From Phycisphaerae bacterium (GTDB lineage: Bacteria; Planctomycetota; Phycisphaerae; Sedimentisphaerales; Anaerohalosphaeraceae), in the NCBI GenBank assembly GCA_018052735.1, contig JAGPMT010000029.1, positions 1-40,017 on the forward strand: 40,017 nucleotides of DNA. The letters run 5' to 3'. Below the pieces are notes generated by a model that saw nothing but the letters and a program-made list of their open reading frames with translations, made no database searches and had not been told where the DNA came from. Position 1 is the first letter of the stretch. Each line of letters opens with the position of its first letter. The translations under genes were made by a program, and so were the position numbers. Of this stretch, positions 1 to 40,017 are shown piece by piece.

Positions 1-152
1 GTTTAAATACTTCATAGTCCTATAAATAAGGACGAACTGGAAATCAATAAACACCAGAACAGAGTTTTTAAAGTCCGTTTACATTATTTCGGCCTGATAG
101 AGTCGGAATAATACAAGCTTAAGAATCTACTGTTTAATTGTTCCGAATGGGA

Positions 153-181
153 TTGACAAATTCCCACTGTGTCGGTAGAGT
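153..181 (+). promoter_or_regulatory. Predicted sigma70-type promoter for the beta-propeller gene
   Basis: TTGACA at 153-158 and TAGAGT at 176-181 are separated by 17 bases. A start near 188 would leave a leader of about 75 bases before the ATG at 265. Read by eye only. Confidence 0.45.
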
Positions 182-264
182 TTAACCGGTAAGACTGCCG
201 CTTGGAAGCTGCAAACGGGTGCAGTTCGGCGGGCTTGTAATACAGCGAGTTGGAGGTTTTTCGT

Positions 265-1488
265 ATGAAAAAGTCATATCTTTTATGGACGCTTGTTATT
301 CTGCTTGCTGCAATGTCTGTTTCGGCCCAAGACTGGCCGCAGTGGCGAGGTCTGAACCGAGATGCCAAAGTCAGCGATTTCAATCCGCCGGCCCAATGGC
401 CTCAAAAGCTGCCGGAAAAATGGAAAGTGACGGTTGGTTCCGGAGATGCAACCCCTGCCTTAGTAGGGGATAAGCTCTATGTGTTCACCCGTCAGGACGA
501 TCAAGAAATTACCCGCTGTCTGGATGCCGGAACGGGGCGTGAAATTTGGAAAGACCAATACACGGCTTCTGCCGTCACAGGGGCTGCAGCCCGCCATCCC
601 GGCCCCCGAAGTTCGCTGGCGGTTGGCGACGGAAAAGTTGTCACGCTGGGAGTGGGCGGCGTTTTGTCATGTCTGGATGCTGCATCCGGCAAAATGGTGT
701 GGCGAAAAGAGCCGTTCCCGCAGTCGGTACCACGCTTTTTTACTGCAATGTCGCCGCTGATTGTCGACGGGAAGGTTGTCGCCCATCTGGGCAAAGAAGG
801 CAGCGGGGCTGTAATTGCCTATGCGCTGGCTGATGGCGAGGAAAAATGGCGGTGGGCCGACGAAGGTCCCGCCTATGCATCTCCGGTTCTGCTGACGGCC
901 GACGGTGTCAAGCAGGTTATTACGCTGACTGAAAAGAGCATTGTTGGACTTGATTTGGCCGACGGAAAGCTTCTGTGGCAGATTCCGTTTGTACCGCAGG
1001 GACGTGCCTATAATGCGGCTACCCCCATTATAGACGGCCAGACTGTCATTTATACCGGTGCAGGGCGGGGGACTTTTGCAATGAAGGTTGAAAAGAAAGA
1101 CGGAGGTTTTGCACCTGTAGAACTGTGGAGCAATTCTGAAGTTGCTGTACAGTATAATACCCCTGTGCTGAAGAATGGGCTGCTGTTCGGGCTTACCAAC
1201 GGCGGCAATCTTTTCTGTCTCGATGCAGCAACGGGCAAGACAAATTGGCTGGATACTGTATCCCGGGACCGCAGCGGTTTTGGGGAAATTGTCGATGCCG
1301 GCTCGGTTCTGCTGGCGCTGCCGAGCAGCGGGCAAATGCTTGTTTACAAGCCCAACGGCCAGCAATATGAGGAAATAGCCCAAGTGCAGGTATCTGAGAC
1401 ACCTATCTATGCCTATCCGGTGATTGCTGGTAATCGAATATTCATCAAAGACCAAGATAATATTATTCTCTATACAGTCGAAGAATAA
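265..1488 (+). CDS. Secreted PQQ-like beta-propeller repeat protein
   Basis: Predicted exported protein of 407 residues. The N-terminus is a clear Sec signal peptide (MKK, a hydrophobic stretch, SVSAQ), followed by WPQWRG, the hallmark opening of the PQQ-like beta-propeller proteins abundant in planctomycetes. Repeated blade motifs of the form CLDAxxGKxxW occur near residues 75, 145, 225 and 315. I see no catalytic residues or PQQ-dehydrogenase signature, so it is probably a periplasmic scaffold or binding protein; substrate unknown. I chose ATG 265 over an in-frame TTG at 250 because TTGGAGG at 250-256 is the ribosome binding site for 265. It stands alone, with a promoter upstream and a terminator-like hairpin downstream. 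Confidence 0.85.
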   Translation: MKKSYLLWTLVILLAAMSVSAQDWPQWRGLNRDAKVSDFNPPAQWPQKLPEKWKVTVGSGDATPALVGDKLYVFTRQDDQEITRCLDAGTGREIWKDQYTASAVTGAAARHPGPRSSLAVGDGKVVTLGVGGVLSCLDAASGKMVWRKEPFPQSVPRFFTAMSPLIVDGKVVAHLGKEGSGAVIAYALADGEEKWRWADEGPAYASPVLLTADGVKQVITLTEKSIVGLDLADGKLLWQIPFVPQGRAYNAATPIIDGQTVIYTGAGRGTFAMKVEKKDGGFAPVELWSNSEVAVQYNTPVLKNGLLFGLTNGGNLFCLDAATGKTNWLDTVSRDRSGFGEIVDAGSVLLALPSSGQMLVYKPNGQQYEEIAQVQVSETPIYAYPVIAGNRIFIKDQDNIILYTVEE

Positions 1489-1522
1489 GCAGGCAATTTC
1501 TTCATGCAAAGGCCCTCTTAAA

Positions 1523-1583
1523 AAGTCTGCGCAGCTATTAAACAGCAGATAAAAAGGTCTGTGCAGACTTGTGTTTTGGTTTT
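1523..1583 (+). terminator. Terminator-like inverted repeat after the beta-propeller gene
   Basis: AAGTCTGCGCAG (1523-1534) pairs with CTGTGCAGACTT (1559-1570), 12 bp with one G-U, and is followed by a T-rich run. The 24-base loop is long for an intrinsic terminator. It would isolate the upstream gene from the heme cluster. The rest of 1489-1831 holds a possible TATAAT at 1611-1616 without a good -35, and nothing else I recognise. Confidence 0.45.
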
Positions 1584-1831
1584 TACTTTCGAATAACGCC
1601 GGTTTTCCATTATAATAATAGCCGGAAAGAGTTGGTATTTGTTGATCTTTAATGCGGAGTATGTTGGTCGATATGGTCGGGAAGTGCAGTCACCCATTAC
1701 TGTGCAATAAGCCCGCTTGGTTTCCAGATGAATAATCGGCCTTCAAACACCGTGATAATGTTGAAGCATTAAGACAGGATAAAGTGTGGATAACTGCATT
1801 GCGGACAGAGCAATGCGGGCAGAATAGTGTT

Positions 1832-2716
1832 ATGACCGAATTGATGCTTTCAGAAAAGCTGCTTTTAGGCGGACTGATCGGATTTTCCGCTGTCTCCTCC
1901 ATTCTGGCATATGTGCAGACTATTCGGGATGCCGGTCGAATAAAGGAAGCCGTCGGCATCCTGCTTGGGCTGCAGATTGCTATGGCAGGAATGCTTTTGG
2001 GCTTGCGGGCTGCCGCTATTGAGGCATTTCCGCTTACTGGTGTTTTTGAATCTATACTGGCTGTTTTGGTATTTATTGGATTTATCATTTTATGTCTTTG
2101 GTCTTTGATGCGTCGGGTCTGGTTTTCGTCGGTGATGGCATGGACTTTTTTGGGGATTGTGCTGTTGGCTTGGGCAGCGGCAAGGCCGGTTTCTTCGCTG
2201 AATCAAACCGTGCGAACTCCTTTGGTGATAGTTCATTCCCTGTCGATGGCGATAGCCGGGGCGATGATTGTTCTGGGCGGGGCAGCGGGATTGCTGTTTC
2301 TATGGAGCCGCCGGCGTCTTAAAAGCAAGCAGCTTCTGGGGCTTTTGGGGAAAATGCCTACCATAGAAACGCTGGAGCATCTGATGTTAGCGGCTCTTTG
2401 GCTGGGTTTTGCCGCTCTGACAGCGGGGCTGGTCAGCGGCATCGGACTGGCAGCTGTTAAATCGGCACAGCTGGGCTTGACAGCGCGGGACTGGGCAGCG
2501 GATTTCAAGGTTGTACTGATTGCCGCTGCGTGGCTCGGACTGCTTGCTGTGCTTGTATTGCGGCATCTGTCGGCCTTCAGCGGGAAAACGGCAGCCCAAG
2601 CAGCGGTTTTTCTGTGTCTTGTGATTCTGTTTGCATTTGTCGGCAGCAGATTGTTCTATACATCCCGTCATCAATTTGAAATGGCTCCAGCCAATCCGCA
2701 GAGTCTGATTGAATAG
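1832..2716 (+). CDS. HemX/CcsA-like cytochrome c assembly family membrane protein
   Basis: Integral membrane protein of about 294 residues with roughly eight hydrophobic segments. It resembles the CcsA/HemX family: a conserved His in the middle (VHSLSMAIAG), a charged loop followed by LPxxETLE-like residues (MPTIETLEHL), and, where the family has W-DPK-V, a related WAADFKV. The full tryptophan-rich WWD heme-handling motif of true CcsA is not visible, so HemX is the better comparison. HemX-like genes commonly sit before hemA and are linked to control of HemA amount or to heme handling; its role here is inferred from position. The stop overlaps the region just before hemA. The start is uncertain: GTG 1784 is also in frame, with AGGAT just upstream. 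Confidence 0.7.
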   Translation: MTELMLSEKLLLGGLIGFSAVSSILAYVQTIRDAGRIKEAVGILLGLQIAMAGMLLGLRAAAIEAFPLTGVFESILAVLVFIGFIILCLWSLMRRVWFSSVMAWTFLGIVLLAWAAARPVSSLNQTVRTPLVIVHSLSMAIAGAMIVLGGAAGLLFLWSRRRLKSKQLLGLLGKMPTIETLEHLMLAALWLGFAALTAGLVSGIGLAAVKSAQLGLTARDWAADFKVVLIAAAWLGLLAVLVLRHLSAFSGKTAAQAAVFLCLVILFAFVGSRLFYTSRHQFEMAPANPQSLIE

Positions 2717-2720
2717 CATT

Positions 2721-4022
2721 ATGCAGATTATACTGGTCGGTCTTAATCATAAAACAGCGCCGGTTGATGTTCGCCAGCAGCTTGCCTGCGATGCCGAACA
2801 GGCTTCTGAAGCACTGGGTCGGCTGAAAGCCGCCTGGAGCGAATCTGAATTTTTCCTGCTGTCCACATGCAACCGCGTCGAATGCTGCGCGGTTGTCAGC
2901 CGCTCGGCAGGTCCGACGGCCGAACAATTGGCTCGGTGGCTGGCGGATTTCCGTTCAGCGCCTTTTGAGCAAATTCAACCCTGCCTTTACATCAAGACCA
3001 ATGAAGAAGCAGCGGCGCATCTGTTTACTGTAACAGCCGGTCTCGACAGCATGGTCCTCGGGGAAAGCCAGATTACTGCACAGGTTAAGGAAGCATACAA
3101 GCTGGCCTGCAGCTGCCGGACCACCGGCAAGATTCTCAATCATCTGTTTCACGAGGCCTTTCGCACGGCCAAGCAAATCATTTCGCACACTTCGATTGCC
3201 AGCCGGCGCGTCAGCGTGGCGGGAGTTGCTGTAGGATTGGCCAAACAGCTTTTTTCAGATATTCAGTCGGCCAAGATTGTCGTCATCGGAGCAGGACAGA
3301 TGGGACAGCTGCTGGTCGAGCATTTCCAGCATGAAAAATGCCGCCATGTAACAGTGGTTAACCGTTCTCCCCAGCGGAGCTGCAGGATTGCCGAAACGCA
3401 TGATTGCTCGGTTGTGGCGTGGGAGCATCTGGAAGAGGAAATTGCCCAAGCCGGCATTGTTGTAGGAGCCGCTTGCGCTGCTCAGGGGTATCTGTTCACA
3501 AAAGAACGCATCAAGCCCCTGATGCAGCAGCGGCGCAATCGAAATCTGCTCATTATTGACATTACTGTTCCCCGCAGCTTTGAGCCGGCTGTCGGTGATA
3601 TCGAAAATGTATATCTGTACAGCATCGATGATTTGGCACAGGCCGCTCAGGACAATATCAAACTCCGTGAAGGCGATCTGGAACTGGCTGTGGGAATCAT
3701 TTACGAATCGGTCAGTGCGTTTATGGATTGGTTTGGCACACATCAGGTTGGCCCTGTTATCGGCCAGATTAAAGAGGCCTTCGAAGCCATATCGGAACTG
3801 GAAATGAGGAAGTTTTTTGCCGGCCTCCGTCAGGAAGCGCATTGCAGGGAGACGATGGAAGCGTCCATCCGAAGGGTGGTCAGCAAATTGTGCCACTGTG
3901 TCATTAAGAATATCGACCTGCTGTCCCGCGAGCATGGTCCCGAAGAGGCCCAGCGCTTTGCTCAGCACATTTTGGACAATGCCCAGCAGATTATTTCTGA
4001 GGATATCAAGAAAAACCAATGA
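2721..4022 (+). CDS. hemA: Glutamyl-tRNA reductase
   Basis: Reduces glutamyl-tRNA(Glu) to glutamate-1-semialdehyde with NADPH, the first committed step of the C5 tetrapyrrole pathway. The 433-residue length is normal. Visible signatures are VGLNHKTAPVDVR at the N-terminus, the catalytic cysteine in STCNRVE near residue 50, GLDSMVLGESQI near 115, a Rossmann segment VVIGAGQMG near 190, and a C-terminal helical dimerisation region. I chose ATG 2721 over an in-frame TTG at 2709 because the family begins directly with the VGLNH strand. It is 4 bases after the HemX-like gene and overlaps ahbD by 4 bases, so these genes are very likely one operon. Confidence 0.95.
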   Translation: MQIILVGLNHKTAPVDVRQQLACDAEQASEALGRLKAAWSESEFFLLSTCNRVECCAVVSRSAGPTAEQLARWLADFRSAPFEQIQPCLYIKTNEEAAAHLFTVTAGLDSMVLGESQITAQVKEAYKLACSCRTTGKILNHLFHEAFRTAKQIISHTSIASRRVSVAGVAVGLAKQLFSDIQSAKIVVIGAGQMGQLLVEHFQHEKCRHVTVVNRSPQRSCRIAETHDCSVVAWEHLEEEIAQAGIVVGAACAAQGYLFTKERIKPLMQQRRNRNLLIIDITVPRSFEPAVGDIENVYLYSIDDLAQAAQDNIKLREGDLELAVGIIYESVSAFMDWFGTHQVGPVIGQIKEAFEAISELEMRKFFAGLRQEAHCRETMEASIRRVVSKLCHCVIKNIDLLSREHGPEEAQRFAQHILDNAQQIISEDIKKNQ

Positions 4023-5077
4023 CAAAGCACGCAGCAGACTATACCCGCACCCTCCGGCTCCTGTTCTGGGAAAGTACCGCCCGCTGCAATCTGTCCTGCA
4101 TCCACTGCCGGCGGCTGGATGCAGAGCAGACGGCTGATTTGACGACGCTGCAGGCAAAGGAGATGATGGACCAGCTGGCGGCGCTGGGCCAAGCGCAGGC
4201 CTTTATGCCGCTGCTTGTATTCAGCGGGGGGGAGCCGCTCTGTCGAGAAGATCTTTTCGAGCTGCTGGAATATGCGGCGGCTAAAGGTATTCATCGGGCG
4301 CTGGCCACCAATGGGACACTGATTGATGCCGCTGCTGCCCGAAAGATCAAATCTGCCGGCGTGCAGCGGGTCTCGGTCAGTCTGGATGGAGCAGATGCCC
4401 GGATTCATAACAAGCTGCGCCGGCAGGATGGATCTTTTGAGGCGGCTGTGTGCGGCATCAGGCATCTTCGTCACAATGATGTGCCGTTTCAGATTAATAT
4501 GACCCTAACCCGCCATAATGCCGGTCATCTGGATGCAGTTTTGGAACTGGCTTGCGCGCTGGGTGCGGCGGCGGTGCATGTGTTTGGCCTTGTGCCGGTC
4601 GGCTGCGGGCAGCAATTGGACTGTGAGCAGATGCTTTCTGCCGAAGAATACGAGCAGTTGTTAAGACATATAGCCCGCAAAGAAGAGACAGCCGGCATAG
4701 AGCTGAAAGTTACCTGTGTTCCCCACTATCAGCGGGTTATCCGTCAGGAAAAGCCGCAGCCCCGGCGGATGTCCAAAGGATGCTTGGCTGGATCAGGCGT
4801 TTTGTTTGTTAGCCACAAAGGGGAGGTTTTCCCCTGCGGCTACCTGCCGGTTTTCTGCGGCAGCATCCTGCATGGCACGCTGACGGATATATGGCACAGC
4901 AGTCCGGATTTGGCCAGAATGCAGGATGCAGGGCAATTGAAAGGCAAATGCGGAGTGTGCTGTTTTAAAACAGTTTGCGGGGGCTGCCGCGCACGGGCTT
5001 TTGCAGCGACAGGGGATTATATGGAAGCCGAACCGATGTGCATTTACCAGCCGCCGCGAAAGGACAGCCATGATTAA
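4019..5077 (+). CDS. ahbD: Radical SAM heme synthase AhbD (Fe-coproporphyrin III decarboxylase)
   Basis: Predicted to convert Fe-coproporphyrin III to heme b by two oxidative decarboxylations, the last step of the siroheme-dependent pathway. The 352-residue protein has the radical SAM cluster motif CNLSCIHC near residue 23, the SAM-binding FSGGEPL near 70, and a C-terminal SPASM-type cysteine cluster reading CGVCCFKTVCGGCRARAFA. That CGGCRARA tail followed by a GDY and a final C-x-YxP segment is what I recognise from AhbD, as opposed to peptide-modifying radical SAM enzymes. It overlaps hemA by 4 bases and ahbC by 8 bases. Assignment is from motif recall and operon context, not a search. Confidence 0.82.
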   Translation: MTKHAADYTRTLRLLFWESTARCNLSCIHCRRLDAEQTADLTTLQAKEMMDQLAALGQAQAFMPLLVFSGGEPLCREDLFELLEYAAAKGIHRALATNGTLIDAAAARKIKSAGVQRVSVSLDGADARIHNKLRRQDGSFEAAVCGIRHLRHNDVPFQINMTLTRHNAGHLDAVLELACALGAAAVHVFGLVPVGCGQQLDCEQMLSAEEYEQLLRHIARKEETAGIELKVTCVPHYQRVIRQEKPQPRRMSKGCLAGSGVLFVSHKGEVFPCGYLPVFCGSILHGTLTDIWHSSPDLARMQDAGQLKGKCGVCCFKTVCGGCRARAFAATGDYMEAEPMCIYQPPRKDSHD

Positions 5078-6320
5078 TATTTCTAAACTTTACTGCGGAC
5101 AGCTTACTCCCGGTGACTGGCTTCGATACGGCATTGAAGGCGGTCAGCGGGCCGGCGACAGTGTTCCGCAGGCGGCGTCTGAGCGAAAGCCCATCGTCGT
5201 CTGGAATATTACCAGCCGATGCAACCTGCGGTGCGTCCACTGCTACAGCAGCAGCGGTACCGATGCTGCCGACTGCGCGGCAACGACGCAGGAAGCCAAA
5301 ACTGTGCTGGATGACTTGGCCGCCTATGGTGTGCCGAGTGTTTTATTCAGCGGCGGCGAACCGCTGATGCGCGCCGATTTATTTGAACTGATTGACTATG
5401 CAGTACAAAAGGGACTGCGCGCCGTCCTCTCTACCAACGGCACGCTGATTGACGCCCAAAAGGCAAGGCAGATTAAAAATGCCGGAGTTTCTTATGTCGG
5501 TATCTCGCTGGACGGCATAGGAGAAAGCAACGACCGCTTCCGGGGGGCGGCGGGGGCGTTCGAAAAAGCAGTTGCCGGGATTCGGCATTGCAAGGATGCC
5601 GGCGTGCGGGTGGGATTGCGGCTGACTCTGACAGGCCGGAATATTGAGGACTTGGAAGGACTGTTTCATTTCTTCGAAAAAGAGGGGATTGAACGGGCCT
5701 GCTTTTATCATCTTGTTCCAGCCGGCAGGGGGCAGCGGATATATAGCGATGACCTGACCGCTTTCCAAACACGGCAGGCAGTTGAGATGATTTTGGCCAA
5801 AACCCGTGTCTTGACACAAGGCGGCCGAAAAACCGACATTCTGACGGTGGATAATCACGCCGACGGTGTTTTCCTGTATTTGAAACTGCTGGCCCAAGAT
5901 CCTGCAAGGGCTGACGAGGTCTGGAAGCTTTTGACCTGGAACGGCGGGGGCTTGGCCAGCAGCGGTGTCGGGATCGGCTGCATTGATTTCAACGGCAAAG
6001 TACACCCCGACCAATTCTGGATGCATTATGACCTCGGGGATATCCGCCAAAAACCATTCAGCGAAATCTGGAGCAATCAACAGGAGCCGCTGCTGAAGGG
6101 GCTGCGCCGCCGTCGAGACTATGTCAAAGGGCGGTGCCGGTTATGCCGCTACTTCGATGCCTGCGGCGGCAGTTTGCGGGTACGGGCTGATTTATATTAC
6201 AGCGACCCTTGGGCGCCTGATCCGGCCTGCTATCTGACTGATGAAGAAATCGGTCTGGATGAGAAAAAAAAGCAAATACTGGCCCGCAGCGGCGAAATTT
6301 ATCACCTGCCGAATGAATAA
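5070..6320 (+). CDS. ahbC: Radical SAM 12,18-didecarboxysiroheme deacetylase AhbC
   Basis: Predicted to remove two acetate side chains from 12,18-didecarboxysiroheme to give Fe-coproporphyrin III, the substrate of AhbD. The 416-residue protein carries CNLRCVHCYS near residue 50, FSGGEPLMR near 93, and a C-terminal auxiliary-cluster region CRLCRYFDACGGSLRVRA followed by DPWAPDPACYLTDEEIG, a tail characteristic of the AhbC/NirJ group. NirJ (heme d1 synthesis) is the main alternative; the adjacent AhbD and absence of nir genes favour AhbC. I chose ATG 5070 because AGGACAG lies just upstream and an earlier in-frame start at 5001 lies deep inside ahbD. AhbA/AhbB and the siroheme enzymes are not in the window. 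Confidence 0.82.
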   Translation: MINISKLYCGQLTPGDWLRYGIEGGQRAGDSVPQAASERKPIVVWNITSRCNLRCVHCYSSSGTDAADCAATTQEAKTVLDDLAAYGVPSVLFSGGEPLMRADLFELIDYAVQKGLRAVLSTNGTLIDAQKARQIKNAGVSYVGISLDGIGESNDRFRGAAGAFEKAVAGIRHCKDAGVRVGLRLTLTGRNIEDLEGLFHFFEKEGIERACFYHLVPAGRGQRIYSDDLTAFQTRQAVEMILAKTRVLTQGGRKTDILTVDNHADGVFLYLKLLAQDPARADEVWKLLTWNGGGLASSGVGIGCIDFNGKVHPDQFWMHYDLGDIRQKPFSEIWSNQQEPLLKGLRRRRDYVKGRCRLCRYFDACGGSLRVRADLYYSDPWAPDPACYLTDEEIGLDEKKKQILARSGEIYHLPNE

Positions 6321-7412
6321 CTACACCAGCTCCTCCGGACGTTCGAGAAGTTTTTTGACATAGTCCAGAAACTGCGCGGCCTCAGCGCCGTTGACGACCT
6401 TGTGGTCAACCGAGAGGGTCAAATTCATTACGGTTCGGGTTGTTGGGCGGTTATCGACCGGTATAACCATATCCTGCAGCGACCCGATGCCCAAAATACT
6501 GGTCTGGCCGGGGATGACTATCGGAATAAATGAATCCACCCCATAAGCCCCCAGATTGCTGACGCTGATGCAGCCGCCTGTCAGGTCGTCCAGCGACAAT
6601 TTATTGGCATGGGCACGGTCTATCAGGTCTCGGCTGGCTCGGCTGATTTCTTCCAATGTTTTGCTGCCGCAGTCCTTAATAATCGGCGCTGCAACGCTGC
6701 CTTCGTCAATTGCAACCGCCAAGCCGATGTCAATCCGGTCTGAAAGCTGAATACAATCGCCTGCCAGCTGGCCGGTCATGATCGGGTAATGGCCAATCCC
6801 TACAGCCAATGCCCGGATGATAAAATCATTGAAGGAATATTTAACAGAGGATTCAGCGTTTAACTGCCTCCGCAATTCGACCAGACGGGTAGCATCGACC
6901 CGCACATTTAAATAAAAACACGGTATATGCTGTTTGGACCAGACCATTTTTTCGGCGATGATCTTCTGCAGACGGGTTAAGGGAATCTGCTGCCCAAGGG
7001 CAGCCGGCGGGATTTCTTCTGCCGGTCTGCATCGCTGTTCAGCTTCGGCAGTTCGCAAGGTGTGAGCCGACAAGCCGGCTGGGGCACTCTGCTGCTGGGC
7101 AGGTGTGCTGTTGAGCAGGGCTGCCTGAACTTTCCATTCCAGCTGGGTCAGATAAGCCGGGTCAATTTCTTCGTCCGGATCCCCCAGAACCAGCAGGGGC
7201 GTATAAACCGGCACAGTCTGGCCTTCTTCTACCAGAACGGCTTTGACGGTTCCCTCCTCCGGCGATTCCATTTCCAATGTTGCCTTGTCAGTTTCTATCT
7301 CAAAAAGAATATCGCCGGCCTTAACAGACTGACCGGCATCCACGCGAATCGCCGTCAGCGTCCCTTCTCTCATGCTCTGCCCCAATTGCGGCAGCACAAC
7401 TTCTTTTGCCAT
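6321..7412 (-). CDS. 2-oxo-acid dehydrogenase E2-like dihydrolipoamide acyltransferase, short form
   Basis: Lipoate-dependent acyltransferase core of a 2-oxo-acid dehydrogenase complex, 363 residues. Residues 1-78 form a lipoyl domain with the lipoylation lysine at about K43 in ETDKATLEM. After a low-complexity linker the catalytic domain starts at about residue 140 and ends with DHKVVNGAEAAQFL, which keeps the active-site His of DHRxxDG but has Asn in place of the usual Asp. The subunit-binding domain that normally docks E1/E3 between linker and core is not recognisable. No E1 or E3 gene is present. It follows pheT on the same strand after 74 bases with its own binding site (AGAAAGGAT). The substrate (pyruvate, acetoin or branched-chain) cannot be told. 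Confidence 0.8.
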   Translation of the reverse strand: MAKEVVLPQLGQSMREGTLTAIRVDAGQSVKAGDILFEIETDKATLEMESPEEGTVKAVLVEEGQTVPVYTPLLVLGDPDEEIDPAYLTQLEWKVQAALLNSTPAQQQSAPAGLSAHTLRTAEAEQRCRPAEEIPPAALGQQIPLTRLQKIIAEKMVWSKQHIPCFYLNVRVDATRLVELRRQLNAESSVKYSFNDFIIRALAVGIGHYPIMTGQLAGDCIQLSDRIDIGLAVAIDEGSVAAPIIKDCGSKTLEEISRASRDLIDRAHANKLSLDDLTGGCISVSNLGAYGVDSFIPIVIPGQTSILGIGSLQDMVIPVDNRPTTRTVMNLTLSVDHKVVNGAEAAQFLDYVKKLLERPEELV

Positions 7413-7486
7413 TATAAATCCTTTCTGTATGCGGCGGATCCTGTCAAGCGGTTGGCCGCCTGCTATGCAGTTTAGTCCAGTGGCGG

Positions 7487-9508
7487 TTATGCCGTCCGCA
7501 GTTCTGCCCCCAGACTTTGTATCAGGGCGCCAAGTATCTCGTTCTGAAAGCCGTCAACTGTTTCATGCCGCAGAGTTCCTTCTTCATCGCGGAACCGCAG
7601 CGAAACGGTAACGCTCTTCTTGCCGTCAGGGATGGGTTTGCCCCGGTACAGACCCGCAAAGTCAATTTTTTCCAATTCCTCCGGTGCCCGGCTCTGCACC
7701 ACTGCTGTAATCTGTGCCCATGTAACCGATTCATCTACAATCAGCGACAAATCGCGCACAATAGCTGGAAACCGCGGGACGGGCTGGACTGTCGGGACTG
7801 AACCTGAGTATTCCATCAGCACCTCAAAATCCAGTTCAGCCGCCGTTATAATCTCTTTGTCCATATCAAATTGAGCTGCAGTTTCAGGACTGAACAGGCC
7901 CGCCCAGCCAAACGGTTTGCCGTTGAGCAGAATCTCTGCGCTGGCCGAGGCCCACGCTAGCGAGCTGGGTCTGAAATCAAGCAAAGCTGTCGGGCAGATT
8001 TTCTGCACCAGTCCTTCAATTACCCCCCGCATAGCGCGGAATTCATCGTCCATAATAAGCCCAATATGCAGATGCTCATGCGGCAGCTGACCCGGCTGAT
8101 TATCCTGCGGGATAAAGGTATCGGCCAGCTCAAACAGCCGGCAGGGTTTATTTCCTGCGCGGCGGTTGGATTGGAAGACCAGTGCCAACGAGCCGATGAG
8201 ATTCTGCCTGAGCAGGTTTGTGTTTTTCCCAAAAACATCAGATACCGAAAGATGTTCCTCCGCCGGCCTGCCGGAAAAGACTTCTGCCGCTTTCTGATTG
8301 ACAAAACTTACGGTAACGGCTTCATAAAAGCCTGCTCCTGTCAGAAAGGTGCGTACACAGCCGGCAGTTTTCTCCCGAAGATTCGGCCTGCATACCTTGA
8401 TATGTATTTTCGATTCCACCGGAATTTTGTCATAGCCCCAGCAGCGGGCTGCTTCTTCAATGAGGTCCGCCTCCCGCCAAAGATCATGCCGCCAGCTCGG
8501 CGGTGTACATACAATCAAATCGGGATGGCGAACTTCAGGTGCAAAGCCCAAGCCCGAAAAAATAGAAAGCACATCGGCCTGCGGAATCTCAATGCCCAAC
8601 AAGGCACGAAGCCGGCTGGGACGCATTCCAATGGTGTCGCGTTCGGCCTTGCGGGGATAGACATCCACGATGCCCTGTGTCGGCCTGCCGCCGGAAAGCT
8701 CGGCCATCAGCTGGGCGCAGCGGTTTGAAACCCAAGCCAGATTGTCCGTATCGACCTGCCGCTCAAAACGGAACGACGCTTCCGATTGAAGCGACAGCCG
8801 ACGGGCGGTCCGGCGGATGCACACCGGTTCAAAGTGAGCCGCCTCCAGTAAAATCGTTGTTGTTTGCTCCGATACTTCCGAATCCAGCCCGCCCATGACG
8901 CCGGCCATTGCTGTCGGCCGGTCGGCATCGGCAATAACCAGCATCGAGCTGTCCAGTTCGCACTTTGTGCCGTCGATGCTTACCAGCCGCTCTCCATTGA
9001 CAGCTTTGCGGACGACGATTTTCTGCCCGCCGATTTTGCTGAAATCAAATGCATGCGTCGGCTGGCCGGCTTCCATCATCACATAGTTGGTAACATCCAC
9101 GATATTGTTGATGCTGCGGATTCCCACAGCCTCCAGACGCCGCCGCATCCACTCTGGCGCCGGACCTACCTTGACGTTTTCGATAATCCGCGCTGTGTAG
9201 CGGTTGCACAGTGTCGGTTCGCGGATTTCAACCTGAACTTTCAGACAGGTTGGCTCCGGGCTTTCCTGCAGTTTGATAGCAGGTATCTTCAGCGGCTGAC
9301 CTGTGGCTGCGGCCAGTTCCCGGGCAATCCCGATATGTCCGAGGCAATCCCCCCGGTTGCTGGTAATCTCAACATCCAGCACCGTATCTTGACCGACCTG
9401 CTCAATGCTCTCGATAGGGAAGCCCAAAATGCTCAATGTATCGGCTATGGCCTGTGCCGGCAAATCTATATCTATATAATCCCGCAGCCACTCCAACGAT
9501 ATTTTCAT
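7487..9508 (-). CDS. pheT: Phenylalanine-tRNA ligase beta subunit, short form
   Basis: Beta subunit of the alpha2-beta2 enzyme that charges tRNA(Phe). The protein has 673 residues, shorter than the usual near-800. The N-terminus (MKISLEWLRDYIDID) runs straight from GFPIESIEQ into LDVEITSNRGDCLGHIGIARE, so the EMAP-like tRNA-binding insertion normally found there is missing. The B3/B4 editing region, the B5 domain (RPSRLRALLG) and the C-terminal anticodon-binding FDX-ACB domain (PRFPAIVRDLSLIVDES) are present. I chose ATG 9508 over an upstream start at 9526 because AGGAGAAATA precedes it. pheS is not adjacent, so the two subunits are encoded apart or pheS lies outside the window. Confidence 0.93.
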   Translation of the reverse strand: MKISLEWLRDYIDIDLPAQAIADTLSILGFPIESIEQVGQDTVLDVEITSNRGDCLGHIGIARELAAATGQPLKIPAIKLQESPEPTCLKVQVEIREPTLCNRYTARIIENVKVGPAPEWMRRRLEAVGIRSINNIVDVTNYVMMEAGQPTHAFDFSKIGGQKIVVRKAVNGERLVSIDGTKCELDSSMLVIADADRPTAMAGVMGGLDSEVSEQTTTILLEAAHFEPVCIRRTARRLSLQSEASFRFERQVDTDNLAWVSNRCAQLMAELSGGRPTQGIVDVYPRKAERDTIGMRPSRLRALLGIEIPQADVLSIFSGLGFAPEVRHPDLIVCTPPSWRHDLWREADLIEEAARCWGYDKIPVESKIHIKVCRPNLREKTAGCVRTFLTGAGFYEAVTVSFVNQKAAEVFSGRPAEEHLSVSDVFGKNTNLLRQNLIGSLALVFQSNRRAGNKPCRLFELADTFIPQDNQPGQLPHEHLHIGLIMDDEFRAMRGVIEGLVQKICPTALLDFRPSSLAWASASAEILLNGKPFGWAGLFSPETAAQFDMDKEIITAAELDFEVLMEYSGSVPTVQPVPRFPAIVRDLSLIVDESVTWAQITAVVQSRAPEELEKIDFAGLYRGKPIPDGKKSVTVSLRFRDEEGTLRHETVDGFQNEILGALIQSLGAELRTA

Positions 9509-9562
9509 TATTTCTCCTGTTAACACATAAAAAGGAAAAAATATTACATGTATTTGTCGGTC

Positions 9563-9591
9563 ATTGTATCGAATTTGCTGCTGATTGACAA
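9563..9591 (-). promoter_or_regulatory. Predicted sigma70-type promoter for pheT
   Basis: On the minus strand TTGTCA (9586-9591) and TACAAT (9563-9568) are 17 bases apart, about 55 bases before the pheT start. An overlapping plus-strand TTGACA at 9585-9590 lacks a well-spaced -10. The remaining gap to 9845 is AT-rich and should hold the receptor promoter, but I cannot place it. Confidence 0.5.
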
Positions 9592-9845
9592 GATACGAGA
9601 AAAATATGTTTACCGGACAGTTTGTCCATTTTTTATCACAGATATCTGCGTTTTGTTATCGGACGGCCTTTGCGGAAAACAACACAAACCGGCATTAACT
9701 TTTCTTGATTGAGAGGTTTTTTTAATACATTTTGAAGAATTTGAAGAAAGAGAGATTAAGCATCTTTAATTTTTGGGCGACAATAAAATGCAGTACAGCA
9801 GTGTATAACGATAAACCTCAACCATATACTAAGTGAGGACTGAAG

Positions 9846-12149
9846 ATGGATGATGCGGCCAAAATGAGACAGAGCTATCCATGTTCGGTATTATGCGGGC
9901 TGTTAATGTTCACTACGGTTTTTGCTGCTGAAAGCGTTTTGCCGGATACAGAAAAGCTTTTTGATATGTCTCTATCAGAACTGATGGATGTTGAGGTCTA
10001 TGTGCCTGCAACATTAACCGAAACCAATCCCCTCAAAACTCCCGCCAGCGTAACAATTATTACTGCACGTGATATTGCGCTGACTCCGGCCCGCAATCTG
10101 CTGGATTTGATTGAAATTTATGTGCCCGGAGCTATTTATATGAATCACAGTGTCGGGCCGGTGCCGGGCATTCGCGGAGTCATTGCAGACCGGCCGTATA
10201 AGTTTCTGGTCAACATCAACGGCATCAACATCAATATCAAATCGCACTATGGGGCACGGCTGGAACTGCTCAACTGGGATTTAAATGATATTGAACGGAT
10301 TGAAATTGTTCGCGGCCCCGGTTCGGTAACATACGGCCCCGGTGCTATCGGCGGTGTCATTAATATCTACACGAAACAGGCCGCCCAGCATCCGGGCTTG
10401 GCCATCGGCGGGGCATTCTGGGATCGTTACGACAGCATCCAAAATTATCTCAGCTGGGGCTGGAGCACCGAAGCTTTTAAGGTTTATAGTTATGTCAGCG
10501 TTGCCGATACGGCCGGCCATACCCCCGATTTGTTTTCCATTGATAAGTCCCACAGCGGCTATCTGGGCCAGCCGGACGGCCCGTACGGCCCGAATCCTCC
10601 GGCCACTTATATGTCTGATTATGACAACCAGCCGCAGATAAAAGCCCTTATCGATGTTCAGCTCAAAGATACGTGGCGCTTCTGGGCGCGGTATGCCTCA
10701 TCATCCTCTTCCCTTGTCCAAAATTCAGCCATTAAATATCCATTCGGCAATGAATGGGAAGATTTTCGCCAGACCCGTTTCCGCTATTTCCAATTTGCTG
10801 CTGAAAATAATACAGCCCTGAATGAAGAATTTGCCCTCAAATCGACCTTTGGTATTAGTTCGATTGATGTTCACAATGTCGAAAAATACGATGGTTCTAT
10901 TGTCAATGATCGCGATAACCTGCAAAATATCGGCTGGATTTGGTCGGAGTGGGAATATTTTGCCCGCTTTATGCTCAATTATACGGCACCGGATGAAATT
11001 CTCAAGGCCGGAATCGGCGTGGAGGCTTCGTACGACCTTGTCCGTCCCGCTTGGGGGAAAGGGAAAGATGACGGCCTACGTCTGTCGGACGGAATCATCA
11101 GCGGTCCCAGCTCCGAGGCCTACGGGACCGGCTATCGCCAGCTGCTATATACCAATGAAAAGTATTTTGCAGTCGGGCACGGCTGGGAAACTGCCAGTCA
11201 TGCATTTCTGGGCGAAGTGAATATAAAGCACAGTCCCAAAATGACAACTCTGTGGTCAGCCCGTCTCGATAAGCATTCTTATACCGATTATCTATTTTCC
11301 CCGCGGTTTGCGTGGATTTATGAGCTGGATTCCGAGCAATTCCTGAAATTTATCGCCCAGCGGTCGGTACGGATGAACACACAGGAAGAATTGTATATGA
11401 ATCATAAACTCGATGAGGACAATAAACCTGAAAAGCTGGACACCTTTGAGCTGATTTATACCGCCAAACCGACAGACCATCTGACATTCCAGGCATCTGG
11501 TTTTTACAACAAAAACGAAGTCATTGCTTGGGACTGGGCACTCCGGCGAAGTGCTCCTGTTGGCCAGCTCAAGACAGCCGGTCTGGAATTGGAGGGCCAG
11601 TACAGCAAGGATAATGTACAGATTGGTCTTAATCACTCGTTTCTCAAGCAGCTTGATTGGGAACTGGGAGAAAATATAGCCGTTTCAGGCATCAGCTATT
11701 CGGATTATTATCTGAAAGTAAGCGATAGTATAACAATTACCTCCAAAGGCAATGATTTGAACAACTGGCCGACGAATGCCACCAAGCTTTATACCAATAT
11801 CGGTCTGTACGGCGGCAAGATGACCTTCCATGCCGATATGCGGACGCTGTGGGGCTTTGAGGGCTCGAGAATCGGTCTGGATGCCCTCAGCGAAGCCGGC
11901 GGCAATGCAGCCCAAATACGGCATATTAAAGAGCAAGACGCCTATGATTTCGAGATCACAGCGAATCTGTCGCTGACCTATCATATCAATAAATCGGCAG
12001 ACCTGACATTTTTTGTCCAGAACATACCGGTTATCGGCGACAACAAGCGTTATTCCTACTCCTCCGGCTTCAAATATGCCTACCCCGACAAGGCAAGCTG
12101 GGTCGAAGAACCTACTGTCGTTGGAGTCCGTTATCAGGTCCGTTTCTAA
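9846..12149 (+). CDS. TonB-dependent outer-membrane receptor
   Basis: Outer-membrane beta-barrel of 767 residues predicted to import a ligand using TonB energy. An N-terminal hydrophobic stretch (residues 15-28) acts as signal peptide. It is followed by a short segment FDMSLSELMDVEVYVPA, then the plug domain (TPASVTIITARDIA, the GIRG and ERIEIVRGPGSVTYGPGAIGG motifs, residues 60-175), and a long aromatic-rich barrel ending in VGVRYQVRF with the terminal Phe typical of outer-membrane proteins. AGTGAGGA precedes the ATG. No TonB/ExbBD, transport or ligand genes are next to it, so the ligand (siderophore, vitamin B12 or glycan) is undetermined. It is presumably monocistronic. Confidence 0.9.
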   Translation: MDDAAKMRQSYPCSVLCGLLMFTTVFAAESVLPDTEKLFDMSLSELMDVEVYVPATLTETNPLKTPASVTIITARDIALTPARNLLDLIEIYVPGAIYMNHSVGPVPGIRGVIADRPYKFLVNINGININIKSHYGARLELLNWDLNDIERIEIVRGPGSVTYGPGAIGGVINIYTKQAAQHPGLAIGGAFWDRYDSIQNYLSWGWSTEAFKVYSYVSVADTAGHTPDLFSIDKSHSGYLGQPDGPYGPNPPATYMSDYDNQPQIKALIDVQLKDTWRFWARYASSSSSLVQNSAIKYPFGNEWEDFRQTRFRYFQFAAENNTALNEEFALKSTFGISSIDVHNVEKYDGSIVNDRDNLQNIGWIWSEWEYFARFMLNYTAPDEILKAGIGVEASYDLVRPAWGKGKDDGLRLSDGIISGPSSEAYGTGYRQLLYTNEKYFAVGHGWETASHAFLGEVNIKHSPKMTTLWSARLDKHSYTDYLFSPRFAWIYELDSEQFLKFIAQRSVRMNTQEELYMNHKLDEDNKPEKLDTFELIYTAKPTDHLTFQASGFYNKNEVIAWDWALRRSAPVGQLKTAGLELEGQYSKDNVQIGLNHSFLKQLDWELGENIAVSGISYSDYYLKVSDSITITSKGNDLNNWPTNATKLYTNIGLYGGKMTFHADMRTLWGFEGSRIGLDALSEAGGNAAQIRHIKEQDAYDFEITANLSLTYHINKSADLTFFVQNIPVIGDNKRYSYSSGFKYAYPDKASWVEEPTVVGVRYQVRF

Positions 12150-12233
12150 CAAACATTTCGGATAACGCAGCCGAGACACGCAAAGGAATCTTGAAGATCT
12201 TCTGGATCTGCCAGAGAGCCAGCAGTGCAGCTG

Positions 12234-12252
12234 CAGCCGCGTTAAACGGCTG
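12234..12252 (+). terminator. Small hairpin between receptor gene and dprA
   Basis: CAGCCG (12234-12239) pairs with CGGCTG (12247-12252) around a 7-base loop, followed by only a short T-containing stretch. It is a weak candidate for the receptor gene's terminator. Confidence 0.25.
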
Positions 12253-12336
12253 ATTTGAACTGCCCGGCAATCAAAGAAAGATTGACGCTGCCGCATTGTG
12301 GTGATACATTTTATCCCAATTTATAGAAGGGCAGTT

Positions 12337-13497
12337 ATGGTTCAGCATCACTCTGCGGATATTGAAAAATGGCTCAAGCTGATTCGTTCAGACGGTATCG
12401 GCCCTGTACTATTTAAACGCCTGCTGGATGCGTTCGGAGATGTGGATCGCATTCTTGCAGCTTCGGCTGCCCGGTTGGCCGAGGTGAAAGGAATCAGTCA
12501 AACCACAGCCCAGCAGATTGCCCGAACGCGGAATACTTTTAATGCTGAAAAAGAAATCGAACATGCTGATAAACTGGGAGTGTGGATTGTTCACCTGCAT
12601 GATCCGCGCTACCCGCCTGCTTTGAAGGCCATTTACGATCCGCCGCCGGTGTTGTATGTCAAGGGAACATTGACGCGAGCCGACACGCTGGCCTTGGCCA
12701 TCGTAGGAAGCCGCCGCTGCACGCTTTACGGAACCGAACAGGCCGGCCGTTTTGCGCATCTGCTGGCTTCTGCCGGCTTTACAATTGTCAGCGGCGGCGC
12801 ACGCGGCATCGATGCTGCCGCTCATCGCGGGGCTTTGTCCGCCAAAGGACGCACCATCGTTGTTCAGGGCAGCGGGCTGGCCAATCCGTTTCCAGCTGAA
12901 AACCAAAAGCTTTTTGAGCAGGCGGCGGAATCCGGCGCTGTTATCAGTGAGCTTCCGCTGACGTATGAGCCGCTGGCAGCAAACTTCCCCGGACGCAATC
13001 GCATTATTGCCGGCCTGTCATTGGGGGTGCTGGTGGTTGAGGCAGCCCATCGAAGCGGCGCTCTCATCTCAGCACAGGCGGCTTTGGACAATAACCGTGA
13101 AGTAATGGCTGTTCCCGGCCGGATTGATTCGCCTGCCAGTGCCGGCTGTCATCAACTCATCAAACAAGGCGCACGCCTTGTCGACAGCATCGACGATATT
13201 ATGGCGGCGCTGGGCAATGTGGGTGACGGCTTACAAGACTATGCTGCATCAGCGGCCGGTCAAGCGGAACAGAACGCCCAAAAAAGTTTGTTTGATGTAT
13301 CCCGTCTGAATCTGACCAAAGAAGAAAACGCTATTCTCGATTGCCTTAATTCAGAACCTGTTCATGTGGAAGATTTGATTGCACAAACAAAACTGACAGC
13401 CGGTCAAGTTCATGCGGCCGCTGTTAGTTTGCAGTTGAAGGGACTCATCCGGCAGCTTCCCGGCGGAATGTTTGTCAAACGGCATCAGACTCAATAA
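12337..13497 (+). CDS. dprA: DNA-processing protein DprA
   Basis: Binds incoming single-stranded DNA during natural transformation and loads RecA. The 386-residue protein has an N-terminal helix-hairpin-helix region (residues 5-65), the Rossmann-fold DprA core with GSRRCTLYGT, SGGARGIDAAAH and NRIIAGLSLGVLVVEA (about residues 125-260), and a C-terminal winged-helix DML1-like domain ending in LPGGMFVKR. I chose ATG 12337 over GTG 12298 because GAAGGG lies immediately upstream and family members start close to the HhH. It ends 7 bases inside the convergent HTH gene. No other competence genes are visible. Confidence 0.93.
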   Translation: MVQHHSADIEKWLKLIRSDGIGPVLFKRLLDAFGDVDRILAASAARLAEVKGISQTTAQQIARTRNTFNAEKEIEHADKLGVWIVHLHDPRYPPALKAIYDPPPVLYVKGTLTRADTLALAIVGSRRCTLYGTEQAGRFAHLLASAGFTIVSGGARGIDAAAHRGALSAKGRTIVVQGSGLANPFPAENQKLFEQAAESGAVISELPLTYEPLAANFPGRNRIIAGLSLGVLVVEAAHRSGALISAQAALDNNREVMAVPGRIDSPASAGCHQLIKQGARLVDSIDDIMAALGNVGDGLQDYAASAAGQAEQNAQKSLFDVSRLNLTKEENAILDCLNSEPVHVEDLIAQTKLTAGQVHAAAVSLQLKGLIRQLPGGMFVKRHQTQ

Positions 13498-14066
13498 AGA
13501 ATAGTAAAGTTTTTCTGAATGCAGGCCAGAATGGCATTAATATTATTTGTGGATGTTACGACAGCGTCAAATCCCTGTTTGTGCAAGTTCTGAGCTTCTT
13601 TTTCCCCAAGTCCGCCGGCCAAAGCAATCAGCATGCAGTCGGACAATTCCTCCCGGCTGCGAACATCATTGCACAGCCCGCGCGCATCAATGGAACTGTT
13701 CATTAAATCAATCAGGATAATATTGGGAGAGAATTTCAGGGACATCAGCCCTGCATCAAAACTGTTGTAGGCACACTGGACCTCAAAACTACCCCGCATT
13801 TTCAGTTCTTCGGCAAGTTTTTGGGAATAATCTGTTCGGCTGTCGATTATAAGAATACGAATTTTTCCTTTTTCGAGTTCAGTTGTCGGAATATCGTGTT
13901 CCTTCATAAATCGAATCAGTTCACTAAGCGGGATGCGCCTATCTTTTGAACCGGGTATCCGATAGCCGCGAAGCTGGCCTGAATCAAACCATTTTGTCAC
14001 CGTGCGCGGAGCAACCTTGCACAACTGCGCCACCTGACCGGTAGTTAAAACATCTTTTCTTCGCAT
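13491..14066 (-). CDS. Excisionase-like HTH regulator fused to a degenerate receiver domain
   Basis: A 191-residue predicted DNA-binding regulator. Residues 5-55 form an excisionase/MerR-like winged helix (LTTGQVAQLCKVAPRTVTKWFDSGQLRGYRIPG). Residues 68-185 look like a CheY-type receiver: strand ILIIDSR, a candidate phospho-acceptor Asp in IILIDLM, and a helix-strand order typical of the fold. The acidic pair at the first strand is reduced to a single Asp and the conserved lysine near the end is not visible (VVTSTNN), so normal phosphorylation is doubtful. No histidine kinase is adjacent. The gene converges on dprA with a 7-base overlap. Paired TGTCC/GGACA half-sites lie upstream and may be its operators, which is inference. 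Confidence 0.75.
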   Translation of the reverse strand: MRRKDVLTTGQVAQLCKVAPRTVTKWFDSGQLRGYRIPGSKDRRIPLSELIRFMKEHDIPTTELEKGKIRILIIDSRTDYSQKLAEELKMRGSFEVQCAYNSFDAGLMSLKFSPNIILIDLMNSSIDARGLCNDVRSREELSDCMLIALAGGLGEKEAQNLHKQGFDAVVTSTNNINAILACIQKNFTILY

Positions 14067-14079
14067 AAAAATTCCAAAA

Positions 14080-14261
14080 TGTCCATAAGGACAGGTATTC
14101 GTTGGATAATCCCTAATCTCTCACAACCGACTCCTTGCTCGGCAATCTTTTTTCGGCTTGAAAGGGATTCAAAATAATCAGCTTGCGGTGCAAGTCTGAC
14201 TTTTTCGAAAAATAATGCATATTCTTATTCAGTTATGTCCGATAAAATAATTATTGGACAT
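14080..14261. promoter_or_regulatory. TGTCC/GGACA inverted half-sites upstream of the HTH regulator
   Basis: TGTCC (14080-14084) and GGACA (14089-14093) form one palindrome with a 4-base spacer. ATGTCC (14235-14240) and GGACAT (14256-14261) form another with a 15-base spacer. They lie between the HTH gene and the leader of rny. Operator function, perhaps autoregulation, is a guess. Confidence 0.3.
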
Positions 14262-14333
14262 TATGCATCGAATACAAAGTATGATGTTTTTTACTTTTTT
14301 TGCCGGCAAGATTAGTGAAAGGAATGTTTTTGC

Positions 14334-14361
14334 TTGACCGATAATATAAATAATGTATGAT
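14334..14361 (+). promoter_or_regulatory. Predicted sigma70-type promoter for the rny leader RNA
   Basis: TTGACC (14334-14339) and TATGAT (14356-14361) are 16 bases apart. Transcription would begin near 14368, exactly where a multi-helix structure starts and about 480 bases before the rny ATG. Confidence 0.55.
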
Positions 14362-14367
14362 GCAGTA

Positions 14368-14572
14368 TATTCGGTGTTGATAATAGTAGAAAGCTCCTTA
14401 TTCATACCTGTCCTGTTCTTTAACAGGCGGGGCTAAAGGGCCAGACCTGTAAAGGCTGGTTGTAAGCAGTGCTTTGAGAGCACCGATATTGTCCGGAAGG
14501 GCGAAAGGCGAATTAAAAATTTTAGTTTCGCCAAGTCCACAATCCTGACAAGTCGGTGAGTTTGGCGAAAGG
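14368..14572 (+). ncRNA. Candidate structured RNA (riboswitch-like leader or small RNA) upstream of rny
   Basis: Several helices fit a compact fold. CGGTGTT (14372-14378) pairs with AGCACCG (14479-14485) and closes the structure. Inside, AGCTCC (14392-14397) pairs with GGGGCT (14429-14434) around the hairpin CCTGTT/AACAGG (14412-14427). A separate hairpin at 14441-14459, CCAG-A-CCT with AGG-CTGG, has a GNRA-type GTAA loop. Downstream, TTTCGCCAA (14526-14534) can pair either with TTGGCGAAA (14562-14570) or with either of two upstream GGCGAA(A) copies, giving mutually exclusive hairpins. I do not recognise it as a known riboswitch, tmRNA, RNase P RNA or SRP RNA. There is no long ORF here. Confidence 0.4.
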
Positions 14573-14579
14573 GAATTTT

Positions 14580-14762
14580 GGTGATAAATTCAGTCAAATC
14601 CTATGGCAAAAAATGGAATTGCCGGGGGATATTACAAAAGGATGTCATATTTTCCGCTTCGAGAAAACTTCTTCTGCTTCAAATAGAGTCTGTTTGCTCA
14701 GCCCATGGAGGCAGAAATATGCGGAATTTGGTTCGTTCTCACTGATACCCTGAATTTACACC
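14580..14762 (+). ncRNA. Long 6S-like RNA hairpin, candidate ssrS
   Basis: GGTG-A-TAAATTCAG (14580-14593) pairs with CTGAATTTA-CACC (14750-14762), a 13-bp helix with one bulge. Further in, TTCCGC (14652-14657) pairs with GCGGAA (14721-14726), and TTCTGCTTC (14672-14680) with GAGGCAGAA (14708-14716). The whole is one rod of about 183 nt with a large asymmetric internal loop; the 5' loop strand can form its own hairpin (ATCCT/AGGAT and GGCAA/TTGCC, 14598-14643). Length, open centre and position just ahead of rny match 6S RNA, often found next to rny in bacteria. The 5' loop is larger than usual, so the identity is tentative. Confidence 0.33.
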
Positions 14763-14851
14763 ATCCTCTATTGTCTCTTCAGCAGTCTGCTGACATTTCC
14801 AGCCTTTCTGCAGGTCTGAACAAGTAACTGCATTCAAGAAAGGTGTCAACA

Positions 14852-16435
14852 ATGGAAATACTGGCTCAGATGAGTGTTGCGACAAGTATTTTTATAGGGG
14901 TGGTCATCGGTATTCTGGCTGGCGGGGGAATCGTTTTTGTTGTATTACAGGGGATTATAAAGACCCGCGCCAAGGTCACTCAGGAGGAGATTGAAGCACG
15001 CATCGAAACGGCGAAAAAGCAGGCCGAAACAATCCTGAAAGAAGCTCGTCTGGATGCCGCCGGCGAGATTATGAAAAAACGCCAGGAATTTTCTGCCGAA
15101 GTCAGCTCCCGGGAAAATCAGCTGCGTATGCAGGAATTGGAACTGACAAAAAAGCAGGATCTCCTTGAGCGCCAGCAGGAGAAGATCCAGCAGCAGGAAA
15201 AGCAGCTGGCCAACAAAGATCGCGAATTAGAGCGGCAAATCAATACCTATAATAACCGCAATAAGGAATTGGCCAATCTCGTTGCCCAGCAGAAGAATAT
15301 GCTCTTGAAGATTACTTCGCTGGATGTCGAACAGGCAAAAGAGATGCTGCTAAGCCGGCTGGAAGATGAGTGCGAGCGGGAGATGAACCAGCTTATTCAG
15401 CGGAAAACCGCCCAAGCAGAGGAAATGGCGGAAGAAAAGGCCAAAGAAATCATCAATCTGGCGATTCAGCGCTATGCCGCTGAGCAGACCTGCGAAGTCA
15501 GCGTTTCAATGGTGGATATTCCCAGCGATGACATGAAAGGCCGCGTCATCGGCCGAGAAGGACGCAATATCCGTGCGTTTGAGAAGGCAACCGGTGTCGA
15601 TGTGATTGTGGATGACACGCCGGGCGTCATTGTGGTCAGCGGCTTCAATCCGATTCGCAGAGAGGTTGCCCGCCTGAGCATGGAACGGCTGATTCAGGAT
15701 GGACGCATCCACCCAAGCCGCATCGAGGAAATTGTCAGTCAGGCTAAAAAAGATGTTCATTCCCGTGTTATCCAGCTGGGCAAAGAAGCCGCAGAAGAAG
15801 TAGATGTTCGCGGTCTTAATAACAAGATTATCGGGATGCTCGGTGCCCTCCATTACCGAACCAGCTACGGTCAGAATGTCCTGCGTCACAGTGTCGAAGT
15901 GGCATTTCTGGCACAGGTTATGGCTGATGAGCTGGGGCTGGATGGTTCCCTTGCAAAGCGGGCGGGTCTTCTGCATGACATCGGCAAGGCAATGGACCGG
16001 GAAATCGAGGGCGGACACCCCGCTATCGGTGCTAATTTCCTGCGCCGCTTCAAGGAATCCAATGTCATTCTCAATGCTGTCGAAGCCCATCATGGCGACA
16101 TTCCAGCCGACAATCCCTATACCCCACTGGTTGCTGCGGCTGATGCCATCAGTGCCTCCCGCCCCGGCGCTCGGCGCGAAACGCTTGAACGCTATATCAA
16201 GCGGCTGGAAAAACTCGAAGAAATCGCCGCCGGTTTCGAAGGCGTGGAAAATTGCTATGCCATTCAGGCAGGCCGTGAGATTCGGGTCATTGTAGATGCC
16301 GAAAAAGTCAGCGATGATGTGGCTATGAAAACCGCCCGCGACATTGCTAAAAAGATTGAAGATGAAATGACCTACCCCGGCGAGATTAAAGTAACGCTGC
16401 TGCGCGAAGTCCGCTGTGTCGAATACGCCAGATAA
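14852..16435 (+). CDS. rny: Ribonuclease Y
   Basis: Membrane-anchored endoribonuclease that initiates mRNA decay; 527 residues, the normal size. An N-terminal transmembrane helix (about residues 8-35) is followed by a long charged coiled coil (35-200), a KH RNA-binding domain containing [12 protein letters not shown] (about 230-250), and an HD domain with [12 protein letters not shown] near residue 375 and EAHHGD downstream. I chose ATG 14852 over an in-frame GTG at 14843 because AAGAAAGG (14836-14843) is well placed for it. It is followed 50 bases later by the YmdB-type gene, a partner often found next to rny. A long structured leader precedes it. Confidence 0.96.
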
Positions 16436-16485
16436 CTGTACAAAAGTGGCGGTCTGTCCTGCGGCAGTCAGGATTGGGAGTGCTG

Positions 16486-17337
16486 ATGAAAATTAATGTC
16501 CTTTGCATCGGGGATATTGTAGGCCGCCCCGGCCGGCGGATTCTTGCCCAGCAGCTGTTCAGCTTTGTGCGGGATAACAGCATTGACTGCGTTATCGCCA
16601 ATGCAGAAAACGCCGCCGGCGGCTCGGGCCTTACCCCCCAGATTTACGACAAGCTCCTCAAATACGGCGTGCATCTTATTACGCTGGGCGACCACTGCTT
16701 TCGTAAGAAGGATATTATCCCAACCCTCGAAACGCAGAACAACATCGTTCGTCCGGCCAACCTTTCACCTTCGGCTGTAGGCCGGGAATACGCTGTTTAT
16801 CAGACTGTCAAGGGGCCGTCCGTGGCTGTTGTTTCTCTGATTGGCCGCATTTATATGAAGCCGGCCGACTGCCCCTTCGCCAAGATTGACACGCTTTTGC
16901 CTCGTCTTAAAAGTGAAGCCGACATTCTCTTTGTCGAAATACACGCCGAAGCCACCAGCGAAAAGATTGCATTGGGCTATTATCTCAACGGAAAAGTAAG
17001 CTGTGTTTTCGGCACACATACCCATGTGCCGACAGCCGACGAACGCATTCTGACGGGGGGAACGGCCTATATTTCCGATATTGGAATGACCGGCGCGGCC
17101 GATTCAGTGCTTGGCCGTAATCCCGAAAGCGTCATACGGGCATTTCGCACGCAGATGCCCTATCCTTTTGATGTTGCTGCCGGCGATGTCCGCATCAGCG
17201 GCATTGTTGTTACTGTGGACAGCCATACAAAAAAAGCCGAACGCATTGAGCGGATTGTTCTGCACGATCAGGCCGCCCCTGATACCTTGACCTATGACAG
17301 CGACGACGGCAGACCTGACTATACCAACGGCTTTTAA
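16486..17337 (+). CDS. TIGR00282/YmdB-family metallophosphoesterase
   Basis: Predicted cytoplasmic dinuclear-metal phosphoesterase of 283 residues; family members such as Bacillus YmdB hydrolyse 2',3'-cyclic nucleotides and bind RNase Y. All family motifs are visible: CIGDIVGRPGRR, ANAENAAGGSGLT, LGDHCFRKKD, VEIHAEATSEK, GTHTHVPTADERIL and YISDIGMTG. I chose ATG 16486 because GGGAG at 16476-16480 precedes it; an in-frame TTG at 16474 is unlikely. Its place directly after rny supports a shared role in RNA turnover. The sequence continues about 20 residues past the usual family end with an acidic tail. Confidence 0.92.
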   Translation: MKINVLCIGDIVGRPGRRILAQQLFSFVRDNSIDCVIANAENAAGGSGLTPQIYDKLLKYGVHLITLGDHCFRKKDIIPTLETQNNIVRPANLSPSAVGREYAVYQTVKGPSVAVVSLIGRIYMKPADCPFAKIDTLLPRLKSEADILFVEIHAEATSEKIALGYYLNGKVSCVFGTHTHVPTADERILTGGTAYISDIGMTGAADSVLGRNPESVIRAFRTQMPYPFDVAAGDVRISGIVVTVDSHTKKAERIERIVLHDQAAPDTLTYDSDDGRPDYTNGF

Positions 17338-17566
17338 TCTTCATCGCCGCGGCTGATTGCTGACAGTAGGCTGCGGATAAATTTCCCCGCCAGCTTTCAA
17401 GGATTTGTTCCTTTATCGACTCGGCAAAATCCCTGCTGTAATGCTGAGGCAAACAGGCTGGATGACATTTTGGTCATTAAATTCCAGAGGACTTTGGCAA
17501 GTTACTGCAGGATAGACCAGAAGGAGAATAGGAGGTTTTCCCGCAAAAATGCATGAAAATAAACAA

Positions 17567-17585
17567 ATCCCCGCTGGCGGGGGAT
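17567..17585. repeat. GC-rich hairpin between the YmdB-type gene and xseA
   Basis: ATCCCC (17567-17572) pairs with GGGGAT (17580-17585). There is no T-run after it, so it is a poor terminator. Apart from this and the xseA promoter, the 302-base gap at 17338-17639 shows nothing I recognise. Confidence 0.3.
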
Positions 17586-17603
17586 ATTCTTCTGTGGTGC
17601 AGC

Positions 17604-17631
17604 TTGCCAAATTGGCGTTTCCGGCTATAAT
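17604..17631 (+). promoter_or_regulatory. Predicted promoter placing the xseA start at the RNA 5' end
   Basis: TTGCCA (17604-17609) and TATAAT (17626-17631) are 16 bases apart. Initiation 6-8 bases downstream would fall at 17637-17640, on or just before the ATG of xseA, which has no visible ribosome binding site. Confidence 0.5.
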
Positions 17632-17639
17632 CCCCGATA

Positions 17640-19013
17640 ATGGCCAACATAAAACCACAACTTCCGATTTTTACTGTAACGCAGCTGAACACAATGATAA
17701 AGGCGGCGCTTGAGGAAGCCCTGCCGCCGCGGCTGATGTTGAGGGGCGAAATCAGCGACTTTAAGCAGCACACCAGCGGACACTGCTATTTTCTGCTCAA
17801 GGATGCCGGCGGGCAAATTCCCTGCACCATGTGGGCCAGCCATTTCCGCCAAGTCAAATTCCGCTGCGAAAACGGCCTTGCGGTACTAGCCGCCGGACAT
17901 ATCGATGTCTATCTGCCCGGCGGCAAGTACCAATTTTACTGCGACAAACTGGAGCCGGCCGGTATGGGTGCCCTGCAGCTTGCGTTTGAGCAGATGCGCC
18001 GCCGCTTGGAAGCCGAAGGACTCTTTGATCCAGCCCGCAAAAAGCCGCTGCCGCGCTATCCAATGAACATCGGGATTGTGACAAGCTTTTCCGGTGCAGC
18101 CCTGCATGATATTGCCGACAGTATTCAGACCCGCTGGCCCTGCGCTCGGTTGTATGTGTTTGACACGCCAGTTCAGGGGGAAGGGGCGGCCCCGTGTATT
18201 GCGGCGGCCATTGCCAAGGCCAATCGCCTGCGGAAGCAGCTGGGATTGGAGCTGCTGATTGTCGGCAGGGGCGGCGGCTCTATGGAAGACCTGTGGGCTT
18301 TCAACGAAGAAGCAGTGGCCCGGGCTATTTATGCATCAAAACTGCCGGTTATAAGTGCTGTCGGCCATGAAGTGGATGTTACCATTGCCGATTTGGTTGC
18401 CGATAAGCGGGTTTCTACGCCAACCCGAGCAGGTGTGGAAGCTGTCCCGGACTGGCGAGAGGAACTCCAGAAAATCCAATCGCTGGCACGTCGGTTGCAA
18501 AATACTATTCGCTCACAGGTACAGAACAGCCGCAATCTCTTGGCTGCTGTACTTGCCAGCCGGGTATTCCGTTTGCCTTTAGGTCCGGTGCAGATAGCTG
18601 CCCAGCGGATAGATGAGCTGGCCAATCGCCTGATGCATTCAGTCCACCGGCATCTGGCATATCGGAAAGACCAGCTGGAACGGATGCGGGCGATGGTGCA
18701 GCGCATAGAACCTATCCGGCTTCTGGCAAAAAACCAGCTGGCAATCCAAACTTTGGAAGGGCACAGCCGGACGGCGATGCTCCAAATTCTCAATAAAAAC
18801 CAATTGCAATTAGCCGCTCTGGAGAATAGATTACAAGCGCTGAATCCTCGCTCGGTGCTCAAACGCGGCTACAGCATAACGATCAATCAGCGCACGGGAT
18901 GCTTAGTGACGGATATCAAGCAAGTTCTAATCAACGACCCGCTGACCACAGAGCTGGCGGCAGGCCGGATCATCAGCCGGGTGGAAGAGACGAAAAACAA
19001 GCCGCTGGAATAA
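17640..19013 (+). CDS. xseA: Exodeoxyribonuclease VII large subunit
   Basis: Catalytic subunit of the exonuclease that degrades single-stranded DNA to acid-soluble oligonucleotides; 457 residues. An N-terminal OB-fold DNA-binding domain (IFTVTQLNTMIK, LRGEISDFKQHTSGHCYFLLKD, residues 8-100) precedes the catalytic region with NIGIVTSFSGAALHDI, VGRGGGSMEDLWAFNEE and ISAVGHEVDVTIADLVADKRVSTPT. A long coiled-coil arm and the terminal segment NPRSVLKRGYSI follow. Family proteins start about here, so ATG 17640 is right although no ribosome binding site precedes it. xseB follows 6 bases after the stop, so both subunits are co-expressed. Confidence 0.96.
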   Translation: MANIKPQLPIFTVTQLNTMIKAALEEALPPRLMLRGEISDFKQHTSGHCYFLLKDAGGQIPCTMWASHFRQVKFRCENGLAVLAAGHIDVYLPGGKYQFYCDKLEPAGMGALQLAFEQMRRRLEAEGLFDPARKKPLPRYPMNIGIVTSFSGAALHDIADSIQTRWPCARLYVFDTPVQGEGAAPCIAAAIAKANRLRKQLGLELLIVGRGGGSMEDLWAFNEEAVARAIYASKLPVISAVGHEVDVTIADLVADKRVSTPTRAGVEAVPDWREELQKIQSLARRLQNTIRSQVQNSRNLLAAVLASRVFRLPLGPVQIAAQRIDELANRLMHSVHRHLAYRKDQLERMRAMVQRIEPIRLLAKNQLAIQTLEGHSRTAMLQILNKNQLQLAALENRLQALNPRSVLKRGYSITINQRTGCLVTDIKQVLINDPLTTELAAGRIISRVEETKNKPLE

Positions 19014-19019
19014 ACGATT

Positions 19020-19316
19020 ATGGCAAAAAAGCAGGAAAAAGGCGATATCGATAAATTGTCATTCGAGCAGGCCATCGATGCTCTGACAGAGATTGTGGAC
19101 AAGATTGAAGACGGTCAGATTCCTCTGGCCGAAAGTCTGCAGCAGTATGAGAAAGGAATGGCTCTGATTAAGCATTGCCGGAAGATTCTTCTGGATGCGG
19201 AAAAACGCATCGAAAATATCTCCAAAGACAAGAGCGATATCCAAATTGCAGCCGACTTAGAGGAAGAAAGCAGTAATGAGGATTCCGAGATGTCCGCAGA
19301 GGAGGACTTATTTTAA
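19020..19316 (+). CDS. xseB: Exodeoxyribonuclease VII small subunit
   Basis: Small subunit of exonuclease VII, 98 residues; several copies bind the coiled-coil arm of XseA. The family core is clear: SFEQAIDALTEIVDKIEDGQIPLAESLQQYEKGMALIKHCRKIL, residues 14-57. The C-terminal 30 residues form a Ser/Glu/Asp-rich tail. It lies 6 bases after xseA. The following 250 bases to the tRNA hold nothing I recognise; ispA, which often follows xseB, is absent. Confidence 0.94.
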   Translation: MAKKQEKGDIDKLSFEQAIDALTEIVDKIEDGQIPLAESLQQYEKGMALIKHCRKILLDAEKRIENISKDKSDIQIAADLEEESSNEDSEMSAEEDLF

Positions 19317-19568
19317 TCGGATCGGCAAATTTATAAGCCGCTTCAATGGAAGCATGGTTGTCCTGCGGATTGATGCTGTTTTGGGGATTTGCGTAGGCAG
19401 CTGATGCTCTGCTGTGCGGAACTGAAGATTCTGGAATTAGGTTGGGTATAAAAAAGCGGATAGAACTGTCGGGAAAGTCAAGATTATGTGTGAAACTCTG
19501 TCGGGGGCTAATCTTGTCAGGCAATAAAGAAAAACGGGGGAAGTTTGTTGATAGATTTAGTTAAAAAG

Positions 19569-19651
19569 GCGGGCGTGGCGGAATTGGCAGACGCGCAAGA
19601 TTTAGGTTCTTGTACCCTCGTGGTGTGAAGGTTCGACTCCTTTCGCCCGCA
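19569..19651 (+). tRNA. tRNA-Leu (anticodon UAG)
   Basis: Acceptor GCGGGCG at 19569-19575 pairs with CGCCCGC at 19644-19650. The anticodon arm is CAAGA-TTTAGGT-TCTTG, giving UAG. A long variable arm typical of tRNA-Leu and the TTCGACT T-loop are present. Discriminator A is at 19651; CCA is not encoded. Confidence 0.95.
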
Positions 19652-19861
19652 TTTAATTTAACTGCTTTGTTCTACAATGCTTATATGTTTCCTGTTTCAG
19701 TGCTTTCTTGTCCTCTATTATCACAATGGCGTAAATTATGGCATAAATTTTCACCTCACTTTGATTTCTGCACCAGTTTTTTCATACCAGCTTGAAAAGT
19801 GAACGTGCCGGCGTTAATATCCTGATCAGTAAGCGATATTAATGGTCTGGATATAGGAATT

Positions 19862-20488
19862 ATGGCTTCGTTGTACTATGATGGGAATGCAAAACGATGG
19901 AGAGTCGCATGGCGATGTACGCTGCCTACAGGAGAAATAGACCGCGGGAGCAAATCCTTTGGAAAAGATAAGAAAACAGCTCTTGAATTTAAAAAACATT
20001 GTGACGAGAATGAAAAACGACTCAAACGGACTGTTTTTGTTGCCCCTGTTTTTTTATCTGATGTGGTGGAGGAATGGAAGGAGTATTGCCAACGGTATAC
20101 TCCCTGCACAAGGGATTTATATATTTTCTCAGTAGAGCATTTTATAGAGTGTCTCCCTGAGAGTGTGAACTACATCACTGATTTAACGAATGCCCATATC
20201 AATCGCCATATTAATAGTGAAATGAGCAGGGGACTCAAGAACAGAACACTGAATAATGTTTTGTTCTCCGTTAAGAACCTGTGCCGGTATATGCAGGAAA
20301 ACTATAAAATACCTAATCCCTGCAGAGGTATAAAAAAAATGAGAGAAGATCCTCCTGATCATAATTTTTTGAATGAGGAAGAATATCAAACGGTTTTGCC
20401 TAATACCAAGGCTATCGCTAAACCGTGGGTCGTCTTTCTGGAGAAGGCCGTTACAAAACACTGGAACGTTAAGATGGCTCTTGAATAA
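19862..20488 (+). CDS. Truncated tyrosine recombinase (integrase), N-terminal part
   Basis: A 208-residue remnant of a phage-type integrase. Residues 1-65 resemble the N-terminal arm-binding domain and residues 70-165 a SAM-like core-binding domain (VEEWKEYCQRY, LTNAHINRHI, TLNNVLFSVKNLCRYMQEN, NPCRGIKK). It then enters the hinge (FLNEEEYQTVL) and stops, so the catalytic domain with the R-H-R-Y residues is absent; I found no continuation in other frames. It must be inactive alone. It lies 210 bases downstream of the tRNA-Leu 3' end in the same orientation, the usual place of an integrase of an element inserted at a tRNA. Its composition is more AT-rich than its neighbours. Confidence 0.75.
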   Translation: MASLYYDGNAKRWRVAWRCTLPTGEIDRGSKSFGKDKKTALEFKKHCDENEKRLKRTVFVAPVFLSDVVEEWKEYCQRYTPCTRDLYIFSVEHFIECLPESVNYITDLTNAHINRHINSEMSRGLKNRTLNNVLFSVKNLCRYMQENYKIPNPCRGIKKMREDPPDHNFLNEEEYQTVLPNTKAIAKPWVVFLEKAVTKHWNVKMALE

Positions 20489-20509
20489 TAACGTCGAACT
20501 GAGTATAAT
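20481..20509 (+). promoter_or_regulatory. Predicted sigma70-type promoter for the GH43 gene
   Basis: TTGAAT (20481-20486) and TATAAT (20504-20509) are 17 bases apart. The -35 overlaps the last codons of the truncated integrase. Start near 20516, about 30 bases before the GH43 ATG. Confidence 0.55.
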
Positions 20510-20546
20510 GCACTAACAACAGAATTTTTATGTAGGAAGATTGACA

Positions 20547-21866
20547 ATGAATCAATTCGGTCGTATTTCACTTATTCCTGTTGGATTCGTTTTGTTTCTC
20601 ATTCAGATTGGAATAGCGGATAACCCCCTGATCCTCGATCAGTTTACCGCTGATCCGACGGCACGAGTGTTCGAAGGCAAGATCTATGTGTACCCGTCTC
20701 ATGATATTCCGGTTCCTCCGGGCAGCGGCGCACGGCAAGACTGGTTCTGCATGGAAGACTATCATGTTTTTTCTTCTGAGAACCTGATAGACTGGACCGA
20801 CCACGGCGTCATTTTAACCCAGAGCGAGGTGCCTTGGCTGACCCGCATGTCCTACAGTATGTGGGCGCCGGACTGTGTTTTTCGAGACGGTAAATATTAT
20901 TTTTATTTTCCCACGGGAGGCAGGATTGGGGTTGCCATTGCAGACAATCCTTACGGTCCGTTCAAGCCGGAACCGACCTTCATTCAGGGCATCCGCGGAA
21001 TTGACCCGGGGGTCATTATTGATAAGGATGGAATCGCCTACCTGTTCTACTCGGATTTGATGGTCGCCAAGCTGAAGGAGAATATGGTCGAAATCGAGGG
21101 ACCTCCGCAGCAGATTGCAAATCTTCCCAAGAAAGGTCTCCGTGAAGGTCCGTTCCCCTTTGTGCGAAATGGGATTTACTACCTGACCTATCCCCATGTG
21201 CAGAATAATACGGAACGGATCGAATACGCAATGGCCAGCAGTCCGATGGGACCGTATGAATGGAAGGGTGTGATTATGGATGAAAGTGCCAGCGGCTGCT
21301 GGACCAATCACCACTCGATTCTTGAATACAAAGGGCAGTGGTACTTGTTCTATCATGACATGGATTTATCGCCGAATTTTGATAAAAACCGAGCCATCAA
21401 AGCCGATTATTTGTACTTTAATGAGGACGGTACCATTCAGAAAGTCATTCCCACGGTACGCGGAATCGGAAACGCCCCGGCAACCAACATGATTCAGATT
21501 GACCGTTACAGCGCCAAAAGCGAGACCGGCGCTGCAGTGGAGTACCTTAATCCTGAGAAAACATTTGATGGATGGAAGACGGTTCTGTCTGCGCCGGACG
21601 CTTGGATTCGATACGACAGAGTGGATTTTGCAGGCAAGACGGTGAAAACCCTGAAAGTCAGAGCAATGTCAGCAACGGGCGGCTCGATTGAAGTTCAAAT
21701 TGGCAAAGATGACGCTGCGATCAAGGTGCCTGTAGTCATTGCAAAATGTACGGATTGGACGATAGCTTCATCGAATGTCAGCGCTGCTCCATCCGGTCTT
21801 CAGGATATTAAGGTCGTTCTCAAGGGCGACGACAGGGTTGAAATTGACTGGATCCAGTTTGAGTAA
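20547..21866 (+). CDS. Secreted glycoside hydrolase family 43 protein with CBM6-like domain
   Basis: Predicted exported arabinan/xylan-type hydrolase, 439 residues. A hydrophobic signal segment (residues 6-23) is followed by a five-bladed GH43 domain: the general base is likely Asp36 in FTADPTARV, the pKa-modulating Asp is in WAPDCVFRDGKYYFYF near 112, and the general acid Glu is in REGPFPF near 199. From about residue 335 a CBM6-like beta-sandwich ends in VEIDWIQF. I chose ATG 20547 (AGGAAGA just upstream) over TTG 20541. It sits between a broken integrase and repeat-rich DNA and has its own promoter, suggesting recent acquisition or relocation. Exact substrate (xylosides or arabinosides) is not determinable. 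Confidence 0.88.
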   Translation: MNQFGRISLIPVGFVLFLIQIGIADNPLILDQFTADPTARVFEGKIYVYPSHDIPVPPGSGARQDWFCMEDYHVFSSENLIDWTDHGVILTQSEVPWLTRMSYSMWAPDCVFRDGKYYFYFPTGGRIGVAIADNPYGPFKPEPTFIQGIRGIDPGVIIDKDGIAYLFYSDLMVAKLKENMVEIEGPPQQIANLPKKGLREGPFPFVRNGIYYLTYPHVQNNTERIEYAMASSPMGPYEWKGVIMDESASGCWTNHHSILEYKGQWYLFYHDMDLSPNFDKNRAIKADYLYFNEDGTIQKVIPTVRGIGNAPATNMIQIDRYSAKSETGAAVEYLNPEKTFDGWKTVLSAPDAWIRYDRVDFAGKTVKTLKVRAMSATGGSIEVQIGKDDAAIKVPVVIAKCTDWTIASSNVSAAPSGLQDIKVVLKGDDRVEIDWIQFE

Positions 21867-21925
21867 TTCCAAACAAGGATTGGATGAATATGAAGCATGT
21901 GGTCAATCCCGGCCACGTGCTATTT

Positions 21926-21946
21926 TTGTTCCGCCAAGTGGGACAA
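21926..21946. repeat. GTCCC-type hairpin, copy 1
   Basis: TTGTTCC (21926-21932) pairs with GGGACAA (21940-21946), with one G-U. It resembles, in opposite orientation, the hairpin at 22191-22218. Confidence 0.4.
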
Positions 21947-22190
21947 TTTTCTCCGCCGTTTATAGTCTATAATAGTTTTTAATCTGGAGCCATTCTGGAG
22001 AGAATTAGAAGGAGCTGGAGAGCAGGGACAGTTCTGTTTTCAGACTGAGGGACGGCATTCATATCACCAGCTCACCCAAATTCATAGTGTGAGGGCGGAT
22101 TAACCTCCATTCACCGGGTGAACGGAAGTTGGTGAACAAGACATGGAGATGCCGTGGTGGGTGACAGGTTCGAATTGGGGGGGTATAGTG

Positions 22191-22218
22191 TTTTGTCCCA
22201 TTTGACGCTGGGACAAAA
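22191..22218. repeat. GTCCC-type hairpin, copy 2
   Basis: TTTTGTCCCA (22191-22200) and TGGGACAAAA (22209-22218) form a perfect 10-bp stem with an 8-base loop, flanked by a G-run on the left and a C-run on the right. Confidence 0.5.
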
Positions 22219-22318
22219 CCCCCAACATGTGCTAAACTCTCCAACTATGAGTGTTCCCAAAAAGGGGTATTGACATGATTTCCTATTTGAAATCACTTCC
22301 TTTAGCATTAAAAATTGA

Positions 22319-22448
22319 TCAGCGACAATTATTCTTACCTGTAGCGGCAAATAAAATTTCCGGACATTAGATAAAGAGAATAAACTATCTGAATTTCCTT
22401 AAAGTCAGGAGATATGATAATTGAAGGGAAGAAATAATTGTCGCTGAG
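22319..22448. mobile_element. MITE-like element with 15-bp terminal inverted repeats
   Basis: TCAGCGACAATTATT (22319-22333) is the exact reverse complement of AATAATTGTCGCTGA (22434-22448), and similarity continues inward imperfectly (CTTACCT versus CTTCCCT). The 100-base interior has no ORF. No clear target-site duplication is visible. Family not identified. Confidence 0.5.
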
Positions 22449-23177
22449 GGAGATTATAGTTGACGCTGGACAGCCTCAGTTTTTAAGCGTTTTGAGCCTG
22501 TTTTATCCAGCAAAATCACCGACGAGGCCTGGCATACGGGCTTTTTAGAGCTATGCTTTTCCAAGAAAAACGGATGCTGAATTTTCAGAGCAAGCCATGC
22601 GGCTTTGGCGGCAGGTTGCTGCTGCCGGAGGAGATGGGAGCTCTGGAAGACATACAGAGTATAAGGAAGTAAGAGAGAGTAAGTAATAACTATAAACAAC
22701 ATATAAAATTACGCTAAAAATGTGTATATTGTCGAATGTTGTAGATGGTATTTAACGGCCTCAGCAGGCAAATCACCGCCTTCGGAACAGGATGATATTG
22801 TATGTCGGTATGCTGAAAAAATGACACCGGATGTCGGTTCGTTAGGGAAAAGATTCCGGTTATCGTCTTGCGGGGAATATCCGAAAAACACCAATCCTAG
22901 CAGGATGGGCACGCGGTAGCAAAGGGCAGAGTTGGCCGTACCTGCTCTGATAAGATTTTAGCGGCTGCTTTGATGGAAAGATTAACTGTAATGATCTGGT
23001 TTTGCTGTGTCCAATAACCCCAGAAAATCGCCAATCACTGACTTATGGACTAGACTCTCTCTCTTCTCTCGGATTCCGGCATTGCTGTCTGATTTTGAGA
23101 TAGAATTGGATCAGCAGCCCCCCAGTTTTGCTTTTTTAACCTCAAAAACACAAAAAACGGCCTATCCAATGTTTTTC

Positions 23178-23205
23178 TTGAAAACCTGTTGAGCGTTTCT
23201 ATAAT
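23178..23205 (+). promoter_or_regulatory. Predicted promoter for tRNA-Leu(UAA)
   Basis: TTGAAA (23178-23183) and TATAAT (23200-23205) are 16 bases apart, giving a start near 23212, about 50 bases before the tRNA. Confidence 0.55.
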
Positions 23206-23261
23206 ACTGGGGTACCTGAAGCGGGATTATCTGAACAAATCGTTCTTTGCAGGCGTATATC

Positions 23262-23345
23262 GGCCGAGTGGCGGAATGGCAGACGCTGGGGATTTAAAAT
23301 CCCCTGCCCGTAATGGGCGTGTGGGTTCGACTCCCACCTCGGCTA
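23262..23345 (+). tRNA. tRNA-Leu (anticodon UAA)
   Basis: Anticodon arm GGGGA-TTTAAAA-TCCCC gives UAA. A long variable arm (TGCCCG/CGGGCA-like) and T-arm GTGGG-TTCGACT-CCCAC are present. The acceptor GGCCGAG (23262-23268) pairs with CTCGGCT (23338-23344), which makes the first pair G-U; discriminator A at 23345. CCA is not encoded. The boundary could be one base different at the 5' end. Confidence 0.93.
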
Positions 23346-23435
23346 CTGCCGGAATTGAATCGGACAAGACCGGTATAAAGTGAAAACTGGGAAGTGTGTA
23401 TGAGAGCTATAACACCTTACAATGGAGATACTTAA

Positions 23436-24764
23436 ATGACGCAAAAAATCCAGCTGCAAGATGTGGATCGTCCCAACCTGTACCGGGATGTCTTTCCTTA
23501 TAATACAGAATTTCCGAAAGTCGTCTTTGACAATGAGACAGTTCCGATGCAGATTCCCGGCAAAGTATGGATTACGGATACCACATTCCGCGACGGCCAG
23601 CAGGCACGGCCTCCGTATTCACCCGAGCAGGTTGTCCGTATTTATGATTTTCTTCATCTGATTAACGGCAGCACAGACCTGATTCGCCAGAGTGAATTTT
23701 TTCTTTATTCAGACAAAGACCGAAAGGCGGTCGAGTTATGCCGTCAGCGCGGATATGACTTCCCTGAGATAACCGGCTGGATTCGGGCGGTGGCAGCGGA
23801 TTTTAAGTATGTAACGCAGCTGGGGCTTAAAGAAACCGGCATCCTGACCAGTGCCAGCGATTATCATATTTTCCTGAAGCTGAAAAAAACCCGTTCGCAG
23901 GCCATGGAGGCCTATCTGGGGATAGTAAAGGCGGCTTTGGATAACGGGATTCTTCCCCGGTGTCATTTTGAAGATATCACGCGGGCGGATTATGACGGTT
24001 TTGTTCTGCCGTTTGCCGATAAGCTGCTGGAATTGTCTCGGCAGTACAATGTGCCGGTCAAGATGCGCCTGTGCGATACGCTGGGCTTTGCCTTGCCGTA
24101 TCCCAACAGCACGCTTCCCCGCTCTCTGCCGAAACTGATTGCCGGGCTTCGCCGAATCGGTGTTCCGGCCGAATGGCTCGAATGGCATGGTCATAACGAT
24201 TTTCACAAGGTTGAAATCAATGCTGCCACAGCGTGGCTGTACGGATGCTGTGCGGCCAACTGTGCCATTTTCGGGGTGGGCGAACGAACCGGCAATCCCC
24301 CGCTGGAGGCGCTGGTGGTAGAGCATGCCCAGCTGTTCGGAACCAACCCCAAAGTCAATTATCAGGCGATTACGGAATTGGCCGACTATGCCAATAAGGA
24401 ACTGGGCTTCAATCTGCCGCACAATTATCCGCTGGTTGGGCGGGATTTTAATGTAACGCGTGCCGGCATTCACGCCGATGGTCTTTTGAAGAATGAGGAA
24501 ATCTACAATTGCTTTGACACGCAGGCCCTCCTGAAGCGGCCGGTAGGCGTGGCGATTACCGACAAGAGCGGCGCAGCGGGCATCAAGCATTGGATTGAAG
24601 AACGTTATGCGATCGAAATTCCCAAGCAGGATCCGCGGATTATTGCCATTAAAGACCGCATCGACGCTGAATATGCCGCCGACCGGATGTCGGCCATTTC
24701 TGATGAAGAGATGATTGCCTGGACAGAGGAAATATTCGGCGACAAACTTCCTCCATTGAGGTAG
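23436..24764 (+). CDS. HMGL-like acyl-transfer enzyme, homocitrate / 2-isopropylmalate / Re-citrate synthase-like
   Basis: TIM-barrel enzyme of 442 residues from the DRE-TIM metallolyase superfamily, which condenses acetyl-CoA with 2-oxo acids. Visible are TDTTFRDGQQARP near residue 47 (metal and substrate site), GIGERTG-like GVGERTGNPPLE near 280, the metal-binding HxH in EWHGHNDFHK near 250, and AGIHADGLLKNEE near 345. There is no C-terminal LeuA allosteric domain, so it is not a standard LeuA. The protein resembles anaerobe homologues to which Re-citrate synthase belongs, but substrate cannot be read from sequence. GGAG precedes the ATG. The HAD gene starts 3 bases after its stop, so they are co-transcribed. 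Confidence 0.72.
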   Translation: MTQKIQLQDVDRPNLYRDVFPYNTEFPKVVFDNETVPMQIPGKVWITDTTFRDGQQARPPYSPEQVVRIYDFLHLINGSTDLIRQSEFFLYSDKDRKAVELCRQRGYDFPEITGWIRAVAADFKYVTQLGLKETGILTSASDYHIFLKLKKTRSQAMEAYLGIVKAALDNGILPRCHFEDITRADYDGFVLPFADKLLELSRQYNVPVKMRLCDTLGFALPYPNSTLPRSLPKLIAGLRRIGVPAEWLEWHGHNDFHKVEINAATAWLYGCCAANCAIFGVGERTGNPPLEALVVEHAQLFGTNPKVNYQAITELADYANKELGFNLPHNYPLVGRDFNVTRAGIHADGLLKNEEIYNCFDTQALLKRPVGVAITDKSGAAGIKHWIEERYAIEIPKQDPRIIAIKDRIDAEYAADRMSAISDEEMIAWTEEIFGDKLPPLR

Positions 24765-24767
24765 TCC

Positions 24768-25559
24768 ATGGTCTCCCGGCAGATCCAAGCGGTTCTGTTT
24801 GATTTGGGCGAAACGCTGCTGAATTTCGGCAGATTGGATAGAGCGGCTCTCTTTGAAGAGGCCGTCAACCGCTCTTACCGCTATTTGATAGAGCTTGCCC
24901 AGCCGGTCGGTTCGCTGAGGGCTTACCGGCGCGTCCATATCTGGGGCATCCGCTGGCATTTGCTCAAATCATGGCTGACGGGTGATGATTTTAATTCGCT
25001 GGAATTGCTGAAGGCCTACGGCCGAAAACGCGGATTTACCCTGTCTGAACAGCAGTGGCAGGAACTGAACTGGCAGTGGTATGTAGGCCTGTCCAGAAAA
25101 GGGGCGGTAGAAAAAGAAACCGCCCCAACCCTCCGCTGTCTGCAGCATATGGGGCTCAAACTCGGATTGCTGTCCAATACCTTCGTGCACAAAAGCAGTC
25201 TGGAGCGGCATCTGCAGCAGGAAGGATTGCTGGACCTGCTGCCGGTGCGGCTGTATTCCTATGAATTCCCGTTTCGCAAGCCCGATGTCCGCATTTTTTC
25301 AGTCGCAGCCGAGCGAATGGGTATTCCTGCTGACCGAACGGTTTATGTCGGCGACCGGATGGATAACGATGTGAAGGGAGCGTTGGCCGCTGGAATGCTG
25401 CCTATACTTAAAAAGGCCTATACGAATCGGAATAAGCCCGTTCCGGCGGATATTGCCTGCATCGAAACGATTGCTGAACTGCCGGGATTGATTAAAAAGA
25501 TGATTCGTCCCGACAACGGAATAAGCCGACAGGAACAGCCGACATATGCGGTTCATTGA
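24768..25559 (+). CDS. HAD-superfamily hydrolase
   Basis: Haloacid-dehalogenase-type phosphatase of 263 residues. Motif I is VLFDLGETLLNF near residue 9 (nucleophile and acid Asp would be DxG rather than DxD, since the second Asp is replaced by Gly), motif II is LLSNTF near 137, motif III Lys is in FRKPDVRIF near 170, and motif IV is VGDRMDNDVKGA near 192. A helical cap occupies residues 20-110. DxG in motif I is seen in several HAD subgroups, so activity is plausible but not certain. It is 3 bases downstream of the HMGL-like gene. Substrate unknown. Confidence 0.82.
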   Translation: MVSRQIQAVLFDLGETLLNFGRLDRAALFEEAVNRSYRYLIELAQPVGSLRAYRRVHIWGIRWHLLKSWLTGDDFNSLELLKAYGRKRGFTLSEQQWQELNWQWYVGLSRKGAVEKETAPTLRCLQHMGLKLGLLSNTFVHKSSLERHLQQEGLLDLLPVRLYSYEFPFRKPDVRIFSVAAERMGIPADRTVYVGDRMDNDVKGALAAGMLPILKKAYTNRNKPVPADIACIETIAELPGLIKKMIRPDNGISRQEQPTYAVH

Positions 25560-25630
25560 TGCAGGCATCGTCGGGTAGCGGCCGCGATGGGTCTGTATAA
25601 TCAGAAGAAAATGCTTCGTAGGGATTTTGT

Positions 25631-26977
25631 ATGAAAAACAAAGACCGTGCGTATCAGAAATGTATAAACCTCCAGTGCAGTGCCGAATTTGACTGTTCAC
25701 AGGTGCTTTTCAAATGCCCCCGATGCGGCGACCTGCTGGATGTCAAATACGATTGGAATCGCATTTCTCTGCCTGCCAGGCTCAGGGATTTTTCAAAGCG
25801 GTGGGCCAGCCGGCAAAACCGGTTAGACTTTTCCGGCGTGTGGCGTTTCCGCGAGCTGCTGGATTTCTGTGACGACCCGTACAAGGTTACCGTCGGCGAG
25901 GGGCAGACGCTGCTGCAGCAGAATGATGCTTTGGCAGGCCAGCTGGGAATGGGTTCAGGAACGCTCTTTCTGCAGTACGAAGGTCTGAATCCCTCCGGCT
26001 CTTTCAAGGATAACGGCATGGCGGCCGCCTTCAGCCATGCCAAAATGGTTGGTGCGGTCGCCAGCGCCTGTGCCTCTACGGGCAATACTTCCGCTTCGAT
26101 GGCCCTGTATGCACACAGCAGCGGCCTCAAAGCGACCGTGTTTATCGGCGAAGGCAAGATTGCATTCGGCAAGCTCAGCCAGTCGATGGATTACGGCGCC
26201 CATACAATACAGGTTGCCGGCGATTTTGACGACTGTATGCGTCAGGTACAGGATGTCTGTGCGCAATTGCATATCTATTTGGTCAATTCCCTCAATCCCT
26301 TCCGTCTGGAAGGCCAGAAAACCATTATGCTGCGCATCATCGAAGGGCTCAACTGGGAAGTGCCCGACTGGATTATTGTCCCCGGGGGAAATCTGGGCAA
26401 TTCGAGCGCTTTCGGAAAGGCCTTTGCCGAATTGAAAGAGGTCGGATTGATTGACCGCATCCCCCGTCTGGCTGTAATCAATGCCCGCGGTGCCAATACG
26501 CTTGCCGAACTGGTCAATGATAAGGGATTGCGATGGAATGGAGGGCATGTGAATCAGGCAATAGCCGATGCCTATTTTGCCGGTCTGGATGCCGCCGGCT
26601 ATCGTCCGAATACGATTGCATCCGCCATCGAAATTTCCCGGCCGGTTAATCTGAAAAAATGCCTCCGTGCGCTGGAGGTCTGCAACGGCGTTGTGCTGGA
26701 TGTAACAGATGAAGAAATCCTTGACGCCAAGGCACAGGTTGGGAAATTCGGTTTGGGCTGTGAGCCGGCCTCTGCGGCCACTATCGCCGGGCTGAAATAT
26801 CTGTTAGCCGACGGCACGGTGGACAAGAACGCCCGTGTGGCCTGTGTATTGACCGGCCATCTTCTCAAAGATCCCAATGCAACAGTGAATTACCACAGCA
26901 AGATGGCACGGATTTTCAGCAATCCGCCGGTACAGGTCAAAAATGACTTGGATGAGATTATCGCCTTGATGAAATAA
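25631..26977 (+). CDS. thrC: Threonine synthase
   Basis: PLP enzyme converting O-phosphohomoserine to threonine, 448 residues. An N-terminal zinc-ribbon-like part has four Cys (CINLQC and CPRCG, residues 11-33). The PLP lysine lies in [12 protein letters not shown] near residue 126, and the phosphate-binding glycine-rich segment is [10 protein letters not shown] near 255. [10 protein letters not shown] near 155 is typical for the family. It could also be described as a threonine-synthase-like PLP enzyme, but the zinc ribbon and motifs fit ThrC. AGGGA precedes ATG 25631. It lies 71 bases after the HAD gene, with a possible TATAAT in the gap, so it may be separately transcribed. Confidence 0.9.
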
Positions 26978-27109
26978 AGCGGATTGGCTGTCAGGCGTTT
27001 GAGCGGGTGGAAGCCCGTGTATTGTTGACGCAGAAAAAATGGCTTACATAAAAGGCCGGTCTGGCATACAATAATAAGCCGAATAATCCAGATTAGAGGA
27101 GTCTTGAAA

Positions 27110-28966
27110 ATGAAAAAGGATATGTCTTTGCGCGTTGTACTGCGGGTGTTTTTGATTGCAGCAGGTCTTCTTTCCCTATCTTGCCGGACTGCCTCTGAAA
27201 TATCGGCAGACCAATCTCTGTCGCTTTGGGACCAGCCGGCCCGCCAGCTGCTGGCCAAAATGACCCTCGATGAAAAGATCGGACAAATGACGCAGGCCGA
27301 CCATGAGTTTATCAAAGATCCGGCGGATGTTGAAAAATACTTTCTCGGCTCGGTATTAAACGGCGGTTCATCCGATCCGGCCGAGGGCAACAGCCCCAAA
27401 GCGTGGGCAGATATGTATGACCGCTATCAGCAGCACGCCTTGAAAACGCGTCTGGGTATTCCGCTTTTGTATGGAGTCGATGCCGTTCATGGACATAATA
27501 ATGTAATCGGCGCGGTAATCTTCCCTCACAATATCGGATTGGGCTGCACACGGGATCCGCAGCTTGTAGAAGAAATCGCACGCATCACCGCGGTGGAAAT
27601 GCGTGCGACAGGAGTCAACTGGGCCTTTGCGCCTTGTGTTACTGTGCCGCAGGATGAACGCTGGGGCCGAACGTACGAGGGTTTTTCTGAAGACCCTCAG
27701 CTGGTATCGCTTCTTGGCCAAGCGGCAATCCGGGGATTGCAGGCAGGCCGGCTGGGGGATCCGCTTGCTGTAGCGGCCTGCGCCAAGCACTATGCCGGCG
27801 ACGGGGGAACGGCCTTTGGCTCAACCAAAGATGGACGCGGGCTCGATCAGGGTGATACCCGTGTTGATGAAACAACCTTCCGCAGGATTCATTTGGCTCC
27901 GTATATTCCCGCTGTCAAGGCCGGCGTGGGTACGATTATGCCTTCCTACAGCAGCTGGAACGGCGTTAAATGCTCTGCCAATAAATACCTGCTTACCGAC
28001 GTGCTGAAGAAAGAACTCGACTTTGAGGGATTTCTTATTTCCGACTACAATGCTATTGACCAGATTGATCCTGACTATAAGACTGCCATTATGATTTCCG
28101 TCAATGCCGGAATGGATATGGCGATGGTTCCGCAGCGATATCCCGAATTTATCCACTGCCTTAAAGAACTGGTCAACGAAGGCAAGGTGCCGATGGAACG
28201 TATAGACGACGCAGTGCTGCGCATTCTGCGGGTCAAATTTGCGATGGGGCTGATGGACAAGAACCGCTCTGTTCTGACCGACAGGACGCTGATGGCCAGA
28301 CTCGGCTCGGAAGACCATCGGCAGGTTGCCTGCAAGGCCGCAGCCAAGTCTCTGGTGCTGCTTAAAAATGACAACAAGATACTGCCTCTATCAAAGAAAA
28401 TCGCTCGGATTCATGTGGCCGGCAAAAACGCCGATGACCTTGGCAGTCAGTGCGGCGGCTGGACAATTGACTGGCAGGGACGCACCGGACAAGTCACTGA
28501 AGGCGGCACGACGATTCTGAATGCCATCCGGCAGGCCGTTTCAACAAATACGCAGGTTACTTTCTCCAAAGATGGAACCGGTGCAGACGGTGCAGATGTT
28601 GGAATTGCGGTAATTGGTGAAACCCCTTATGCTGAAATGAAGGGCGACCGGGATAATCTCAATTTGGACAGCCAAGACATCGAAACGGTTGAGAAAATGA
28701 AGAAGGCCGGAATCCCTGTGGTTGTGATTCTCATTTCCGGCCGGCCGATGATTATTACCAGCATTCTTGATAAAGCCGATGCTTTTATTGCCGCATGGCT
28801 GCCCGGAACCGAGGGGCAGGGTGTGGCTGATGTTGTTTTTGGCAACCAAAAGCCAAGCGGCAAACTGTCTTACAGCTGGCCCCGGGATAACTCACAGATA
28901 CCTGTTAATATCGGTGATTCTGACTACAATCCCCTCTTTCCATATGGTTTTGGCTTGACCTATTAG
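27110..28966 (+). CDS. Glycoside hydrolase family 3 beta-glucosidase-like lipoprotein
   Basis: Predicted lipoprotein glycosidase of 618 residues, active on beta-linked gluco- or xylo-oligosaccharides. The N-terminus carries a signal peptide with a lipobox (LLSLSC, Cys near residue 25). The N-terminal TIM barrel shows [26 protein letters not shown] and KHYAGDGGT. The nucleophile is likely Asp312 in FLISDYNAI, where SDW is more usual. The second alpha/beta sandwich domain includes SLVLLKND and the acid/base region; the protein ends with FPYGFGLTY and has no C-terminal fibronectin-III domain. I chose ATG 27110 because AGAGGAG lies 8 bases upstream; an in-frame TTG at 27104 is unlikely. It stands alone. 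Confidence 0.92.
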
Positions 28967-29490
28967 TGAGTGAGGATTTAGTACGAATCGGACAGGAACG
29001 CCCTATAATAATACCAAAGGAAAAATAGAGCGGTTTCTTGTTAAAAAAATTAGTTTTCCCTATATCTTGTGTATTCCCTGTTTTCTCCAATTTTACACCA
29101 TACCGACTGGATTTGTTCAGTATAGGCGATTAGCAACATTATTTATGAGACCTAAACTGGTAAAAAATCAGCAAAAAACACGTAAGTCATTAAAATATAA
29201 TAAGTTGCAGTAAATTTAAAAAACATTGAAGAAAACATAGCCTAAGGGACGATACCAATAGTGTAAAAGGCCGAAAAACAGCCCAAAAGAGAAAAAACAA
29301 TATACTACATATTGTGGTTGGCCTCAAGGCCGAATTGAACCTGAAAAGCGGTAAATACAGCTGACTCACAAGGGACACGTGGGAATATCAACAAGAGGTG
29401 ATTGAGGTCGGTTTCGGCTTCAATCGCTGGGCAGCAGGACAGGCAGGATGTCTGCTTCTTGTTGGCCATGCTTCAAAGGTCAGAACAATA
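28967..29490. other. AT-rich intergenic region
   Basis: About 520 bases between GH3 and the FlgM-like gene. It is AT-rich with a small GGCC-CAA-GGCC hairpin near 29320. I see no gene, no good -10/-35 pair and no clear sigma-28 site. Confidence 0.4.
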
Positions 29491-29796
29491 ATGAAAACAT
29501 CAAAACACACACAAAACGAACACCCCAAAGAAAGGGATTCTATTCGGCTGCTGCAGGATCGGATAGACTCCGCTGTGTCGCAGCAGGATGTAGCTGCCCT
29601 GCAGGAAGAGCTTCTCGAATCGATGCAGTCAAATCCGTTAGGGCGGCTGCTGAAGGTTATTGCCTCTCTGCCAGAAGTCAGGTCTGAGAAAATCGAGCGG
29701 GCACGCAGACATATCGAGCAGAATGACGACTGCTGGGATACAAAAATGGATTTGGTGCTGGACAAAGTCCTTGAAGAACTGATAAACGAGGAATAA
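29491..29796 (+). CDS. FlgM-like small protein (possible anti-sigma-28 family)
   Basis: Small acidic protein of 101 residues. Its C-terminal half (LPEVRSEKIERARRHIEQND, then WDTKMDLVLDKVLEELINEE) follows the pattern of the FlgM core: a helix with paired Lys/Arg, a short turn, then an amphipathic helix ending in LLxEL. FlgM binds sigma-28 and blocks flagellar late genes. The N-terminal 40 residues are a charged helix with no signal peptide. No flagellar gene is in the window, so the role is uncertain. I chose ATG 29491 since the extra residues from a GTG at 29398 look random; the binding site for 29491 is weak. It converges on spoVG. Confidence 0.5.
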   Translation: MKTSKHTQNEHPKERDSIRLLQDRIDSAVSQQDVAALQEELLESMQSNPLGRLLKVIASLPEVRSEKIERARRHIEQNDDCWDTKMDLVLDKVLEELINEE

Positions 29797-29879
29797 ACGG
29801 TTCTTCAGCAGAGCCGGATTTACCACATCTTTTTAATGGGCCGCATTTCAAGCACGCTTGAGCAAATGCCTGCCCGTTT

Positions 29880-30335
29880 TTAGGAAACAGATTCGGAATG
29901 ATGGTCATCGAGCGGATAATCATCGTCCTCATCCAGCTCGACCGGCTTGTATCCCGGCTGTTTGGAACGTTCCAGCTCTTCTCGGAATGCCTTGATAACA
30001 GCATCCTGTATCTTTTTCCGGCAGGCCACGTTAATGGGATGAGCGATATCCGCATGCAGTTTTATCCGTCCTTGGGGATCCTGCTTCAGGCGGTTTTCAG
30101 GAAGTTTGGTGCCGCAGTTGCTGCAGAATTTGGCCCGCAGATAATTTTTGCCGCCGCATTTGGGACAATGATCGCTCATTTTACGGGACGGCATTGCAAC
30201 GAATAATCCGCCTGTACCTTCGATGATCTTAATGTCCCGGATGACAAATTCATTGTCAAGGGTCATCGAGCAGAACGCCTTGAGACGATCATCCTGATTG
30301 GCCACAATCTTGACTCTGACTTCGCTGATCTCCAT
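29880..30335 (-). CDS. spoVG: SpoVG family protein with inserted zinc ribbon
   Basis: SpoVG-family regulator of 151 residues. The family core MEISEVRVKI, LKAFCSMTLDNEFVIRDIKIIEG, GLFVAMPSRK occupies residues 1-52, and its final part (LHADIAHPINVACRKKIQDAV) residues 93-113. Between them lies an insertion of about 40 residues with two CxxC pairs, Cys57/60 and Cys71/74, forming a zinc ribbon that standard SpoVG lacks. The tail is acidic. SpoVG proteins bind DNA or RNA and affect division and gene expression; the function here is inferred from family. It lies 21 bases after ispE on the same strand, echoing the ispE-spoVG neighbourhood of Bacillus. Confidence 0.88.
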   Translation of the reverse strand: MEISEVRVKIVANQDDRLKAFCSMTLDNEFVIRDIKIIEGTGGLFVAMPSRKMSDHCPKCGGKNYLRAKFCSNCGTKLPENRLKQDPQGRIKLHADIAHPINVACRKKIQDAVIKAFREELERSKQPGYKPVELDEDDDYPLDDHHSESVS

Positions 30336-30356
30336 TTTGACTGCCTCATGAAAAAT

Positions 30357-31256
30357 CTACCATCTATTGTTGTTGACAATTCTGCTTTCGCAGCTGTACT
30401 CCTTTTTCAAATGGTCTTGCAGTCGCTCCAGCCCGGCACAAGGTTCGTCCATCAGCAGATACATCGCAGACCCGCTGCCGCTCAAACAAGCCTTCAAGCC
30501 AAGCTGCTGTTGGCAAACCTCTTTGATCTGCTGCAGCTGGGGATGCAGCTCAAAACAGCTCGATTCTAACATATTTGCGCATATTTTGGCTATAGAATCA
30601 ATACTCTTTTTTGCTAAAAGCGGATTTATTATCCCCCTAAACCGCAGATAGTCTTTGTCAGAGTGTCGGTAGTTTTCGTAAACCCTTTTTGTTGATGTAG
30701 TTATGTTTGGAATCAGCAAAAGTGCGCAGAAGTCAGTTGGGGGTTGAATTTCTTCAATTTTTTCACCTCTTCCGGTACAGAAGGCCAGCGGTCCGCCTAA
30801 AAAGAAATTCACATCGCTTCCCAGTTCTGCCGCCAGACGGTCCAGAATATCCTGTTTTTGGTTTAGACCTGCAAAGCGATTCAGACCTAATAAAGCCGCT
30901 GCTGCATCGGAACTGGCGCTGCCCAGTCCTGTTCCTGCCGGAATATTTTTAGTCAGTGTTACGCGAATCGGAATATCTGTTTTGGTTTCTTCCAAAAGAC
31001 GCCGGCAGGCCCGATAGACCAAATTATCTTCTCCCTCCGGTGCCCAGCAGGGGCCTTGACAGAGCAATTCTATGCCTGCCGATTTTCCGGGCTCGAACAG
31101 CAGCTGGTCATACCAGTTGATTTTTGCCATCAACGTTTCCAGTTCGTGGTAGCCATCTGGACGCTTGCCTTTAATCAGCAGCGAAAGGTTGATTTTGGCC
31201 GGCGCTCGCACCAGCAGGCCGTTGCCAGCGGTTTCAAACTGATTTAAATAGGTCAT
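30357..31256 (-). CDS. ispE: 4-diphosphocytidyl-2-C-methyl-D-erythritol kinase
   Basis: GHMP kinase phosphorylating CDP-methylerythritol in the non-mevalonate (MEP) isoprenoid pathway, 299 residues. The N-terminal APAKINLSLLIKGKRPDGYHELETLM segment (residues 19-44) and the ATP-binding PAGTGLGSASSDAAAALLGL (about 104-123) are diagnostic. The C-terminal ACLSGSGSAMYLL motif near 262 is also typical. No strong ribosome binding site is visible before ATG 31256; the later in-frame Met positions would remove the APAKINL strand, so this start is kept. It is the first gene of the ispE-spoVG pair. Confidence 0.95.
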   Translation of the reverse strand: MTYLNQFETAGNGLLVRAPAKINLSLLIKGKRPDGYHELETLMAKINWYDQLLFEPGKSAGIELLCQGPCWAPEGEDNLVYRACRRLLEETKTDIPIRVTLTKNIPAGTGLGSASSDAAAALLGLNRFAGLNQKQDILDRLAAELGSDVNFFLGGPLAFCTGRGEKIEEIQPPTDFCALLLIPNITTSTKRVYENYRHSDKDYLRFRGIINPLLAKKSIDSIAKICANMLESSCFELHPQLQQIKEVCQQQLGLKACLSGSGSAMYLLMDEPCAGLERLQDHLKKEYSCESRIVNNNRW

Positions 31257-31276
31257 AATTGGACTGTTCGGGATTC

Positions 31277-31305
31277 TTGACTTTCTTGCTTCTGCAATAT
31301 ATCAT
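31277..31305 (+). promoter_or_regulatory. Predicted promoter for the YqaA-like gene
   Basis: TTGACT (31277-31282) and TATCAT (31300-31305) are 17 bases apart; start near 31312, 37 bases before the ATG at 31349. It lies in the divergent gap with ispE. Confidence 0.55.
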
Positions 31306-31348
31306 CTTCTAATGTCGGCAATCAACCTTTTTTTACCGAGGACCTTAA

Positions 31349-31984
31349 ATGTCTTATACTGTTCAAGCAGCGCCTGCCTGGTGGCATTGGCACCGTCGGC
31401 TATACAACTGGGTGATTCATTTTGCTGATACTCCCTATGGCGAGCGTGCCCTGTTTTTGCTGAGTTTTGCCGAGTCCAGTTTTTTCCCTGTTCCGCCGGA
31501 TGTGCTGCTGGCTCCTCTGACACTGGGGGCCCCAAAAAAATGGCTGCGCTTTGCTGTGTCCTGTTCTATTGCTTCGGTGCTGGGGGGCATTGTGGGGTAT
31601 CTGATTGGACTGTTTCTGTGGGAGCAGATCGGCCAATGGGTATTTGCTCATCTGGGAGTTATCGGTTTTACGCAGACCAATTTCGATAAGTTTCAAGCCG
31701 GCTATCAGAAATATGATTTCTGGATTGTTTTTACCTGCGGTTTCACTCCGCTGCCGTACAAAGTATGCACAATAACCGCCGGCATTGCCCGCATTATGTT
31801 TCCCGGTTTTTTGCTGGCGTCAGCGCTGAGCCGTTCTGCACGGTTTTTTCTGGTGGCAGGGCTTTTCGGCTGGAAGGGTGAACAGATACGGCCTTTTATC
31901 GATAAATATTTTAACTGGCTGTCTCTGGTTTTTGTTATGCTGTTAATCGGCGGCTTTGCTGTTTTAAAACTTCTGCATCATTAA
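31349..31984 (+). CDS. YqaA/DedA-like (VTT domain) membrane protein
   Basis: Inner-membrane protein of 211 residues with about five hydrophobic segments. The family motif with Glu and a Pro-rich re-entrant part is visible (LSFAESSFFPVPPDVLLAPL, residues 31-50), as is the second region FTCGFTPLPYKVCTITAG near 130 and RSARFFLVA near 165. This arrangement is that of the YqaA branch of the DedA/VTT superfamily, linked to lipid scrambling or membrane homeostasis; the substrate is unknown. GAGGA precedes the start. The AMMECR1 gene follows after 12 bases, so the two are probably co-transcribed. Confidence 0.85.
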   Translation: MSYTVQAAPAWWHWHRRLYNWVIHFADTPYGERALFLLSFAESSFFPVPPDVLLAPLTLGAPKKWLRFAVSCSIASVLGGIVGYLIGLFLWEQIGQWVFAHLGVIGFTQTNFDKFQAGYQKYDFWIVFTCGFTPLPYKVCTITAGIARIMFPGFLLASALSRSARFFLVAGLFGWKGEQIRPFIDKYFNWLSLVFVMLLIGGFAVLKLLHH

Positions 31985-31996
31985 GGACATGCGCAG

Positions 31997-32563
31997 ATGA
32001 ATGAGAACCAGAAAAAAATACTGTTAAAGACTGCCAAACAAACAATTGATGCCGCTGTCCATCACAGGCCGGCTCCTGTGCCCCACACAGAGGATCCGGT
32101 TCTGCTTGAAAAGCAGGGCTGTTTTGTTACCATCAAAAACCGCGATCAGCTGCGGGGCTGCATCGGCCAGTTTACCGCTGACAGACCTCTGATTGAGATG
32201 GTTTCTCAAATGGCGTATTCTTCCTGTATGCGCGATCCGCGGTTTGCCGGAGACCGCATCCGTGCGTCGGAACTGCCCGAGCTGGATATTGAAATCTCTG
32301 TTCTATCGAGTCTGGAAAAAACGGATGACCCCTTATCGCTTCGGCTTGGAATCGACGGCATCTATATTACAGATGGCCTCCGCTGCGGCTGTTTTCTGCC
32401 GCAGGTGGCAACCGAAACCGGATGGAGCGCAGAGGAATTTTTGAGCTATTGCTGTGCCCACAAGGCCGGGCTGCCTCCCGACGCATGGAAAACAGATCCC
32501 CGCGTTGAAACCTATTTGTTCAGTGCCGATGTCTTCGGTGCCGGCTGGAATGAGATTCAATAG
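31997..32563 (+). CDS. AMMECR1 domain protein
   Basis: Cytoplasmic protein of 188 residues matching the AMMECR1 family (AmmeMemoRadiSam system protein A). The family signature LRGCIGQF is near residue 51, followed by AYSSCMRDPRF, ELDIEISVLS, and a C-terminal GCFLPQVATETGWSAEEFL. In many genomes this protein is fused or adjacent to a Memo-like protein and a radical SAM protein; neither is here. The molecular function is not established. AAGGA lies upstream of the ATG. The following gene starts inside its 3' end. Confidence 0.88.
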   Translation: MNENQKKILLKTAKQTIDAAVHHRPAPVPHTEDPVLLEKQGCFVTIKNRDQLRGCIGQFTADRPLIEMVSQMAYSSCMRDPRFAGDRIRASELPELDIEISVLSSLEKTDDPLSLRLGIDGIYITDGLRCGCFLPQVATETGWSAEEFLSYCCAHKAGLPPDAWKTDPRVETYLFSADVFGAGWNEIQ

Positions 32564-33623
32564 CAGCCCAACAGTTGTCAAGGCCCGCTTTTTATGCGGA
32601 CTGCTGTGTGCGGCAGGTCTTTTATTTGGGAGCGGATGCCGGCAGACAGGGGCAGCTTCGCCGCATTTATCTGCCTGTCTTTCTGACAGCCCTCAGTCGA
32701 TTGCTGCCTATTTAGACGATGAGCCGGCTGTCCGCAGCGTGCAGGTTTGGCACAGTGAGGAGGGGCAGGGGCTGGTTGTGCGCACAGACCATTATGTCTT
32801 GTACACAACTCTGCTGGAACCGTTGATGCTCCGGCAGATTCCGGCATTTCTCGAGGCGGCCTGCTCGGCCTGCCAGAGCCAGCTGCCCCAGCCGCTTTCT
32901 ATCAGCAGGCCGATGGAAGTCTATTTATTTTCCAGCCGCAGCCAATGGGAACAGTTTACCCATCGGTTTGCCGGCTCCGATGCCGCGATTTACCTCAGGA
33001 TACAGCGCGGTGCCTATACTCTCAGAGGGGTCATTGCTGCTTATAATATTGGACGAAAGCAGACGTTTTCTGTTTTAGGTCATGAGGTCTGGCATCAGTT
33101 TAATCAGCAGACGTTTGCGTATCGGCTTCCCAGCTGGCTGGATGAAGGTATCGCGGCATTGTTTGAAACCTGTCGCTATACGCAGGGGCGGTTCGTCTTC
33201 GAGCCGCAATACAACCTGATGCGGCTGGGGGCGCTCAAGGAGACTGTTCAGCGGAGCAGCCTTATTTCGCTGCCTTCACTTATAATTCTCAATCCCGGTC
33301 AGGTATTGGACAGCAGCAATGATGCCGTAGCGGCCTTTTATGCCCAAAACTATGCTCTCGTTCGATTCCTTCGGGAATACAACTATGGTATTTATCTTCG
33401 CCGGTACCATGCGCTTCTCTTTGGTGCGGTCGATGGCACGTGGCCGCTGCCGCCGGAGGCAGCGGCCTTGGCGGCAGACCGCTTGCGGCCGCTGACTGTC
33501 GGCTGGAATATGCAGGTATCGCCGGCTTTGTTTAATTTTTATATCGGAGATGTTTCGACGTTGGATGCAGACTATAAGGATTTCTGCCGGAAAATTGTTT
33601 ATGCAGTTCGATTGAAGGACTAA
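32550..33623 (+). CDS. Predicted HExxH zinc-metalloprotease-like exported protein (DUF1570/peptidase MA-like)
   Basis: Exported protein of 357 residues. An N-terminal hydrophobic stretch (residues 12-26) ends in GSGC, a somewhat atypical lipobox, so it may be a lipoprotein. The central feature is GHEVWHQF near residue 178: HExxH, the zinc site of gluzincin-type metallopeptidases. A further LDEGIAALFE about 20 residues downstream supplies the likely third ligand Glu, as in peptidase-MA-like and DUF1570 proteins common in planctomycetes. I chose ATG 32550, which overlaps the AMMECR1 gene by 14 bases; an in-frame start at 32454 would delay the signal sequence by 32 residues. Its substrate is unknown. 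Confidence 0.75.
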   Translation: MRFNSSPTVVKARFLCGLLCAAGLLFGSGCRQTGAASPHLSACLSDSPQSIAAYLDDEPAVRSVQVWHSEEGQGLVVRTDHYVLYTTLLEPLMLRQIPAFLEAACSACQSQLPQPLSISRPMEVYLFSSRSQWEQFTHRFAGSDAAIYLRIQRGAYTLRGVIAAYNIGRKQTFSVLGHEVWHQFNQQTFAYRLPSWLDEGIAALFETCRYTQGRFVFEPQYNLMRLGALKETVQRSSLISLPSLIILNPGQVLDSSNDAVAAFYAQNYALVRFLREYNYGIYLRRYHALLFGAVDGTWPLPPEAAALAADRLRPLTVGWNMQVSPALFNFYIGDVSTLDADYKDFCRKIVYAVRLKD

Positions 33624-33684
33624 AACATGCAGTTCCGGCAGGTTCTGAAGGATTTTACTTTTGTTGATCGGGGTATTACGGACA

Positions 33685-34305
33685 ATGTCTAATCAGAGAC
33701 TATCAATGGCCTATCTGCCGAAATCTCAATTCATTCTGGCTTCGGCCTCGCCGCGACGGAAACTGCTGCTGCAGAAAGCAGGCTATTGCTTTGAGGTTGT
33801 TCCTTCCAATGTGGATGAATCCCTGTATGACCCCCAAGGCCTGACTTCAGACATCTATGCACAGCAGCTGGCTCTGGCCAAGGCCAAAGATGTGGCCGCT
33901 CGCTTTACCAATGCGCTGGTGGTTGGCGCTGATACGGTTGTGGATTTGGACGGGGAAATTATCGGAAAACCGGATGATGCGGCACATGCTGAGGCAATTA
34001 CGCGCAAACTGTTCAGCAAGCCGCATAAGGTCATCACGGCTCTGGCGCTGGTATGCATAGAAAAAACCATCGAAATCGTAGAGACCGATACGACAATTGT
34101 CTACCCTCGCCGGCTGACAGAAGCCCAAATTGCCGAACACATCCGCAAAGGAGACTGGCAGGGCAAAGCCGGCGCCTACGGCATTCAGGAATCCGGCGAT
34201 GCATTTGTTGAACGCATAGACGGCTCATTTACTAATGTGATGGGATTGCCGATGGAGCGGTTTGGAATCCTGCTGCAGAAATTGGGTATCACGCCGCCAA
34301 AATAG
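33685..34305 (+). CDS. maf: Maf-family nucleotide pyrophosphatase
   Basis: House-cleaning enzyme that hydrolyses dTTP/UTP or modified nucleotides, 206 residues. The family motifs are all seen: LASASPRRKLLL, VVGADTVVDLDGEIIGKPDD (the conserved metal-binding Asp and the Glu/Lys), DTTIVYPRRLTEAQI, and the closing KAGAYGIQESGDAFVERIDGSFTNVMGLPM. The start could be ATG 33685 or ATG 33706 (MAYLPKS); both have weak ribosome binding sites, and the conserved part begins at about residue 13 of the longer form. A terminator follows. Confidence 0.93.
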   Translation: MSNQRLSMAYLPKSQFILASASPRRKLLLQKAGYCFEVVPSNVDESLYDPQGLTSDIYAQQLALAKAKDVAARFTNALVVGADTVVDLDGEIIGKPDDAAHAEAITRKLFSKPHKVITALALVCIEKTIEIVETDTTIVYPRRLTEAQIAEHIRKGDWQGKAGAYGIQESGDAFVERIDGSFTNVMGLPMERFGILLQKLGITPPK

Positions 34306-34359
34306 AACAAACCGATAATGCCAAACAGGCCTAAAAGAAATACAAAATGGACGTACTAT

Positions 34360-34395
34360 AGCCGTTAATAGAGATTTTGATTAACGGCTGTTTTG
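34360..34395 (+). terminator. Rho-independent terminator after maf
   Basis: AGCCGTTAAT (34360-34369) pairs perfectly with ATTAACGGCT (34380-34389) around a 10-base loop and is followed by GTTTTGCTT. Confidence 0.7.
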
Positions 34396-34469
34396 CTTCG
34401 TGATAAAATATCTGTTTGGTTTTTCGGGCAGATATATTTTACCCGTACATAAAGAAACAGGAGGGTATT

Positions 34470-36170
34470 ATGAGGAATGCTGCGTTCATTTCTATTTTTA
34501 CCTTGTCTATATGGATGTCTGTCTATTGTCTATCGGACGCCTATATTTGGACTTCTTCCGCAGGCGGTCAATTGGGGGATCCCTCAAACTGGCTGCCGTT
34601 CGGGATTCCCGGCCAGCAGGATGATGTCCGCTTTACTCTTGCCGGCAGTTATGGGGTGTGGCTGGACCAGCCGTACACGCATCAAACCTTGATGGTGGAT
34701 GGTTCAGAACTTGCTTTGGATTTGCGGGGACACAATTGGCGTTTTGAAGGGTGGGATGACCGGTACCGGTGTGTAACCATTGGCGATGCGAATGCATCGA
34801 AATTAGCTGTTTCTGGCGGCGGAACAGTAAGTTCGCATGCAGTTTTTCTGGGATGGGGAAATGATTTAGAAACCGTTTTGGAATTGGCCGGCGAAAATAC
34901 AGAATGGATCGTTAATATTGACGGCAACTGGGACGGTTTGTTTGCCGGAGGAGTGGGCGGTCTTGCGAGACTGCGGATCTATGACAATGCTGTCCTTAAG
35001 CATGGCCACGGCGAAAGCGGCCGTTTTAGGGGAAATCAGACTGTTATTGAAATTGAAGATCCAAATTCCGAGTGGTATGTGGACGGCTGGTTTGGAATGT
35101 CTTGGGAAGGCGCAACGGATGTTTTTCTTAAGAATGGTGCGAGAGCCAAATTCGGGATGCTCGAAATGGCGGTCTTGCCGGGTTCGTCAGCCGTCATCAG
35201 CCTGACCGGCCGAGAGACGGAACTGGCGATTGAAAATTGGTGGGATTATGTGCCTCTTTTTATAGGCAGGCAGGGCTGGGGTGTTGTCAATATGACCGAC
35301 TCAAGACTTTTCTGCAGCGGAAATATGGTTCTTGCGGAACAGCCCGGCAGTGCAGGGCAACTAAATCTCTACGGCAGCTCATGGGCTGACTGTCAAGGTT
35401 CAGCGGCCGTCGGCGGCGATTTGGACAGCCGCGGCGGCACGGCGATGATCCATTTGCAGGGGGATCTTTGGAATGGTTTTTACAGTACTCTGACTGCTGC
35501 TTACAGCTATGAAGGCCAATCAATAGTTGTCTGGCCGAAGGGGACCATTCGCATGGATGGCGGTACGATTACCCTTGAGTATGGTGACAGGGCTAATCCT
35601 GTCGTTCTCAAAGGAGGCATCCTCGAGGGATGGGGATGGATTTGGGGAGATGTCCAGAATGAAAGTGGCCGCGTTGCCTTAGGTGCAATAGGAGACTGGA
35701 AGGCCCTTGACATTGGCTATAACTATACGCAAAACGCCGCAGGTGTATTGAAAATCAGCATCGGGGGCAGGGATACATACTGGCAGTACGGGGGGCTGGT
35801 GCTGACCAATGGGTGGGGAGAATATGGACGGGCCTATCTGGATGGAATGCTCGAAGTGGAATTACTGTATGGATTTATCCCCGATCCCTCGGATGAATTT
35901 GTGATTATTGATGCCCAACAGGTGGAAGGGCAGTTTGTCAATGCTGCCGGTGCTGGCGGCATTGGCAAATATGTATTTGAGCAGGGGACGTTTGATGTCT
36001 GGTATGAGTCCAACCGGGTGGTTTTGCGCAATTTCAGAACAGAGCCTTCTTGTCCAGCTTTTCCGGATGCAGATCTGAACCGGGACTGTCGTGTAGATTT
36101 GGCGGATTTGAGCCGTATGGCGGCTCAATGGCTGGATTGCGGCTTGCAGCCGCTGGACTATTGTTATTGA
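34470..36170 (+). CDS. Secreted repeat protein with C-terminal dockerin type I-like module
   Basis: Predicted exported protein of 566 residues. A signal peptide (residues 1-24) is followed by YIWTSSAGGQLGDPSNW, typical of autotransporter-like or beta-helix surface proteins, and then many Gly/Asn-rich beta-strand repeats (LRIYDNAVL, VFLKNGARAKFG, LNLYGSSW). The last 35 residues, with DADLNRDCRVDLADLSRMAAQWLDC, form a dockerin-type calcium loop and helix, which in this class marks exported, possibly surface-bound proteins. No cohesin is visible. AGGAGGG lies before ATG 34470, so I reject the longer form from 34416. The function of the repeats is unknown, perhaps adhesion or glycan binding. Confidence 0.75.
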   Translation: MRNAAFISIFTLSIWMSVYCLSDAYIWTSSAGGQLGDPSNWLPFGIPGQQDDVRFTLAGSYGVWLDQPYTHQTLMVDGSELALDLRGHNWRFEGWDDRYRCVTIGDANASKLAVSGGGTVSSHAVFLGWGNDLETVLELAGENTEWIVNIDGNWDGLFAGGVGGLARLRIYDNAVLKHGHGESGRFRGNQTVIEIEDPNSEWYVDGWFGMSWEGATDVFLKNGARAKFGMLEMAVLPGSSAVISLTGRETELAIENWWDYVPLFIGRQGWGVVNMTDSRLFCSGNMVLAEQPGSAGQLNLYGSSWADCQGSAAVGGDLDSRGGTAMIHLQGDLWNGFYSTLTAAYSYEGQSIVVWPKGTIRMDGGTITLEYGDRANPVVLKGGILEGWGWIWGDVQNESGRVALGAIGDWKALDIGYNYTQNAAGVLKISIGGRDTYWQYGGLVLTNGWGEYGRAYLDGMLEVELLYGFIPDPSDEFVIIDAQQVEGQFVNAAGAGGIGKYVFEQGTFDVWYESNRVVLRNFRTEPSCPAFPDADLNRDCRVDLADLSRMAAQWLDCGLQPLDYCY

Positions 36171-36283
36171 CTGCCGTCGCATGCAAAAGCTGCCCGAAAA
36201 CACAGAGCCATAAAATCCCAATGGGACCAATTCCAATCAAAGCCGTTTCTTCCTGCCGGCTAAGCAGCAAAATAACACAATGT

Positions 36284-36312
36284 TTGAATTCCTAACATTC
36301 TGGGTGTATAAT
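36284..36312 (+). promoter_or_regulatory. Predicted promoter for the first EEP-family gene
   Basis: TTGAAT (36284-36289) and TATAAT (36307-36312) are 17 bases apart; start near 36319, 41 bases before the ATG at 36360. Its hexamers are identical to those of the GH43 promoter. Confidence 0.6.
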
Positions 36313-36359
36313 CATCATAGCAGGCAATAACGAACAGGGATTTTTATTGGAAGCTTATT

Positions 36360-37262
36360 ATGAAGCGATTTTTGGCAGTGACAGCTCTTTTAGGGATTCT
36401 ATTAGCCGGCTGTGTAACCGAAAATAAGGCGGCTGGCCGGAAAATTGTTTTTCCGGCAGATGACCCCAATATTATTAACGCAGTAACATTTAATATACGC
36501 TACGGTACAGCCGATGACGGGCCAAACAGCTGGGCCAATCGAAAAGAGCTGGTTTTTAACCTTTTGGCGGATCAGGCAGCTGACATCATAGGACTGCAGG
36601 AAGCACTGGATTTTCAGATTAATGAAATCCGCGCCGCTCTGCCTCAATACAGCGTCGTAGCTGTCGGCCGGGATGACGGCAGGAAGCAGGGTGAATCATG
36701 TCCAATTTTTTATCGCCGGGACCGGTTTTCACGGTTGGATTCGGGCACATTTTGGTTTTCTAATACTCCGTGGATTGCCGGCTCTAAACATTGGGGCAAT
36801 ACCCTGCCTCGCATATGCACTTGGATTTGTCTTAAGGAAAAAAAGACCGGCAAACTATTTTATGTCTATAATCTCCATTTGGATCACCAGTCCCAACTAT
36901 CCCGTCAGAAAAGTGTTGAACTGCTTGCCAAGCAAATTGCCCGCCGTCCACACGGCGTCCCTTTTATTGTGATGGGCGATTTTAATATAGGATTGTCTGA
37001 ACCGGCAATGGCCTATCTGCTTGCCGGCAGTCCTCTTTCGAATCAGATTAGAGATACATGGCAGTATCTGCATCCAGACCAAACGCCTCCCGGTACTTAC
37101 CACGCCTTTGAAGGAACTGCCCGCGGCCCCAAGATTGATCATATTCTTATCGGACCCGGCATAGAAATTAGTGAAGTGGCTATTGATGCTCGCTCGTTTA
37201 ATGGCCGCTGGCCTTCAGACCACTTTCTCGTGGCGGCTTGCCTGAACCTCACATCGAAATAA
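36360..37262 (+). CDS. Endonuclease/exonuclease/phosphatase family lipoprotein, copy 1
   Basis: Predicted lipoprotein of 300 residues with a clear lipobox (LLAGC, Cys at about 18). The rest is a DNase I-like EEP domain: TFNIRYG near 44, the metal-binding Glu in IGLQEA near 78, HLDHQSQ near 178, VMGDFN near 208, KIDHILIG near 258 and the final SDHFLV. Such secreted enzymes cleave nucleic acids, phosphoinositides or sphingomyelin; which one cannot be told. It is a tandem paralogue of the next gene, sharing long identical stretches including LDSGTFWFS and SRQKSVELLA. No binding partner is near. Confidence 0.87.
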   Translation: MKRFLAVTALLGILLAGCVTENKAAGRKIVFPADDPNIINAVTFNIRYGTADDGPNSWANRKELVFNLLADQAADIIGLQEALDFQINEIRAALPQYSVVAVGRDDGRKQGESCPIFYRRDRFSRLDSGTFWFSNTPWIAGSKHWGNTLPRICTWICLKEKKTGKLFYVYNLHLDHQSQLSRQKSVELLAKQIARRPHGVPFIVMGDFNIGLSEPAMAYLLAGSPLSNQIRDTWQYLHPDQTPPGTYHAFEGTARGPKIDHILIGPGIEISEVAIDARSFNGRWPSDHFLVAACLNLTSK

Positions 37263-37513
37263 TCGATAACTCGGTCGATTCCAGTCTGAAACAGCCCAGA
37301 TGCTGCGGCTGCAGGGGGGAAATTATTTTCTTATTTTTTCAAGTTTTGGTCCTTTGCTTACCGTTTTAATGAGTGAGGGGATTTAAAACAGTACAGGCTT
37401 GTCAGCTTTTAGGCATTCTCCAGCAGATGTCCGAAGGGCAAGCAGCGCCCAAAGCGGATGGATGCCCATAGCGTCAGGGATTGCCTGTCTTGGTTTATTA
37501 TTGGGAGTTCTAA

Positions 37514-38497
37514 GTGAATCAAAATGACATCAGGAGGTTGTCTCTGGCAGGATTGGCAGTATTGTCTTTCTTTATCCCCACAATGCCGGCCCGAACGCCA
37601 TCCGAGCAAGTCCCATTACCTAAAATTGAGCCGGGCGTTGTCAAGGTGATGACCTTCAACATCCGCAATGATACAATAGTAGATGGTCCCAATCGATGGA
37701 GCCGCCGCAAGAATATCGTCTTTAATATGCTTCGGGACCATAACGCTGATGTCATCGGGCTTCAGGAAGCCGAGAATGAGCAGGTTTGTGATATTCAAAT
37801 GGCGCTGCCCTGTTACAGCCGCTATGCTGTCGGCAGAAATGACGGCCGCCGGCAAGGTGAAACATGTGCCATTTTTTACCGGACAGATCGCTTCCGCTTG
37901 CTGGATTCCGGGACATTCTGGTTTTCGGATACACCCTCTGTGCCGGGGACAAAGGACTGGGGCAATCTATGGCCCCGCATCTGCAGCTGGGTCCGGCTGG
38001 CCGAAAGGCAGAGCGGACAGGCGTTTTATGTCTATAATGTCCACTTGGATAATTTGTCGCAGCATTCCCGCCAGAAAAGCGTCGAACTGCTGGCCCGTCA
38101 AGTCGCTTCACGCAAAAGCCGGGATCCCTTCATTGTTATGGGCGACTTCAATATGGAACTGGACAATCCTGCAATGCGCTATCTGCAGAAACAGGGTATT
38201 CAAACGCCGTATCCGCGAATGGTTGATGCCTGGTCCTCCGTTCATTCGGGCAAGCCCAGCTTGGGAACGCGTCACAGTTTTCGGGGCAGCATCTCGGGGC
38301 CGGCCATCGACCATATCCCTATCTGTGAAACACTGCAGGCTCTGGATGTCAGCATTGACCGCCGCGCCGGAGAAAACGGACGCTATCCGTCAGACCATTT
38401 TCCCGTAATCGCCCGCATACTGCTGAAACCTTCGACCCTGCCGGAATATGCCGCCTTATCCTCTTCTGCGGCGTCTTCTCTGGACCGCATCCCGTAA
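37514..38497 (+). CDS. Endonuclease/exonuclease/phosphatase family exported protein, copy 2
   Basis: A 327-residue paralogue of the preceding gene. It has the same EEP motifs (TFNIRNDT, IGLQEAEN, VHLDNLSQ, VMGDFNME, AIDHIPIC, SDHFPVI), but the N-terminus is a plain hydrophobic signal (LAGLAVLSFFIPTMPA) with no lipobox, and HLDH has become HLDN. It also has an extra Ser/Ala-rich C-terminal tail of about 20 residues. The start is GTG 37514 with GGGAG just upstream. The two copies probably arose by tandem duplication and differ in anchoring: one lipid-linked, one soluble. A hairpin terminator follows. Confidence 0.87.
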   Translation: MNQNDIRRLSLAGLAVLSFFIPTMPARTPSEQVPLPKIEPGVVKVMTFNIRNDTIVDGPNRWSRRKNIVFNMLRDHNADVIGLQEAENEQVCDIQMALPCYSRYAVGRNDGRRQGETCAIFYRTDRFRLLDSGTFWFSDTPSVPGTKDWGNLWPRICSWVRLAERQSGQAFYVYNVHLDNLSQHSRQKSVELLARQVASRKSRDPFIVMGDFNMELDNPAMRYLQKQGIQTPYPRMVDAWSSVHSGKPSLGTRHSFRGSISGPAIDHIPICETLQALDVSIDRRAGENGRYPSDHFPVIARILLKPSTLPEYAALSSSAASSLDRIP

Positions 38498-38505
38498 AAT
38501 TGCAG

Positions 38506-38529
38506 AAAAAAAAGACCGCTCTCTTTTTT
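38506..38529 (+). terminator. A/T-rich hairpin terminator after the second EEP gene
   Basis: A run AAAAAAGA (38508-38515) pairs with TCTTTTTT (38522-38529) around a short loop; flanking GCAG and CTGC can add pairs. The T-run arm itself serves as the tail. Confidence 0.55.
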
Positions 38530-38613
38530 ACCTGCCCGCAATCCTGTATAGTGATGCTGCTGTAAGATATAATGGGTATAGACATCCGGTATTGAGACAA
38601 AGGAGATGAGCGA

Positions 38614-39909
38614 ATGCGACGGCTGATGAGTACTCTGATTATGGGGATTGCTTCAATCCATCCTATGGCAGCAGCGGCTGACAGTCTTGCCGGTCCTCCG
38701 GCGAACAAGCTGTGTTTGTGGTATCGTCAGCCGGCAGCAGACTGGATGACTTCTGCTCTGCCGATTGGCAACGGTCTTTTGGGGGCGATGATTTTCGGCG
38801 GAGCCAAAGAGGAACATATCCAGTTCAACGATAAAACCCTCTGGACAGGCAGCAGGACTTCGCGCGGGGCGTATCAAAACTTTGGCGATGTCTATCTCCG
38901 CTTTGACCATCCGGACAGCGTGTCACTGTATCGGCGGGAATTGGATTTAGAAGAAGGGATTGCCCGGGTCTGCTATACAGTCGATTCGACCGATTTCAGC
39001 CGGGAATATTTTGCCAGCTATCCGGATAAACTCATTGTCATGCGCATCACTGCCGGCAAGCCGGGAGCAATCAGCTTTGCCCTCACTCTGCAGGATGCGC
39101 ATTCCGGCACAAAAAACACCGCTCCTGATGCAATTTCAATTTCAGGCAAGCTGACAGTGCTGTCCTATCTGGCCTCTGTTAAGGTTATACCTGAAGGCGG
39201 CCGGCTGGATTGTTCATCCGAGCAGATTACTGTGGCCGGTGCGGATGCTGTGACAATACTTCTAACCGGGGGAACGGACTATGACCCGACCCGTGCCGAG
39301 TATCTGGGCAGCGGCCTGCAGGAACGAATTGTCAACTGCATCAAAGAGGCTTCGGCAAAATCGTATGCGCAGCTCAAATCCCGCCATCTTGCGGATTATC
39401 AGGCCCTATTTAACCGGGTTTGTTTGTCTCTGAACGACAGCAAGCCGGCGATTCCGACAGATGAACTGCTGACCAGCTATAATGCCGGTTCGTATGATCC
39501 GGCGCTGGACGTGCTGTATTTTCAGTACGGCCGTTATCTGATGATAAGCTGCTCCCGGGGCATGGCCCTGCCTTCGAACCTGCAGGGCTTATGGAACAAT
39601 TCCAATCGGCCGCCTTGGGAGTGTGATATCCATTCCAACATCAATGTCCAGATGAATTACTGGCCGGCCGAAACGGCCAATCTGTCCGAATGCCATCTGC
39701 CGTTTTTGGATTATATTTATAATGAGGCAGCGGTACAGACATCGTGGTCGAACATGGCTGCTTCGCTGGGCTGCCGCGGCTGGACGATGAAGACCCAGAA
39801 CAATATCTTTGGGTATTCCGACTGGAACTGGAACCGTCCGGCCAATGCATGGTACTGTATGCACCTCTGGCAGCACTATGCCTATACATTAGACAGCGGC
39901 TTTCTCTAG
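38614..39909 (+). CDS. Glycoside hydrolase family 95 alpha-L-fucosidase-like protein, ending at an in-frame TAG
   Basis: Predicted exported glycosidase acting on alpha-1,2-linked fucose or related sugars; the visible open part is 431 residues. A signal peptide (residues 1-22) is followed by the GH95 N-terminal beta-sandwich (LWYRQPAADWMTSALPIGNGLLGAMIFGG, FNDKTLWTG), then the helical (alpha/alpha)6 catalytic start with SNLQGLWNN and DIHSNINVQMNYWPAE near 343, whose Asn residues match those needed in characterised GH95 enzymes. At 39907-39909 a TAG interrupts the sequence, although the same frame continues with clear family sequence to the end of the window. AGGAG (38601-38605) precedes ATG 38614. 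It may be a pseudogene, a read error or a true recoded codon. Confidence 0.85.
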   Translation: MRRLMSTLIMGIASIHPMAAAADSLAGPPANKLCLWYRQPAADWMTSALPIGNGLLGAMIFGGAKEEHIQFNDKTLWTGSRTSRGAYQNFGDVYLRFDHPDSVSLYRRELDLEEGIARVCYTVDSTDFSREYFASYPDKLIVMRITAGKPGAISFALTLQDAHSGTKNTAPDAISISGKLTVLSYLASVKVIPEGGRLDCSSEQITVAGADAVTILLTGGTDYDPTRAEYLGSGLQERIVNCIKEASAKSYAQLKSRHLADYQALFNRVCLSLNDSKPAIPTDELLTSYNAGSYDPALDVLYFQYGRYLMISCSRGMALPSNLQGLWNNSNRPPWECDIHSNINVQMNYWPAETANLSECHLPFLDYIYNEAAVQTSWSNMAASLGCRGWTMKTQNNIFGYSDWNWNRPANAWYCMHLWQHYAYTLDSGFL

Positions 39910-40017
39910 CAGAAAGCATATCCCGTGATGAAAAGCGCTTGTGAATTCTGGCTGGACCGTCTGACGGCTGATGCCGACGGAACGCTGGCGGCTCCGGATG
40001 AATGGTCGCCTGAACAT
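39910..40017 (+). other. In-frame continuation of the GH95 protein after the TAG
   Basis: Reading on in the same frame gives QKAYPVMKSACEFWLDRL and then DEWSPEH, which are typical GH95 residues, so the enzyme originally ran through. The window ends in this region, so the C-terminal half with the remaining catalytic residues is not visible. Confidence 0.75.

Follow-up and report, generated by a model that had tools for sequence, protein, structure and literature searches.

A conserved structured RNA in the predicted 5′ leader of the RNase Y gene of Phycisphaerae, with features suggestive of a translational switch

Feedback through the leader of rne has been described in Escherichia coli and Synechocystis, and in E. 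coli this leader of a major endoribonuclease gene is very long (361 nt) and acts in cis (PMC10989929). In Bacillus subtilis, RNase Y cuts the mRNA that encodes it, both early in the reading frame and in the 5′ UTR, which is 164 nt long and is cleaved at many places (PMC10303841). The rne-II motif (RF01756), whose name refers to rne, is listed as a candidate structured RNA of Pseudomonadales (PMC2864571). On the control of major RNases in Planctomycetota, our literature search found nothing. Here we analyze a 40,017-nt stretch of DNA from a Phycisphaerae bacterium (assembly GCA_018052735.1, contig JAGPMT010000029.1, positions 1 to 40,017; hereafter the window), in which a structured RNA precedes rny. 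The locus resembles B. subtilis rny in the gene itself, in the long 5′ UTR, in the feedback by RNase Y that we propose and in the structure around the translation start; it differs in that its leader runs to about 480 nt, its multi-stem core is conserved and strands far apart can form an alternative pairing. With E. coli rne it shares a very long leader in front of a major endoribonuclease gene and, as proposed below, feedback in cis. The E. coli rne 5′ UTR, which we take to be Rfam family RF00040, differs from it in that Rfam searches gave no match in sequence or structure, the enzyme belongs to another family, and a switch in Shine-Dalgarno (SD) pairing is indicated here. The rne-II motif likewise had no match to the window region.

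The initial annotation of this DNA had placed a riboswitch-like leader with its own promoter at 14334–14572, upstream of rny, leaving an independent small RNA as the alternative. The promoter that it named, TTGACC-16-TATGAT, is present and would place the transcription start near 14368. The locus comprises the following features.

14334–14361, forward strand: promoter, with the −35 box TTGACC at 14334–14339, a 16-base spacer and the −10 box TATGAT at 14356–14361 (10/12 consensus matches).
14368–14851, forward strand: predicted rny 5′ UTR (leader), about 484 nt, defined by the promoter position, by the lack of a conserved downstream promoter or terminator and by its fold (z −5.40 for the full leader, 14368–14866).
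14836–14845, forward strand: SD region of rny, AAGAAAGGTG, supported by its coevolution with the 3′ element described below.
14852–16435, forward strand: rny (RNase Y; Pfam RNase_Y_N, KH_1 and HD), with an ATG start at 14852 assigned from the SD sequence and the ATG.

The GTG start listed for rny, at 14843, overlaps the SD sequence. A ymdB-like gene comes after rny, and a gene for an HTH_17 protein lies upstream of the leader on the opposite strand (13491–14066); this gene is also found divergent beside the leader in most of the relatives whose flanking sequence is long enough. A dyad, TGTCCGATAAAATAATTATTGGACA (14236–14260), stands between the HTH_17 gene and the leader, and a GTCCGATAA-like sequence was seen 5′ of the leader promoter in several relatives as well (L003, L004, L008, L009 and L011); the dyad and this sequence may be an operator. 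RNase E/G is also encoded in the window's genome.

We examined the region between promoter and gene in 54 rny loci. A TTGAC promoter was found 430–620 nt 5′ of the rny start in 36 of them, indicating that the leader promoter is conserved among relatives, and the predicted 5′ UTR was 454–523 nt long in 13 genomes. Weaker promoter matches downstream of the main one occurred at 19 loci, at no common position, and terminator-like sites before rny at 10, near the chance level (6.9 expected). Because the promoter stands at the start of the UTR and neither a conserved promoter nor a conserved terminator precedes rny, the reading of the RNA as a cis-acting 5′ leader of the rny mRNA, rather than as a separate small RNA, is well supported by the sequences. 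A long structured 5′ UTR cotranscribed with the RNase gene, the hallmark of an autoregulatory RNase leader, is thus what the locus is predicted to have, while the terminator of its own that an independent small RNA would carry before the next gene was not found. Transcription attenuation was rejected, as no conserved terminator was present in the 54 loci. An independent trans-acting small RNA that sits upstream of rny by chance would fit the strong promoter of its own and the compact, covarying core; against it stand not only the missing conserved terminator and second promoter but also the constant linkage to rny and the coevolution with the rny initiation region described below, and we regard it as very improbable. 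A small RNA processed out of the leader is possible. Of the annotated proposal, the leader upstream of rny is therefore upheld by covariation, synteny, promoter and SD coevolution, and the independent small RNA is disfavored.

Folding of the region 14368–14572 gave −68.2 kcal/mol (z −3.86), and none of 200 shuffled sequences folded equally well, in agreement with the structured RNA that had been proposed after the promoter; the RNA is larger than first reported. We aligned 13 sequences with MAFFT (alignment A1), and the layout common to them was a P1 hairpin, a conserved linker and then a long bulged hairpin, P2-P3-P4-P5. As judged from the alignments, the best-conserved part of the leader is the core at 14441–14573, with stems P1–P5. 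The elements in and next to it are as follows.

14441–14459, forward strand: P1 hairpin with a GTAA loop, CCAGACCT-GTAA-AGGCTGG in the window (alignment and covariation); it shares its strand with the 5′ strand of the long-range helix P7, described below.
14481–14558, forward strand: core bulged hairpin P2–P5 (covariation; covariance models R1 and R2).
14481–14486/14553–14558, forward strand: P2 (covariation).
14489–14496/14544–14551, forward strand: P3 (covariation).
14499–14502/14535–14538, forward strand: P4, invariant GGGC/GUCC (covariation).
14503–14506/14533–14534, forward strand: internal loop, GAAA and AA (invariant).
14507–14512/14527–14532, forward strand: P5 (covariation).
14564–14572, forward strand: second copy of GGCGAAAGG, 3′ of the core (alignments), kept in most of the genus.
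14604–14624, forward strand: P6 hairpin, with moderate support in the genus (67.9% paired versus 60.0% in shuffles, 3/500).

Paired bases filled 91.4% of the cells of A1, compared with 28–45% in slid controls. Double changes were found in 12 pairs, and there were 36 double-change cells versus 11.7 in shuffles (0/500), although the aligned genomes are related and these counts are not of independent events. A larger alignment of 25 sequences (A3), which was fitted to the covariance model and hence is biased towards it, had 148 double-change cells versus 49. The covariation of the core in these alignments is strong, and the motif GGGC-GAAA-GGC / GCC-AA-GUCC was invariant among the aligned relatives. 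Compensatory changes in the rny upstream regions of relatives, which the annotation had suggested as a check of its fold, are thus present in the core stems. The GTAA hairpin that it had noticed is P1, which occupies the position of a hairpin in relatives too, with the pairing register shifted in the window. Its long-range closing stem, 14372–14378 with 14479–14485, was not supported: the stem can form in the window, but in 13 relatives 70.3% of its cells were paired, versus 71.3% in shuffles, and two cells had double changes. When a 5′ partner for the P2 strand was sought by duplex search, p<0.05 was reached in 3 of 13. Most of the 3′ arm of the stem (14481–14485) falls within P2, which is well supported, as part of its 5′ strand. 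GGCGAAAGG is present twice in the leader, inside the core at 14500–14508 and again just 3′ of it. The fold of the window's leader predicts a further long-range pairing, of UAAAUUCAG with CUGAAUUUA (14585–14593 with 14750–14758), and similar pairings seem possible by eye in some relatives. Searches of Rfam 15 with the window and its relatives returned only tRNAs at the gathering threshold, and matches to the leader were at chance level at E<=5. The RNA is undescribed in the sense of being absent from Rfam, consistent with the annotation, which had assigned it to no known class; an earlier description outside Rfam is possible.

A DNA search of 98 genomes, including that of the window, found the region in 8 of 9 genomes of the same genus and in some of the same family. 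The covariance model R1 matched 29 of 161 genomes of the order, and wherever the locus reached far enough, the match was immediately followed by rny on the same strand. The core RNA was single in each genome, and no extra copy was found in the window's genome. Model R2 recovered further members of family f1 and also family f2, where seven genomes outside its training set had a match upstream of rny and two further genomes gave E values of 2e-8 and 6e-5. In family f7 the covariance models gave marginal matches at best, and many genomes had, in the same place, a promoter followed by a linker resembling GTTAAGTTRCAAAGA and by a long hairpin; from these sequences the f7 leaders are probably diverged relatives of this RNA. 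Class-wide searches gave no convincing match beyond the order, and searches of viral contigs gave no matches. A pattern scan of genome contigs yielded 25 loci. Public records bearing the pattern were titled Phycisphaerae, Phycisphaerales, Sedimentisphaerales, Planctomycetales or Planctomycetota, except for chance matches and one Candidatus Kuenenia contig. This contig, CAMDDF010000109.1 (titled Candidatus Kuenenia stuttgartiensis; L060 / L041, G043), carries the rny locus and the RNA described here, and its title may be a mislabelling. The matches discarded as chance were one in Saccharibacteria (L058), which overlaps a long reading frame read as radA-like; four that agree with the patterned part of the model only (L046, L047, L048 and L063); and a weak one in another family (G346), whose surroundings lack any match to rny, ymdB or HTH.

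The interval given in the annotation ends with the core but omits two elements further downstream, the rny ribosome-binding site and a 3′ element. When the window's leader was folded, a long-range helix, P7, appeared between the P1/linker region and this 3′ element.

14442–14479, forward strand: 5′ strand of P7, formed by P1 and the conserved linker (fold of the window's leader; swap tests).
14776–14818, forward strand: 3′ element, the 3′ strand of P7, containing GCCUUUCU (fold; swap tests).

The P1 hairpin competes with P7 for the strand that it occupies, and GCCUUUCU is complementary to the rny SD sequence. We compared native strand pairs with pairs exchanged between genomes, after removal of row and column means (swap test). 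For P1/linker and the 3′ element, p was 5e-5 in genera g1 and g13 (n=11), 2e-4 in the other loci (n=18) and 0.001 in f7 (n=13); for the SD region and the 3′ element it was 0.028, 5e-5 and 0.017, respectively, with permutations that ignore the relatedness of the genomes. None of the first control windows was significant. When P1 and the linker were tested apart, one of the control windows did as well as the linker in the other genera (p 0.027 for both), and in f7 a segment 5′ of the linker also gave p 0.022. The f2 leaders (n=9) gave no signal. Compared with shuffles alone, SD pairing was modest, with a mean z of −1.3 over 57 leaders, a third of which reached p<0.05. The overlap of the two pairings on the 3′ element was 0.49, above the expected 0.32 (p 0.003). 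When the 5′ strand was deleted in silico, pairing between the SD sequence and the 3′ element rose: the value for 29 leaders went from 0.47 to 0.76 (p 1.7e-6) and that for the window's leader from 0.00 to 0.87. Part of this rise is to be expected, since the sequences themselves make the two pairings compete; in f7 the effect was not significant. By energy alone, P7 did not form in about a third of the f1/f2 leaders. Taken together, these comparisons indicate that the strands of P7 and those of the SD-masking pairing each coevolve and that the two pairings are alternatives, as in a translational switch. Among the f7 rny leaders, those of L075, L078, L081, L083, L084, L085, L109, L111, L113, L115, L119, L129 and L130 lack a clear GGCGAAAGGC motif; in most of these the conserved linker is complementary to a 3′ element near the start codon.

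The leader might instead control mRNA stability rather than translation, as a substrate or landing site of RNase Y (or RNase E/G), with the SD pairing being secondary. The leaders of B. subtilis rny and E. coli rne do act mainly through mRNA decay (PMC10303841, PMC10989929), but the coevolution of SD and 3′ element in three sets of loci, set beside first controls that were not significant, argues against this reading, which we consider unlikely. The resemblance to translational riboswitches is closer, extending to a conserved core, a switching strand and an anti-SD element that masks the ribosome-binding site; the differences are the single gene context, the distance of about 300 nt between the P7 strands and a ligand that is hypothetical. 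In a true riboswitch, the core P2–P5 with its GAAA/AA loop would bind a small molecule or ion and set the balance between P7 and SD masking. The leader does have a conserved, covarying, receptor-like domain, in which the invariant internal loop and P4 lie within variable, covarying stems, and its layout is that of an aptamer plus expression platform, with mutually exclusive pairings in f1 and f7 (swap tests and pairing overlap) and no such signal in f2. Riboswitch classes, however, usually serve several genes of one pathway, whereas this RNA occurs once per genome and before rny only; it also has no Rfam match, and the probable f7 relatives retain the linker and 3′ element without this core motif. 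A true riboswitch therefore appears doubtful.

The reading that we favor, with somewhat better than even confidence, is that of a switch-like rny leader in which P7 and SD masking compete to set translation, with RNase Y itself as the likeliest effector. When P7 is formed, the anti-SD element would be tied up and rny translated. When the 5′ strand is made unavailable, by formation of P1, by remodelling of the core or by a cut in the leader with loss of its 5′ part, the 3′ element would mask the SD sequence and translation would drop. RNase Y in excess would bind or cut its own leader, giving feedback on its own synthesis. We infer this effector from context, because each genome has a single copy of the RNA, always before rny, and because RNase leaders with feedback are known; the RNase E/G that the genome also encodes counts against it. 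A more specific and tentative version is that the leader senses its own integrity: P7 would tie up the anti-SD element only in a whole leader, and once RNase Y had cut the leader and its 5′ part was lost, the element would be free to silence rny. If that were true, the breaking of the rny leader would be a direct readout of how active RNase Y is.

In summary, a large and well-supported leader RNA stands before a central mRNA-decay enzyme in several families of one order, and explicit helices and compensatory mutations are now available for testing. Switch-like control of this kind would add a solution of distinct structure to the RNase-leader feedback already described for B. subtilis rny and for rne.
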